A DNA stretch of 64,000 bases from Desulfobulbus sp. (GTDB lineage Bacteria; Desulfobacterota; Desulfobulbia; Desulfobulbales; Desulfobulbaceae). A program made the translations under genes and the position numbers. Below, in pieces: positions 1 to 64,000 of this stretch. The stretch lies in assembly GCA_011051875.1 (NCBI GenBank), contig DRKI01000053.1, positions 1 to 64,000 of the forward strand, in the 5' to 3' direction. The notes under the pieces were generated by a model, which had not been told where the DNA came from, did no database searches, and worked only from the letters and a program-made list of their open reading frames with translations. How positions within the stretch are numbered: position 1 is the first letter of the stretch; each line of letters starts with the position of its first letter.

Positions 1-924
1 GACATGGTGCACAACGCCTACGGCTACGGCCTGTTCACCGGCGGCCTGGGTGCCCACTACGGCATCGAGCGGCTGGGCGCCACCGTGATCCCGGTCTCGG
101 GCGGCAACACCAAGCGGCAGATCACCATCATGCGGGACTTCGGCTCCACGGTCCTGCTGGCCACCCCCTCCTATGCCCTGAACCTGGCCGACGCCATGGC
201 CGATGTCGGGGTCCTGCCCGAGGAACTCAAGCTGCGGGTCGGTATCCACGGTGCCGAGCCGTGGAGCGAGAACATGCGCGAGGAGGTGGAGCGCAAGCTG
301 GGCATCCGGGCCGTGGACATCTACGGCCTCTCCGAGGTGATCGGGCCCGGTGTGGCCATGGAGTGCCTGGAGACCGACCACGGCATGCACATCCTTGAAG
401 ACCACTTCCTGCCCGAGATCGTGGATCCGGAGACCTTTGAGCCGCTGCCCCCGGGCGAGCCCGGCGAGCTGGTCTTCACGACGCTCACCAAGGAGGCCTT
501 TCCCCTGATCCGCTACCGGACCAAGGACCTCTCCCGGCTCATCGCCGAGCCGTGCCCCTGCGGCAGGACCCTGATCCGGATGGAGAAGGTCACGGGACGG
601 ACCGACGACATGCTGATCATCCGCGGGGTCAACGTCTTTCCTTCCCAGGTGGAGCACGTGCTCATGGGGATCGAGGGCGTGGAGCCCCACTACCAGATCG
701 AGGTCAACCGGGAGGGCAACCTGGACACCATGTCGGTCCTGGTCGAGGTCAGCGAGCAGGTCTTCTCCGACGAGATCAAACAACTCGAGGCACTGACCAG
801 AAAGATCCAGGACGAGATCAAGGACATGCTCGGTGTCACCTGTGCGGTCAGGCTGGTGGAACCGCGGACCATCAAGCGCTCCGAGGGCAAGGCGCAGCGC
901 GTCATCGACAACCGCAAAATCTGA
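1..924 (+). CDS. paaK: Phenylacetate-CoA ligase, C-terminal part (5' end outside window)
   Basis: AMP-forming aryl-CoA ligase, which activates phenylacetate-type acids with ATP and CoA in the cytoplasm. The reading frame is open from base 1, so about the first quarter of the protein is missing. The visible part parallels the complete copy at 6464-7762: both contain [22 protein letters not shown] and GRTDDMLII, the last marking the start of the C-terminal lid domain. It is followed by an ACT protein and a Liv transporter. In anaerobes such ligases often sit beside indolepyruvate:ferredoxin oxidoreductase genes, where they work in aromatic amino-acid breakdown. I infer, but cannot see, such genes upstream. 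Exact substrate is uncertain. Confidence 0.93.
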
Positions 925-1022
925 GGGATCGTCCGGTCGCTTTTCATCCTGCCAAAGGGCGTGGGATACCACTGGTCGCCCCCCGCCCTTCGGCTTCCGA
1001 CTTCTGATACGGAGGAGTGGTC

Positions 1023-1454
1023 ATGCGTGTGGAACAGATCGCCGTTTTCCTGGAGAACAAATCGGGCCGCCTGGCCGAGATCACCCGGGTCCTGGCCGGG
1101 AACAACATCAATATCCGGGCCCTGTCCGTGGCCGACACCGCGGACTTCGGTATCCTGCGGCTCATCGTCGACAAGGTGGACGAGGCCAAGCGGGTGCTCA
1201 AGAGCAGCGGCTTCACCGTGGGCAAGACCAATGTCATTGCCGTGGAGGTGCCGGACCGCGTCGGCGGCCTGGCCAGCGTGCTGGCAACCGCCGAGAAGGC
1301 CGGCCTCAATGTGGAGTACATGTACGCCTTTGTCAACAAGTCCGGCGAGAACGCGGTCCTGATCTTCCGTTTCGACGACATGGACAGGGCTATCAGCGCC
1401 CTGCTCGATGCCGGGTTCACCATTCTGAGCGGCGCCCAGGTCTGCGCCCTGTGA
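1023..1454 (+). CDS. Tandem ACT-domain protein
   Basis: A 143-residue protein made of two ACT domains, roughly residues 3-70 and 72-143. Both have the typical start of a beta strand followed by a GRLAEI or GGLASV helix. There is no catalytic domain, so it is probably an amino-acid-binding regulatory protein. The ATG at 1023 is preferred to the in-frame GTG at 1017 because GGAGGAG (1011-1017) lies 5 bases before it and would overlap the GTG. It sits between paaK and livK, which fits sensing of the amino acids or keto acids handled by this module. The ligand is not known. Confidence 0.9.
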
Positions 1455-1522
1455 TGTGGGCAGTTTCCGACTGCAACCGCGGTCGGGCAAGATCAATACA
1501 TTTTGCAAAGGGGGATAGAGGT

Positions 1523-2674
1523 GTGAAAAAACAACTGAGCAACATTTTTCTGGCAGTGGCGGCTCTCTGCCTGCTCGCTGTCCCGGCCGTCCAGGCCGGT
1601 ACGATCAAGGTGGGTGCCATCTTTGCCGTTACCGGGCCTGCTTCCTTCCTGGGCGGACCCGAGGCGAGAACGGCCCGGATGGTGGTTGACGAGATCAACA
1701 GGAAGGGAGGCATCAACGGCGACATGATCGAGCTGATCGTCAAGGACTCCGGTGCAAGCCCGGAGAAGGCGATCTCCTTTGCCAAGCAGCTCATCGAGGA
1801 GGAGAAGGTGCTGGCCATTATCGGCCCCTCCACCTCGGGCGAGTCCATGAAGATCAAGAAGATCGCCGAGCAGGGCAGGACTCCGCTGATCAGCTGCGGC
1901 GCCGCCGAGGTGATCGTCAATCCCGTGGCCCGCTACGTCTTCAAGACGCCCCAGAAGGACTCCTTTGCCGTGCGCAAGATCTACGGCGAGATGCAGAAGA
2001 TGGGGATCAGCAAGATCGCGGTGGTGGCCGGCAACACCGGGTTCGGCAAGGCCGGCAAGGGACAGCTGATCAAGATCGCGCCCGAGTACGGCATCGAGAT
2101 CGTGGCCGCCGAGACCTATGACAAGAAGGCCACCGACTTAAGCGCCCTGGTGGCCAAGCTGATGGCCAACAAGAATATCCAGGCCGTGGTCAACTGGTCC
2201 ATCGTGCCGGCCCAGGCCATCATTGCCAAGAACATGCGCCAGGCCGGCTGGAACGTGCCCCTCTTCCAGAGCCATGGTTTTGGCAACATCAAGTACGTCC
2301 AGGCCGCGGGAGCCGCGGCCGAGGGCATCATCTTCCCGGCCGGCCGCCTGCTGGTGGCCGAGTCCCTGCCGGATTCCGATCCGCAGAAGGCGCTGCTCCT
2401 GAAATACAAGAAAGACTACGAGTCCCGTTACCACGAGGCCGCATCCACCTTCGGCGGTCATGCATACGATGCCATGACCATCCTGGCCGCGGCCATCGGG
2501 AAGGGCGGCAATGACCGGGACAAGGTCCGTGACGCCATCGAGGGCCTGAAAGATTTCCCGGGTACCGGTGGCGTGTTCTCCTTCTCTCCCGAGGACCACA
2601 ACGGGCTTGACATCAGCTCCTTTGTCATGCTTGAGGTCAAGGATGGCAAGTTCGTTCTCTACCATGGAAAATAA
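1523..2674 (+). CDS. livK: Branched-chain amino acid ABC transporter, substrate-binding protein
   Basis: Periplasmic binding protein of the LivK/Peripla_BP_6 family, 383 residues. Residues 1-25 form a signal peptide (KK, hydrophobic core, cleavage after VQA). The mature protein starts with TIKVGAIFAVTGPAS, typical of the family. The start is a GTG at 1523 with a GGGGGAT ribosome-binding stretch at 1510-1516. It is the first gene of the livKHMGF set but is separated from livH by an intrinsic terminator, which would let the binding protein be made in excess. The ligand may be a branched-chain or aromatic amino acid or acid; the neighbouring ligases favour an aromatic compound, as inference. Confidence 0.93.
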   Translation: MKKQLSNIFLAVAALCLLAVPAVQAGTIKVGAIFAVTGPASFLGGPEARTARMVVDEINRKGGINGDMIELIVKDSGASPEKAISFAKQLIEEEKVLAIIGPSTSGESMKIKKIAEQGRTPLISCGAAEVIVNPVARYVFKTPQKDSFAVRKIYGEMQKMGISKIAVVAGNTGFGKAGKGQLIKIAPEYGIEIVAAETYDKKATDLSALVAKLMANKNIQAVVNWSIVPAQAIIAKNMRQAGWNVPLFQSHGFGNIKYVQAAGAAAEGIIFPAGRLLVAESLPDSDPQKALLLKYKKDYESRYHEAASTFGGHAYDAMTILAAAIGKGGNDRDKVRDAIEGLKDFPGTGGVFSFSPEDHNGLDISSFVMLEVKDGKFVLYHGK

Positions 2675-2688
2675 CATGGGCTGACATG

Positions 2689-2722
2689 CCGGGCGGGCTG
2701 TCCAGCCTGCCCGGTTTTTTTT
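2689..2722 (+). terminator. Intrinsic terminator/attenuator between livK and livH
   Basis: An 11-bp stem (2689-2699 with 2704-2714, one G-T wobble) with a 4-base loop, followed by eight T. It lies 15 bases after the livK stop and before livH, inside the transporter operon. Partial read-through would give high livK and lower permease/ATPase expression. Confidence 0.85.
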
Positions 2723-2738
2723 CGCCCGTGCCCGGATC

Positions 2739-3629
2739 ATGACAGCAGATCTCTTTTTCCAGTATCTTTTTGCCGGAATCACCTACGGCATCATGTATGC
2801 CATCGTGGCCATCGGCTTCAATATCATCTACAACACCACCGGTATCATCAACTTCGCCCAGGGCGAGTTTGTCATGCTGGGCGGCATGATCGCCATCTCG
2901 CTGCTTCATGTCATGCCGCTGTGGCTCGCCATTGCCGGCGCCGTGGTGCTCACCATGCTCGTGGGCGCATTGATCGAGATCCTGTTTATTCGCTGGCTGG
3001 ACAATCCGTCGGTCCTGCGGATGATCATCATCACCATCGGCCTCTCCATCCTGATCCGGGAGGCGGCCCTGCACGTCTGGGGCGAGTCCATCCGTTCGCT
3101 GCCCTATTTCTACGGTAACGAGATCACCACCATCACGCTGGGACCGGTGCGGCTCTCGCCGCAGGTGCTCTGGGTTATCGGGGTCTGCGGTGTCGTGGTG
3201 CTCCTGCTCTCCGTCTTTTTCAAGGGAACACCCCTGGGGAGGGAGATGCGGGCCTGCGCCGCCAACCGGCGGGCCGCGATCCTCTGCGGCATCAATGCCC
3301 GCAACATGGTGACCTTCTCCTTTATGCTCTCCGCCGGCATCGGCGCCCTGGCCGGCTGCGTGATGTCCCCCATCACCTATACCCAGTACGACTCGGGCAC
3401 GCCCCTGGCCATCAAGGGCTTCACCGTGGCCATCCTCGGCGGACTCGGCAATTCCATGGGTGCGGTGGCGGCGGGGATCCTGCTGGGCATCATAGAGGCC
3501 TATTCCATCTCCTTTGTGCCGCTGGCCTTCCAGGACGCCATCTCCATCACCATCCTGCTGATCATCCTCTTTGTCCGGCCGCACGGCCTGTTCGGTTCCG
3601 GCGAGACAGCGAGGCTGAAAGAGTTCTGA
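2739..3629 (+). CDS. livH: Branched-chain amino acid ABC transporter permease LivH
   Basis: Inner-membrane permease of 296 residues, mostly hydrophobic helices. The N-terminal region reads NIIYNTTGIINFAQGEF, the hallmark of LivH, and the C-terminal half contains VAILGGLGNSMGAVAAG. Length is normal for the family. The ribosome-binding site is poor, which fits coupling to read-through from livK. The TGA overlaps the ATG of livM by one base, so translation is coupled. It forms the membrane channel with LivM. Confidence 0.93.
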   Translation: MTADLFFQYLFAGITYGIMYAIVAIGFNIIYNTTGIINFAQGEFVMLGGMIAISLLHVMPLWLAIAGAVVLTMLVGALIEILFIRWLDNPSVLRMIIITIGLSILIREAALHVWGESIRSLPYFYGNEITTITLGPVRLSPQVLWVIGVCGVVVLLLSVFFKGTPLGREMRACAANRRAAILCGINARNMVTFSFMLSAGIGALAGCVMSPITYTQYDSGTPLAIKGFTVAILGGLGNSMGAVAAGILLGIIEAYSISFVPLAFQDAISITILLIILFVRPHGLFGSGETARLKEF

Positions 3630-4726
3630 TGAAGTATACCAAGCCCCGCGCCATCCTCTGCCTGGCCGGCCTGGTGATCGCGGTCCAGGTGTTGACCCGG
3701 GTCACCGGCACCCAGTACTACCTGACCCAGCTCACCATGGCGGCCTACTATGCCCTGGTCGTGATCGGGTTGACCGTGCTTATGGGCTATGCCGGCCAGA
3801 TCTCCATCGGCCATGCCGGTTTCTTTGCCATCGGCGGCTACCTGTCGGCCGCACTTACCACGCACAACCTGGTCCTGTTTGCCGACCGGCCGCTGGTCCT
3901 TCTCCTGGACCGGATCGGGATCCTGGTGCGGGGTCAGGATATCTACGGCGAGCATCTCATCACCGTGGCTCCCTGGGCCGCCTGTCTGCTGGCGCTGGTC
4001 GCCGCGGCGACCATCGCCTTCCTGCTCGGCATCCCGGTACTCAAGCTCAAGGGACACTACCTGGCCATGGCCACCCTGGGATTCGGCACCATCATCTACC
4101 GGATCGCGCTGGCCACCGACTACTTCGGCGAGGCGGACGGTATCTCCGAGGTGCCGGGGTTCACCCTCCTGCCCGGCATCGGCCCTGTTCCGCCGCTGGT
4201 GGTGAATGGTGATTTCGGCAACCGGGTGCAGAACTACTACATCGCCTGGGGGGTGCTCATCATCGGCATGGTTCTGCTCCTCAACCTGATCGACTCGCGG
4301 ATCGGCCGGGCCCTGCGCTCCATCCACGGCTCCGAGGAGGCGGCCGAGGCCGTGGGCGTTGACACCGCCCGATGCAAGCTGCAGGTCTTTGTGCTCAGCG
4401 CGGTCTACGCAGCCCTGGCCGGGGTCCTGCTCACCCACTACAACGGTGGTCTTGGCCCGTCCGAGGCCTCGGTCATGAAGTCGGTACGTTACGTGGCCCT
4501 GGTGGCGGTGGGTGGCATGGCCAACCTGTGGGGGGCCCTGGTCATGGGCGTGGGCCTGACCTTTCTCTCCCTGCGTGGCGTGTTCGGTTCCTTTGACGAC
4601 GCCGTGTTCGGGGCAATCCTGATCCTGGTCATGCTCTTTGCCCCGGACGGGATCCTCGGTCTGCAATTCCATACTCTTGCGGCCCGCCTGAAGAGGTTTG
4701 GGGCCGGTGGTTCCCACGATGCTTGA
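3629..4726 (+). CDS. livM: Branched-chain amino acid ABC transporter permease LivM
   Basis: Second inner-membrane permease, 365 residues. It has the LivM motif GYAGQISIGHAGFFAIGGY and a C-terminal AVGGMANLWGALVMG loop. The start codon shares a base with the livH stop. It overlaps livG by 8 bases (4719-4726), so livHMGF appear translationally coupled. The segment at about residues 85-115 between transmembrane helices is longer than in many LivM proteins; I attach no function to it. Confidence 0.93.
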   Translation: MKYTKPRAILCLAGLVIAVQVLTRVTGTQYYLTQLTMAAYYALVVIGLTVLMGYAGQISIGHAGFFAIGGYLSAALTTHNLVLFADRPLVLLLDRIGILVRGQDIYGEHLITVAPWAACLLALVAAATIAFLLGIPVLKLKGHYLAMATLGFGTIIYRIALATDYFGEADGISEVPGFTLLPGIGPVPPLVVNGDFGNRVQNYYIAWGVLIIGMVLLLNLIDSRIGRALRSIHGSEEAAEAVGVDTARCKLQVFVLSAVYAALAGVLLTHYNGGLGPSEASVMKSVRYVALVAVGGMANLWGALVMGVGLTFLSLRGVFGSFDDAVFGAILILVMLFAPDGILGLQFHTLAARLKRFGAGGSHDA

Positions 4727-5486
4727 ACTGAAAAACGTCAATAAATATTTCGGCGGGCTGCACGCGGTGAGCGATGTCAGCTTCCGGGTGGAGCAGGGCA
4801 CGATCAAGGCGGTGATCGGACCCAACGGCGCCGGCAAGACCACCCTGTTCAACCTGATCGCCGGCAATCTCGTGCCCAGTGCAGGGACGATTATCTTCCA
4901 GGGGCGCGAGATCCAGGGTATGAAGCCGCACCGGATCGCGGCACTCGGCATGGCACGCACCTTTCAGAATATCAAGCTGTTCCACGGCATGACCGCACTC
5001 GATTCGGTGATGGTGGGGCGGCATGTGCGCAGCCGGGCCGGTTTTCTGGCCGGCATGTTTCACCTGCCCTGGACCTGGCGGGAGGAACGGGAGATCCGGG
5101 ACCGGGCCATGGAACTGCTCGAGCTGCTCGATATTGCCGGGTTCGCCGATGTCGAGGCCACCAGCCTGGCCTTTGGCCAGCAGCGGAGCGTGGAGATGGC
5201 CCGGGCCCTGGCCATGGAACCGAAGCTGCTTCTGCTCGACGAGCCGGCGGCCGGCCTCAACATCTACGAGACCGCCGAGGTGGCGCGCCTGATAACCCGG
5301 ATCCGGGACATGGGGATAACAGTCCTGCTGGTGGAGCACGACATGTCACTGGTCATGGACATCTCGGACGAGATCGTGGTGCTCAGTTTCGGTGAAAAGA
5401 TCGCCGAGGACGTGCCGGCCGCGATCCAGAATCATCCCGAGGTGATCCGGATCTACCTGGGCGAAGACGAGGAGGCGGTTGTGTAA
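4719..5486 (+). CDS. livG: Branched-chain amino acid ABC transporter ATP-binding protein LivG
   Basis: Cytoplasmic ABC ATPase, 255 residues. Walker A is GPNGAGKTT, the signature is LAFGQQRSVEMARAL in place of the common LSGGQ, as usual for LivG, and Walker B is LLLLDEPAAGLN. An upstream in-frame ATG at 4698 exists. I choose 4719 because the protein then begins MLELKNV as in relatives, with GGTGG 8 bases before it and an overlap with the livM stop. Confidence 0.92.
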   Translation: MLELKNVNKYFGGLHAVSDVSFRVEQGTIKAVIGPNGAGKTTLFNLIAGNLVPSAGTIIFQGREIQGMKPHRIAALGMARTFQNIKLFHGMTALDSVMVGRHVRSRAGFLAGMFHLPWTWREEREIRDRAMELLELLDIAGFADVEATSLAFGQQRSVEMARALAMEPKLLLLDEPAAGLNIYETAEVARLITRIRDMGITVLLVEHDMSLVMDISDEIVVLSFGEKIAEDVPAAIQNHPEVIRIYLGEDEEAVV

Positions 5487-6211
5487 TGCTCAAGATCCGG
5501 AACCTGGATGCCGGTTACGGCAATCTGCGGGTATTGAAAAATATCTCCCTGCATGTGGACAGCGGCGAGATCGTGACCATGATCGGTGCCAACGGCGCCG
5601 GCAAGACCACCCTGCTCCATGCCATCATCGGCCTGGTCCGGTCGACCGCAGGTGAGATCGTCTTCAGGGACCTGGATTGCCGCAGGCTCGACACCCGCCG
5701 TATTGTCATTGCCGGCTGCGCCCTGGTACCCGAGGGACGGCAGGTCTTTGCCGCCATGAGCGTGGAGGAGAACCTGGTCCTGGGCGGGCATGTGCTGCAG
5801 AGGCGGGAGGGCAGGGCAGCCGTACTGCGTGAGCTTGGCCACCAGTACGAACTCTTTCCCGTACTCCGGGAGCGGCGCGGCCAGCTTGCCGGCACCCTTT
5901 CCGGCGGCGAACAGCAGATGCTGGCCATGGGCAGGGCGCTCATGTCCAGGCCGCGGCTGGTGATGATGGATGAACCTTCCACCGGCCTTGCCCCCCTGGT
6001 GGTGCGCGATATCTTCCGGGTCATCGTCAGGTTGCGGGAGGAGGGCAACACCGTGCTTCTCGTTGAGCAGAACGCCCGTGCCGCCCTGAACATCGCCGAT
6101 CGCGGCTACGTGCTGGAAACCGGCAAGGTGATCCTGCAGGGGCCGGCCGATGACCTGCTCGCCAACCGTGACGTGCAGCGCGCCTACCTGGGCAGGGAGA
6201 AGGTGGAATAA
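5486..6211 (+). CDS. livF: Branched-chain amino acid ABC transporter ATP-binding protein LivF
   Basis: Second ABC ATPase of the Liv system, 241 residues. It shows Walker A GANGAGKTTLL, signature LSGGEQQMLAMGRAL, Walker B LVMMDEPSTGLAP and the family motif LVPEGRQVF. The ATG uses the last base of the livG stop. It is the last gene of the liv operon. Repeat copy 1A begins 9 bases after its stop. Confidence 0.93.
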   Translation: MLKIRNLDAGYGNLRVLKNISLHVDSGEIVTMIGANGAGKTTLLHAIIGLVRSTAGEIVFRDLDCRRLDTRRIVIAGCALVPEGRQVFAAMSVEENLVLGGHVLQRREGRAAVLRELGHQYELFPVLRERRGQLAGTLSGGEQQMLAMGRALMSRPRLVMMDEPSTGLAPLVVRDIFRVIVRLREEGNTVLLVEQNARAALNIADRGYVLETGKVILQGPADDLLANRDVQRAYLGREKVE

Positions 6212-6219
6212 AGGAAACT

Positions 6220-6359
6220 GGTGACATCGCCGTGCGGTGTCGTGCTGCCCCGCATACCGGGGGTATAGCGAATCGGCGCGCCTGTTCAGAGTCGGGGCGC
6301 CTGTGTCGACTTACAGTGTCGGGGCTGTGCCGACAACGAGCCAGGGCCCCTGCGATCAG
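6220..6359 (-). repeat. Dispersed intergenic repeat family 1, copy A
   Basis: Read on the minus strand, this segment aligns along its length with 54358-54516 and more loosely with 31002-31152. Shared blocks with copy C, in order, are CTGATC-CAGG, GCTCGTTGT, GGCACA, a GCCCCGA block, CAGGCGCGCC, and the 16-base TACCCCCGGTATGCGG. It fills most of the livF-paaK gap. No open reading frame is conserved among copies, so it is a non-coding repeat of unknown function. Confidence 0.75.
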
Positions 6360-6413
6360 TTACAACACGGCTGTCCGCAATGACCGGGCGGCGGTATCTT
6401 CATGGTGTACCGG

Positions 6414-6440
6414 GGCTGGACCCCGAAATCCTGTCCAGCC
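6414..6440 (+). promoter_or_regulatory. Hairpin in the leader of the second paaK
   Basis: A perfect 8-bp inverted repeat, GGCTGGAC (6414-6421) with GTCCAGCC (6433-6440), ends 23 bases before the paaK start. No T run follows, so it is not an intrinsic terminator. It could be an operator or mRNA structure; function unknown. Confidence 0.4.
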
Positions 6441-6463
6441 AGGTGAGAGGTGGGTGACACGAT

Positions 6464-7762
6464 ATGTATTGGGAACCGGAACGGGAATGTATGGCCAGGC
6501 AGGACCTGGAGCAGCTCCAGCTTGAGCGCCTCCAGTCCACGCTCTACCGGGTGGGGACAAGGGTGCCCTTTTACCGGAAGAAGTTTGAAGAGCTCAGGCT
6601 CAACTACGATGATATCCGATCGCTCGACGATCTGCGGCAACTGCCGTTCACTGTCAAGCAGGACCTGCGCGACAACTATCCCTACGGCCTGTTCGCCGTG
6701 CCCCTGCGCGAGGTGGTCCGGGTGCATTCCTCCTCCGGCACCACGGGCCTGGCCACGGTGGTTGGCTATACGCGCAATGATATCAAGAACTGGTCCAATC
6801 TCACGGCCCGGGTCCTGACCGCGGCCGGCGTGACCCGTGACGACGTGATCCAGATCGCTTTCGGCTATGGTCTCTTCACCGGCGGCTTCGGTATCCACTA
6901 CGGGGCCGAACGGCTCGGCGCCTCGGTGATCCCCATCTCGGCCGGTAACACCAAGCGCCAGATCCAGATCATGCAGGACTTCAAGACCACGGCCCTGGTC
7001 TGTACGCCCAGCTATGCCCTGATCATTGCCGACACCATGATGGAGATGGGGATCAACCCGGCAGGACTCTCCCTCCGCTACGGCCTGTTCGGGGCCGAGC
7101 CCTGGTCCGAGGCCATGCGGCAGGAGATCCGGGAGAAGCTGGGCATCATCGCCACGGACAACTACGGCTTGTCCGAGGTCATGGGGCCGGGCGTGGCCGG
7201 CGAGTGCCAGGAGTGCAACGGCCTGCATATCAACGAGGACCACTTCCTGCTCGAGATCATCGATCCCGAGACCCTGGAACCGGTGGCTCCGGGCGAGGTG
7301 GGTGAGTTGGTGGTCACCACGCTGACCAAGGAGGCCTTTCCCATGATCCGGTACCGGACCCGCGACCTGACCCGGCTCGTGCCCGAGCCCTGTCCCTGCG
7401 GCCGGACCTTCATGCGCATGCAGCGGGTCATGGGGCGTACCGACGACATGCTGATCATCAAGGGGGTCAACGTCTTCCCGGTCCAGATCGAAAAAGTGCT
7501 GTTCGAGATCGAGGGCACCGAGCCCCATTACCAAATCATCGTGGAGCGGGAAAACCACTCGGACAAGGTGACGGTCCTGGTGGAGGTGGTGGAGTCGATC
7601 TTCTTTGACGAGATGAAGAAACAGCGGGGCATGGTGGATCACATCAAGGCGCGCCTGGCCTCGGAGCTCGGGATTGGCGTCGATGTCAGGCTGGTCGAGG
7701 AGAAAACCCTGGAACGCTTCGAGGGAAAATCGAAGCGGGTTATTGATAAAAGAAAACTATAG
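6464..7762 (+). CDS. paaK: Phenylacetate-CoA ligase
   Basis: Complete 432-residue aryl-CoA ligase. It starts MYWEPE as many PaaK proteins do. The ATP-binding P-loop [15 protein letters not shown] is near residues 87-101. The adenylate-forming motif [12 protein letters not shown] is in the middle, and the lid domain begins near [16 protein letters not shown]. It is a paralogue of the ligase at the window start, with the liv transporter between. The pair may serve different aryl acids (phenyl-, indole- or hydroxyphenylacetate) or opposite directions, generating ATP from aryl-CoA. This is inference. Confidence 0.95.
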
Positions 7763-7774
7763 GAGGTGGCATCC

Positions 7775-8266
7775 ATGGCCCGAAAACGACTCTCTGCTCC
7801 ATGGTCTGTGTCCCGGTTCATCTGTCTGTTGCTCGTCTTTGCCGCGTCGTCCGTTCCTGCCGCGCCCCGGGATATGGGCGGCTGGGAAAAGGACGGCGTC
7901 TACAACCGGCTCTACCAGGCCTCTGAGCTGGACAAGCTGAAGGGGACCATTCTCAGGATCACGGAGGTGGTGCCCATGAAGGGGATGTCCCCGGCCGTGG
8001 CCATCATTCTCAAGGACCGGGACGGGGAAAAGGTCATGGTCCACGTCGGCCCCAAGTGGTTCCTTGGCGACTCCATCGGCCTCAGCCGTGGTGACCGGGT
8101 CAAGGTCAAAGGCTCCTGGGCCGAGATCGACGGCAAGGATGTCTTCATGGCCTCCAAGATCAAGAAAGGGGATTTTTTCGAGCTCAAGGTCCGCCTGACC
8201 AAGGACGGCACTCCCTTCTGGACCATGAGCCCCGAGGAACTGGCCCGGGAGCGTGCCAGCCGCTGA
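7775..8266 (+). CDS. Small exported protein, OB-fold-like
   Basis: 163 residues. An N-terminal signal peptide (about residues 1-27, ending near SVPAA) is followed by a beta-rich segment. LKGTILRITEVVPMKGMSPAVAI, split here as LKGTILRITEVV and the following strand, and GDRVKVKGSWAEIDGK look like strands of an OB-fold, and VMVHVGPKWF is also strand-like. AGGAGG at 7761-7766 sets the ATG at 7775 rather than the in-frame GTG at 7766. It starts 12 bases after paaK, so it may be co-transcribed. I cannot name a family; similar domains bind small ligands or cell-envelope partners in the periplasm. Confidence 0.75.
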   Translation: MARKRLSAPWSVSRFICLLLVFAASSVPAAPRDMGGWEKDGVYNRLYQASELDKLKGTILRITEVVPMKGMSPAVAIILKDRDGEKVMVHVGPKWFLGDSIGLSRGDRVKVKGSWAEIDGKDVFMASKIKKGDFFELKVRLTKDGTPFWTMSPEELARERASR

Positions 8267-8521
8267 GCTTCCCGGAACAGAGCCATCTCTTTCCCCCGGG
8301 GGGCAGGGAAAAAGAACGGTTTCTTCATGGCCGGGTGTCTGGGGGCGGGCATTTCCGGGAAAAATAGGGTAAGGTGATTTTCCAGGCAGTGTGCCTGCCG
8401 GTGCACTGCCGGATAACGTGGCCGGGCCGCACAGGAGTCGTGCGGCTGTGGCACATATGAAGGTACCGGCCGTGTCTCACGGTGAGGTATTGTCCAGCAC
8501 TCTTTATTACAGGAGTATTTC

Positions 8522-9259
8522 ATGAAACGATCCGTATTGATCCTGTTCGCCCTTCTGCTCATTGCCGGGCCGGCGGTGGCGGCAGGTGGAGACAAGGCAC
8601 CATCCCTGGATACCGATGACAGGAAGCTGAGTTACGCCATGGGCTATGATCTCGGCACCTATTTCAAGAGTCTGGGTGAAAATTTCGATCTCTCCGTGCT
8701 CCAGCGCGGACTCGAAGATGCCTACAGTGGAAAAAAGGCCTTGATGACCCCCGAGGAAGTCACCCGCGTACAGCAGCAGTTTGCCAGCCGCCAGCAGCAG
8801 AAGCAGATTCAGAAGACCGTGGCCATGGTGCAGAAAAATCACAAGGCCCAGGAAAAGTTCCTGCAGGAGAACAGGAAAAAGAAGGGCGTGGTTGAGACAA
8901 AAAGCGGGCTGCAGTACAAGGTGATCAAGCAGGGCAAGGGACCGAAGCCTGGAAAGAACGACACGGTCAAGGTTCACTACCGGGGTACCCTGCTCAATGG
9001 CAGCGAGTTCGACAGTTCGTACAAGCGCAACGAGCCGGCTGTCTTCAAGGTGGGCCAGGTGATCTCAGGCTGGCAGGAGGCCCTGCAGCTGATGAACGTG
9101 GGCAGCACCTATGAGCTGTACATTCCGGCCAACCTCGCTTATGGCGATCGGGGAGCACCGCCGGTTATCGAACCCGGCTCCATGTTGATCTTCAAGGTGG
9201 ATCTGCTCGATGTGACCAAGGGCGATACGCCGGAGACCGGAAAAGACGGGAAGAAATAG
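8522..9259 (+). CDS. Periplasmic FKBP-type peptidyl-prolyl isomerase (FkpA/Mip-like)
   Basis: 245 residues with a signal peptide (cleavage after AVA near residue 20). An N-terminal helical dimerisation region (residues 30-125, SYAMGYDLG, Gln-rich helix) is followed by an FKBP domain at about 130-232. Motifs are VKVHYRGTLLNGSEFDSSY, GWQEALQLM and YIPANLAYGDRGAPPVI. It accelerates proline isomerisation during folding of exported proteins. AGGAG lies 5 bases before the ATG. It stands alone after a 255-base gap. Confidence 0.93.
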   Translation: MKRSVLILFALLLIAGPAVAAGGDKAPSLDTDDRKLSYAMGYDLGTYFKSLGENFDLSVLQRGLEDAYSGKKALMTPEEVTRVQQQFASRQQQKQIQKTVAMVQKNHKAQEKFLQENRKKKGVVETKSGLQYKVIKQGKGPKPGKNDTVKVHYRGTLLNGSEFDSSYKRNEPAVFKVGQVISGWQEALQLMNVGSTYELYIPANLAYGDRGAPPVIEPGSMLIFKVDLLDVTKGDTPETGKDGKK

Positions 9260-9398
9260 CCCGGCGTGCGATGGGCGGCCTTCGACCCTGCCCGCTGTCG
9301 GGGCAGGGTACGTCAAGGCCCATGGTCTGCACCGGCTCCCGGACCGGGTCGTGCCGGCCACGGGACAGGAAGCCGATCATCCTGCGGGAGAGACTTGC

Positions 9399-9584
9399 AT
9401 GGGAAAGAAAAAGAAGAAAGTAAAAAAAAGCTGCTGCGGCAAATACCTGAAAAAGGGAAAACACTGCAGTAAATGCCCGGTCCTGATCAAGGCCAAGTGC
9501 AAGCAGCTGAGCAGGGAGCAGGCCGGGGACGGCAGCAAGAAGAAAAAAAAGAAGAAGAAAAAGAAAAAGAAGAACAAGGCCTGA
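9399..9584 (+). CDS. Small Lys/Cys-rich protein with poly-lysine tail
   Basis: A 61-residue protein. It opens MGKKKKKVKKS, then has a cysteine motif CCGKYLKKGKHCSKCP (C-C-x10-C-x2-C-P), one more Cys, and a tail with a run of 12 lysines. A GGGAGAG site lies 8 bases before the ATG and a strong terminator follows, so a compact one-gene transcript is likely. The four close cysteines could bind a metal such as zinc, and the charge suggests nucleic-acid or ribosome binding. Both points are inference. Similar Cys/Lys-rich small proteins seem to exist in other proteobacteria, but I cannot name a family. Confidence 0.72.
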   Translation: MGKKKKKVKKSCCGKYLKKGKHCSKCPVLIKAKCKQLSREQAGDGSKKKKKKKKKKKKNKA

Positions 9585-9608
9585 CCGGGATGAGGGAAGG
9601 TTGGATGG

Positions 9609-9643
9609 CCGGCCGGTGCATCGTGCACCGGCCGGTTTTTTTT
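9609..9643 (+). terminator. Strong intrinsic terminator
   Basis: A perfect 12-bp GC-rich stem (9609-9620 with 9624-9635), a 3-base loop and eight T. It terminates the small Lys/Cys-rich gene and faces the end of the minus-strand block. Confidence 0.92.
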
Positions 9644-9773
9644 ATCCCGAATCGAGCGAGTTTCATTATGCCGCGGGATGCAGGTCCTGTGTTGCATTAC
9701 ATGCCTGCATGGAACCTCACGGTGCGAAGCGGATCCAAGAGACCTGGTTCCGCGGCGGGCAGGCCGGCCACGG

Positions 9774-11063
9774 TCATGGCCGGGTGCCCAGGAGGAGCAA
9801 GAGCATGGGTGGGCATGCGGCCCGGCCGTTGTCCGGCGGGTTGGGCGGCAGGCCCGGGACGAGTTCGTCGGCACCGATATCGATTCCACTTCCTCCCGGT
9901 CTGGGCTGGCCGTCAAAGTCATCCGCCAGGCCACTGATCTCCAGGCCGCTGTCCGTGACCCCGGCCACGGCTCCGGCAAGGTGCAGGTCGCCTCGGTCCG
10001 GGGCGATGAACCAGTTTGCCATGGCCGTGCGCACGTTGTGGCTCACAACGGCCGTGGCGCTGTCACGCGGGACAATGGCCCGGTTGGTCAGGTTGTTGCT
10101 GATCAGCACACTGCTGGTTGCCGGGAAACGGTACTCGATACCATTGGGATAGTCGTGGTCGAAGAAGATGGTATTGTTGTAGACCCGGGCCCCGGGCGCC
10201 GATTCCAGGCCGATGCCCACATCGCTGTGGCCATGATCCTGCGGATGATAGATCATGTTGTTGCGGATGATGCCGCCATGGTGACCGCTGTCGCCCAGGC
10301 CGAAGCCGATGCCCCGGTCGCAGTCGATGATACGGTTGCGCTGGACCAGGGTGTCTCGCGAATCGGACCAGAAGTGGATCCCGTGCTCGGCCAGGCCGCC
10401 ACTGCACCAGAATCCCCGGATCACGTTGTCCTCGATGGTCCAGCCTGTGGCGAGGTGGGCGTCGATCCCGCCGGTGTAGCAGGAGCCGTTCCGGTCCCAG
10501 ACAAAGGCGCGGCCGCTGTCGGTCAGTTCGATCAGCGAATTCCGGACCGTTCCGTGATCCACCGTGTGGGAGCGGCTGGAATCGGGGTTGATCTTGATCG
10601 CCTGCTGGCCGGGGTCGATGATGTGGACGTTGTCGATGCGTGTGCCGGTGACGTTGTGGCCATCCGTGGCCATGACGTGGATCGGGTGATCGTAGGCCCG
10701 TTCCAGGGTCAGGTCGGCGATGGTGACGTTGGAGGCCACGACCTGGAAGATCTCCGTGGTCTGGTAATCACCGTCCAGGGTGACATCCTCCCTGTTGCCG
10801 CTGGCCGAACGGACCGTGACCCCGTTCCTGGTGATGCGGAGATAGACACCGTTCAGGTGATAGACGCCGTTTTGCAGCAGGATGTCCGGGTCGCCGCCCG
10901 CGTTGGCCTGGTCCACTGCCTGCCGGAGCCCGGCAACGGTGCTGACCGTGACAGCGGCCGGGCCGGGCTGCGGCCGGAGTGCCAGCGCCAGGAGCAGGAA
11001 GAAAAGCCATGCCGGGCGGGACCGGCCACTGCCCATTGTGTGTATCAGGGACAATGCTCCCAT
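9774..11063 (-). CDS. Exported right-handed beta-helix repeat protein
   Basis: About 429 residues. A long N-terminal hydrophobic signal segment (AWLFFLLLALAL) is followed by repeated strand units such as NVTIADLTLERAYD, GTRIDNVHIIDP, IEDNVIRGF, VQRNRIIDCD, IRNNMIYH and VYNNTIFFDH. These are the pattern of parallel beta-helix (pectate-lyase-like/NosD) proteins. The C-terminal domain closes with SGIDIGADELVPG, common in such proteins, then a tail CPPMLLLLLG. The start may be ATG 11063 or the GTG at 11069, which overlaps the stop of the upstream gene. Likely a surface or secreted polysaccharide-binding protein; no enzyme activity can be assigned. Confidence 0.85.
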   Translation of the reverse strand: MGALSLIHTMGSGRSRPAWLFFLLLALALRPQPGPAAVTVSTVAGLRQAVDQANAGGDPDILLQNGVYHLNGVYLRITRNGVTVRSASGNREDVTLDGDYQTTEIFQVVASNVTIADLTLERAYDHPIHVMATDGHNVTGTRIDNVHIIDPGQQAIKINPDSSRSHTVDHGTVRNSLIELTDSGRAFVWDRNGSCYTGGIDAHLATGWTIEDNVIRGFWCSGGLAEHGIHFWSDSRDTLVQRNRIIDCDRGIGFGLGDSGHHGGIIRNNMIYHPQDHGHSDVGIGLESAPGARVYNNTIFFDHDYPNGIEYRFPATSSVLISNNLTNRAIVPRDSATAVVSHNVRTAMANWFIAPDRGDLHLAGAVAGVTDSGLEISGLADDFDGQPRPGGSGIDIGADELVPGLPPNPPDNGRAACPPMLLLLLGTRP

Positions 11064-11065
11064 GT

Positions 11066-12838
11066 TCACCTGTGCAGGAGGAGGAGGTTGGTGGCAGGAA
11101 TGTGGCCCCGTCGGCCGCCAGAGGGGCCGCCGCCACCGCCGCCGCCGGACATGGTGGCCAGGGCGCGGCCGTCGCGCAGGTAGTTGCCCCGGGCCGTGGG
11201 CCAGAGGAGCTGGTTTTCCGACGAGCCCGGCACCGTGTAGATGAAGAGTCCTGCGCCAAAGGTCTGGATCAGGATCTCCAGGGTTCCGTTGCCGTCGGTA
11301 TCCATGACCGTGGGCGCTGCCGGCGCGCCCTTGCCGTTGCCGTCGCTGCCCTGCCGGGGCAGTTGCAGGTCGTAGAGCACGTTGCCGTTGCGGTCCAGGA
11401 TCATCAGGTAGCCGTGCGGGACACCTGGCCTGATGGATTCCGGATCGCCGAAGGTGGTCAGGATCAGCTCGGGAATATTGTCCCGGTTGAGATCGGCCAC
11501 CGTGATCTCGGAAGCGTACATCAGGGCCCGGCCGTGCCGGATGTCGCGCCGCCAGAGCCGGGTGGCGGTGGGCGAGATGCAGTAGATGTATCCGTCGTGG
11601 CCGCCGAAGAGGATCTCGGGCCGGGCATCGCCCACCAGGTTGACGATGGTGGGGGCGGGAGGATTGGTGGGCGGGTACCAGCTGTGCCCGGAGCGGCTCA
11701 GGGGGTAACCGGTGGAGGGAAGATTCTCCCAGCCCGCCAGCCGCCTGGCCGAGCGGTTGCCACTGCCGTAAAAACCCTCCAGCACCATGACCGAGTGGTG
11801 CTTGGTGTCGTAGGGCTCATCCTTTTCCACGTTGGCCACCGCCACCACCTCGTTTCTGCCATCGCCGTTGATGTCGGCCACCGACGGCGGCGATTCGGTC
11901 CACTGCATCCATTTCTGCCGGCTGGGATGCGGCCAGGCTCCTATGTGCAGGTGGTAGTGGTCCCGTTCCACGTCAGGATCGAACCAGCGGATGAACTGGC
12001 CCCAGTTGAGCCTGTTGCCCAGGTAGTTGGAGTCGCGGTTGGTGAACCAGGGCGAGGCCAGCATGCTGACCCCGGTGTGCTGGAAGACGTTGATCTGGTG
12101 ATTGTCAAAGGTGACCACGATCTCCTGTTCCGGGTCGTCATCCAGGTTGCCGATGCCCACGTTCAGGCCGTAGCAGCCGTAGCCGTGATTGCCGGGGCCG
12201 TTGGCGTCGGCGTCGTTGCCGGGGCCGGAGGCGGTGTTGTAACGGGGCCAGGCCCGGAAGGAAAGGCCGGGCGGCTGGTAGAGGGTGCCGTCGGGATTGA
12301 AGACAAAGACCTGGGCTCCGTCGCGCTCTGTCTGGGTGGTGGTGGCCACCACCTCGATGGAGCCGTTGTTGTCCAGGTCGCCGGCGGCCAGGCCGCGGAC
12401 CTCGGGACATTGGCCTGCCGAGCAGGTGGAGGCGGGCCAGCCGGCCTTGAGATGGAGGGCGCCGTTTCTCCACTCGTAGGCCGCCACGTTGCTGCCGCTG
12501 CCGGCCACGATTTCGTAGACCCCGTCACCGTCCAGGTCAGCGCAGACCGCGGGGGCGTAGATCCGCCCCTCGAGCGGGCGGCCGGAGCCGTGGGCGACCC
12601 TGTCCAGTTCGTTGCCGGCCGCATCCCAGACGATGATATCGTAGAAGGTGCCGATGATCTTACGGCTGCCTGTCCCCAGGTCATGGACGATGGTGGAGGC
12701 GAACCAGGAGGTGCCGGTCCACTTGATCTGTTTCCTGAACACCGGTCGCTGTACCGGTGCGGCGTGGACGGGCAGGGAAGAGAAAATCATGGCAGGCAGC
12801 AGGGCCAGCCGAAGCAGGAGAAAGGTATGTCGCGGCAT
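11066..12838 (-). CDS. Exported FG-GAP/VCBS-type repeat protein
   Basis: 590 residues with a signal peptide (residues 1-26, ending VHA). At least six acidic loops of the Ca-binding FG-GAP type recur: DLDGDGVYEI, DLDNNGSIEV, NLDDDPEQEI, DINGDGRNEV, DLNRDNIPEL and DTDGNGTLEI. They predict a beta-propeller like the integrin alpha head. The C-terminus has a seven-glycine run, then GHIPATNLLLLHR. Its stop is within a few bases of the next gene's start, so the two are translationally coupled. Probably secreted or cell-surface, in adhesion or matrix; inference. Confidence 0.85.
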   Translation of the reverse strand: MPRHTFLLLRLALLPAMIFSSLPVHAAPVQRPVFRKQIKWTGTSWFASTIVHDLGTGSRKIIGTFYDIIVWDAAGNELDRVAHGSGRPLEGRIYAPAVCADLDGDGVYEIVAGSGSNVAAYEWRNGALHLKAGWPASTCSAGQCPEVRGLAAGDLDNNGSIEVVATTTQTERDGAQVFVFNPDGTLYQPPGLSFRAWPRYNTASGPGNDADANGPGNHGYGCYGLNVGIGNLDDDPEQEIVVTFDNHQINVFQHTGVSMLASPWFTNRDSNYLGNRLNWGQFIRWFDPDVERDHYHLHIGAWPHPSRQKWMQWTESPPSVADINGDGRNEVVAVANVEKDEPYDTKHHSVMVLEGFYGSGNRSARRLAGWENLPSTGYPLSRSGHSWYPPTNPPAPTIVNLVGDARPEILFGGHDGYIYCISPTATRLWRRDIRHGRALMYASEITVADLNRDNIPELILTTFGDPESIRPGVPHGYLMILDRNGNVLYDLQLPRQGSDGNGKGAPAAPTVMDTDGNGTLEILIQTFGAGLFIYTVPGSSENQLLWPTARGNYLRDGRALATMSGGGGGGGPSGGRRGHIPATNLLLLHR

Positions 12839-12899
12839 GGGATATGACGGTCCGGATGAGATTGCTGTGGATCGGCGGGGCGATGGTGCCGCCGGAAAA

Positions 12900-13934
12900 T
12901 CAGTTGTTCAGAAGGAGCGTGGTCCAGGCCATGGGGCAGTGCCCTGCTCCATGGGATGACGGGATACCTGTATCCCCGGTGCTGTCATGGCTGTCCGGGT
13001 TCCATCCCGCGATGCGGGCCAGGATCCACCACATGGCATAGGCCTTGCGGTTGGCGGTGATATGCTGGGTGTTGTGGGCGCCGTAGGTGATGGTGCCGCC
13101 CGGCTCGTTGCGGTTGGGGTACCAGTCTACGCCCTGGAGGTGACTGTTCTGCCAGTCGATGTAGAAGTTGCCGCCATAGGCGTCGGAGTCACCGTTGTCA
13201 CCGGCGTCCTGCCAGTAGTTGCCAGCCATGTCGTGGGTGTCGATGTCGTAGTAGTCCAGGCAATAGTAGCCGTGGCTTCGGCAATAGTCGGTGATCAGCC
13301 TGGCCTGGTCGCGGGGATGGCCGCTGCCCAGGTTGTTGTTTTTTTCGGCGTGGCCGGTCATGAAGATGAAGGTCACGGGAGTGGCCCGCTGGCCCGGCCC
13401 GGTGCCGATCCTGGTCCCGCCCGGTCCGTATTCGTTGATGAGGGTCTGCATGCCCGGCAGGTAGTTGCCGCGCACGTTGTGGCCGGTGATGGAGCACCAG
13501 GACCACATGACCACGTTGATGGCCGCATTGGCCGGGTCGTCCAGGAAGTTGCGGGTGGCCTGGATAAAGGCCCTCTCGTTGCGGCTCAGGTCCGATGCGT
13601 CCTCGCCCGGCGCATGGTAGGAGGCCAGGGCATAGTCGTGGAAATCGAGGCTGCCGGCCACGGCAGGGCCACCGTCGGTGATGGCGAACAGGACGTCGTC
13701 GCCGCTTCGAAACTGCGGCAGGCCGAACATGCCGTAGGCGACATGGGTGCCGTGCGATGTGTGCTGGTAGGCGATATGCAGGGTGTTGCGGGCCCGGTCG
13801 ATGTACTGGCGGGGAATGGAGCGGAGTACGGCCTGGGTGGCCACCCCGTGATCGGCGATGAACTGTTCCGCCCGGCCTGTTGTCGGCAAGGAGAGACAAA
13901 TCAGGGTGCAGAAGAGTGGGACAGCGCTGCGCAT
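12900..13934 (-). CDS. Exported protein of unknown function
   Basis: 344 residues from the ATG at 13934, chosen because a GAGGAGAA site lies just upstream; another ATG at 13961 lacks one. A signal peptide is followed by IAYQHTSHGTHVAYGM, MWSWCSITGHN, FIFMTGHAEKNNN and YYDIDTHDMAGNYW. The recurring His, Ser and Asp residues resemble a hydrolase active site, perhaps SGNH-like, but I cannot prove a family. It ends GHCPMAWTTLLLNN, similar to the tails of the two downstream genes. It lies 62 bases upstream of the FG-GAP gene in the same direction. Confidence 0.8.
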   Translation of the reverse strand: MRSAVPLFCTLICLSLPTTGRAEQFIADHGVATQAVLRSIPRQYIDRARNTLHIAYQHTSHGTHVAYGMFGLPQFRSGDDVLFAITDGGPAVAGSLDFHDYALASYHAPGEDASDLSRNERAFIQATRNFLDDPANAAINVVMWSWCSITGHNVRGNYLPGMQTLINEYGPGGTRIGTGPGQRATPVTFIFMTGHAEKNNNLGSGHPRDQARLITDYCRSHGYYCLDYYDIDTHDMAGNYWQDAGDNGDSDAYGGNFYIDWQNSHLQGVDWYPNRNEPGGTITYGAHNTQHITANRKAYAMWWILARIAGWNPDSHDSTGDTGIPSSHGAGHCPMAWTTLLLNN

Positions 13935-14047
13935 CGTGGATTCTCCTCGGTCGGACATCATTGTTTTCGGGGAGCACGGCCGGTACCGCTCCCCGGCCTG
14001 ACGGCATCAGCGAGATCCCGGAGCCGGGATGACGGTACCAGATGGCT

Positions 14048-14722
14048 CTATGCAATAATCTTGCCTACCTCCTTTGGGGTCAGGTTGAAACGGGCGGCGA
14101 TTTCCGCCCAGCTCATCTTCTGCTGCCGGTACATGGCTGCAATCGCACCTGGCGTCCTGTTCGCGTGTCCGGCCAGGGCACAGATCACGGTGATCTGGCG
14201 GCCGTTGAATCCCGTAACGCGGAGCTGTTCAATTACATTTTTGTCGATGCCAAAGGCATCCATGATCATGGAGTCGGTGATCAGGGCAGCCACCTGCCTG
14301 CCACTGTCGCCGCGGGCCAGGGCCCGGAGCACGGGGTCACTCTGCCGGCCGGCCAGGCCGGAGGCGTGCATGATCTGCCGCCAGGAGCCGCCGTTGTTCC
14401 GGACATCCAGGAGCAGGTCCGGGTCACGGCCGCTTTTCCGGGCCAGGTAGAGCGCGATGAGCAGGTCGTCGGGATCGACACCTCCCTGCATCTTCAGCAG
14501 CACGATTTTTTTCTTGCTGATGTGGAAGCTCTTCGCAATCAGTGAATTGAAGGTGGTGGCAACCAGGTAGTCGTCAGCGGCGAACCGGTCTTCCGGGTCA
14601 TAGCTCCGGTTGCGGAAGCAGTGGCAGGAGTTGCTGGAAAAGCCGGCCTGCGCCCAGGCCGGCAGGATAAACAGGAGGAGCAGGAGGATCAGGTTCAGCA
14701 GGGCGGTCTGTCGCATGGGCAT
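14048..14722 (-). CDS. Exported protein with internal duplication, unknown function
   Basis: 224 residues. Residues 1-26 form a signal peptide (LILLLLLFILPAWAQA), followed by SCHCF. Two similar helical units follow, residues 61-125 and 152-223. They share the pattern I..(S/A)FxI(S/D)K..I..L, a run of small helices, (S)W.(Q/E)I, then a glycine/proline turn. The second ends in MSWAEIAARFNLTPKEVG, which resembles a helix-turn-helix, although the protein is predicted exported. It opens the minus-strand block of exported genes, 113 bases upstream of the next. No function assigned. Confidence 0.75.
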   Translation of the reverse strand: MPMRQTALLNLILLLLLFILPAWAQAGFSSNSCHCFRNRSYDPEDRFAADDYLVATTFNSLIAKSFHISKKKIVLLKMQGGVDPDDLLIALYLARKSGRDPDLLLDVRNNGGSWRQIMHASGLAGRQSDPVLRALARGDSGRQVAALITDSMIMDAFGIDKNVIEQLRVTGFNGRQITVICALAGHANRTPGAIAAMYRQQKMSWAEIAARFNLTPKEVGKIIA

Positions 14723-14849
14723 GAAGTGTTGTCGTGGGACGACAGGGGCGTATGGTCACCCGCTGTCCCCTGGATCAACCGGAACCCTGCAGCCAGGGTC
14801 CGGCCAGTGGTACCTTGTATGCTTTCTTTTTTAGTGCATCTGATTGCGG

Positions 14850-14879
14850 TTGACAATGACTTATCGGGCGTGCTATGGA
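14850..14879 (+). promoter_or_regulatory. Sigma70-type promoter for hisD
   Basis: TTGACA (14850-14855), an 18-base spacer and TATGGA (14874-14879), 63 bases before hisD. The surrounding DNA is more AT-rich than the genes. Confidence 0.6.
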
Positions 14880-14942
14880 CAAGGGCTGCGTGAGGCGGTA
14901 AAAGATCATGAAATCAGTGTGTTCTGAAGAGATGGAGAAACG

Positions 14943-16256
14943 ATGAATATTCGGATTGAACCTGTGGCCTCGGAACGGGGCCGGCAACTGGTTGCCGGCC
15001 TGCTTGACCGGTTCACGGTCCCGGACCAGGAATGCAGGCAGCACGTGGCCGAGATCATTGACCGCGTCCGCCGGGAGGGGGACCGGGCCGTGGTCGACTA
15101 CACCAGGAGCTTCGATGCGCCCGATCTTGAGATGCGCGATCTCAAGGTGAGCCGGGAGGAGTTCGACCGGGCGGCCGGCCAGGTCAGCGCTGAATTCCTC
15201 GACAGCCTGCGTTTCGCCGCAGGCCGCATTCGCGCCTTCCACGAGCGGGAGATGGAGGATTCCTGGTTTCTCACCCGGGAAGACGGCACCATCACCGGTC
15301 GCATGGTCCGGCCGGTGGATTCGGCCGGCCTGTATGTGCCCGGCGGCCAGGGCGGTTCCACTCCCCTGGTCTCCTCGGTCCTGATGAACGGGATCCCGGC
15401 GGCCATTGCCGGCGTCCGGCGCCGGGTCATGATGACCCCGCCGGACCGGGAGGGATGCGTCAACCCGGCCCTGCTCATGGCGGCCCGCGAAGTGGGCATT
15501 GACGAGGTCTTCAAGGCCGGCTCGGCCTGGGCCATCGCCGCCCTGGCATGGGGTACGGAACAGGTTCCGGCCGTGGATGTCATTGTCGGGCCAGGCAACC
15601 GGTTCGTCACCGAGGCCAAGCGGCAGGTCATGGGCCGGGTCCGGATTGATATGATCGCCGGTCCCAGCGAGGTGCTCATCGTGGCCGACGAGACCGCCGA
15701 GCCTGCCTTTGTCGCCGCTGACATGCTGGCCCAGGCCGAGCACGATCCCCTGGCCCTGGCCCTGGTCATCACCACCGGCAGGGATCTGGCCGACCGGATC
15801 GTGAACCACCTGGAGGAACAGTTGCCGCAACTCGGTCGAGAAGATATCGCGCGTACCTCCCTGGAGCAGCGGGGTGCCATCCTGCTGGTCCGGACCCTGG
15901 CCGAGGCCGTGGACCTGGCCAACCGCATCGCCATTGAACACCTGGAGCTGCAGGTACGCGATCCATGGCAGTGGCTGCCGGCCATCCGCCATGCGGGTGC
16001 CATTTTCCTCGGGCCGAACACCCCGGAGGCTGCCGGCGACTACGTGGCCGGACCCAATCATGTCCTGCCCACCATGGGCACGGCGCGCATCTCCTCGGCA
16101 CTCGGGGTGGAGACCTTTCTCAAGAAGAGTTCGGTGATCTCTTATTCCCGCCGGGCCCTGCTGGCTGATGCCGGCCATATCCAGCGGCTGGCGGAACTGG
16201 AGGGACTGACCGCCCATGCACGTTCGGTGGCGGTACGGGTCGGTGATGACGACTGA
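14943..16256 (+). CDS. hisD: Histidinol dehydrogenase
   Basis: 437 residues, normal length. It oxidises histidinol to histidine in two NAD-dependent steps, the last reactions of histidine synthesis. Visible family motifs are GGQGGSTPLVSSVLMN, VDVIVGPGNRFVTEAKRQV, DMIAGPSEVLIVAD, DMLAQAEHDP (zinc and catalytic residues), EHLELQV and GPNHVLPTMGTAR. It is followed by rsmG with an 11-base overlap. No other his genes are visible. Confidence 0.96.
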   Translation: MNIRIEPVASERGRQLVAGLLDRFTVPDQECRQHVAEIIDRVRREGDRAVVDYTRSFDAPDLEMRDLKVSREEFDRAAGQVSAEFLDSLRFAAGRIRAFHEREMEDSWFLTREDGTITGRMVRPVDSAGLYVPGGQGGSTPLVSSVLMNGIPAAIAGVRRRVMMTPPDREGCVNPALLMAAREVGIDEVFKAGSAWAIAALAWGTEQVPAVDVIVGPGNRFVTEAKRQVMGRVRIDMIAGPSEVLIVADETAEPAFVAADMLAQAEHDPLALALVITTGRDLADRIVNHLEEQLPQLGREDIARTSLEQRGAILLVRTLAEAVDLANRIAIEHLELQVRDPWQWLPAIRHAGAIFLGPNTPEAAGDYVAGPNHVLPTMGTARISSALGVETFLKKSSVISYSRRALLADAGHIQRLAELEGLTAHARSVAVRVGDDD

Positions 16257-16887
16257 GTCGCTGCTCCGGCAGGGCGCCCGCCGGCTGGGTATTGATCTTG
16301 ATCAGGACAGCGCCTCCAGGTTGTCGCTGTATTGCGACGAACTGGAGCGGTGGAACCGGCGTATCAACCTGGTGGCCCGGCGGACCGGCCGGCAGGAGAT
16401 GCTGGAAAAACATTTTCTCGATTCCCTGACCCTGCTGCCGCTCCTGGACCGGCCCGGGGCCGGTCTGCTGGACGTGGGCAGCGGTGCCGGGTTTCCCGGC
16501 CTGGTCCTGGCCGCGGCCGCGCCGGATCTGCAGGTCACTCTGGTGGAGCCGCGGCAGAAACGTGTCGTCTTTCTCCGTCACGTGGTGCGCACCCTGGAGC
16601 TGGCCAATGTCCGGATCGTGGACCGGCGGCTCGAGGAGGCCGACCTGCTGCAGGAAGGTGGTTTTTCCCATGTCACCGGCCGGGCCGTGGCCGAACCCGG
16701 CCTGTTTCTGGCCATGGTGGCACCGCTGCTCACCGCCCGGACCAGGGTGATCCTGATGCTGGGCGGCGGCGGACGGGACCGTTTTCCCGAGCGTGGCATA
16801 CCGGGGTTTCGTCTGCTGGAGGAGCAGGGCCTGGTCCTGCCTTTTTCCGGGGCCGCCCGTCACCTGGTTGTCGTTGCCCCGGCATAG
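16246..16887 (+). CDS. rsmG: 16S rRNA (guanine527-N7)-methyltransferase
   Basis: 213 residues. An SAM-dependent methyltransferase of the GidB/RsmG family, acting on 16S rRNA. The N-terminal helix reads ERWNRRINLVA, the SAM loop LLDVGSGAGFPGLVLA, and EPRQKRVVFL follows. The start at 16246 overlaps the end of hisD; a longer frame from 16216 would lie entirely inside hisD. Pairing with hisD is not functional in an obvious way and probably reflects co-transcription only. Confidence 0.9.
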   Translation: MTTESLLRQGARRLGIDLDQDSASRLSLYCDELERWNRRINLVARRTGRQEMLEKHFLDSLTLLPLLDRPGAGLLDVGSGAGFPGLVLAAAAPDLQVTLVEPRQKRVVFLRHVVRTLELANVRIVDRRLEEADLLQEGGFSHVTGRAVAEPGLFLAMVAPLLTARTRVILMLGGGGRDRFPERGIPGFRLLEEQGLVLPFSGAARHLVVVAPA

Positions 16888-16923
16888 GTCGCTTGCGCCT
16901 TCCTGCTGGCATTTTTTGTCCTG

Positions 16924-16947
16924 ATCTGGTATTAACAGATTTTTTTT
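16924..16947 (+). terminator. Possible weak intrinsic terminator after rsmG
   Basis: ATCTG (16924-16928) pairs with CAGAT (16936-16940) around a 7-base loop, and a T run follows to 16947. The stem is only 5 bp, so function is uncertain. It lies between rsmG and leuB. Confidence 0.4.
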
Positions 16948-17039
16948 ATTGTCTGCTTTTTCGTTGGGGAGCAACCGGAAACCGGTTATTTGAAAATCGT
17001 GTCAGACCATGGCGGGCCGGCCCCCGGCCGGTCCGGTAA

Positions 17040-18125
<1,086 letters not shown>

Positions 18126-18132
18126 AGACCGG

Positions 18133-19062
18133 ATGAAAGCGATGACCAGGCGCGACAATATCATCCTGCTCGCCAATGGCCCGGCCGCGCCGCTGGCGGA
18201 AAAGATCGGCCGGGAACTCGGGCTGGAGCTGACCCGGATGGTGACCAGGCGGTTCGCCGACGGCGAGTTCTATCACGCCTTTCCCTGCGATGTTTCGGGT
18301 CGGGATCTGGTCATCGTCGCCACCACCGAGAATGATGGCGCCCACCAGGAGCTGATCGATCTCATCGCCGGCAGCCGCTACTGGAATGCGCTCTCGGTCA
18401 ACGTGGTTATCCCCTACCTGGGCTACTCGACCATGGAACGGGCCAAGCCCGAGTCGGGCGAGATTCCCAAGGGCATCACCCGGACGCGGCAGATCTTCCG
18501 GACCCGGCCCAACTATGTCGCCTTTGTCGATCTCCATTCCGAGGCCGTGCTTCATGCCCACAGCGGCGAGATCAGGACCCGCCACGTCTGGACCGAGAGC
18601 GCGGCCGCGGACAAGATCCGGTCCCTTGCCCTTGCCGATTACGTTCTGGTCTCCCCGGACTACGGCTTCAGCAAGCGGGTGGCCAGGCTGGCCGGCATTC
18701 TCGGGTGCCCCCATACCGCGGCCAACAAGGACCGCTACGACGTGGACAGGACCATTGTCGGCCAGCTGTCCAGCGCGGTGCGCGGCCGGGTGGCCATCAT
18801 CTGTGACGACATGATCCGCACCGGCGGCTCCATGCTCCAGACCGTGGACCGCTGCTACGAGGCCGGGGCCGTGGATGTGCTGGTCATGGCCACCCACCTG
18901 GTCCTGGCCGGGGACGCACGCAACCGTTTCCTGGAGCGGGGGATCCGCATCATCGGCGCCGACACCTATCCCGGCCGGGAGAGTGATGATCTGCTCGATG
19001 TCTATTCTGTGGCGCCGCTGATCGCACGGGAGCTGGAACACTATCTGCGGCTTGCAGAGTAA
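18133..19062 (+). CDS. Divergent ribose-phosphate pyrophosphokinase
   Basis: 309 residues of the PRPP synthetase/phosphoribosyltransferase fold. It keeps RRFADGEFYHAFP, VDLHSEAVLHAH and the PRPP-binding loop IICDDMIRTGGSML. The usual bacterial ATP-site segment (GYARQDRK type) is replaced by GYSTMERAKPESGE, which resembles non-canonical class II/III enzymes. It could still make PRPP (a substrate for His and Trp synthesis), or be a specialised paralogue. It lies between leuB and asd. Whether a canonical prs exists elsewhere cannot be seen. The ATG at 18142 is an alternative start. Confidence 0.85.
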   Translation: MKAMTRRDNIILLANGPAAPLAEKIGRELGLELTRMVTRRFADGEFYHAFPCDVSGRDLVIVATTENDGAHQELIDLIAGSRYWNALSVNVVIPYLGYSTMERAKPESGEIPKGITRTRQIFRTRPNYVAFVDLHSEAVLHAHSGEIRTRHVWTESAAADKIRSLALADYVLVSPDYGFSKRVARLAGILGCPHTAANKDRYDVDRTIVGQLSSAVRGRVAIICDDMIRTGGSMLQTVDRCYEAGAVDVLVMATHLVLAGDARNRFLERGIRIIGADTYPGRESDDLLDVYSVAPLIARELEHYLRLAE

Positions 19063-19089
19063 GATCAATATCCAACAGGAATACGAAGG

Positions 19090-20208
19090 ATGAAGAAGGT
19101 AGGAATAATCGGCTGGCGCGGCATGGTCGGCTCGGTGCTCATGGAGCGGATGCGGCAGGAGGACGATTTCCAGGGTTTCGAGGTCCGGTTTTTTTCCACC
19201 TCCCAGGCCGGCCAGGCCGGACCCGAGGTGAACGGCACGGTCTACGAGCTCCTGGACGCCCATGACATCTCCCTGCTCAGGGACCTGGACGTGATCCTCT
19301 CCTGCCAGGGCGGCGGCTACACCTCCAGGGTCTACCCGGAGCTGCGCAGCGGCGGCTGGCCGGGCTACTGGATCGATGCCGCCTCCACCCTGCGCCTGGA
19401 AAAGGATGCCATCATCGTCCTGGACCCGGTCAACCGCGACCTCATCGAGCAGGGACTGGCAACGGGGATCAGGAACTATATCGGTGGCAACTGCACGGTG
19501 TCGCTCATGCTCATGGGGTTGGCAGGCCTGTTCCGGCAGGGCTGGGTGGAATGGGTTACCTCCCAGACCTACCAGGCCGCCTCGGGCGCCGGTGCCAGGA
19601 ACATGCGTGAGCTGGTGAGCCAGATGCGGATCATCGGTGAAAATGCCGCCATGCTGCTCGACGATCCGGCCAGCGCCATCCTGGAGATCGACCGCAACGT
19701 CATCGAAACCCTGCGCAGCAGGTTCTTTCCCACGGACAACTTCGGCGCACCCCTGGCCGCGAGCCTGATCCCCTGGATCGACCGGGCCATGGACAACGGC
19801 CAGACCAGGGAGGAGTGGAAGGGAATCACCGAGACCAACAAGATCCTGGGCCGCGAGGACAATCCCATCCCCATCGACGGCTGCTGCGTGCGGATAGGCG
19901 CCATGCGCTGCCACAGCCAGGCCTTTACCATCAAGCTGAACCGGGACGTGCCGCTGGCCGATATCGAGGCCGCCATCGCTGAACAGAATCAGTGGGTCTT
20001 CCTGGTGGAGAACACCAGGGAGGCCACGTTGCGCGAGCTGACCCCGGCCCGGGTGACCGGCACCCTGGATATCCCGGTGGGCAGGTTGCGCAAGATGAAC
20101 CTGGGGCCTGAATACCTGAGCGCCTTCAGCGTGGGCGACCAGTTGCTCTGGGGCGCGGCCGAGCCGGTGCGGCGCATGCTGCGTATCGTACTCGAACACA
20201 TCGGTTGA
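19090..20208 (+). CDS. asd: Aspartate-semialdehyde dehydrogenase
   Basis: 372 residues, of the enterobacterial length class. It reduces aspartyl phosphate to the semialdehyde, the branch point for Lys, Met, Thr and diaminopimelate. NADP-binding start is [15 protein letters not shown]; the catalytic Cys is in [31 protein letters not shown] and [16 protein letters not shown] follow. It ends the leuB-prs-asd run and is followed by a terminator facing lolD. Confidence 0.95.
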
Positions 20209-20248
20209 GCCGCAGCTCCTGGTACATTGAGCCGGGAAAGACCGGAAA

Positions 20249-20290
20249 AAAGGGCTTGCCGCGGTACCTGCGCGGCAGGCCCTTTCCGTT
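20249..20290 (+). terminator. Terminator between convergent asd and lolD
   Basis: A 15-bp stem with one wobble (20249-20263 with 20271-20285) around a 7-base loop. It has A-rich and T-rich flanks, so it can act on both asd (+) and lolD (-) transcripts. Confidence 0.75.
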
Positions 20291-20307
20291 TGTAGCCAGG
20301 GCAGGGG

Positions 20308-20985
20308 TCAGGCGAGCAGTCCGTCGGAGAGAGTGAGTACCCGGTCCATGGATGCGGCCAGCTTCATGTTGTGGGTGACCATGACCACGGCCAGGGAGCG
20401 GGAGCGGCTCAGCTCCCGCAGCAGGGTGAAGACCCGGCTGCCGCTGGCGGAGTCCAGGTTGCCGGTGGGCTCGTCGGCGAGCAGCAGGGCCGGTTCCATG
20501 ACCAGGGCGCGGGCCAGGGCCACCCGCTGCTGCTCGCCTCCCGAAAGCTCGCCGCTGCGGTGTCCGCTCCGGTGGGTGAGTTCGACCTGCCCGAGAAGTT
20601 CCCGGGCTTTTTTTTCCATTTCGGCCCTGTCCCTTCCCCCGATGAGACCGGGCATCATCACGTTTTCCAGGGCCGTGAATTCGGGCAGCAGGTGATGGAA
20701 CTGGAAAATAAAGCCGATGTTGGTGTTGCGGTGCCCGGCAAGCTCTGATTCGGCAAGCCCGGTCAGCCTGCGGCCGGCAAAGAAGAGCTCGCCCCTGTCC
20801 GGCGCGTCCAGGGTGCCCAGGACCTGCAGGAGCGTGGTCTTGCCCGAACCGGAGGCGCCGACCACGGCCACCATTTCGCCGCGTCCGATCTCCAGGTTCA
20901 CCCCCCGCAGCACCCGGATCGGTCCGGCCGGGCTGGGATAGGATTTGTGAATTCCCCGGGCCCGCAGGAGTGCCTGCTCATTCAT
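20308..20985 (-). CDS. lolD: Lipoprotein-releasing ABC transporter ATP-binding protein
   Basis: 225 residues. Walker A is GASGSGKTTLLQ, the signature LSGGEQQRVALARAL, and Walker B LLLADEPTGNLD, with IGFIFQFHHLLPEFTALENV between, typical of LolD/MacB ATPases. It powers release of lipoproteins from the inner membrane to the LolA chaperone. Its start overlaps the end of the upstream lolC/E gene by 8 bases, so they are one operon. Confidence 0.93.
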   Translation of the reverse strand: MNEQALLRARGIHKSYPSPAGPIRVLRGVNLEIGRGEMVAVVGASGSGKTTLLQVLGTLDAPDRGELFFAGRRLTGLAESELAGHRNTNIGFIFQFHHLLPEFTALENVMMPGLIGGRDRAEMEKKARELLGQVELTHRSGHRSGELSGGEQQRVALARALVMEPALLLADEPTGNLDSASGSRVFTLLRELSRSRSLAVVMVTHNMKLAASMDRVLTLSDGLLA

Positions 20986-22201
20986 AGGTGAGCGCCTCCG
21001 CCGGCCGGACCCTGGAGGCCTTCCAGGAGGGATAGAGGGTGGCGGCCAGGGTGATGAGCATTGCCGAGGCCGCGATCAGCGTGACATCGGCGGCCACCAC
21101 CTTCACGGGCAGGGTGGACATGGGATAGACATTGCTGGGCAGCTCGATGAACTTGTACTTCTTGAGCACGCCGCACACCGTGAGTCCGCCGGCCACGCCG
21201 AGAATGGTCCCGGTCACGCCGATCACGGCGCCCTGGTAGAAGAAGATACGCATGATGGAGCGGGTGGTTGCGCCCATGGATTTCAGGATCGCGATGTCCC
21301 GTTTCTTCTCCATCACCACCATGACCAGGGCACTGATGATGTTGAGCGCCGCCACCAGGATGATGAGGTCCAGGGCGATGAAAATGCCGATTTTTTCCAG
21401 CTTGAGGGCCGCGAACAGGTTGCGGTTGATCTGCATCCAGTCGCGCACCGAGTAGGCAGGGCCAAGGTGCTTGCGGATCGCGGCCGCAGTCTTGTCGGCC
21501 CGGTCCAGGTCGGTGACCTTGACCTCGATCCCGTGCACACCCCGTTCCATTCCGCTCAGGTGACGGGCCGTCTCCAGGCCGATGAATCCCATGGTGGAGT
21601 CATACTCGAACATGCCGGTCTCGAAGATGCCGACCACCCTGCAGGACCGTACCGCCGGCAGGACGCCCATGGGCGAGAGGGGACCGTTGGGCGAGATGAG
21701 GCGGATCCTGTCTCCCTGTCTGACCCGGAGCTGCCTGGCCAGGTCGATGCCCAGCACGATCCCCGGCAGACCCCCTTTTCGCTGCAGGTCGGCCAGGCGG
21801 CCGGCCTTCATCTCCCGGTCGATGCGGATGACCCGGGCCGCGGCGGCCGGGTCGATCCCCCGCAGGACGATGCCGCTGGAGGCCCGGCCCGAGGTGACCA
21901 GGGCCTGGGCATAGATGTAGGGTGCTGCGGCCGCCACCCCGTCCACCGATTCAATGGTCCGGACCACGGCCTCGGGATCGTTGATGGCCCCGTTGAAACG
22001 CTGCACCAGGATGTGGGCGTTGATGCCGATGATCTGGTCGCGCAGGCCTTCGGTGAAGCCGGTGTAGACCGACAGGACCACGATCAGGGCCAGCACGCCC
22101 ACGGCCACACCCAGGACCGAGATCACGGAGATGAGCGAGATGAACTTCTGCTTGCGCTTGGCCCGCAGGTAGCGCAGGCTGATGAACCATTCAAAGGACA
22201 T
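20978..22201 (-). CDS. Lipoprotein-releasing ABC transporter permease (LolC/LolE family)
   Basis: 407 residues. It begins [34 protein letters not shown], here cited as the family opening [14 protein letters not shown] plus the first membrane helix. A large periplasmic domain (about residues 45-270) follows, then three C-terminal membrane helices with [16 protein letters not shown]. Only one permease gene is adjacent to lolD, so it may act as a homodimer (LolF-like); a second gene elsewhere cannot be excluded. It lies 59 bases after lysS. Confidence 0.92.
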
Positions 22202-22260
22202 GGCAGGACCTGGACCGGCCGGAGGCCTGCGCCGTCACGGCCTGGATACGCTGCCGGAAT

Positions 22261-23754
22261 CTATTTTTCACGGGACTCCGGTTTCAGGTGCGGAAAGAGG
22301 ATGACGTCGCGGATGGAGGGCGAGTCGGTGAGCAGCATGACCAGCCGGTCGATGCCTATTCCCTCGCCCGCGGCCGCCGGCATGCCATATTCCAGGGCCC
22401 GCACGTAGTCCTGGTCAAGGATCGGGTGGATCTCCACGTCGTCGCCGCGCTCGGCGATCTGTTTTTCGAACCGCTGCAGCTGGTCGATGGGATCGTTGAG
22501 CTCGCTGAAGGCATTGGCGATCTCGCGGCCGGTGATGAACAGCTCGAACCGGTCGGTCACCGAGGGATCTTCCTCGTTTCTGCGCGCCAGCGGCGAGACC
22601 TCGGTGGGGTAGGATGTGATGAAGGTCGGGTCGACGAGCTTCTCCTCCACCAGCAGCTCGAACAGTTCGGTCTTGGCCTTGCCGGGACCGGCCCCGGGCT
22701 GCAGCTCGATGCCCCTGTCCCTGGCCAGGGCCATGACTGCGGCGTCGTCCTTCAGCAGGTCCGCGTCGAGGCCGCCGACCTCCACCAGGGCCTCTTCCAT
22801 GGTGAGCCGCCGCCAGGGAGGGGCCAGGTTGACCGGCATGCCCTGGTAGGTGATCTCCATGGAGCCGCAGACCTCGGCCGCCAGCCAGGAGATCATCTCC
22901 TCGGTGAGATCCATCAGGTCATGGTAGGTCGCATAGGCCTGGTAGAACTCGAGCATGGTGAACTCGGGATTGTGGCGGGTGGACAGTCCCTCGTTGCGGA
23001 AGTTGCGGTTGATCTCGAAGACCTTTTCGAATCCGCCCACCAGGAGCCTCTTGAGGTAGAGTTCCGGCGCGATGCGCAGGTAGAGTTCCATGCCGAGCGC
23101 GTTGTGATAGGTCTTGAAGGGCCGGGCCGTGGCGCCGCCGGGGATGGCCTGCATCATGGGGGTCTCCACCTCCATGAAACCGCGGTTGGTGAGAAACTCG
23201 CGGATCAGCCGGATGATTTCCACCCGCCTGCGGAAGGTGTCCCGGACCTCGGGGTTGACGATCAGGTCCACGTAGCGTTGCCGGTAGCGGGTCTCGACGT
23301 CGGTGAGACCGTGGAATTTCTCCGGCAGCGGCCGCAGGGACTTGGTGATCATCTGCAGCCGGCTCGCCTCGATGGACAGTTCACCGGTCTTGGTCCTGAA
23401 CAGTTTGCCCTCCACGCCGACGATATCGCCCACGTCCCATTTCTTGAAGATCTTGTACTTTTCGTCACCCACCAGGTCCCGGCGCACGTAGATCTGGATG
23501 CGGCCGGATTCGTCCTGGAGATGGAAAAACGCGGCCTTGCCGAACTTGCGCATCGACATGATCCGGCCGGCGACCCGGTAGGAACCGCCGTCCTTTTCAT
23601 GGGATTCCGCGGCCAGGGCCTCGCCGCGCGGCAGGATCTCCCGGATCGGCTGTGGCGCCTTGAAGTCGTTGCTGAAGAGTTTGACGCCGGCCTCGGCAAG
23701 GGTTTTGGCCTTGTCTCGCCGCGCCTTGAGGATGTTGCTCTGTTGTTTGTCCAT
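22261..23754 (-). CDS. lysS: Lysyl-tRNA synthetase (class II)
   Basis: 497 residues. It charges tRNA-Lys. The N-terminal OB-fold anticodon-binding domain includes [21 protein letters not shown], split here at the strand boundary, and ends near residue 150. Class II catalytic motifs follow: [32 protein letters not shown] and [13 protein letters not shown]. Length and layout are ordinary. It lies between the MetE-like gene and lolC/E on the minus strand. Confidence 0.96.
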
Positions 23755-23875
23755 GATATGCTGTTGCCGGAAAAAAATCAGTTGGTGGTCTGGTCGTCGG
23801 GCAAACCGGGGTCATACCGCGGCAGAGAGGGGGTACCTCCGTTTTGCCGGAAGTGGCCGGAGACCCGGCGGCCTG

Positions 23876-24997
23876 TCAGCGCTGCCGGGTTTCCTGCCCC
23901 AGCAGTTCCTCCCGCAGTGTCGTGGAGACGGAGCGGGTCAGAGAGAGCACACGGTGCGCCAGTTCCGGGCTCAGGGACCCGGTGCCGCAACTGGGTGTGA
24001 TCAGGGTCTGCCGGAGCAGGGCGGCCTCATCCCGGTCCGGACCGGTGAGGGTCCGGGCCTGCCGTTTCCACAGGGCTGCCAGGGAATCGGTGTCTTCCTT
24101 TTCGATGTCCTCGGCCCGGGAGGTGGGAATACCGCCCCAGGCGATGATGGAGCCGCGGTCGAGATAGCCGGCCACGTCGTCACGCAGAGGCGCCAGCCGG
24201 TCAAAGAAGCCATAGGCGTCAAAGCTGAGGATGTCGATCCGGGAGGCCAGCAGTACTCCCCAGTCGGTGTTGGCGCAGACGTGGATCCCGGCCAGGCCGC
24301 CGGCCTGGTGGATGGCGTCCGCCACCTCGTTGATCATTTCCCGGATCTCGTCCGTGGAGACGCTGATGAAGGCCGATGAGCCCAGGCCGGCCAGGGCCGG
24401 TTCGTCGATGAACATCAGCACCGGCCGCGCAGCCGCCCCGGCCAGGAACCGCACCTGCCAGGCCGCCTTCATGGCCATGGCCTTGATGACCATGTCGCGG
24501 ATGGTGTCGTCAAAGTAGCCGGCCCGCCCCTGCCGGTCCTTGATGCCGGTGAGCATGGTGAAGGGGCCGGTCACCTGGCCCTTGACCGCAACCAGGCCCT
24601 CCAGGCCGGGCAGGACCCCGGCCAGCAGGTAGAGGCCGGCCGCCCGCTCGCGGCTGTTGCGGAACCGGGAGTCCGGGGGCAGTTCCGGATTCTCCACCGC
24701 GGCCAGGTACTCCTCGTAGAAGGCGAGCATCTCCTCTTCGAAACCGGGCCGCCCGGTATCAAAGACGATCCTGCCCCCGGGTTCGGCCGGATTCTCCTCG
24801 GTGATGCAGGGCAGTCCCTCGGAAAACTGCGGCATCATCCGTTCGAGGGGATTGACCGGGAGTTGCGGCCAGAGGGGTATCTCGGGCGTTGCTTCGAGTA
24901 TCCAGTCAAGGGCTTCCCGGTGGCTGGTAAGGGGAACGGAACCGATCAGGACCGGCAGACCGTCAGCAGAGAAGCGACCTGTTGTTGCGGTGGACAT
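23876..24997 (-). CDS. Core-MetE-like methyltransferase (UroD/MetE superfamily)
   Basis: 373 residues, a single TIM-barrel. IGSVPLTSHREALDWIL opens it, and FIDEPALAGLG lies mid-protein. IHVCANTDWG supplies His and Cys, and TPSCGTGSL a further Cys, matching the zinc ligands of the MetE catalytic domain. Unlike full MetE (about 750 residues) it lacks the N-terminal half, like short core-MetE proteins of anaerobes thought to take methyl groups from corrinoid proteins to form methionine. Substrate is inference. A 121-base gap separates it from lysS. Confidence 0.78.
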   Translation of the reverse strand: MSTATTGRFSADGLPVLIGSVPLTSHREALDWILEATPEIPLWPQLPVNPLERMMPQFSEGLPCITEENPAEPGGRIVFDTGRPGFEEEMLAFYEEYLAAVENPELPPDSRFRNSRERAAGLYLLAGVLPGLEGLVAVKGQVTGPFTMLTGIKDRQGRAGYFDDTIRDMVIKAMAMKAAWQVRFLAGAAARPVLMFIDEPALAGLGSSAFISVSTDEIREMINEVADAIHQAGGLAGIHVCANTDWGVLLASRIDILSFDAYGFFDRLAPLRDDVAGYLDRGSIIAWGGIPTSRAEDIEKEDTDSLAALWKRQARTLTGPDRDEAALLRQTLITPSCGTGSLSPELAHRVLSLTRSVSTTLREELLGQETRQR

Positions 24998-25015
24998 CCG
25001 TGTACCCTCAAGAGT

Positions 25016-25046
25016 GGTTGCAGGCTGTGCAACGGAGGCTGCAACC
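25016..25046 (-). promoter_or_regulatory. Hairpin in the leader of the MetE-like gene
   Basis: A perfect 8-bp inverted repeat, GGTTGCAG (25016-25023) and CTGCAACC (25039-25046), with a 15-base loop, 18 bases upstream of the start codon. It could be an operator or part of an mRNA switch. I do not recognise a known riboswitch here. Confidence 0.4.
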
Positions 25047-25187
25047 CGTTGATTTCCTGTTGTTGACCATTACGGCTGCCGGCGCCGCTCCCGGAGTATG
25101 GCGAACAGGGCCGGTCCGGAGCGGTTCTGCTCCGGTCATATACCTTTGAGCGCAAAAGGGTATAGTTAGTTCGATCAGAAGATGATG

Positions 25188-26480
25188 TCAATTTTTTTCA
25201 AGCAGGGCCACGGATTCAATGTGGTGGGTCTGGGGAAACATGTCCACGGCCGTCAGCCGGGACAGCCGGTAGCCTCCGCGCATCAGCCGGGCCAGATCAC
25301 GGGCCAGGGTGGCCGGGTCACAGGAGACATAGACAATTCGCCGGGCCCTCGTCTCCGGCAGCAGCGACACCTCGCGGCCCAGGCCCTGGCGCGGCGGATC
25401 CAGGACAATGCAGGCAAAGTGTGCTCCCTCGTGGCGCAGCCGGGAGAGCGCACTCTGCGCGGAGGCCCTGAGGAAACGGTACTTCGCAAGGCCCGCGGCA
25501 GAGGCGTTGCTGTCCGCAAAGCGGAGTGAGCGGCCGTTCTGTTCAACACCTGTCACCCGTGCGCCCAGCAGGCCGAGCGGGACGGAAAAATTGCCCATGC
25601 CGCAGTGCAGCTCCAGCAGGGGGTGGCCGCTCACCTCGCCGGCCATTGCGCAGACCTCCTCCACCAGCAGCCGGTTCTGGTGCGCATTGGCCTGGAAGAA
25701 ACAGCCGCTGTCCCATTGGAGGACATAGCTGTTGCCGCCGGAGAATTCGTGTCGCAGGAGGCGGGGAGGGCGGGCCGGATGCAGGGGGTGGAGTTGGCGG
25801 CCGTGCCGGATCTCGATCTCCGTGTCCAGTTCCCGGGCAAGGCCGTCGAGCAGGCGGACCGTTTTGCGGGACAGGGCAGCCCCGCGCCGGAGATGGAGGA
25901 CCAGGGCCAGGTGGCCGGAGGCCGGTGACTGGAGCAGTTCGATCCCGTCGCAACCGGGCGCGAGGCCGGACCGCAGCGAGGCCCGCTCCTGCAGGGCCCG
26001 GATCGCCCGGTTGATGGCATCGGCGGCAACCGGGCAGCCGGCGATGGTCACCACCTGGTTGCTGCGGACCCGGTGAAAACCCAGGCTGCCATCAGCGGCC
26101 AGGTGCAGACGGACCCGGTGTCTATACCCCATCGCTCTTTTGCAGGAGAGCATGGTGATGGGAGGCACCGGGATACCGGCGCGCTGCAGGTTCTCCCCGA
26201 GCAGGGCCTTCTTGATCGCGGCCTGGCATTTCTCGACCGCATGCTGCAGGTCGCAGCCGCCACAGGTGGCGTGGAGCGGACAGGGCGGTATGCGGCGATG
26301 CGGTGATTCCTCCAGGATCTCCGTGGCCTTCGCCTCCACGTGGCCGCGAAACCGCTTCACCACCTCGATCTCCACCAGCTCGCCCGGCAGGACAAAGGGC
26401 ACCATGACCACCATGCCGTCCTCCATCCGTGCCAGGCCCCTGCCGCCGGTGATTATTTTTTCGACTCTGATCCTGGGCAT
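25188..26480 (-). CDS. rlmD: 23S rRNA (uracil-5-)-methyltransferase
   Basis: 430 residues of the RumA/TrmA family. A TRAM-like N-terminus (GGRGLARMEDGMVVMVPFVLPGE) and the iron-sulphur motif CPLHATCGGCDLQH are visible. The methyltransferase core follows, with ELHCGMGNFSVPL, DPPRQGLG and catalytic YVSCDPATLARDL. It methylates a uracil in 23S rRNA; the exact position (1939 or 747) is not certain from sequence. A longer frame from a TTG at 26528 is possible, but the protein naturally begins MPRIRVEKI. Confidence 0.9.
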   Translation of the reverse strand: MPRIRVEKIITGGRGLARMEDGMVVMVPFVLPGELVEIEVVKRFRGHVEAKATEILEESPHRRIPPCPLHATCGGCDLQHAVEKCQAAIKKALLGENLQRAGIPVPPITMLSCKRAMGYRHRVRLHLAADGSLGFHRVRSNQVVTIAGCPVAADAINRAIRALQERASLRSGLAPGCDGIELLQSPASGHLALVLHLRRGAALSRKTVRLLDGLARELDTEIEIRHGRQLHPLHPARPPRLLRHEFSGGNSYVLQWDSGCFFQANAHQNRLLVEEVCAMAGEVSGHPLLELHCGMGNFSVPLGLLGARVTGVEQNGRSLRFADSNASAAGLAKYRFLRASAQSALSRLRHEGAHFACIVLDPPRQGLGREVSLLPETRARRIVYVSCDPATLARDLARLMRGGYRLSRLTAVDMFPQTHHIESVALLEKN

Positions 26481-26577
26481 GGTCCTTGCTGTTTGGATTG
26501 TGCCTTGTTTCTTGTTCCTTGCATTCAAGACATTTTCAGGCGGTTCGCGACGGCCTTTGTGAACAATGCGGGATGAC

Positions 26578-26659
26578 CGGTCACGGGGTATCCGGCGACC
26601 CGGAATCGATACAGGACCTGTACGCGGTTGTGGGGCGCCACGGCTGCGCGTGATCGAAC
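26578..26659 (+). repeat. Dispersed intergenic repeat family 2, copy E
   Basis: Aligns without gaps over 82 bases with the reverse complement of 39687-39768; about 63 positions match by hand count. Ends are inverted repeats: CGGTCACG at the left and CGTGATCG near the right. It lies between divergent rlmD and the response-regulator gene. Non-coding, function unknown. Confidence 0.75.
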
Positions 26660-26775
26660 GTCACAATTGTTTGCAGAGCAGGGCTGTTTAATGCTACCAT
26701 GGCCGGACCAGACGGGGTAACCGGCACCCCGTGTCGTGCCGGTCCGGTTGAATCTTTGTCCTCTTTTTTTTCCTC

Positions 26776-28125
26776 GTGACCGTAAACAAAGCAAAAATAC
26801 TGGTTGTTGACGACGAGCAGGTGCACCGCTTCATGCTCTCCAACCTGCTGGCGAGGTGGGGCTGGCAGTGTGACGAGGCCGACGACGGCACCAGTGCCGT
26901 GGCCAGGGTGGAGGAGGGGCCATACGACGCCATCCTCATGGATGTGCGGATGACCGCCATGGACGGGATGGAGGCCCTGAAGCGGATTCATGCCATCAAT
27001 CCGGCCATTCCGGTGGTGATCATGACCGCCTATTCGTCGGTCGATTCCGCGGTCGAGGCCATCAAAAAGGGGGCGTACGACTACCTCACCAAGCCCCTCG
27101 ATTTTGACCGGCTTCGGCACACCCTGGAGGTCGCCATGGGCCATCGCCGGAAAGAGGAGGAGCGGACCCTGTCCGAACAGCCTTTCGGCGATGACAACCG
27201 GATCATCGGCACCTCGCTGCCCATGCGGGATCTCTGGGACATGATCGTACACGTGGCGCCCACCGAGGCCACGGTCCTGATTACCGGCGAGTCCGGGACC
27301 GGCAAGGAGCTGGTGGCCTCGGCCCTGCACCATAAAAGCAACCGTGCCTCGGGCCCCTTTGTCAAGGTCAATTGCGCCGCACTTGCTGAAAACCTGCTCG
27401 AATCCGAACTGTTCGGTCATGAAAAGGGGGCCTTTACCGGCGCGGACCGCAGGCGCGAGGGCCGCTTTGTTCAGGCCCAGGGCGGCACCCTGTTCCTGGA
27501 CGAGATCGGCGAGACCTCGCCGGCCATGCAGGCCAAACTGCTCCGGGTCCTGCAGGAACACGAACTGCAGAGGGTGGGCGGTCAGGAGACCATCCATGTC
27601 GATGTCCGCATCGTGGCCGCCACCAACCGCAACCTGGAAGAAGAGGTGGCTGCGGGCAGGTTTCGCGAGGATCTCTATTACCGGCTCAACGTCGTGGTCC
27701 TGGAGGTGCCGCCGCTGCGGAAGCGACAGGGCGATATTCCCCTGCTGGCCAACTATTTTTTCCAGCGTTTTGCCAGGAAGAACAACCGCCAGGTGGCCGG
27801 TATCACACCCGAGTGCATGGATCTTCTCAATCGCTATCCATGGCCCGGCAACGTGCGGGAACTGGAAAATTCCATCGAGCGCGGCGTCATCCTCATGCGC
27901 GGCGAGTACCTGGATGTCGGCGGGCTGCCCCTGGCCATCCAGCGCTGGGCGGGCAGGAACGCGCCCGAGCCGGTCGAGCAGCCGGCCACCCTCAAGGAGG
28001 CGGAACGGGCCCTGATCCTCAAGACCCTCAGGGAGACGCACGGCAACCGGAGCGAAGCGGCGCGCCGGCTGCAGATTACCAGAAAGACCCTGCTGAACAA
28101 GTTGAAGAGCTATGAGATCACCTGA
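26776..28125 (+). CDS. Sigma54-dependent response regulator (NtrC family)
   Basis: 449 residues. A receiver domain (1-120; Asp in AILMDVRM, Lys in YLTKPLDF) is joined to an AAA+ sigma54-activating domain (about 145-375). That domain has GESGTGKE, the sigma54-contact motif GAFTGA, Walker B LFLDEIGE and RFREDLYYRLNV. A C-terminal Fis-like helix-turn-helix (NRSEAARRLQITRKTLLNKL) follows. Once phosphorylated it would activate sigma54 promoters. No histidine kinase gene is adjacent. The start is GTG with little ribosome-binding sequence. The next gene starts 28 bases later, so the two probably act together. Confidence 0.94.
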   Translation: MTVNKAKILVVDDEQVHRFMLSNLLARWGWQCDEADDGTSAVARVEEGPYDAILMDVRMTAMDGMEALKRIHAINPAIPVVIMTAYSSVDSAVEAIKKGAYDYLTKPLDFDRLRHTLEVAMGHRRKEEERTLSEQPFGDDNRIIGTSLPMRDLWDMIVHVAPTEATVLITGESGTGKELVASALHHKSNRASGPFVKVNCAALAENLLESELFGHEKGAFTGADRRREGRFVQAQGGTLFLDEIGETSPAMQAKLLRVLQEHELQRVGGQETIHVDVRIVAATNRNLEEEVAAGRFREDLYYRLNVVVLEVPPLRKRQGDIPLLANYFFQRFARKNNRQVAGITPECMDLLNRYPWPGNVRELENSIERGVILMRGEYLDVGGLPLAIQRWAGRNAPEPVEQPATLKEAERALILKTLRETHGNRSEAARRLQITRKTLLNKLKSYEIT

Positions 28126-28152
28126 ATCACGCAGGCCCGGCAGGAGGCGGTC

Positions 28153-30813
28153 ATGCTGACCAGGGAAGTGGAACTGCTGCGGGCATCGCTTGCGGTCTGC
28201 CGTTTTCTGCTGGTGGAGCGCGACCTGGCCAACCTTCTGCAGGGAATCTGCGACCGCCTCGTCGGTGGCGGGGTCAACAGGAGCGCCTGGATCGTTCTCC
28301 TGGACGAGGAGATGGGTGGCGTTATCACGGCCGAGGCCGGTCTGGGCGAGCGCTTTGACATCATCCGTGACCAGTTGCAGAAACGGGTTCTTCCCCGTTG
28401 CGGCGAGCTGGCCCTTGCCAGCCGGGACGGGGCCGTGCTTTGCGAGGAGGAGATCTGCAGGGAGCAGGGTATCCTGGAACAGGGCGCGTGCGGTCAGGTG
28501 CTGGCGGCGGCCGTACGCTGCCGGCCGGGTCTGCATGGCTTTCTCGTTGTCGAGCCAGGTGTTGACCTGGAATCCGAATCGCTGGAGTCGGACCTGCTGA
28601 CCAGGCTGGCCGGAAGCATTGCCCATGCCCTGCGCCGACTGTTCCAGGCCGAGGAGGCCAGGCACAGGGAGGATGAGCTCAGGCGGGTGGAGGAGCGGTT
28701 CGAGCTGGCCCTCCATGCCTCCCAGGCCGGGCTCTGGGACTGGAACATCAGGACCGGCGAGATGTATACCAGCCCCGATCGCCGGGAGTTCCTGGACTAC
28801 CGCGACGGCAACGGCGCAGGCGAGATCGGCAAACTGGGCCGCAAGATCCATCCCGAGGACAGGCCCCGGGTGCTGCAGGTTCTCAATGATCACCTGGCCG
28901 GCAGGACCGAGGAGTACCGCATCGAGTACCGGATCAGGGAGGAGGACGGCTCCTGGTCCTGGTACCTGGACCGGGGCCGGGTGGTGGAACGGGACGAACG
29001 CAACATGCCGGTGCGCATGACCGGCACCCACCAGAACATCACCCGCCAGAAACAGCAGGCCGAAGCCCTGGAGGCGGTTCGTCGGCAGTTGCACGAGGCG
29101 GTGAACCATGAGCGGACCTTTCTCCAGACCGTGATTGACGGCGCCACCGATCCGATCATGGCCATTGATCTCGACTACCGGATCCTGTTGATGAACGCCA
29201 CCGCCTCACGCCTCATGGACGTGGATCCCGGGACCATCGGCGACCAGGGCAGTCCCTGTTACCGGCTCTTCCACGGCCGCGACACTCCCTGCGATGATCC
29301 CCGCTATCCCTGCCCCGTGCAGCAGGTCATGCAGAGCGGCGAGCGGGTCTCCCTGGTGCACAACCCCTACCATGGCAACCGGATCAACAACACCTTCGAA
29401 ATCGAGGTCTCGCCGCTGCGGAACAAGGACGGCGAGCTGTACGGTATCATCGAGGTGGCGCGGGATATCACCGACCGGCTGCGCATCGAACAGGAGCTGC
29501 GGGAGAGCCAGTCGCGGCTCTACCGCCTGGCCCACCACGATCCGCTCACCGGCCTGCCCAACCGGCTCCTCTTCCGTGACCGGTTGGAGCGCGCCATAGC
29601 CAAGGCCCGCCGCAACGGCAACCGGCTGGCGATCCTCTTTCTCGACCTGGATCGTTTCAAGACCATCAACGATACCCTGGGGCATGACGTGGGTGACGAA
29701 CTGCTCATCGAGGTCTCCCGGCGCCTGCAGGAACAGTGCCGCCAGTCGGACACGGTGGCGCGGCTGGGCGGCGACGAGTTCGTCTTCATCCTCGACGATA
29801 TCAATGGCTCGCCCGGGGCTGCCGTGGTGGCCCGCAAGATCATGCATTCCCTGACCAGGCCCATGCGGATCAAGGGCCACGAGATCAAGGTGTCGACCAG
29901 CATCGGCATCGCCATCTTTCCCGATGACTCCGATGATATCGACGGTGTGATCAAGTGCGCTGATACTGCCCTCTACCAGGCCAAGGACTCCGGGCGCAGC
30001 ACCTATCGCTTCTACAGGAACGACATGGAACTCAAGGGCCGGCGGCTCGGCCTGCAGAAGGAACAGCTGCGCACGGCCCTGGAACGGCGTCAGTTCCTGG
30101 TCTGTTACCAGCCCCAGTTTGAGACGGCCTCCAGCCGCCTGGTCGGCCTGGAGGCCCTGCTGCGCTGGAACCATCCCGAGCAGGGGATGCTCGGCCCTGA
30201 CCGGTTCCTTACCCTCGCCGAGGAGAGCGGCGTGATCGTCGATATCGGCCGCTGGGTCCTGGAGGAGGTGTGCCGGCAGCAGGTTCAGTGGCAACAGGAG
30301 GGGTTGGCGGTGGTGCCGGTGGCGGTCAATATCTCTGCCCAGCAGCTTGCTGACAGGAATTTCCTCTCCCTGATCTCGGGCTGCATCAGCAGCAGCGGCC
30401 TGGCGCCTGAACTCCTGGAGATCGAGCTCAGCGAGGCGACAGTGATGGAGGAGGCGGACAGGAACCTGGCCGAACTGGAACGGATCGCCCGGCTGGGCAT
30501 ACGGTTGAGCGTTGATGATTTCGGTACCGGCCGCTTCTCCCTGGCCATTCTTCAGAAACTGCCGCTGGCGCGGCTCAAGATCGATACCTCGTTTACCGCC
30601 CGGATCATTTCGGACAGGAACATGGCCATGCTCGTGGACGTGATCATTGTCCTGGCCCACAGCCTGGGGCTGACCGTGCTCGCCGAGGGGGTGGAAAAAA
30701 GGGAGCAGCTGGAGTTTCTCCGGCGGTACCACTGTGACCAGGTGCAGGGATACCTTCTGTCCCGGCCCCTGGAGCGTGAACAGGTGGCCGGTCTGCTGAC
30801 ACCCGAAAAATGA
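28153..30813 (+). CDS. GAF-PAS-PAS-GGDEF-EAL cyclic-di-GMP signalling protein
   Basis: 886 residues with no clear membrane segment. A GAF-like domain lies at about 10-160, and PAS domains at about 185-300 and 325-440. The second PAS carries Cys369, His374, Cys380 and Cys387 in CYRLFHGRDTPC and CP. A diguanylate cyclase domain follows with intact RLGGDEF (539-543), then a phosphodiesterase domain with EALLRW (667-672) and DDFGTGRFS. Both active sites look intact, so it could make and break c-di-GMP under sensory control. It lies directly after an NtrC-type regulator and is likely co-transcribed with it. Confidence 0.93.
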   Translation: MLTREVELLRASLAVCRFLLVERDLANLLQGICDRLVGGGVNRSAWIVLLDEEMGGVITAEAGLGERFDIIRDQLQKRVLPRCGELALASRDGAVLCEEEICREQGILEQGACGQVLAAAVRCRPGLHGFLVVEPGVDLESESLESDLLTRLAGSIAHALRRLFQAEEARHREDELRRVEERFELALHASQAGLWDWNIRTGEMYTSPDRREFLDYRDGNGAGEIGKLGRKIHPEDRPRVLQVLNDHLAGRTEEYRIEYRIREEDGSWSWYLDRGRVVERDERNMPVRMTGTHQNITRQKQQAEALEAVRRQLHEAVNHERTFLQTVIDGATDPIMAIDLDYRILLMNATASRLMDVDPGTIGDQGSPCYRLFHGRDTPCDDPRYPCPVQQVMQSGERVSLVHNPYHGNRINNTFEIEVSPLRNKDGELYGIIEVARDITDRLRIEQELRESQSRLYRLAHHDPLTGLPNRLLFRDRLERAIAKARRNGNRLAILFLDLDRFKTINDTLGHDVGDELLIEVSRRLQEQCRQSDTVARLGGDEFVFILDDINGSPGAAVVARKIMHSLTRPMRIKGHEIKVSTSIGIAIFPDDSDDIDGVIKCADTALYQAKDSGRSTYRFYRNDMELKGRRLGLQKEQLRTALERRQFLVCYQPQFETASSRLVGLEALLRWNHPEQGMLGPDRFLTLAEESGVIVDIGRWVLEEVCRQQVQWQQEGLAVVPVAVNISAQQLADRNFLSLISGCISSSGLAPELLEIELSEATVMEEADRNLAELERIARLGIRLSVDDFGTGRFSLAILQKLPLARLKIDTSFTARIISDRNMAMLVDVIIVLAHSLGLTVLAEGVEKREQLEFLRRYHCDQVQGYLLSRPLEREQVAGLLTPEK

Positions 30814-30823
30814 GTACCCCTGG

Positions 30824-30852
30824 TTGACGTGTTTTCCACACTGTGGTAAGAG
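30824..30852 (+). promoter_or_regulatory. Possible promoter before aminotransferase
   Basis: TTGACG (30824-30829), a 17-base spacer and TAAGAG (30847-30852). The gap 30814-31187 otherwise holds repeat copy 1B (31002-31152) and about 150 bases with nothing recognised. The promoter is far (335 bases) from the aminotransferase, so another one nearer is possible. Confidence 0.35.
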
Positions 30853-31001
30853 CCCTATTTTAGCCGCCTGAACAGGTATGCGCAGGCGTTGCCGGGAGTC
30901 ACTCCACCAGGACGGCCAGCCCGGGCCGTATTGGGGACCTGGCATGGCACCCGCCTTCTGACGTGGTCGTCTGTCTCCTGACTTCTGCTATCTGATTGCA
31001 A

Positions 31002-31152
31002 CTGATCACAGGATTGTTAACTCGTTGTTTTCACATCCTCAAAACTGTAGGCCCACCCAGGTGCCCCGTCCCTGGGCAGGCGTGCCGGTTCGCTGCAGGC
31101 CCTCTACGCGGTCCGGCGTGACCGTGCAGAGGCGGGTTGGCTGTGCCAACCA
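31002..31152 (+). repeat. Dispersed intergenic repeat family 1, copy B
   Basis: Shares with copy C the blocks TGATCACAGG, ACTCGTTGTT, CACATCCTCAA, GGTGCCCC and GACCGTGCAGAG in the same order and similar spacing. It ends in a perfect 7-bp hairpin, GGTTGGC with GCCAACC. It lies in the gap before the aminotransferase, with no conserved reading frame. Confidence 0.72.
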
Positions 31153-31187
31153 CCTGATTTCTGATTCCGTGAAACGGAGACCAAGCA

Positions 31188-32498
31188 ATGCGTACCAATA
31201 TTCTCCACATCGGTGCCGGAGAACTGACCTACGAGATCCGTAACATCGTCAATGTCGGCACCAAGCTCCAGAAGCTCGGTGTCCAGGTGAACTGGGAAAA
31301 CATCGGTGACCCGGTGGCCAAGGGAGAGAGGATCCCCGACTGGATGAAGGACATTGTCGCCGAGGCGGTCCGCGAAGACAGCACCTACGGATACAGCCCC
31401 ACCAAGGGCGTCCTGGAGACGCGGGAATTCATTGCCGCTGAGACCAATGCCCTTGGCGGCGCGCAGATCGATGCCGAGGATATCATCTTCTTCAACGGGC
31501 TGGGTGATGCCATCTCCAAGGTGTTCGGTTTTCTCAAGCGCACGGCACGGGTGATCGTACCGACGCCGAGCTACACGACCCATTCCTCGGCCGAGGCCGC
31601 CCATGCCGGTGACAACCCGGTCACCTACATCCTTGATCCCAACAACTGCTGGTATCCGGACCTGGAGGATATCGAGAACCACATCAAGTACAACCCGGCC
31701 GTGGCCGGCATCCTCGTGATCAATCCGGACAACCCCACCGGCGCCGTCTACCCGGCCGAGATCCTGCGTGCCATCGTTGAACTCTGCGAGAAGAACGATC
31801 TCTTCATTATCTGTGACGAGGTCTACCAGAACATGACCTACAACGGCACGGTGGCCGCTCCCCTCTGCACGGTGATCGGTGACAGGGTACCGGCCATCTG
31901 CATGCGCGGAATCTCCAAGGAGATGCCCTGGCCCGGCGGCCGATGCGGCTGGATCGAGATCTACAACGGCCATGCGGATCCGATGTTCGAAACCTACGTC
32001 ACCTCCATCCTCAACGCCAAGATGGTGGAGGTCTGCTCCACCACCCTGCCGCAGGTGGTGCTGCCCCGGATCAAGAGCCACCCCCGGTACCCGGTCTTCC
32101 TGGAGGAACGGATCAGGCGATACGAGAAGTATTCCAACATCGCCTATGACATCCTGAAGGAGGTGGACGGCCTGCTGGTCAACCGCACCAACGGCGCCTT
32201 CTACATGAGCGCCGCATTCACCGACGGGCTGCTCAACCACAGCCAGACCCTGCCCATTGAAAACGACGAAGTGCGCCGCAACGTGGAGGCCCTGCTCTCC
32301 GGGCCGGATGTCTCCCTGGACAAGCGGTTTGTTTACTACCTGCTGGCTTCGACAGGGGTCTGCGTGGTTCCGCTTTCTTCCTTTGCCACCGACCTGCAGG
32401 GATTCAGGATCACGCTTCTTGAGCGCGATGAGCAGGAGTTCATCAGGATCTTCCGTACCATCGCGTCGGCCATCAGGGACTACCTGGCCTCCGGCTGA
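31188..32498 (+). CDS. Class I/II PLP-dependent aminotransferase
   Basis: 436 residues. The fold-type I aminotransferase pattern is clear: YGYSPTKGVLETREFIA, VINPDNPTGAVYP, FIICDEVYQNMTYNG, the PLP lysine in SKEMPWPGGRCGW, and FRITLLERDEQEF near the end. Substrate is not certain; alanine- or aromatic/branched-chain-type are the nearest guesses. CGGAGAC stands before the ATG at 31188. It lies alone between repeat copy 1B and the grpE promoter region. Confidence 0.92.
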   Translation: MRTNILHIGAGELTYEIRNIVNVGTKLQKLGVQVNWENIGDPVAKGERIPDWMKDIVAEAVREDSTYGYSPTKGVLETREFIAAETNALGGAQIDAEDIIFFNGLGDAISKVFGFLKRTARVIVPTPSYTTHSSAEAAHAGDNPVTYILDPNNCWYPDLEDIENHIKYNPAVAGILVINPDNPTGAVYPAEILRAIVELCEKNDLFIICDEVYQNMTYNGTVAAPLCTVIGDRVPAICMRGISKEMPWPGGRCGWIEIYNGHADPMFETYVTSILNAKMVEVCSTTLPQVVLPRIKSHPRYPVFLEERIRRYEKYSNIAYDILKEVDGLLVNRTNGAFYMSAAFTDGLLNHSQTLPIENDEVRRNVEALLSGPDVSLDKRFVYYLLASTGVCVVPLSSFATDLQGFRITLLERDEQEFIRIFRTIASAIRDYLASG

Positions 32499-32739
32499 GC
32501 CGTCCCCAGCGGCCAACCGTTTCCGGCGGACTCCCCTCCATGCCCGGCGGGTCCGCCGTTTCCCCTTTTCTTCTCTTCCCAGGGCCAGGAATGCAACCGT
32601 TCACCGCGGAACGCTGTCACCCTGGCATTGTCTCCGAATCGTCACCGTTTACCAGTGTACCATACTCGTTCACGCAGGCCGACGGATCCATGGGCCGCCA
32701 TGCCGACAGGGTGCCGGTGGACGTTTACACCGGGGCCCC
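32499..32739. other. Intergenic region before grpE promoter
   Basis: A 241-base stretch after the aminotransferase with no convincing gene, hairpin with a T run, or repeat copy. Short open frames here have no ribosome-binding site or family pattern. Confidence 0.6.
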
Positions 32740-32768
32740 TTGACACGGGTGGGGTCCATACTTATTGT
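32740..32768 (+). promoter_or_regulatory. Promoter for grpE
   Basis: TTGACA (32740-32745), a 17-base spacer and TATTGT (32763-32768). The upstream CCCCTTGACA and the GTCCATACTT inside the spacer give a partial likeness to a heat-shock sigma32 promoter. No CIRCE inverted repeat is seen. The leader of about 130 bases to grpE has no recognised feature. Confidence 0.5.
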
Positions 32769-32909
32769 GCGACCAGGTTTGACTGACCCGGAAGTCCGGT
32801 GAGAACGCCGGCTTGCCGGAGTCCGACCCGGGTGAACGGCGTCGTGCCTGCCGGTGTCGGCGCTACCGGGCACTGTGCAAGAGAGATGACCAAGACGAGG
32901 AGAGAATAG

Positions 32910-33500
32910 GTGGTTGAGAATACGAAGAAGAATGATGTCTCCCGCGGCCAGGAAGCCGCGGAGATTCCCGGCGATCCCGGCAGTGTGGAAATGGAGGGCG
33001 GGATCGAACGGGAGGAAGGCCTGGAGCAGGACTACGAAGCCCTGAAACAGGAACTTGACGAGACCCGCGATCGCCTGCTGCGGGTTGCCGCCGATGCCGA
33101 GAACTTCAAGAAGAGGATCGAGCGGGAAAAGGAGAAGATGCTCAAATACGCGGGCGAGGATATCCTGCGCGAGCTGCTGAATACGGTGGACAATCTCGAC
33201 CGTGCCCTGGAGCAGGGCCGGGCGGAGAGTAGTGATCCGGCGCAGCAGCTGCAGGCCTTGCTCGAGGGTGTGGAACTGACCCGTGACGGCCTGCTGGCCA
33301 CGTTGCAGAAGTTTGGCGTTGAACCGCTTGATGCCGTGGGAAAACAGTTCAATCCCGACGAGCAGGATGCGCTCAGCATGGAGGCGAGCGACGAGGTGCC
33401 GGCGAACCATGTCCTGCGCGAGTTCGCCAAGGGCTATCGTTTCAAGGACCGGATGCTGCGCCACGGCAAAGTGGTTGTCTCCAGCGGTCCGGAATCGTGA
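32910..33500 (+). CDS. grpE: Nucleotide exchange factor GrpE
   Basis: 196 residues. An acidic N-terminus is followed by a long coiled coil (residues 30-110, QELDETRDRLLRVAADAENFKKR with the GrpE-typical AENFKKRIEREKEK). The C-terminal beta domain has VGKQFNPDEQDA and ILREFAKGY-like VLREFAKGYRFKDRMLRH. It releases ADP from DnaK. The start is GTG at 32910 with GAGGAGAG just upstream. dnaK follows after 236 bases with its own promoter; hrcA and dnaJ are not adjacent. Confidence 0.95.
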   Translation: MVENTKKNDVSRGQEAAEIPGDPGSVEMEGGIEREEGLEQDYEALKQELDETRDRLLRVAADAENFKKRIEREKEKMLKYAGEDILRELLNTVDNLDRALEQGRAESSDPAQQLQALLEGVELTRDGLLATLQKFGVEPLDAVGKQFNPDEQDALSMEASDEVPANHVLREFAKGYRFKDRMLRHGKVVVSSGPES

Positions 33501-33537
33501 GAATGATGGAAAATTTACCTGGATACAGGCCGCTGCC

Positions 33538-33567
33538 TTGACAATCGTTCATTCGTGCGCATTGTAA
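33538..33567 (+). promoter_or_regulatory. Promoter for dnaK
   Basis: TTGACA (33538-33543), an 18-base spacer and TTGTAA (33562-33567), in the grpE-dnaK gap. It would give dnaK its own transcript and higher output than grpE. The rest of the gap (to 33736) shows only a clear AAAGGAG ribosome-binding site before dnaK. Confidence 0.5.
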
Positions 33568-33736
33568 ATATGGCGGCCGGCAGGAGCGGAAACGCCATGT
33601 GCCGCATCTGAGGCGGACAACTGTTGGACGGCCGGGTCGAGAGCATGGCGCCGGCCCGCGTGAGAGTGCAAATCAAACCCCGAACAAGAGACACGATATT
33701 TCGGGCTGATTCATAAAAGGAGACAGGAGACAGATC

Positions 33737-35686
33737 ATGGGAAGAATAATCGGAATTGACCTTGGGACGACCAACTCGTGTGTTGCGATCATGGAGGGTG
33801 GCGAGCCCAAGGTAATAGAGAACTCGGAAGGAAACCGGACGACCCCGTCGGTGGTCGCCTTTACCGACAAGGGTGAGCGGCTGGTCGGCCAGGTGGCCAA
33901 GCGTCAGGCAGTGACCAACCCCAGCCGGACACTTTTTGCCATCAAGCGGCTCATCGGCCGCAAGTTCACCGATGCCGAGGTCAAGAAGTCCATCGAGGTG
34001 AGCCCGTTCAAGATCGTCGAAGGCCCCAACGGCGATGCCGTGGTCGAGGTGGACGGCAAGCAGTACAGCCCGGCCGAGATCTCGGCCATGATCCTCGGCA
34101 AGATGAAACAGACCGCCGAGGAGTACCTGGGCGAGACCGTCACCGACGCGGTCATCACCGTGCCTGCCTACTTCAACGACGCCCAGCGCCAGGCCACCAA
34201 GGATGCGGGCAAGATCGCCGGCCTCAACGTGCAGCGGATCATCAACGAGCCCACTGCCGCCTCCCTGGCTTACGGCCTGGACAAGAAGGGCGAGGAGAAG
34301 ATCGCGGTATTTGACCTGGGCGGCGGTACCTTCGACATCTCGATCCTGGAGATCGGTGACGGTGTCTTCGAGGTCAAGGCCACCAACGGTGATACCTTCC
34401 TCGGCGGTGAGGACTTTGACATGCGCATCGTCAACTGGCTGGCCGACGAGTTCAAGCGCGACCAGGGTGTTGACCTGCGCAATGACAACATGGCCCTGCA
34501 GCGGCTCAAGGAAGAGGCGGAAAAGGCCAAGAAGGAGCTCTCCACGGCCATGGAGACGGATATCAACCTGCCGTTCATCACCGCCGACGCCTCCGGGCCC
34601 AAGCACCTGAACATGAAGCTCTCCCGGGCCAAGCTCGAGAGCCTGGTCGAGGACCTGATCGACCGCACCGAGGGCCCCTGCCGGACCGCCCTGCAGGACG
34701 CCGGCCTGAGCGCCTCGGATATCGACGAGGTCATCCTGGTCGGCGGCATGACCCGGATGCCCAAGGTCCAGGAGAAGGTCAAGCAGATCTTTGGCAAGGA
34801 TCCCCACAAGGGTGTCAATCCCGACGAGGTGGTGGCCATTGGCGCGGCCATCCAGGGCGGTGTCCTGCAGGGCGATGTCAAGGACGTGCTGCTCCTCGAC
34901 GTGACCCCGCTGTCGCTCGGTATCGAGACCCTGGGCGGTGTCATGACCAAGCTCATCGAGAAGAACACCACCGTGCCGACCAAGAAGAGCCAGATCTTCT
35001 CCACCGCGGCCGACAACCAGCCCGCGGTCTCCATCCACGTGCTCCAGGGCGAGCGCGAGATGGCGGCGGACAACAAGACCATCGGCCGCTTCGAGCTGAC
35101 CGATATCCCGCCGGCACCGCGGGGCGTGCCGCAGATCGAGGTCACCTTTGACCTGGATGCCAACGGTATCCTCCATGTCTCGGCCAAGGACCTGGGCACC
35201 GGCAAGGAGCAGTCCATCCGGATCACCGCCTCCTCCGGCCTGTCCGAGGAGGAGATCGAGCGGATGAAGAAGGATGCCGAACTCCACGCCGAAGAGGACC
35301 GCAAGCGCAAGGAGCTGGTCGAGGCCAAGAACAATGCCGACTCCATGATCCACATGACCCAGAAGAGCCTGACCGAGCTTGGCGACAAGGTCGATGCCGA
35401 GACCAAGGCCAACGTGGAGCGTGAGATCGAGAACCTGAAGAAGGCCATCGAGTCCGACAACATCGACACCATCAAGAGCGCCACCGAGGCTCTGACCCAG
35501 GCCTCGCACAAGCTTGCCGAGCTGATGTATGCCCAGGCATCCCAGGGCCAGGGTGGTGCAGCCGGGGCCGCGGGCGCGGCCGGTGCCGGAGCCGGAGCGG
35601 CAGGCGCAGCCGGTGCTGCCGGCGGAACCGGTGGCGGCAAGGATGACGATGACGTGGTCGATGCCGACTTTGAAGAGGTGAAGTAA
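33737..35686 (+). CDS. dnaK: Chaperone DnaK (Hsp70)
   Basis: 649 residues. The ATPase domain starts [18 protein letters not shown], with [31 protein letters not shown] and [13 protein letters not shown]. The substrate-binding domain has [17 protein letters not shown]. The C-terminal lid ends in a linker of alternating Ala/Gly (residues about 610-635) and the conserved [12 protein letters not shown] tail. The Ala/Gly run is longer than usual and is encoded by near-repetitive GGTGCC-type codons. It folds nascent and stress-damaged proteins with GrpE and a DnaJ not in this window. Confidence 0.97.
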
Positions 35687-35737
35687 CCGGCCCTGATGCG
35701 GCCGACCCGGTCAGGCCGGGGACGCTTTGCAGCCGGG

Positions 35738-35772
35738 AGGGGAGTGCGGAGAAATCTGCACTCCCCTTTTTT
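35738..35772 (+). terminator. Intrinsic terminator of dnaK
   Basis: A 13-bp stem with one wobble (35738-35750 with 35755-35767) capped by a GAAA tetraloop and followed by T to 35772. It separates dnaK from trpS. Confidence 0.92.
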
Positions 35773-35874
35773 GTGCAGTTGGGGTATATTGCCCGCGCCC
35801 TTTGCGGGCAGTAGCGGGCCGGACAACCTGTGAACCGGCCCGCCTGACCCATACCAACACCACCGGAACGGATC

Positions 35875-36843
35875 ATGAAACGTATACTTTCAGGCATTCA
35901 GCCATCGGGACAGCTGCACATCGGCAATTACTTCGGCATGATGAAGACCATGATATCAAACATGGAGAAGGCGGACCTCTACGTCTTTATCGTCGATCTC
36001 CATGCCCTGACCACGGTCCACGACCGGGACCGGCTGCGGCAGGGGACCCTGGAGGCCGCGGCGGACTTCCTGGCCCTGGGCCTGGACCCGGACCGGTGCA
36101 CGTTCTGGGTCCAGTCGGACGTGCCCGAGGTGTGCGAGCTGATGTGGATCCTCTCCACCCTGACCCCCATGGGCCTGCTGGAGCGGTGCCACTCCTACAA
36201 GGACAAGATCGCCAAGGGGATCGCGCCCAGCCACGGCCTGTTCGCCTATCCCGTGCTCATGGCCGCGGACATCCTGCTCTTCCAGTCCGAGGTGGTGCCG
36301 GTGGGCAAGGATCAGAAACAGCATCTCGAGGTGGCCCGGGATATCGCGGCCAAGTTCAACAACACCTATGGCGAGACCTTCGTGATCCCGGAACCGGCCA
36401 TCAACGAGACCACGGCCATCGTCCCGGGCCTGGACGGCCAGAAGATGTCCAAGTCCTACGGCAACACCATTCCCATTTTCCTGGACGACAAGGCCCTGCG
36501 CAAGCGGGTCATGGCCATCCAGACCGATGCCACCCCGGTGGAGGCGCCCAAGGACCCGGACCGGTGCAACCTGTTCGCCCTGCTCAGGCTGTTCGCGCCA
36601 CCGGAAAAGCTGGCCGAGGTGCATGATCTCTATGTCAACGGCGGCGCAGCCTACGGCTATATCAAGCAGGACCTGTTCGAGCTGATCCGGGACCACTTTG
36701 CCGAGGCCCGGCTCCGGAAAAAGGAGCTGCTGGACAACCCCGACTACCTGCGCCAGGTCCTGGCCAGGGGAGCGGAAAAGGCCAGGGCCAGGGCGGCGGA
36801 GACCATGGACCTGGTGCGGGACCGGGTGGGACTCAGCTACTGA
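35875..36843 (+). CDS. trpS: Tryptophanyl-tRNA synthetase
   Basis: 322 residues, class I. It charges tRNA-Trp. [18 protein letters not shown] contains the HIGN (HIGH) motif, KMSKS appears in [18 protein letters not shown], and [18 protein letters not shown] is the usual mid-domain motif. It has its own gap after the dnaK terminator and is convergent with the downstream cyclophilin-FKBP gene. Confidence 0.96.
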
Positions 36844-36992
36844 GCGTCAGGATACAGGCGGCTCGACCCCGAACCGGGCGATTTCCATTCTGCCCGGGAG
36901 CGTTGTCGGCAGGTTGCCCCTGGAGACGCCGGCACCACGGTTTTCACGGTTTGCCACGGCCGGGATCCGAAAGTCCGGCCCATGGCGGCCTG

Positions 36993-38024
36993 TCAGAAGT
37001 CCACCAGCTCTACGTCAAAGACCAGCCAGGCGCCGGGAGGAATGACGCCGCCGGCGCCACGGTTGCCGTAGGCCAGTTCCGGCGGGATGATAAGGGTCCG
37101 TTTTTCCCCTTTTTTCATGTGGAGCAGTGCCTCGTCCCAGCCGCGGATGACCCGGCCGGTGCCCACCTCGAAACGGATCGGCTCCCCCCGGTCGTAGGAG
37201 GAATCGAACTTACGGCCGTTGAGCAGCAGGCGGCCGGTGTAGTGGACGCTGATCGTGGTACCCGGGCGGGGTTTTTCACCCTCACCCTCCTTCAGGGTTT
37301 CGTAGTACATGCCGGAGCGGGTATGGTGCGCCTCGGGCCATTTCTGGCGGATCATCTTCGTTATCCTGTCCCGCTCCTTCTTCTTTGCCTTGTTCTCCTC
37401 CTCTCGGATCCTGGTCAGTTCGTGGTCAAAGGCGGCCTGGTCGGTCCTGAAGCGCTCGGCATCCCGGCCGACCCGGATGATCTCCACGTGTTCGATGGTG
37501 TCGCCCTCTTCAATGGCGTTGACCACGTCCTGGCCCTCGGCCACGTGCCCGAAGATGGTGTGCCGGCCGTTGAGGTGCGGTGTGGCCGTGTGGGTTATGA
37601 AGAACTGGCTGCCGTTGGTCCCGGGTCCGGCGTTGGCCATGGCAAGTACACCGGGACCGTTGAATTTCAGGGAAGAGACGATCTCGTCGGGGAATGTGTA
37701 GCCCGGACCGCCGCTGCCGGTTCCCAGGGGGCAGCCGCCCTGGATCATGAAATCGGGAATGACACGGTGGAACTTGAGGCCATCGTAGAAGGGAGTGCCC
37801 ACGGGCTTGCTGCCGCCCAGGTGCATGGTACCTTCGGCGAGGCCGACAAAGTTGATGACCGTCAGCGGAGTCTTGTCATAATAGAGCCTGAGCAGAATGG
37901 AACCCTTGGGCGTCTGGATCCTGGCGTAGAGTCCGTCTTTCATCTCCTTGTTCCTGGCTGTTGCCGGTTGGCCGGAGAAAACGAGCAAAACTGCGATGAT
38001 ACAGAGTGCAGGCAGCTTGGACAT
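36993..38024 (-). CDS. Cyclophilin-FKBP fusion peptidyl-prolyl isomerase
   Basis: 343 residues with a signal peptide (1-23, ending ATA), so exported. A cyclophilin domain (about 30-187) has [23 protein letters not shown] and HTIFGHV. A charged coiled linker (190-230) follows, then an FKBP domain (237-343) with [29 protein letters not shown] and [15 protein letters not shown]. Two unrelated isomerase folds are joined in one protein, a dual immunophilin layout (often called CFBP) known from few bacterial groups. It should act as an envelope foldase alongside the FKBP protein at 8522-9259. It is read opposite to trpS. Confidence 0.92.
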
Positions 38025-38281
38025 GGCATGCGGCCTCCGGCGGTAGGTTGATGTTTCCCGGAACCGGCCTGGAGAGGGGTTCGGGCCGGTTGAGCCTCCA
38101 GTTGACTGATTGCGGTTGCTTACAAGGCGGCAGGCACCTTGTCAAGAAAAACCCTCAGGGACCCCGGAACCTCCCTTTTTCTCCGGGTCCACCATGATCC
38201 TTGTTGACGAGGAGGGAAAATCCTGGTTAAATAACCAAATTTATGCGCTGTATCGACAAAAGCCGAGGCGGACGGGGAAAC

Positions 38282-39562
38282 GTGCTGTACCAGGCGTACA
38301 GGTTGTTCGGAGCAGGCGGTTATTTCCTGCTGCTGTTCCTGGCGCCCCTGCTGCGGGCCGCAGGTGGCCGGTTTGGTGCCGGCCTGGACCAGCGGCTGGC
38401 ACGATACCCCGGACAGGGAATCGGTTCCCCCTGTATCTGGCTTCACGCAGCCTCGGTGGGCGAAGTGCAGGCGGCCAGGATTCTGATCGGCGAACTGGCG
38501 GCCCGTCATGGCCGGTTCCGCTGTGTCCTGACCACCATGACCATGCAGGGATGGCGGGTGGCCCGCGATCTGCTGCCGGAAACGGTCACATGCCTGATGG
38601 CTCCCCTTGATGCGCCACCTGCCGTTCGCAGGGCAATCCGGTTGATCAGGCCGGACCTGTACATCTGTCTTGAAACCGAACTCTGGCCGGTCATGCTGAC
38701 CGAGGCCGGAAGAGCGGGGATCCCGATGCTTCTCCTCAACGGCCGCATGTCCGAGCGGTCTTTCAGGCGCTACCGGAGAATACGCGGCTTCATGACGCGG
38801 ATTTTGCGCGAGTTCAAGAGGCTGGGGGTCATCGGTGATGATGATGCCCGCAGGTTCGCCGACCTCGGTTTCCCGGCCCGGCACATTCAGGTGACAGGGA
38901 ATATCAAGTATGATCTCCAGCCCCGGGATCAGAAGAGAGTACGCAGCAGGTACCGCCGGGAACTGGATCTTGACGGCAGCCTGGTTTTTGTCTCCGGCTC
39001 AACCCACAGCGGTGAGGAGGAACTCCTGCTCCCTGTGTACCGACGGCTCCGGGACTGTGTGGAGCTTCCCGTAACCTGGATCGTTGTGCCGCGGCACCTG
39101 CGGCGGCTGCCGGAGGTGGAAGGGCTCCTGGTCCGTTCGGGGGTGGCCTATGACCTGCTCAGCGCGGTCAGGACCTCGGGCCGCACAAGCGGCATAATCC
39201 TGGTTGACTCCATGGGTGAGCTGGCTGACCTTTACGCGGCCGCCGATTTTGTTTTCTGCGGTGGCAGCCTGGTTGAACGGGGCGGGCACAACGTGATGGA
39301 GGCCGCCCGCTGGGGCGTGCCGGTCTACTTCGGTCCGAGCATGAAGGATTTTCGCGATGCGGCAGACCTCCTGCTTGCGGCCGGCGCGGGATTCGAGGTC
39401 GCTGATGCCGATATCCTGGCCGACCTGATCCTGGCCCACCTTGCCGATCCGGACCGGTACCGTGCCATCGGCCGGCTGGCGGCCGAGGTGGCCGGTGCCC
39501 AGGGGGGCGCGGCCCGCCGCCAGGTGGAGATGGTGCTCTCCCTGCTGCCGGCTGCCCCGTGA
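38282..39562 (+). CDS. waaA: 3-deoxy-D-manno-octulosonic acid transferase
   Basis: About 426 residues. It adds Kdo to lipid A precursor at the inner face of the inner membrane. An N-terminal membrane anchor (GGYFLLLFLAPLL) is followed by HAASVGEVQAA (catalytic Glu), then PLDAP, ETELWPVM, GRMSERSFRRY and VSGSTHSGEEELLL. The donor-side domain contains GGSLVERGGHNVMEAARWGVP and FGPSMKDF. I choose the GTG at 38282 because GGACGGGG lies before it; a longer ATG at 38243 has no ribosome-binding site. Its presence supports a Gram-negative LPS envelope. Confidence 0.93.
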   Translation: MLYQAYRLFGAGGYFLLLFLAPLLRAAGGRFGAGLDQRLARYPGQGIGSPCIWLHAASVGEVQAARILIGELAARHGRFRCVLTTMTMQGWRVARDLLPETVTCLMAPLDAPPAVRRAIRLIRPDLYICLETELWPVMLTEAGRAGIPMLLLNGRMSERSFRRYRRIRGFMTRILREFKRLGVIGDDDARRFADLGFPARHIQVTGNIKYDLQPRDQKRVRSRYRRELDLDGSLVFVSGSTHSGEEELLLPVYRRLRDCVELPVTWIVVPRHLRRLPEVEGLLVRSGVAYDLLSAVRTSGRTSGIILVDSMGELADLYAAADFVFCGGSLVERGGHNVMEAARWGVPVYFGPSMKDFRDAADLLLAAGAGFEVADADILADLILAHLADPDRYRAIGRLAAEVAGAQGGAARRQVEMVLSLLPAAP

Positions 39563-39686
39563 GCCCGTGGTCCTGCGCGGGCAGGGCACTCTCGCCCCGG
39601 CTGCGGAACATTCTCTGTAAGCGGTCACAGGGCACCCCATCTGCACGTGCTCGAACCTCCCGATATGCGGGGTGTATAATCGCGAA
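39563..39686. other. Start of waaA-carA gap, degenerate family 1-like sequence
   Basis: The gap of 357 bases holds no gene. Plus-strand bases about 39614-39680 show a CACAGGGCACCCC-ATCTGC stretch and a TATGCGG resembling, weakly, the family 1 core in copy C. It may be a broken family 1 copy joined to the family 2 copy D that follows. Bases 39769-39919 have nothing firm. Confidence 0.35.
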
Positions 39687-39768
39687 GTTCGATCACGCAC
39701 AGCAGTGCCACCCTGCAACCGCTTGCAAGTCCTGTATTGATCCGGAGTAATTGGATATCCCGTGATCG
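39687..39768 (-). repeat. Dispersed intergenic repeat family 2, copy D
   Basis: Reverse complement of this segment aligns without gaps with 26578-26659. Its ends form a perfect inverted repeat, CGATCACG and CGTGATCG. It lies 151 bases before carA. No reading frame is conserved. Confidence 0.75.
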
Positions 39769-39919
39769 GGTACCATGCTCCTGCCATCGGAAACTCCATG
39801 CCCGCAAGGGCGAAACCTGTAACAACGACCGAGAACAAGGAGGTGACGCCGGGATCGTCTTGGCCGCAGGTCGACGTGATTCGGTGTGATTGCCCTGTTT
39901 CCCATGTTCGGATGATTCT

Positions 39920-41014
39920 ATGAAAGTACTGATCGGACTTGAAGACGGAACAGTCATGAGCGGCCGTTCCTTCACCGGCCCCGGCGAGGCAGTGGGTGAG
40001 ATCGTGTTCAATACCAGTATGAGCGGCTACCAGGAGGTACTCACCGATCCCTCCTATGCGGGCCAGCTCGTGACCATGACCTATCCGCTCATCGGCAACT
40101 ACGGCGTCAATGACGAGGACATGGAATCCTCGGCCATCCATCCACGGGCCTTCCTGGTGCGCGAATACCAGGGGATGCCGAGCAACCACCGCGCCACCAG
40201 CACCCTGGCCGATTTTCTGCGCCGGTTCGATATCCTGGGCGTCGAGGGAATCGACACCCGCATGCTGACCCGGATCATCAGGAACCAGGGCGCCATGAAA
40301 TGCGTGATCTCCACCAGGGACCTGGATGGCGAGTCCCTGGTCCGGCGGGCCAGGGAGTGGTCCGGCCTGGTGGGCCGGGACATGGTGGCCGGCGTCACCA
40401 CCGAGGCTCCCTTTGACTGGCAGCCGGATCAGTGCGGCGGCGCAGGACGGAGATGGCGGGTGGTGGCCTATGATTTCGGCATCAAGTGGAACCAGTTGCG
40501 CCTGCTCAGCCGGCGGGGCTGCGACGTGCGCGTCGTGCCGGCCACCACCCCGGCCGAAGAGGTGCTGGCCCTGGCGCCTGACGGCATCTTTCTCTCCAAC
40601 GGCCCCGGAGATCCGGCCGGCGTCGCCGGCGTGGTCGAGAACGTCCGCAGCCTGCTGGGGAAAAAACCGATATTCGGTATCTGCCTGGGGCACCAGATCC
40701 TGGGCCTGGCCTATGGCGGAGCCACCTACAAGCTCAAGTTCGGCCACCGGGGCGGCAACCAGCCGGTCAAGGACCTGACCACGGGCCGGGTGGAGATCAC
40801 CTCCCAGAATCACGGTTTCTGCGTCGATCCCGACAGCCTGCCGTCCTGGATCGAGGTGACCCATATCAATCTCAACGACGGCAGCCTGGAGGGGATGCGG
40901 CACAGGGAGCTGCCGGCCTTCTCGGTCCAGTACCATCCCGAGCATGCGCCGGGCCCGCATGATGCCGAGTATCTCTTTGACCGTTTCATCGACCTGATGC
41001 AAGAGCAGGGCTGA
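39920..41014 (+). CDS. carA: Carbamoyl-phosphate synthase small subunit
   Basis: 364 residues. Glutaminase subunit that delivers ammonia to CarB for arginine and pyrimidine synthesis. Start [38 protein letters not shown] follows; the catalytic Cys is in [15 protein letters not shown] and the His/Glu pair in YHPEH. The ATG at 39920 is chosen over the longer 39890 start because it gives the usual N-terminus. carB follows after 52 bases. Confidence 0.95.
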
Positions 41015-41066
41015 AGACCTGTCTCCTCCTGCTGCTTTCCAGCATAACAGCCAGAAAATACAGAAG

Positions 41067-44291
<3,225 letters not shown>

Positions 44292-44500
44292 ACAGGAACA
44301 GGTATTACACTAAGATAAACAAACTGTTTTCGTTGTTCCGTCAACGGCCGTTTCCGGAACCGGATTCGGCCCTCACCGATCATCTGATACAGGAAATATC
44401 CCCTGTTTCCGGCTCGGTTCCTGGATGCGGGCGGCCGGTGGCCGGCTGTCTTCCGGTGCCGGAAACTCTCATGAGACGACGAACTACCGGAGCGTAATTT

Positions 44501-46333
44501 TTGAATACCTTCTACAAGAACCTGACGATGTGGTTGGTCATCGGGCTGACCATGATCCTGCTGTTCAATCTCTTCAACAAACCGCCCATCCAGCGGAACT
44601 CCATGACCTACAGCGAGTTCTGGTCAAGCGTGGAGAACGGTGCCATCAACAAGGTGACCATCCAGGGCGAAAAGATCCTCGGGGCAGGCCAGGATGGCAG
44701 GCCCTTTGTCACCATTGCGCCTCCCGATTCCGAGCTGATTCCCATGCTGCGCAAATCCGGGGTCGATATCTCGGTCAAGGAGCCGGAAAAGGAATCCCTC
44801 TGGATGTCGATCTTCATCTCCTGGTTTCCCATGCTGCTCCTGATCGGGGTCTGGATCTTCTTCATGCGCCAGATGCAGATGGGCGGCAAGGGTGGTGCGC
44901 TCTCGTTTGGCAAGACCCGCGCCAAGCTGCAGGGCGAGGGCGAGGTCAAGGTGACCTTCAAGGACGTGGCCGGCATCGACGAAGCCAAGGAGGAACTGGA
45001 GGAGATCATTGATTTTCTCCGGGATCCCAAGAAGTTCACCCGCTTGGGTGGCCGGATCCCCAAGGGCGTGCTGCTTTCCGGTCCGCCGGGGACCGGCAAG
45101 ACCCTGCTTGCCAAGGCCATTGCCGGCGAGGCCGGGGTGCCGTTTTTCACCATCAGCGGCTCCGATTTTGTCGAGATGTTCGTCGGCGTGGGCGCCTCGC
45201 GGGTGCGTGACCTGTTCAACCAGGGCAAGAAGCATGCGCCGTGTATCATCTTCATCGACGAGATAGATGCCGTTGGCCGGCACCGGGGCGCCGGTCTCGG
45301 CGGCGGCCACGACGAGCGCGAGCAGACCCTCAACCAGCTCCTGGTGGAGATGGATGGCTTTGAATCCAACGATGGCGTGATCATCATCGCTGCAACCAAC
45401 CGGCCCGATGTGCTGGATCCGGCCCTCTTGCGGCCCGGTCGCTTCGACCGGCAGGTGGTGGTGCCCATTCCCGATATCAAGGGGCGTGAGCTGATCCTCG
45501 AGATATACGGCAAGAAGACCAAGATGGCCGACGATGTGGACATGGCGATCATTGCCCGCGGCACGCCCGGATTTTCCGGTGCCGATCTCGAGAACCTGGT
45601 CAACGAGGCCGCGCTCATGGCGGCCCGAAGCGGCAAGGAGGAGATCGATCAGCAGATGCTGGAAAAGGCCAAGGACAAGATCATGATGGGCGCCGAGCGC
45701 AGGTCCATGATCATCAGTGAGAAGGAGAAGGAGGTGACCGCCTATCACGAGGCCGGTCATGCCCTGGTGGCGCGGCTTCTGCCCGACACCGATCCCATCC
45801 ACAAGGTGACCATCATTCCGCGCGGCCGTGCCCTGGGCCTGACCATGCAGTTGCCGGTGGACGAGAAGTACACCCATGGCAGGAAGTTCCTGCTCAACTC
45901 GATATCCATCCTTTTCGGCGGCCGGGTGGCGGAGAAGCTGATCTTTGATGAGATCACCACCGGTGCGGGTAACGATATCGAGCGGGCCACCGAGCTGGCT
46001 CGGAAGATGGTCTGCGAGTGGGGCATGAGCGATGAGCTCGGCCCGCTTACCTATGGCAAGAAGGAAGAGCAGATCTTCCTCGGCCGCGAGATCGCACAGC
46101 ACCGTGACTACAGCGAGGAGACGGCCAGGAAGATCGACGAGGCTGTCAAGAAGATCATCCTGGACGCCAACGACCGGGTGACCCAGCTGCTCACCGACAA
46201 TCTCGATATCCTGAAGGCGGTGGCCACCGAGCTGCTTGAGAAGGAGACCATCGTGCTCGACGACCTGGACAGGATCATCGAGGAACATCGCGGTGAACAG
46301 GCGGAGGATGAGGCCGAGGCGGCCGAGGCATGA
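44501..46333 (+). CDS. ftsH: ATP-dependent zinc metalloprotease FtsH
   Basis: 610 residues. An inner-membrane AAA+ protease with two membrane helices (about residues 8-24 and 107-125) around a periplasmic loop. Walker A is [18 protein letters not shown] near residue 195, Walker [13 protein letters not shown], the second region of homology RPGRFDR, and the zinc site HEAGH near residue 416. It degrades unassembled membrane proteins and regulators such as LpxC or sigma factors. The start is TTG at 44501, with CCGGAG eight bases before. folP follows after 10 bases. Confidence 0.95.
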
Positions 46334-46343
46334 TCGGCGCGAC

Positions 46344-47159
46344 ATGAGCAGTGAGCAGACGCGGATGCCCCGCATCATGGGCATCCTCAACGTGACACCG
46401 GATTCCTTTTCCGACGGCGGCCGATTCACCACCAGCGAGGCGATTGCTGACCAGGTCCGGCAGATGCTGGAGGCAGGGGTGGATATCATCGATGTGGGCG
46501 GCGAGTCCACGCGTCCCTTTGCCGAACCCGTGAGCGAGGACGAGGAGCTTGGCCGGGTGATCCCGGCCATCGAGGCCGTCCGCCGGTGTACCGACATCCC
46601 GGTCTCCATCGACACCACCAAGGCCAATGTCGCCCGGGCCGCCCTGGCCGCCGGGGCCACCATGGTCAATGACATCTCCGCCCTGCGCAGTGACCCGGCC
46701 ATGCTGGATGTGGTCCGTTCCTGCGACGGGCCGGTCATCATCATGCACATGCAGGGAACACCCGGTGATATGCAGGTGGACCCCCGCTACGATGACGTGG
46801 TGGCCGAGATACGTGATTTTCTCTCTGCACGGATCGACTGGCTGGCCGCACACGGCGTGGCCCGCGACCGGGTGATCATCGACCCCGGTATCGGCTTTGG
46901 CAAGACCCTGGAGCACAACCTGGCTATTCTCCGCAATATCCCGGCCTTCAAGGAACTCCGCTGTCCTGTCCTGATCGGACACTCCCGCAAATCCTTTTTT
47001 GAAAAACTCCTTGGTCTGCCGGTGGACCGGCGCGACAGCGTCACGGCCCAGGTCTCGGCATACTGTGCCGCCCGGGGGGCGGATATCCTCAGGGTGCATG
47101 ATGTCGGCGCCACCCGCAACGCCATCCGCCTCCACGCCGCTCTCCAGGATCCCTCCTGA
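46344..47159 (+). CDS. folP: Dihydropteroate synthase
   Basis: 271 residues from the ATG at 46344; an earlier in-frame ATG lies inside ftsH. It joins p-aminobenzoate to the pterin in folate synthesis. Motifs are GILNVTPDSFSDGG, DIIDVGGESTRPF, DIPVSIDTTK, VNDISAL, DPGIGFGKTLEHN and GHSRKSFF. It follows ftsH closely, as in many bacteria, and connects to the folate-using methionine enzymes at the window end only by pathway. Confidence 0.95.
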   Translation: MSSEQTRMPRIMGILNVTPDSFSDGGRFTTSEAIADQVRQMLEAGVDIIDVGGESTRPFAEPVSEDEELGRVIPAIEAVRRCTDIPVSIDTTKANVARAALAAGATMVNDISALRSDPAMLDVVRSCDGPVIIMHMQGTPGDMQVDPRYDDVVAEIRDFLSARIDWLAAHGVARDRVIIDPGIGFGKTLEHNLAILRNIPAFKELRCPVLIGHSRKSFFEKLLGLPVDRRDSVTAQVSAYCAARGADILRVHDVGATRNAIRLHAALQDPS

Positions 47160-47424
47160 GGGGACCCCCGCCGACCTGCCGGCTCCCTTTCCCTTCCCGG
47201 CCCGTGGTTGCGCGCATGGCAGGCCGGGGGAGGGTACGCACGGATACAGCAGGCGCGTCACTGCGCCCGGGCCTCTTTCCGGCAGCCGGATGTTCATCGG
47301 CCGGCCTGCACGACCGTCCGGTGCAGGGCCTGGCGGCTGCGGGCGGGCGTGCCTGGCCGCGGATGCGGCTCTTTCTTCCAGAATATTAAGATGATATTGA
47401 CTGCGGTCTTCCCGGCTGGTAGTC
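47160..47424. other. Intergenic region after folP
   Basis: No gene or clear terminator is seen in these 265 bases. The sequence is GC-rich with several short self-complementary stretches but no T run. The AT-rich part near 47380-47400 leads into the promoter/operator region. Confidence 0.5.
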
Positions 47425-47453
47425 TTGACATAAGACAGTGTGGCACACTGTTC
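47425..47453 (+). promoter_or_regulatory. Promoter -35 with perfect operator-like palindrome
   Basis: TTGACA (47425-47430) is followed at 47435-47451 by ACAGTGT-GGC-ACACTGT, a perfect 7-3-7 palindrome. It occupies the spacer and the place of the -10 (CTGTTC, poor). A regulator binding there would overlap the polymerase site. It lies 97 bases upstream of the PilB-type gene. Confidence 0.55.
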
Positions 47454-47547
47454 TCCCTCGCGATCGGTTCGAGCGCATCCCGCTGTCCTGAAAAACCGGA
47501 CCGCCGGCACCCTGCTCGTGCCCCAGGATACAAGGATTTCCCGTGAA

Positions 47548-49455
47548 ATGAAGACCCCCCGACCCGCCACTGCGCAACAGAGCGGCCAGTCACCTGCCAG
47601 TAAGTATGGTGAAGTGATCAGGCTCCTGCTCCACAGTCAGCTGTTGACCAGGAAGCAGGTTGAATACGCGGTCCGGGTCAATTCAAAATTACAGACAAGA
47701 AAACCGCTCCTTTCGGTCATCAGGGAACTGGGCTATGTCACCGATGAGCAGATTCATGCTGCCATCAGGAACAACAAGACGCCCTTTCGTATCGGTGACC
47801 TGCTGGTCGAACTCGGCCTTATTAGCGAGGAGGATCTTCGTCTTGCCTTGAAGATGCAGGCAAAGGAGCAGCCAAAGGCCAGGTTGGGCGAGGTCCTGGT
47901 GCGCAACAATTTTCTTGATGAACGGAAATTCATCAGCACGCTCGCCCTGCAGCTCGGTTTTGTGCATGTCGAACCGGAATTCACCGATCTTGACGAAAAA
48001 CTGATAAAAAAAGGACCGGTGAATTATTATTACTCCCATGCTTTTCTCCCTGTCCGCCGGGAAGGCGATACCGTGCTTGTCGCCTTTGCCGATCCCCTGG
48101 ACGGCCATTGCCAGAGGGCGGCGCAAAACATCTTCAAGCAGAAGATCAGCGTGGGCATCGCCTCCAGGAAATCCATCCTGACAACGATTGAGCGGCTGTT
48201 CCCCAATTTTCTCCCTGAAGAGAAGTCGCGCGGCCAGGGCGAGTCCGTGGTCGACATCGTCAACAGCCTTCTTGTTGATGCGATCGAGGCGGGCAACGTG
48301 AGCGATATCCATATCGAACCCCTCAGCGACCGGATCCGGGTCCGTTTCCGGACCGACGGGGTGCTGGTTCCTTTCAGGGAGTACCCCATTCAGCTTGCCT
48401 CCTCCCTTACCAGCCGGATCAAGGTCCTCTGCAAGGCGGATATCGCCGAGAAAAGAAGGCATCAGGACGGACGGATTCTCTTTGTGCACCGGAACCGGGA
48501 GATGGATCTCCGGGTTTCCTTCTACGTCACCGTGTTCGGGGAGAAGATTGTTCTCAGGCTGCTCAACAGGCAGAACGAGCTGCTCGGAATCGAAGACATC
48601 GGCATGCAGCCGCGAATCCTGAAAAAATTCCGTGAAGAGGGGCTGGACCGGCCCAGCGGCGTCATCCTGGTCACCGGCCCGACCGGATCGGGAAAGACCA
48701 CCACGGTCTACAGCTGCATCAATTATCTCAACAATATTGAAACCAGTATCATCACGGCCGAAGACCCGGTTGAATACGTTATCGAGGGGATCGCTCAATG
48801 TTCGATCGATCCCAAGATCAACCTTACCTTCGAGGAGACGCTCCGCAGCGTGGTCCGACAGGATCCCGACGTGATCGTCATCGGCGAGATCCGTGACTCC
48901 TTTTCCGCCGAGATCGCCGTGCAGGCGGCAATGACCGGGCACAAGGTCCTGACGACCTTTCATACCGAGGACAGTATCGGCGGCCTGTTGCGTCTGCTGA
49001 ACATGGATATCGATGCCTTTCTTATCTCCTCGACGGTTGTCTGTATCATTGCCCAGCGGTTGTTGCGGCGTGTCTGTCCGCAGTGCGTGATGCCCTATGA
49101 GCTGAGGGCCGGTGATTACCGGCGTATCGGTCTGAATCCCAGTGCGTTGAGCGAAGGGCTCTTCAGGAAGGGACGGGGCTGCGACCACTGCCGCTATACC
49201 GGCTACAAGGGACGGGTGGCCGTGTTCGAGGTGCTTGTCCTCAACGAGGAGGTGAGAAACGGCCTGATCCAGCGGCTGACCAGCCACCAGATTCGCAGGA
49301 TCAGCATAGAATCCACCGGCATGCTCACCTTGTTCGAAGACGGCCTCTACAAGGCCGCCCAGGGAATAACCACGGTCGACGAAGTGATACGTTCACTACC
49401 AAAATTTCAGAAGCCGCGAACTCTTGAACAGATACAGCGCCTGGTGGGAGTGTAG
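47548..49455 (+). CDS. Type II/IV pilus assembly ATPase (GspE/PilB family)
   Basis: 635 residues from the ATG at 47548; the ribosome-binding site (AAGGA, 12 bases away) is weak. MshEN/GSPII_E_N-like N-terminal helical repeats (QLLTRKQVEYAVRV, GLISEEDLRLALKMQA) are followed by a core with SDIHIEPLSDRIRVRFR, Walker A GPTGSGKTTTVYSC near residue 376 and DPDVIVIGEIRD. A zinc tetracysteine (CPQC near 510 and CDHC near 545, then TGYKGR) follows. It drives assembly of type IV pili or a type II secretion system. No other pilus genes are here; the HDOD gene follows after 5 bases. Confidence 0.92.
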   Translation: MKTPRPATAQQSGQSPASKYGEVIRLLLHSQLLTRKQVEYAVRVNSKLQTRKPLLSVIRELGYVTDEQIHAAIRNNKTPFRIGDLLVELGLISEEDLRLALKMQAKEQPKARLGEVLVRNNFLDERKFISTLALQLGFVHVEPEFTDLDEKLIKKGPVNYYYSHAFLPVRREGDTVLVAFADPLDGHCQRAAQNIFKQKISVGIASRKSILTTIERLFPNFLPEEKSRGQGESVVDIVNSLLVDAIEAGNVSDIHIEPLSDRIRVRFRTDGVLVPFREYPIQLASSLTSRIKVLCKADIAEKRRHQDGRILFVHRNREMDLRVSFYVTVFGEKIVLRLLNRQNELLGIEDIGMQPRILKKFREEGLDRPSGVILVTGPTGSGKTTTVYSCINYLNNIETSIITAEDPVEYVIEGIAQCSIDPKINLTFEETLRSVVRQDPDVIVIGEIRDSFSAEIAVQAAMTGHKVLTTFHTEDSIGGLLRLLNMDIDAFLISSTVVCIIAQRLLRRVCPQCVMPYELRAGDYRRIGLNPSALSEGLFRKGRGCDHCRYTGYKGRVAVFEVLVLNEEVRNGLIQRLTSHQIRRISIESTGMLTLFEDGLYKAAQGITTVDEVIRSLPKFQKPRTLEQIQRLVGV

Positions 49456-49460
49456 AGGAT

Positions 49461-50300
49461 ATGAGCCGTGAGCCGTCTTTTGTCGATATTCTCGACTATT
49501 GCCTGCAAAAGAAAAAAATATCTCCTCCTGTCTTCAACAGGACCGGTCTTCAGGTCCAGCAGGAGGTGGCGCGCGAGGAGGCGGATCCCAGGGTCATCGA
49601 ACAACTGATCACCTATGACCCCACCCTGACCAGCCAGATCCTGCGTATCGCCAATTCCGCCTTTTTCAAGGGTCTGTCGGAGATCACGACCATCCGTAAT
49701 GCCATCATGCGCCTCGGCATGAAGGAGATCGCCAATATCGCCCTGCTGGCCTCCCAGAAAAGCAACTTCACTTCACGATACCGGACCATCCGGGCGGCAA
49801 TGCAGTCCCTCTGGGTCCATTCGGTCGCCTGTGCCATAGGCGCCCAGTGGATCGCCTTGAACTGCGGTATGAAATCCAGGGCCCAGGAGGCCTTTACCGC
49901 CGGTCTTCTTCACGATATGGGCAAACTGTACATCCTGATCATAACCGAGGCGCTCAAGCGGCGGGGCAATATCCGGCAGGTACCCTCGGAGATGATCCTG
50001 CACGAGGCCCTGAACAGGCTGCATACACGCTACGGCCACGAGCTGTTGACCCTCTGGAACCTGCCCGAGGAATACGCGGTTATCGCCAGGGATCACCACC
50101 AGGAAGAGTTTGACGAGACAGACACCCTGCTTGTCATCGTCCGGCTGGCCGATTTGGCCTGCAATCGGCAGGGGATCGGTCTGCTGGCCGATTCTGATCT
50201 CATCCTGGCCGCAACGCCGGAAGCCGAGTGCCTGGGCCTGTCCGAGATCAAGATGGCAGAGCTGGAGATCAGGCTGGAGGATGCCGTTTCCTTGTCATAG
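49461..50300 (+). CDS. HDOD domain signalling protein
   Basis: 279 residues. HDOD proteins are HD-like regulators often tied to chemotaxis, motility and c-di-GMP. The domain spans about residues 15-215, with TYDPTLTSQILRIANSAFFKG, AIMRLGMKEIANIALL and AGLLHDMGKLYIL. The HD metal site is only partly kept, as usual for HDOD, so no phosphodiesterase activity is assumed. It is translated right after the PilB-like ATPase, so it may tune pilus activity. GAGGAT stands before the ATG. Confidence 0.92.
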   Translation: MSREPSFVDILDYCLQKKKISPPVFNRTGLQVQQEVAREEADPRVIEQLITYDPTLTSQILRIANSAFFKGLSEITTIRNAIMRLGMKEIANIALLASQKSNFTSRYRTIRAAMQSLWVHSVACAIGAQWIALNCGMKSRAQEAFTAGLLHDMGKLYILIITEALKRRGNIRQVPSEMILHEALNRLHTRYGHELLTLWNLPEEYAVIARDHHQEEFDETDTLLVIVRLADLACNRQGIGLLADSDLILAATPEAECLGLSEIKMAELEIRLEDAVSLS

Positions 50301-50375
50301 GCCCGCGTCCCCGGGTATCCTGCCCGGTCCCGGTATGCGGCACACCGGCCCGTCGGCCGGAGATGCAGCGGCCGG

Positions 50376-53300
50376 CTATTTCCGGGGATGGCCCGGCGGC
50401 AGCATCATGGCCGTTGATTCCGGCGAGGAGAGCTCCACGTCCAGGTCCAGGGTCTCGTCCGGAAGGAGCGGCCTTGCGCGCAGAATGGCGAGGCGTACAT
50501 GGTCGCCCGGTTTCTTGCCCATCAGGCCGATCTTCAGGTCGTCCATGGAATGGACCGGTCTGCCGTCGATGGCCAGGATGATGTCGCCCTTCTCAAGACC
50601 TGCCTTGCCCGCCTTGCCGTGCGGACTGATGCCGACGATCCGCATCCGGCCCTCTTGCCCGCCCTGTTCCGGTTGTTCCGTCTTGAGCATGATGCCGATC
50701 TTGCCCGCCGGTTCCAGGCTCATGGGGGTGACGAACATCAGGTAATCCACCCGGCTGCCCTCTTCGCGGCCGCTCTGCATGCCGTTGTCGGCAATGACCA
50801 CGCTCTGGCGCACCGGCATCCGTCGCGCCACCCGCGGTGGAATGGCAGAATCCTTGTAGACATGGCCGCTGCCGGCAATGACCACCATCCGTTTTTCCGG
50901 ATGGTCGTTCAGGTAGCGGACAATGCTTTCGGCCATGGTCTCGTCCCACATGGCCTGGGCCTGGATGAAACCGGGAAAGCTGTCTTTTCCGGCTGAGCCT
51001 TTGTGCAGGAGCCGCGCCCTGTCCAGCCGCTGCCGGTAGCCGGGAAGATCCAGGTCCCGCTCCGCGGCCACTGCGCGACGCTGTTCCGGGGTCAGGGAGT
51101 CGGTTGAGCCCTTCTTGAAGACCGAGCTGACGATCTCCTTGTCCAGGTTCAGGGCCACCAGCGGGATGGCGTGTTTCCTGGCATACTCGATGATGTCCCT
51201 GTACATCCGGTAGTCGTATCCCCAGACCGAAAAGTACCGTGAGGCCTTCAGAAATTCCCGCTCATCCGTTATCTCGCCGCTGATGTACCTGTCGAGCGCC
51301 TGCTGGGAGGAGCGGGGAAACATCTCCAGGCCGATGGCCAGTTCCGGGTCGCGGGCGTGCAGGGCCTGGATGATCTGCAGCTGCAGCATGTGGTCTGCAA
51401 AATCGGTGTGGTGCTCGCCCGCGTAGACGACACGACTTGCTGCCAGATCGTCGATGATGGCGTCAAAGTCCCTGATGCTGCGGACCGGGATTCCCGAAGG
51501 CGGTGGCAGCAGTTCCCGGATCATACCGTTATCCGAGGGGCGGATCCGTTTATCCCGGATTCTGCCGGCCTCGAAGTGGAGATACCCGTATTTTCCGTAG
51601 TGGCGGATCTTGGGCAGGGCCGCCCTGGTCTCCTGTGCCGAACTGCTGCTGACCAGGACCATGGTCCGTTCGGGCGCCAGGGGGTTGCTGCGTACGTCCA
51701 GGGTGAAGCCCGATCCGGGATGCTCCGGGTCGGCATAGAGGGTGCGGGCTGCATCGCAGCTGCCGGCAAAGAGATAGTCTGCTCCGGCAAGCTCGCTGTT
51801 CTTCAGTTCGCTGCAGGGGACGGTGGCGGCGCCCTTCTTTTCCAGGTAGCTGACCAGGGGCGCATATATCGCGCGCTGGTCCTCGTCCTGTGTCAGCACC
51901 ACTTTGCGCCTGGCGGCGCCGGCGAACCGTTCCCAGGCCGGCGGAATTTCTTTCGCCGCCGGCCTGCGCATCAGGTCATAGTCCGGATCGATGATCAGCT
52001 CTGTCGGCAGGTCCTCGCTGTGGAGCGTGAATTCCTTATCCGCGCTGTCCGTGGCCAGGCGTGTGTTCATGGTCCCGGTCAGGGTCCTGATCCGGACCGG
52101 AACATCGAGCCGGTAGGGATTCTCCGTTTTCTGCAGGAGATGGAAACGGATGGCAGCCTCTCCCTTGTCCTGGTCCAGAACGATGTCGCGGACGGCGAGA
52201 TCCGGAATGTCGGGCCTGGTGAGCCACTGGTTGAAAAAAGGCGCCAGGTCGGTGGCGGCGGTCCGGGTGAAAATCTGTTCGATATCCTTCCAGCCGGCCT
52301 GTTTCCAGCGCATCTCGCTGTACAAGGCCTGCAGGCCCCGGCGGAATTTTTCTGTTCCGATTCTTTTCTCCAGCATATGAAAGACCATGGCCCCCTTGTC
52401 ATAGCCTATGGCGCGGACCTTTTTCGCCATGGGCTGGGAGTCGCTGGCATTGCGGAATCCGGCCAGTGACATGGTATTGTCCGCATGGACGTAGGCATCG
52501 TAGCGCAGGAGCTGTTCTTTCCGGTAGAGGGCACCTTCACCCCGGTCCGCGGCATAGCGCTGATCGGCCAGGTAGGTGGTCAGTCCCTCGCACCAGTTGC
52601 CGCTGTCGGGATCCAGGAAGATCGAGTTGCCGAACCAGGAGTGGAGGATCTCGTGGCCCAGCGAGGTGTCCTTGATAAAGGGCAGGCGGACCACGGCCTG
52701 GCCGAGCAGGGTGAAGGTGGGCATGCCGTAGCCGGTGGGCAACCGGTTCTCGACAATGGTGTAGCGGCGGTAGGGGAAGGGACCGATCAGCTGTTCGTAG
52801 CGCTGGATATAGCCGGCGGCCTTTTCCAGGTATTCCCTGGCAAGGGAAGCGTCCTCGGGAAAGAAATAGGTGAAGAGGGTCAGACCGGAGACCTTGCGGG
52901 AACGGACCAGGTAGGGGCCGGCGACAAAGTGGATGGAGGGCAGGGGATGGGCAAAGCTGGAGCGGAAGCGGACCACGTTGCCGTCTTTTTGCTCGCTGAT
53001 CTCCGATGCCTCGGTGATACCGGTAAACCCGGCCGGCAGCACGGCCTCCACGGAGTAGAGCATGTCGCGCTCAGGCAGGGGGTGCCAGAACCCGGCCAGA
53101 GTTATGCCGTCCGTGTCGACCCGGTTGTCGCCGGTCGGTGGGCGGCCTGATACCAGCCGCCAGGAAATGAAGAGCCGGCGTGGCCGGTCAGAGGCGGGCA
53201 GCCTGATGATGTTGTCTCTGCCCGGTTTGACCAGCAGGGGCGTCGTGTCGTCCTCTTCCAGCACGCCGCCGGTTACCTCCAGGGGGCCGCAGTGGAGGAC

Positions 53301-53495
53301 CAGGGGCGTGCCGGGCGGCAGGGTGATCCGGGAGGTGCCCAGTACCGTCCGCCCGGCCAGGTCAAAGCTGAGGGCGATGGAGTGGGTGGGGGCCTGCGGG
53401 GGATTCGTTGCGCCGCTGTCGGCAGGGGCCGACATGGCGGACAGGGTCAGGACGCAGGCAGAGAGCAGGGACAGGAAAAAGGCGTGCGGTTTCAT
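50376..53495 (-). CDS. Exported M1-type aminopeptidase fused to ChaN-like and PDZ domains
   Basis: 1039 residues with a signal peptide (1-25). An M1-like metallopeptidase fills about 30-510. The zinc motif HEILH is at 281-285 with Glu303 in WCEGLTTYL, one residue closer than in typical M1 enzymes, and the usual GAMEN substrate motif is replaced by GYGMPTF. A linker domain (510-660) follows, then a ChaN-like domain (about 675-900) with VYAGEHHTDFADH, GLEMF, SVWGYDYRMY and VVIAGSGHVY. A PDZ domain (about 935-1015) contains GKAGLEKGDIILAIDGRPV. Likely a periplasmic or lipoprotein-linked peptidase with a haem- or metal-binding part. The physiological role is unknown. Confidence 0.88.
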   Translation of the reverse strand: MKPHAFFLSLLSACVLTLSAMSAPADSGATNPPQAPTHSIALSFDLAGRTVLGTSRITLPPGTPLVLHCGPLEVTGGVLEEDDTTPLLVKPGRDNIIRLPASDRPRRLFISWRLVSGRPPTGDNRVDTDGITLAGFWHPLPERDMLYSVEAVLPAGFTGITEASEISEQKDGNVVRFRSSFAHPLPSIHFVAGPYLVRSRKVSGLTLFTYFFPEDASLAREYLEKAAGYIQRYEQLIGPFPYRRYTIVENRLPTGYGMPTFTLLGQAVVRLPFIKDTSLGHEILHSWFGNSIFLDPDSGNWCEGLTTYLADQRYAADRGEGALYRKEQLLRYDAYVHADNTMSLAGFRNASDSQPMAKKVRAIGYDKGAMVFHMLEKRIGTEKFRRGLQALYSEMRWKQAGWKDIEQIFTRTAATDLAPFFNQWLTRPDIPDLAVRDIVLDQDKGEAAIRFHLLQKTENPYRLDVPVRIRTLTGTMNTRLATDSADKEFTLHSEDLPTELIIDPDYDLMRRPAAKEIPPAWERFAGAARRKVVLTQDEDQRAIYAPLVSYLEKKGAATVPCSELKNSELAGADYLFAGSCDAARTLYADPEHPGSGFTLDVRSNPLAPERTMVLVSSSSAQETRAALPKIRHYGKYGYLHFEAGRIRDKRIRPSDNGMIRELLPPPSGIPVRSIRDFDAIIDDLAASRVVYAGEHHTDFADHMLQLQIIQALHARDPELAIGLEMFPRSSQQALDRYISGEITDEREFLKASRYFSVWGYDYRMYRDIIEYARKHAIPLVALNLDKEIVSSVFKKGSTDSLTPEQRRAVAAERDLDLPGYRQRLDRARLLHKGSAGKDSFPGFIQAQAMWDETMAESIVRYLNDHPEKRMVVIAGSGHVYKDSAIPPRVARRMPVRQSVVIADNGMQSGREEGSRVDYLMFVTPMSLEPAGKIGIMLKTEQPEQGGQEGRMRIVGISPHGKAGKAGLEKGDIILAIDGRPVHSMDDLKIGLMGKKPGDHVRLAILRARPLLPDETLDLDVELSSPESTAMMLPPGHPRK

Positions 53496-53731
53496 GGCTG
53501 TCGAACCGGTAGGGCCGGGCCGTGCTGGCCCTGGCCGGGGAAAATGATGTGCTGCTGAACTATTGCAGGTGAACAGTGTATTTATTGAAGCGATATGGTA
53601 ATCATTTCCTGGAAAAAGAAAAGGCCTATCCCGGCAGCTGCTGGTTTTCCCCCGGCTCCGGACACGGCTGCAATCGATCCCCGGCCGGTGGTCATGCGAG
53701 TACCGCAGCCGGAGACAAGCGGAGAAATGGA

Positions 53732-54361
53732 ATGGACAGGTTGTCTTTCACCACCTTGCATCTGCTGGCACTCCTGGTCCTGCTGCCAGGGCTCCTGTGG
53801 GCGGGGTCACCGGACCTGGACCCGGCCGGCGCCCGGGACGCGGGAATGGCGGCCGGGATGGAAACCTCTTTGCCGGAGCCCGGCCTTGCGGTTCTCTACA
53901 TTGATGGATTTTTCCGAAACATAGACCAGATGCCTGCCGGGACAGACGCTTTCCGCCGGGGCAGACGGGGTGCGCCCGTGCTCCTGCTCGACCATAAGGG
54001 GGGCAGGCAGGACCCGGTTTTTGCCAGCGGCCGCAGCCGCGGGGTGGGTATGATCCTGACCGGCCTGCTGCGCCTGGATACGCCCGGGACCTACCGCTGG
54101 CAGGCCCTTGCCAACGACGGAATCCGGATGACGGCAGGTGGCCGTCTGCTCTTTGAAGACCCGGGCGTGCACGGTGACCGGCTGACCCCCGTGGGCCAGT
54201 TGCAGGTCGCGCGGCCGGGCTGGTACCCGGTCACCATCCTCTACTTCCAGCGCAAGGGCACCTCGGCCCTCAGGTTGTTCTGGCAGCCGCCGGGGGCCCC
54301 TGCCTTCAGCCTGGTGCCCGCGTCCGTTTTCTGGCACCGGGGGGACGCCCGGCGCAACTGA
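53732..54361 (+). CDS. Exported PA14-domain protein
   Basis: 209 residues from the ATG at 53732 (GGAG seven bases before). A signal peptide (DRLSFTTLHLLALLVLLPGLLWA) is followed by one PA14-like beta domain. GLAVLYIDGFFRNIDQMP opens it, and LRLDTPGTYRWQALANDGIRMTAGGRLLFEDPGVH, cited by its parts TPGTYRWQALANDGIR and GGRLLFED, is diagnostic. PA14 domains bind sugars in adhesins and glycosidases, so a surface or periplasmic carbohydrate-binding role is likely. It is divergent from the M1-ChaN gene. Its stop codon lies inside the start of repeat copy 1C. Confidence 0.82.
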   Translation: MDRLSFTTLHLLALLVLLPGLLWAGSPDLDPAGARDAGMAAGMETSLPEPGLAVLYIDGFFRNIDQMPAGTDAFRRGRRGAPVLLLDHKGGRQDPVFASGRSRGVGMILTGLLRLDTPGTYRWQALANDGIRMTAGGRLLFEDPGVHGDRLTPVGQLQVARPGWYPVTILYFQRKGTSALRLFWQPPGAPAFSLVPASVFWHRGDARRN

Positions 54362-54516
54362 TCACAGGGTTGCTGACTCGTTGTTGGCACATCCTCAACA
54401 CTGGACGTTGGCACAGGTGCCCCGAATCTGCCCAGGCGCGCCTATTCGCTCTACCCCCGGTATGCGGAGCGGCGCGACCGTGCAGAGTCTGGGTGCCTGT
54501 GGCGGCTTGCCACCCG
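54358..54516 (+). repeat. Dispersed intergenic repeat family 1, copy C
   Basis: The longest clear copy; it begins CTGATCACAGGG, whose TGA is the stop of the PA14 gene. It carries TACCCCCGGTATGCGG in common with copy A and GACCGTGCAGAG in common with copy B, and ends with an imperfect GGGTG...CACCC hairpin. It lies before serA. Confidence 0.75.
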
Positions 54517-54545
54517 GTGACGGTCGGTGTCCCCCATGATTTCGG

Positions 54546-54575
54546 TTGACAAGAAGCGGTTCTTCATTGTAGGTC
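54546..54575 (+). promoter_or_regulatory. Possible promoter for serA
   Basis: TTGACA (54546-54551) is followed after 18 bases by TAGGTC (54570-54575). It is 43 bases before the serA start. Confidence 0.4.
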
Positions 54576-54618
54576 TGAAAAATTTTTTATCCTTCCCTTC
54601 TGCCCGAGGAGTGTGACA

Positions 54619-55800
54619 ATGGCCCGGTTTCGCATCAAGACCATGAACGCGATCGCCCCGGAGGGGCTGGCCCTGTTCAACGGCAACTACTCCATTGATC
54701 CGGAAGAGGAGAACCCGCACGGACTCGTGGTGCGGAGTTCGTCCGTGGACCTGGATCGTTTTCCGGCCCTGCTGGCCGTAGCCCGGGCCGGGGCCGGGGT
54801 CAACAACATCCCCGTGGACGAGGCCACGGACCGCGGCATCTGCGTCTTCAACACGCCCGGCGCCAATGCCAATGCCGTGGTGGAGCTGGTCTTCACCATG
54901 CTCGGCATCTGGCTGCGCAACGTCTTCCAGGGGATAACCTTCTGCCAGGGGCTGACCGGCCTGTCCGGTGAGGCGCTCAACCGGGAGGTGGAAGAACGGA
55001 AGAAGCGGTTTAGGGGCGTGGAGATGGCCGGCAAGACCCTGGGCGTGATCGGGCTCGGCCAAATCGGTGTCCGGGTGGCCAATACCGGCGTCCATCACCG
55101 GATGCGGGTGCTCGGCTTTGATCCCTTTCCGGTGATGGCCAATATCCATCAGCTTTCGCCCGAGGTCGAGCTGGCCCGCTCCCGCAGAGAGGTGCTTGCC
55201 CGGGCCGACTATGTCAGTGTCCATGTGCCCCTGAACAAGAGCACCACCGGCCTGGTCTCCACCGGGTTCCTGGAGGCCATGAAGGAGGGAGCGGTGCTCA
55301 TCAACTACTCCCGCGGGCCTGTTGTCGACGAGGAGGCGGTGCTCTCCGCCCTGGCCGACGGCAGGCTGCAGGGGCATATCACGGACTTTCCCTCGGAGCG
55401 GCTGATCGGCCATGACCGGATACTGGTCTCCCCCCATCTCGGCGCCTCGACGACCGAGTCCGAGGAGAACTGCGCGGTCATGGCGGTGCGGGAGTTGAAG
55501 AACTACCTGGAGTACGGAAATATCACCCACAGTGTCAACTTTCCCAACGTGGAGAATATCCCCACGGTCCGGGTCCATACCCGCCTCATCATGATCAACC
55601 GCGATGAGCCGGGCATGATCGGCCTGGTGACCAACATCCTGGGCCGGCACAGGATCAATATCATGAGCTACACCAACGAGAGCAACGGCACCATCGGCTA
55701 CAATATCATCGACTGCGAAGGACCGGTTCCCGGGGAGGTCTGCCGCGAGATCGAGGACAACGACGGCGTGATCAGGACCCGGGTCATCGCCTTCAAGTGA
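54619..55800 (+). CDS. serA: D-3-phosphoglycerate dehydrogenase
   Basis: 393 residues. First step of serine synthesis, NAD-dependent. It shows VARAGAGVNNIPVDEAT, GVIGLGQIGVRVANTG (NAD loop), VSPHLGASTTESEENCAV and a C-terminal ACT domain (about 320-393, DEPGMIGLVTNILGRHRINI) for serine feedback. The short form lacking the ASB domain is seen. The ATG at 54619 is chosen because GAGGAG lies 8 bases before; the GTG at 54613 is too close. Confidence 0.94.
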   Translation: MARFRIKTMNAIAPEGLALFNGNYSIDPEEENPHGLVVRSSSVDLDRFPALLAVARAGAGVNNIPVDEATDRGICVFNTPGANANAVVELVFTMLGIWLRNVFQGITFCQGLTGLSGEALNREVEERKKRFRGVEMAGKTLGVIGLGQIGVRVANTGVHHRMRVLGFDPFPVMANIHQLSPEVELARSRREVLARADYVSVHVPLNKSTTGLVSTGFLEAMKEGAVLINYSRGPVVDEEAVLSALADGRLQGHITDFPSERLIGHDRILVSPHLGASTTESEENCAVMAVRELKNYLEYGNITHSVNFPNVENIPTVRVHTRLIMINRDEPGMIGLVTNILGRHRINIMSYTNESNGTIGYNIIDCEGPVPGEVCREIEDNDGVIRTRVIAFK

Positions 55801-55857
55801 CCCGCGGCCGCAGTGGAGCCGTTGCCACATCACTTTTACTGACAGGGAGATTGTTTT

Positions 55858-57789
55858 ATGGGCATGACAGTTGCTGAAAAGATACTGGCCGCACACCTGG
55901 TGGAGGGTGAGCTGAACAAGGGGCAGGAGATCGCCCTCAGGATAGACCAGACCCTGACCCAGGATGCCACCGGCACCATGGCGTATCTCGAGTTCGAGGC
56001 CATCGGCATTCCCCGGGTCCGGACCGAGCTCTCGGTGAGCTACGTGGATCACAACCTGATCCAGTCGGATTTCAAGAACGCCGATGACCATATCTTCCTC
56101 CAGGGTGTGGCGCGCAGGTTCGGTCTCTATTTCTCGCCGCCCGGCAACGGCATCTGTCACCAGGTCCACCTGGAGCGGTTCGGGGTGCCGGGCAAGACCC
56201 TGCTCGGCTCGGATTCCCATACTCCCACCGGCGGCGGCCTGGGCATGCTGGCCATGGGCGCCGGCGGTCTTGACGTGGCCATGGCCATGGCCGGCAAGCC
56301 CTTCTACCTGGTCATGCCCGGGATCTACGGCATCCGGCTGACCGGAAAGCTGCAGCCCTGGGTGGCGGCCCGTGACGTGCTCCTGGAGATCCTGCGCAGG
56401 CTCACGGTCAAGGGCGGGGTGGGCTATATCATGGAGTATTTCGGTCCCGGCGTGGCCGAGCTCAGTGTCACCGACCGGGCCACGATCACCAACTTCGGCG
56501 CCGAGCTGGGTGCCACCACCTCGGTCTTTCCCTCGGATGAGAATACGCGGAAGTTCCTGGCCGCCCAGGGCCGCGCCGACCAATGGCAGGAGCTGACCGC
56601 CGATCCGGACGCCGAGTATGACCAGGTTCTGGAGATCGACATGTCCACCTTGGAGCCGATGATCGCCTGCCCCTCGTCGCCGGACAACGTGGTTCCGGTG
56701 CGCGAGGTCGCCGGCAGGCCCGTGGCCCAGGTCCTGGTCGGATCCTGCACCAACTCCTCCCTGCGCGACCTGACCGCGGTGGCCTCCATTCTCAAGGACC
56801 GGGAGGTGAGCCGCGATGTCAGTTTCGAGGTCAACCCCGGCAGCCGCCAGGCCCTGGAGAACCTGACCGCCCAGGGTAACCTGCTGCCCCTGCTCAAGGC
56901 CGGCGCCCGGGTACACCAGTCGGGCTGCCTCGGCTGCATCGGCATGGGCCAGGCGCCGCCCAGCGGCATGATCTCCCTGCGTACCTTTTCCCGCAATTTC
57001 CCGGGCCGCAGCGGCAACCAGGGAGACAAGGTCTATCTCTGCAGCCCGGAGGTGGCCGTGGCCTCCGCCATCCGCGGCGTGATCACCGATCCCCGCGACC
57101 TGGGCGAGTATCCCGACTTCGACCTGCCCGAGACCTACCTGCCCGGTGACGAGCGGATCGAGACGCCGTGGCCCGAGGACGCCGAGGTCGAGATCATCCG
57201 CGGGCCCAACATCGCGCCGTTTCCGGAATTCGAGCCCCTGCCCGAGACCTGGCGCGGCCGGGTCATGCTCAAGGTGGAGGACAACATCACCACCGATCAC
57301 ATCATGCCGGCCGGGGCCAGGATCCTGCCGCTGCGTTCCAATATCCCGGCCATCAGCGAGTACGTGTTCAGCTCCATTTCCGAGTCCTTTGCCCGCGAGA
57401 TGAAGGCGGCCATGGCCGAGGGTATTCACGGCGCCGTGGTCGGGGGAGAAAACTACGGCCAGGGATCGAGCCGTGAGCATGCGGCGCTCGCGCCCCGCTA
57501 CCTGGGGGTGGATGTCAAGCTGGTCAAGAGTTTTGCCCGCATCCACAAGGCCAACCTGATCAATTTCGGCATCGTGCCGCTCACCTTTGCCGATCCCGAT
57601 GACTTTGACCGGGTGGAGCAGGGCGCGGAGATCGTGATTCCCGGTATTCGCGAGGCCCTGCTGGGGGGCAGCGACACCCTGGCCGTGGAGATCGGCGGCA
57701 GGCCGATCACTGCCCGGATCGAGCTCTCTGCCCGGCACCGGGAGATCCTTGCCGCCGGCGGCCTGCTCAACTGGGCCCGGGGTGAGTAA
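55858..57789 (+). CDS. Aconitate hydratase (single-chain, LeuC/LeuD type)
   Basis: 643 residues. Converts citrate to isocitrate by way of cis-aconitate with a [4Fe-4S] cluster. The N-terminal part resembles LeuC: HQVHLERFGVPGKTLLGSDSHTPTGGG. Cluster cysteines are in VLVGSCTNSS and SGCLGCIGMG. The C-terminal swivel domain has NITTDHIMPAGA and GGENYGQGSSREHAALAPRYLG. The length is shorter than AcnA/AcnB (about 850-900), of the form common in anaerobic bacteria. Homoaconitase or related activity is possible. An AGGGAG site precedes the ATG. Confidence 0.9.
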   Translation: MGMTVAEKILAAHLVEGELNKGQEIALRIDQTLTQDATGTMAYLEFEAIGIPRVRTELSVSYVDHNLIQSDFKNADDHIFLQGVARRFGLYFSPPGNGICHQVHLERFGVPGKTLLGSDSHTPTGGGLGMLAMGAGGLDVAMAMAGKPFYLVMPGIYGIRLTGKLQPWVAARDVLLEILRRLTVKGGVGYIMEYFGPGVAELSVTDRATITNFGAELGATTSVFPSDENTRKFLAAQGRADQWQELTADPDAEYDQVLEIDMSTLEPMIACPSSPDNVVPVREVAGRPVAQVLVGSCTNSSLRDLTAVASILKDREVSRDVSFEVNPGSRQALENLTAQGNLLPLLKAGARVHQSGCLGCIGMGQAPPSGMISLRTFSRNFPGRSGNQGDKVYLCSPEVAVASAIRGVITDPRDLGEYPDFDLPETYLPGDERIETPWPEDAEVEIIRGPNIAPFPEFEPLPETWRGRVMLKVEDNITTDHIMPAGARILPLRSNIPAISEYVFSSISESFAREMKAAMAEGIHGAVVGGENYGQGSSREHAALAPRYLGVDVKLVKSFARIHKANLINFGIVPLTFADPDDFDRVEQGAEIVIPGIREALLGGSDTLAVEIGGRPITARIELSARHREILAAGGLLNWARGE

Positions 57790-58015
57790 AAAGTATCCAG
57801 TTACAGGAAGGAATTGAAACCAGTGGCTAAAAATTATACTTCTGGCTAGTATGCTGATTTTAATTCGTAAATTGCATGCTTCAGTCCGGAAGATCCCGCT
57901 TTTCGTAAAAATTATTGAACTTTTGCCGGGCCGGTTCCGGTGGGTTCGGGATGGGAATGACTGCTAACCTGCCAGATTTGTTGTGCTTGTTGATAGTAGC
58001 ATGTTTTTTTTCCTG
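57790..58015. other. AT-rich intergenic region after aconitase
   Basis: The AT content rises markedly over 57830-58010. A TTGAAA (57814-57819) and TATACT (57835-57840) pair sits too close (15 bases) for a sure promoter. No gene is seen on either strand. Confidence 0.5.
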
Positions 58016-58031
58016 TTGGCACGTTGCGTGC
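58016..58031 (+). promoter_or_regulatory. Candidate sigma54 promoter
   Basis: TTGGCACGTTGCGTGC carries GG at 58018-58019 and GC at 58030-58031, separated by ten bases, the -24/-12 spacing required by sigma54. The predicted start is near 58042. The NtrC-type regulator in this window is one possible activator; the link is inference. Confidence 0.6.
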
Positions 58032-58041
58032 ATATTCAAAG

Positions 58042-58106
58042 GTAATTCTTCATCTCTTCTCTCCTTTTCCGGCTTGACCGCGCCATGGTCAAGCCGGTTT
58101 TTTTTT
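58042..58106 (+). ncRNA. Candidate small RNA with pyrimidine-rich region
   Basis: Between the predicted sigma54 start and the terminator lie about 65 bases. Bases 58046-58068 are almost only C, T and a few A, including CTTCTCTCC, complementary to Shine-Dalgarno-like sequences. A perfect hairpin with nine T then ends the transcript. This layout resembles Hfq-type trans-acting sRNAs. It could instead be a read-through terminator for the aconitase. Not verified by expression data. Confidence 0.5.
58069..58106 (+). terminator. Perfect intrinsic terminator
   Basis: CCGGCTTGACC (58069-58079) pairs perfectly with GGTCAAGCCGG (58087-58097) around a 7-base loop, followed by nine T. It acts on the plus strand only. 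Confidence 0.92.
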
Positions 58107-58259
58107 GATACCGTACCCTCGTTCTCGCGCCGCTTGCGCTGCAGCGGCACGTTCAGGTAATGGCCCTTTTCCTCCCTGGGTGTATCTGCTTCCGCGGGCA
58201 CACAGGGTTCAGCGCTTCGGCCATGTCTCTTTGCCAAAGCATCTTCCGGTTCTTTTTCA

Positions 58260-59207
58260 ATGCAGCTTGATTCCTCAACAGTTGTTCTCGTCCGCTGCCG
58301 TGACTACCGGGCCCCGCGCCTCGAGGCGGTCCTGGAGCAGGTGCTGACCCGCGTCGGCTGCCCCCGTGATCTCTCGTCCAGGAACGTCCTGCTCAAGCCC
58401 AACCTGATCACGGCCAGACATGGTTCCCTGGCCTGCACCGAGGGACGTTTCATCGTCGCCGCCGCAACCTGCCTCGTCGAGCGGGGAGCCAGGGTCGTGG
58501 TGGGGGATTCACCCGCTTTTGGCACCGCATCCGGGACCCTGGACCGGATCGGTGTCCTGGAAGATCTCCGCCGCCTGGGGGTCGGGGTGTCGGATTTCAG
58601 GAGGATACGCAGGGTGCGACTGCCCTCGGGCGCCACGGCCGGGCTTGCCGCCCGCGCCCTGGAGTGTGACCTGCTCGTCAACCTGCCCCGGGTCAAGGCC
58701 CATGCCCAGACCCGGGTGACGCTCGCGGTGAAGAACTGTTTCGGCTGCCTGGTCGGCCTGCGCAAGCCCTGGTGGCACATGGCGCATGGTGGCGCCCATG
58801 GTCGGTTCGCCGACCTGCTGGTGGAGCTTCTTGCCGTGCTCCCGGCCAGCCTGACCCTGGTGGACGGGATCGTGGCCATGCACGAGACCGGCCCTGTACG
58901 GGGCCGTCCTTTTCCCCTGGCCCTGGTCGCGGGCGGCGCCAATCCCGTGGCCGTGGATACGGCCCTTTTGCGCGTTCTCGGCCTTGATCCCGAACTCTCC
59001 CCTCTCTGGCAGGCCTGCCGGCGTGCGGAAACAGGAGGCCTGCGCTGCGGGGAGCTGGACTTTCCCCTTCTCCGGCCCGGGGAGGTGCGGCCGGAAGGCT
59101 TCCTGGTGCCTGAAACCCTGAACCCGATCCGTTTCAGCCTGATGCGATTTGCCCGCAGTACGGTCCGACGGCTTTTGCATGGCCATGACAACCGACAGGG
59201 AGCCTGA
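58260..59207 (+). CDS. DUF362 domain protein
   Basis: 315 residues with the DUF362 pattern: LLKPNLITARHG, VGDSPAFGTASGT, LVNLPRVKAHAQTRVTLAVKNCFGCLVG cited by its part VNLPRVKAHAQTRVT, and GANPVAVDTALLRVLGLDP. Many DUF362 proteins have a ferredoxin module; none is visible here. The substrate is unknown. No clear ribosome-binding site precedes the ATG. It lies between the terminator and the fabL-type gene. Confidence 0.85.
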   Translation: MQLDSSTVVLVRCRDYRAPRLEAVLEQVLTRVGCPRDLSSRNVLLKPNLITARHGSLACTEGRFIVAAATCLVERGARVVVGDSPAFGTASGTLDRIGVLEDLRRLGVGVSDFRRIRRVRLPSGATAGLAARALECDLLVNLPRVKAHAQTRVTLAVKNCFGCLVGLRKPWWHMAHGGAHGRFADLLVELLAVLPASLTLVDGIVAMHETGPVRGRPFPLALVAGGANPVAVDTALLRVLGLDPELSPLWQACRRAETGGLRCGELDFPLLRPGEVRPEGFLVPETLNPIRFSLMRFARSTVRRLLHGHDNRQGA

Positions 59208-59282
59208 GCATTTGCTTGCAAAGAGACGGCGTGCACGGTACATTTCATGATCTTTTCAACCGGCCCCGCCGGCTGCGGCCGC

Positions 59283-59310
59283 TTGCAGAAGCGGGACGAC
59301 GCTGTACAAT
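59283..59310 (+). promoter_or_regulatory. Possible promoter for the enoyl reductase gene
   Basis: TTGCAG (59283-59288), a 16-base spacer and TACAAT (59305-59310), 62 bases before the fabL-type gene. Confidence 0.45.
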
Positions 59311-59371
59311 CCTGCCGCCAGGCGCAGTATTGCAAGTTGACTTTTCAGCTACTTCTTCACCAGGTGAATAC

Positions 59372-60124
59372 ATGTTCGGGTTACAGGGAAAGGTTGCACT
59401 CATAACCGGTGGTTCCAGGGGGATCGGGCGGGCCATTGCCATCCGGTTGGCGGAAAACGGTGTCAACATCGTGGTCAACTACGTTCGTCACCGCCGGGAT
59501 GCGGAGGAAACCGTGGCCGCGGTCCGGGCCAGGGGGGTCGAATGTCTTGCCATCAAGGCCAACGTGGCCAGGGAGGAGGATGTGGCCCGGATGTTTGACG
59601 GGATCCGGGAATCCTACAACCGGCTCGATATCCTGGTCAGCAATGCGGCCTCCGGGGTTCTCAAGCCGGCCATGGAACTGACCACCCGCCACTGGAACTG
59701 GGCCATGGACATCAATGCCCGTGCCCTGCTTGCCCTGGCCCAGCACGCCGTGCCCATGATGGAACGTGGTGGCCGGATCATGGCGGTCTCGAGTCTCGGT
59801 GCTGTCCGGGCCGTGCCCAACTATACGGTGGTCGGGGCCTCCAAGGCGGCCCTTGAGTCCCTGGTCCGGCACCTGGCCGTGGAACTCGGGCCAAGGGGCA
59901 TCCTTGTCAACACCATCAGCGCCGGTGTGGTGGATACCGATGCCCTGAAAAAGTTTCCCAACCGGGACCAGATAATTTCGCAGTCCCTGGAGCGCACCCC
60001 CATGGGCCGGCTGACCACGCCCGATGACGTGGCGAACCTGGCGCTGTTTCTCTGCAGTGACCTGGCCTCCATGATTCACGGCCAGGTGGTGGTGGTGGAC
60101 GGCGGGTATGCCATTCAGGGGTGA
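59372..60124 (+). CDS. fabL: FabL-type enoyl-ACP reductase (short-chain dehydrogenase)
   Basis: 250 residues. The NAD(P) loop is TGGSRGIGRAIAIRLAENG. NAASGVLKPAMEL and NTISAGVVDTDALKKFPNRD closely match the recalled Bacillus FabL sequence. The catalytic pair is Y-x6-K (NYTVVGASK), the FabL spacing, not the Y-x3-K of ketoreductases such as FabG. It would reduce enoyl-ACP in fatty-acid elongation. Other short-chain reductase functions are possible. AGGTGA stands before the ATG at 59372; a longer frame from 59216 runs upstream without support. Confidence 0.82.
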   Translation: MFGLQGKVALITGGSRGIGRAIAIRLAENGVNIVVNYVRHRRDAEETVAAVRARGVECLAIKANVAREEDVARMFDGIRESYNRLDILVSNAASGVLKPAMELTTRHWNWAMDINARALLALAQHAVPMMERGGRIMAVSSLGAVRAVPNYTVVGASKAALESLVRHLAVELGPRGILVNTISAGVVDTDALKKFPNRDQIISQSLERTPMGRLTTPDDVANLALFLCSDLASMIHGQVVVVDGGYAIQG

Positions 60125-60342
60125 GCGTTCCGGATGACCCGGCAGAGACATTCGAAGATGGCCGTTATGGCACCATAGAGCAACAGGGCGGTCAGAAGGG
60201 AAGGCCAGGTCGATGAGTCGGCATGGATCAGCCGCTGGACGGGCCGGTAGAGGGCGGCTGCAAAGCCCGATGCGTGCAGCATCCAGAACCCGGGAAAGGT
60301 CAGGCCCAGTACCAGGTAGAAGCTCTGTCGGATAAATCTCAT
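60115..60342 (-). CDS. Small two-helix membrane protein (tentative)
   Basis: A 75-residue frame with two predicted membrane helices, FYLVLGLTFPGFWMLHASGF and LLTALLLYGAITAIFECL, and a polar basic C-terminus. It overlaps the end of fabL by 10 bases tail to tail. GGAGG lies 12 bases before the ATG at 60342, a bit far. A longer frame from 60522 exists but adds a Gly/Arg-rich part of doubtful reality. No family recognised. Confidence 0.45.
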   Translation of the reverse strand: MRFIRQSFYLVLGLTFPGFWMLHASGFAAALYRPVQRLIHADSSTWPSLLTALLLYGAITAIFECLCRVIRNAHP

Positions 60343-62231
<1,889 letters not shown>

Positions 62232-62273
62232 GGGGATTCCGGGCCGGCCGCACTCCCGGCAGGCTGCCGTCCC

Positions 62274-64000
62274 ATGACCGCAATGAAACCCGACTTCCAG
62301 GAATATATCCGCAACCACGTTGTCCTGGCCGACGGTGCCCTGGGCTCCTATCTCTTTGAAAAGGGTGTGGAGCGCGGCCGCAACCTGGACCTGCTCAACC
62401 TGCAGGCGCCGGATATCATCTTCAGTGCCCACGAGGAATACATCCGGGCCGGCAGCCAGCTCATCGAGACCAACACCTTTGGCGCCAACCGGTTCAAGCT
62501 GCGCGAGGCCGGCGCCGAGGACCGGGTGCGGGAGATCAACCGGGCCGGCGCCGCCATTGCGGTCAAGGCGGCCGGGCACCAGGTCTATGTCGCCGGCTCC
62601 ATCGGGCCCTCCGGGGTCGGTTTTCCCCAGGACGAAGACGATGTGGGGCCGGAGGAGATCCGGGATGCTTTCCGGGAGCAGGTGATCGGTCTGGCCGAGG
62701 GCGGGGTGGATCTCCTGATCATCGAGACCTTCCGCAACCTGGAGGAGATCCTGCTGGCCATCGGGGTGGCCCGCGAGGAGGCGCCGGAGCTGCCCATTAT
62801 CGCCCAGATGGTCTTCCCGGCCCGGGCCATGACCGTGCGCGGCGACGATGCGCTCGGCTGCGGCATCAGGATGCGTGATGCCGGGGCCGCGGTGGTGGGG
62901 ACCAACTGCGGCCGCGGCATCGACGCCATGGTGACCGCCATCGGCCGCATGTCGTCCCTGGCCGGGGACGGGGTGCCGCTGTCGGCCTTTCCCAATGCCG
63001 GCATGCCGGAGATGGTGGGCCACCGTATGATCTACCCGGCCCAGCCGGCCTACATGGCCGCCCGGGCCAGGGAGATGATCAAGTTCGGGGTCCATCTCAT
63101 CGGCGGCTGCTGCGGCACCACGCCGGCCCATGTCCAGGAGTTCCGTTCCGTGCTCCGGATCAGGCCGGTCCGGGTCCGCGGCGAGGTGCTGCCGGCCGCG
63201 ACACGGGAGACCAGGGAGTCCGGACCTTCCCGGCCCGGTGGCTTCCTCTCCGGCCTGCAGCCCGGCCGGCTGCCGATCATCGTCGAGCTGGATCCGCCCA
63301 CCCATCTCGACGTGGAGCCCGTGCTCCAGGGAGCGGAACGGCTCGCCGACGTCGGTGTGGATGCCATTTCCCTGGGCGAGAATCCCCTGGCCATCCTGCG
63401 GACCGGTAACCTGGGCATGGCGACCCTGATCAGGAACCGGACCGGGATCCAGACCATCATCCACCAGACCGGCCGGGACCTCAACGCCCTGGGGTTGCAG
63501 TCCAGGATGATGGAGGCGCACCTGCTGGGCATCGAGGCCGTGCTTGCGGTCAGCGGCGATTCGGCCAGCGGCACCGACCAGCCCGGTGTCTCCGGCGTTT
63601 TCGACCTGCGCTCACCCGGCCTGATCGCCATGCTCGACGGCCTGAACCGGGGAGTGAACCTGGCCGGCCGCCCGATCAAGAAGGCAACCAACTTCTCCAT
63701 CGGTGCCGCCTTCAGCTTCAGGCCGGCCAGCCCGGGCGTCCAGATCGGGCGCCTGGAGAAAAAAGCCGCCCTGGGCGCCCGTTTCGCCATGACCCAGCCC
63801 CTCTTCTCCCGCCGGGTGGTGGAGCAGATGATGGAGCAGGTGGCGCACCTGGACATCCTCGTCTTTCCCGGGATCTTTCCCCTTATTTCGGCCAGGAATG
63901 CCGAGTTTCTCCACAACGAGGTCCCCGGCATCCTGGTGCCGGACCGGCTGCGGAAGAAGCTGGCCGGATATGACCAGATGGAGGATCAGCGCAAGGCGGC
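62274..64000 (+). CDS. Homocysteine S-methyltransferase/methylenetetrahydrofolate reductase fusion (3' end outside window)
   Basis: At least 575 residues to the window edge, with no stop. The N-terminal domain (about 1-300) is a homocysteine methyltransferase with LADGALGSYLFEKG, ETNTFGANRFKL and zinc cysteines in VVGTNCGRG and GGCCGTTPAH. From about residue 340 the MTHFR fold begins with IIVELDPPTHLDVEP, and HQTGRDLNALGLQ and MTQPLFSRRVV follow. It transfers and reduces one-carbon units to make methionine, without the cobalamin domain of MetH visible so far. It is 42 bases after ilvC. The ATG at 62283 is an alternative start. Confidence 0.9.
   Translation, partial: MTAMKPDFQEYIRNHVVLADGALGSYLFEKGVERGRNLDLLNLQAPDIIFSAHEEYIRAGSQLIETNTFGANRFKLREAGAEDRVREINRAGAAIAVKAAGHQVYVAGSIGPSGVGFPQDEDDVGPEEIRDAFREQVIGLAEGGVDLLIIETFRNLEEILLAIGVAREEAPELPIIAQMVFPARAMTVRGDDALGCGIRMRDAGAAVVGTNCGRGIDAMVTAIGRMSSLAGDGVPLSAFPNAGMPEMVGHRMIYPAQPAYMAARAREMIKFGVHLIGGCCGTTPAHVQEFRSVLRIRPVRVRGEVLPAATRETRESGPSRPGGFLSGLQPGRLPIIVELDPPTHLDVEPVLQGAERLADVGVDAISLGENPLAILRTGNLGMATLIRNRTGIQTIIHQTGRDLNALGLQSRMMEAHLLGIEAVLAVSGDSASGTDQPGVSGVFDLRSPGLIAMLDGLNRGVNLAGRPIKKATNFSIGAAFSFRPASPGVQIGRLEKKAALGARFAMTQPLFSRRVVEQMMEQVAHLDILVFPGIFPLISARNAEFLHNEVPGILVPDRLRKKLAGYDQMEDQRKA

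Follow-up and report, generated by a model that had tools for sequence, protein, structure and literature searches.

The three related intergenic segments in the 64-kb stretch of DNA analysed here (the window) are copies of one transposable element without a gene, i.e., a MITE, of about 157 bp, for which mobility, exact ends, target duplications of 8 bp and empty sites were all observed. The family is best explained as a MITE with IS66-family ends that is very probably moved in trans by an IS66-type DDE transposase encoded elsewhere, and it is from the ends that we infer this partner. MITEs are already known as a kind; what is unusual in this family is that a single plan, with a one-sided covarying hairpin, persists across an entire bacterial order. 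The assignment gives a name to a repeat that could otherwise pass, in Desulfobulbus-like genomes, for a regulatory RNA of unknown kind; with the model and the ends defined here it can be annotated.

Copies, ends and target duplications

In the initial annotation the three segments were listed as a dispersed repeat family occurring in both orientations. Full-length alignment united them as one element, with copy A inverted and copies B and C forward (Table 1); copy B shares 76% identity with C over 148 aligned nt, and copy A shares 82% identity with the reverse complement of C over 123 aligned nt. The repeats themselves are real, while the boundaries given for them were off by a few bases, the true element C extending over 54354-54510 and not 54358-54516. 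A fourth full-length element (39617-39773), which belongs to a sister family beginning GTAACCGATCACGGG, was absent from the original list. Another copy of this sister family, built on the same plan, lies at 26577-26668 of the window and is the inverted-repeat partner of the fourth element at 76%.

Table 1. Features of the MITE family located in the window.
Feature	Position	Strand	Evidence
Copy A, inverted, right end decayed	6208-6363	-	Covariance model 63.4 bits; 82% identity to C
Copy B, full-length, right tip degraded	30998-31154	+	Covariance model 115 bits; 76% identity to C; G002 without it
Fourth full-length element, sister family (GTAACCGATCACGGG... type)	39617-39773	-	Covariance model 71.6 bits; end pair 157 bp apart; flanks 6/8
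Copy C, full-length, 157 bp	54354-54510	+	Covariance model 136.5 bits; BLAST family; flanks; G002 and G001 empty
Left-end module of copy C	54354-54402	+	GTAAC-N3-TCACAGG...; unpaired in consensus structure
TGA stop of upstream frame, element-supplied	54359-54361	+	Sequence; G002, without the element, uses TAG further on
Hairpin of copy C (internal right-end copy, apical loop, right end)	54403-54510	+	Fold; covariation

The host assembly (230 contigs totalling 3.09 Mb; completeness 80%) contains at least 40 copies of this dispersed family of ~157 bp. A BLAST search with copy C returned at least 41 matches, with E values down to 1e-87 for the self-match and 1.7e-52 for the next best. When two mismatches at most are allowed, the initial 15 bases occur at 82 places in the host compared with 0 for the reversed control, some of the 82 being members of the sister family. 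According to a simple home-made gene finder trained on recognisable genes, 39 of 40 host copies are intergenic, while 87.5% of the window is coding. The whole-genome search proposed in the initial annotation thereby yielded copies that are many, significant and placed between genes, rather than random similarity or matches inside conserved coding genes. Their orientation varies, and all gene arrangements are occupied. At 157 bp, the element is too short to encode a transposase.

The consensus element ends in GTAA...TTAC, and flank-aligned copies start with GTAACTGATCACAGG and finish with GTGCCTGTGACGGCTTAC. Terminal inverted repeats are present, the left end reading GTAAC-N3-TCACAGG and the right end GTAAG-N3-TCACAGG, with GTAA tips on both sides. 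With the ends fixed at the consensus, at least 7 of the 8 flanking bases are equal in 12 of 40 host copies, compared with ~0.015 expected at equal base frequencies; the host duplications (8/8 or 7/8) include GTTTTCGC, CGCGTTTC, AACAGAAC and GCCACGAC. In relatives, where small shifts of the ends were allowed, 33 of 46 extracted copies have a flank match of at least 7/8 (over half 8/8). Copies that are 99-100% identical lie between differing perfect duplications in genome G038, which points to recent movement there. The same-genus genomes G002 and G001 are without the element at sites B and C; the region of site A aligned poorly. The early suggestion of a non-autonomous mobile element is backed by the precision of the ends, by the 8-bp duplications and by the sites found empty. 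The hairpin was also considered as an independent mobile unit and rejected, none of 77 hairpins having six or more matching flank bases at its own borders. As no duplication ever borders a hairpin by itself, the mobile unit consists of left end plus hairpin.

Other elements of the same plan were seen in G001. One, starting GTAACCCCTCACGGG, lies at the place of copy A (L142, G001:C9:1550-2060), and has a near-perfect palindrome of ~64 bases and the 8-bp duplication GTGCAGCC; another, starting GTAATCCCTCACGGG, lies at the place of copy B (L145, G001:C222:14800-15420). Furthermore, a 63-bp miniature with both ends, flanks equal at 7/8 and no hairpin is present at positions 2838-2901 of L178 (G000:C84:11000-15000).

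The hairpin and its range across the order

The element comprises a left-end module of ~50 nt followed by a hairpin of ~107 nt, in which the right end and its own inverted copy are arranged around a short loop. Folded as RNA, copy C reaches -76.8 kcal/mol (z -3.6), and it folds as DNA too. Covariation was assessed on an alignment that spans at least a dozen genomes and 46 full-length copies; in it, 28 of the 39 predicted pairs show a compensatory change, and standard pairs occupy 94.6% of cells compared with 83.9% after shuffling. The covariation score is 0.425, compared with 0.217 for shuffled columns and 0.06-0.11 with the partner slid; the structure, having been predicted from the same alignment, is somewhat favoured in this test, although the difference is nonetheless large. 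The apical loop is conserved, and length is fixed across the family. The check for covarying stems that had been recommended was thus positive, and the description of the repeat as a structured element holds.

A DNA search detected the element in 20 of 57 genomes (the host and relatives). The covariance model, at E≤1e-5, extended this to 78 of 116 genomes and 41 of the 49 genera of the order, a tally that is soft in its lower part because calibration was short and weak matches may be other hairpins; many of the matches are full-length with E <1e-15. Elements from more remote families within the order have kept the plan, a length of 151-158 and the 8-bp duplications, while their ends have diverged, for example to GTAACCGTTCAGCAG and GTAACTATTCAGCAG. 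Among named records from outside, the core is matched exactly in one only, the metagenome-assembled genome Desulfobulbus sp. HyVt-436, and the covariance model agrees; on this basis the host was regarded as a Desulfobulbus-like bacterium. No match was present in plasmid and phage collections, and a phylum-wide pattern search of 395 genomes returned nothing, with few carriers drawn and with a loop pattern that misfits the host copies too, which makes it a poor guide to range.

The element resembles the prokaryotic MITEs, of which Chunjie of Geobacter uraniireducens, QMITE of Coxiella and Correia of Neisseria are examples, in being short, gene-less, mostly intergenic and multi-copy, with terminal inverted repeats and target duplications (PMC10969869). 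It differs from them in its order-wide occurrence, its fixed length and architecture, and its one-sided covarying hairpin. IS66 is unmentioned in this 2024 review of prokaryotic MITEs (PMC10969869), and in the open-access papers searched no MITE of IS66 or ISBst12 type is described. REP/REPIN sequences with their RAYT transposases are likewise many-copy intergenic hairpins, whereas the present element has ends of DDE type and is flanked by target duplications of 8 bp. Single-strand transposases, to which this comparison refers, are not known to leave a duplication. The ERIC sequences of enterobacteria are intergenic imperfect palindromes of similar size found in many related species; in the present case, by contrast, target duplications and end family are clear, and the likeness is one of general description.

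The usual picture of a MITE is that of a remnant, short-lived and specific to one genome. A single architecture over 41 genera, together with paired hairpin changes and fresh insertions, raises the question of what keeps the hairpin. It would be kept either by selection on nucleic-acid structure or by arm-to-arm correction during copying. We regard it as possible, at somewhat less than even weight, that the family is an order-wide, gene-less mobile lineage whose hairpin is a selected RNA or extruded-DNA structure needed to persist or move. If the hairpin is selected, these MITEs would form an evolving lineage in their own right, as opposed to decaying remnants of an insertion sequence, and the same guarded weight covers both statements jointly.

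It is rather unlikely that the family is primarily a mobile device of structured RNA or single-stranded DNA, in which a hairpin that is expressed or extruded would be functional (for example, as RNase III substrate, read-through insulator or small RNA) and selected, with the MITE ends serving as its vehicle. The compensatory pairs, the proportion of paired cells and the covariation score argue for such a device, as do the conserved apical loop, the fixed family length and the spread over 41 of 49 genera, where most of the matches listed are full-length. However, neither promoter-like nor terminator-like patterns were found when copy C was scanned, and nothing in Rfam scored above the gathering threshold. 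The varied orientation and the occupation of every gene arrangement also count against it, and arm-to-arm correction or shared end recognition could yield paired changes without function. Moreover, the 63-bp copy with 7/8 flanks is without the hairpin, though this may have been lost after insertion. Of the earlier idea of a regulatory RNA family, the structure stands, and further evidence points neither way.

Weak Rfam matches (microRNA families, V_AS5) lay far short of the gathering scores and were attributed to the chance similarity that any long hairpin can show. In G039, one copy with 91-93% identity to its sisters (L225 compared with L224) carries several changes in both hairpin arms together, as though one arm had served as template for the other; this pattern fits arm-to-arm correction as well as selection.

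IS66-type ends and the probable transposase

An IS66-type transposase acting in trans is favoured because the GTAA tips, the 8-bp duplications and the CCCCATCT block of the MITE match IS66 insertion sequences. The inverted repeat of IS66 starts with GTAAGCG and is accompanied by 8-bp repeats (PMC11946415), while ISDge4 of the ISBst12 group, within IS66, has the ends GTGACTACTCAGCA / GTAACTGCTCAGCA and an 8-bp repeat (PMC12898284). IS66 elements of the same order have the tips GTAAGCG or GTAACT-N2-TCA and 8-bp duplications, as in L094 (tip GTAAGCGCCACGTAAACC; AAATGTTA on both sides), L105 (tip GTAACTTCTCAATAATCCC; GATTCTTG on both sides) and L122 (tip GTAACTGTTCAGGTC; ATTTTATT on both sides). 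The best agreement between MITE tips of the order and sampled IS66 ends is 12 of 13 bases; for the host family it is 10 of 13, a weak match that chance gives in 16% of trials. The inner block CCCCATCT, or a close variant, is located at position 17 in classical IS66 ends and at position 18 in MITE right ends; there, 26 of 46 copies have it with no more than one mismatch, compared with 0.6% of random places. Over the 20-30 bp of an IS66 terminal inverted repeat, what the MITE right end has in common is the tip and this block. The MITE left end has the IS66 tip only, and the CCCCATCT block is absent from it.

The element is like the IS66 family, including the ISBst12 group, in its GTAA tips, 8-bp duplications and CCCCATCT at right-end position 17-18. 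The IS66 elements, however, contain a transposase gene and measure 1.5-2.6 kb, whereas the present element is gene-less, at 157 bp, and has an extra internal inverted right end and a short left end without the inner block. The MITE hairpin was absent from the sampled IS66 elements, and thus the likeness is limited to the ends.

In the proposed mechanism, an IS66-type DDE transposase would bind both ends of the element, GTAAC... on the left and, in the inward direction, GTAAG...TCACAGG...CCCCATCT on the right, and insert it, leaving 8-bp duplications; the insertions persist almost exclusively between genes. The inverted copy of the element's own right end, lying between the two ends, turns ~107 of the 157 bases into one long hairpin, which paired changes have preserved throughout a bacterial order.

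That the mover is instead a non-IS66 transposase, sharing GTAA tips and 8-bp duplications by coincidence, is improbable. In its favour, many carrier assemblies, some of them holding recent copies, are without an IS66 transposase. No PF03050 (IS66 transposase) match was found in the host assembly, which is 80% complete, and PF03050 is also missing from several carriers that are rich in copies and retain intact duplications, G038 (98% completeness) among them. On the other hand, draft metagenome assemblies often lose multi-copy insertion sequences. GTAA tips and 8-bp duplications are, moreover, recorded for IS66 (PMC11946415, PMC12898284), and the inner CCCCATCT block is common to both at almost the same position. 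The absence of PF03050 from the host and from these carriers also counts against the IS66-type transposase that we prefer, although a partner gene is no part of what defines a MITE. Some carriers have an IS66 transposase, but without MITE-matching ends. The closed genome G039 has a sole PF03050 gene, with an open frame of 379 aa, whose ends agree with the MITE tips at 10-11 of 13 bases. A longer element with the same ends, as expected of an autonomous partner, was not found near 20 sampled host right ends. These results raise the question of how such elements persist where no partner transposase is visible. As a separate observation, G033 (31 PF03050 matches) and G026 are IS66-rich, and no MITE copies were detected in them; the number of transposase genes in a genome does not track that of MITE copies.

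Finally, the notion that G+C-rich gaps are alike by chance has virtually no probability in view of the host E values and the reversed left-end control given above.

Copy C and the upstream frame

Copy C has the tips GCAA on the left and TTGC on the right, between the flanks CGCCCGGC / CACCCGGT, of which 6 of 8 bases are equal. The initial annotation had placed its start within the stop codon of a PA14 gene. The PA14 identity of the upstream frame has no Pfam support at E≤1e-5, and the relation to the stop codon is the reverse of that described: the element begins in the last codons of the frame, and its own GCAACTGATC gives the TGA. In G002, without the element at this site, the frame reads on to its own TAG. 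At copy C, then, the element furnishes the stop codon for the gene behind which it landed.
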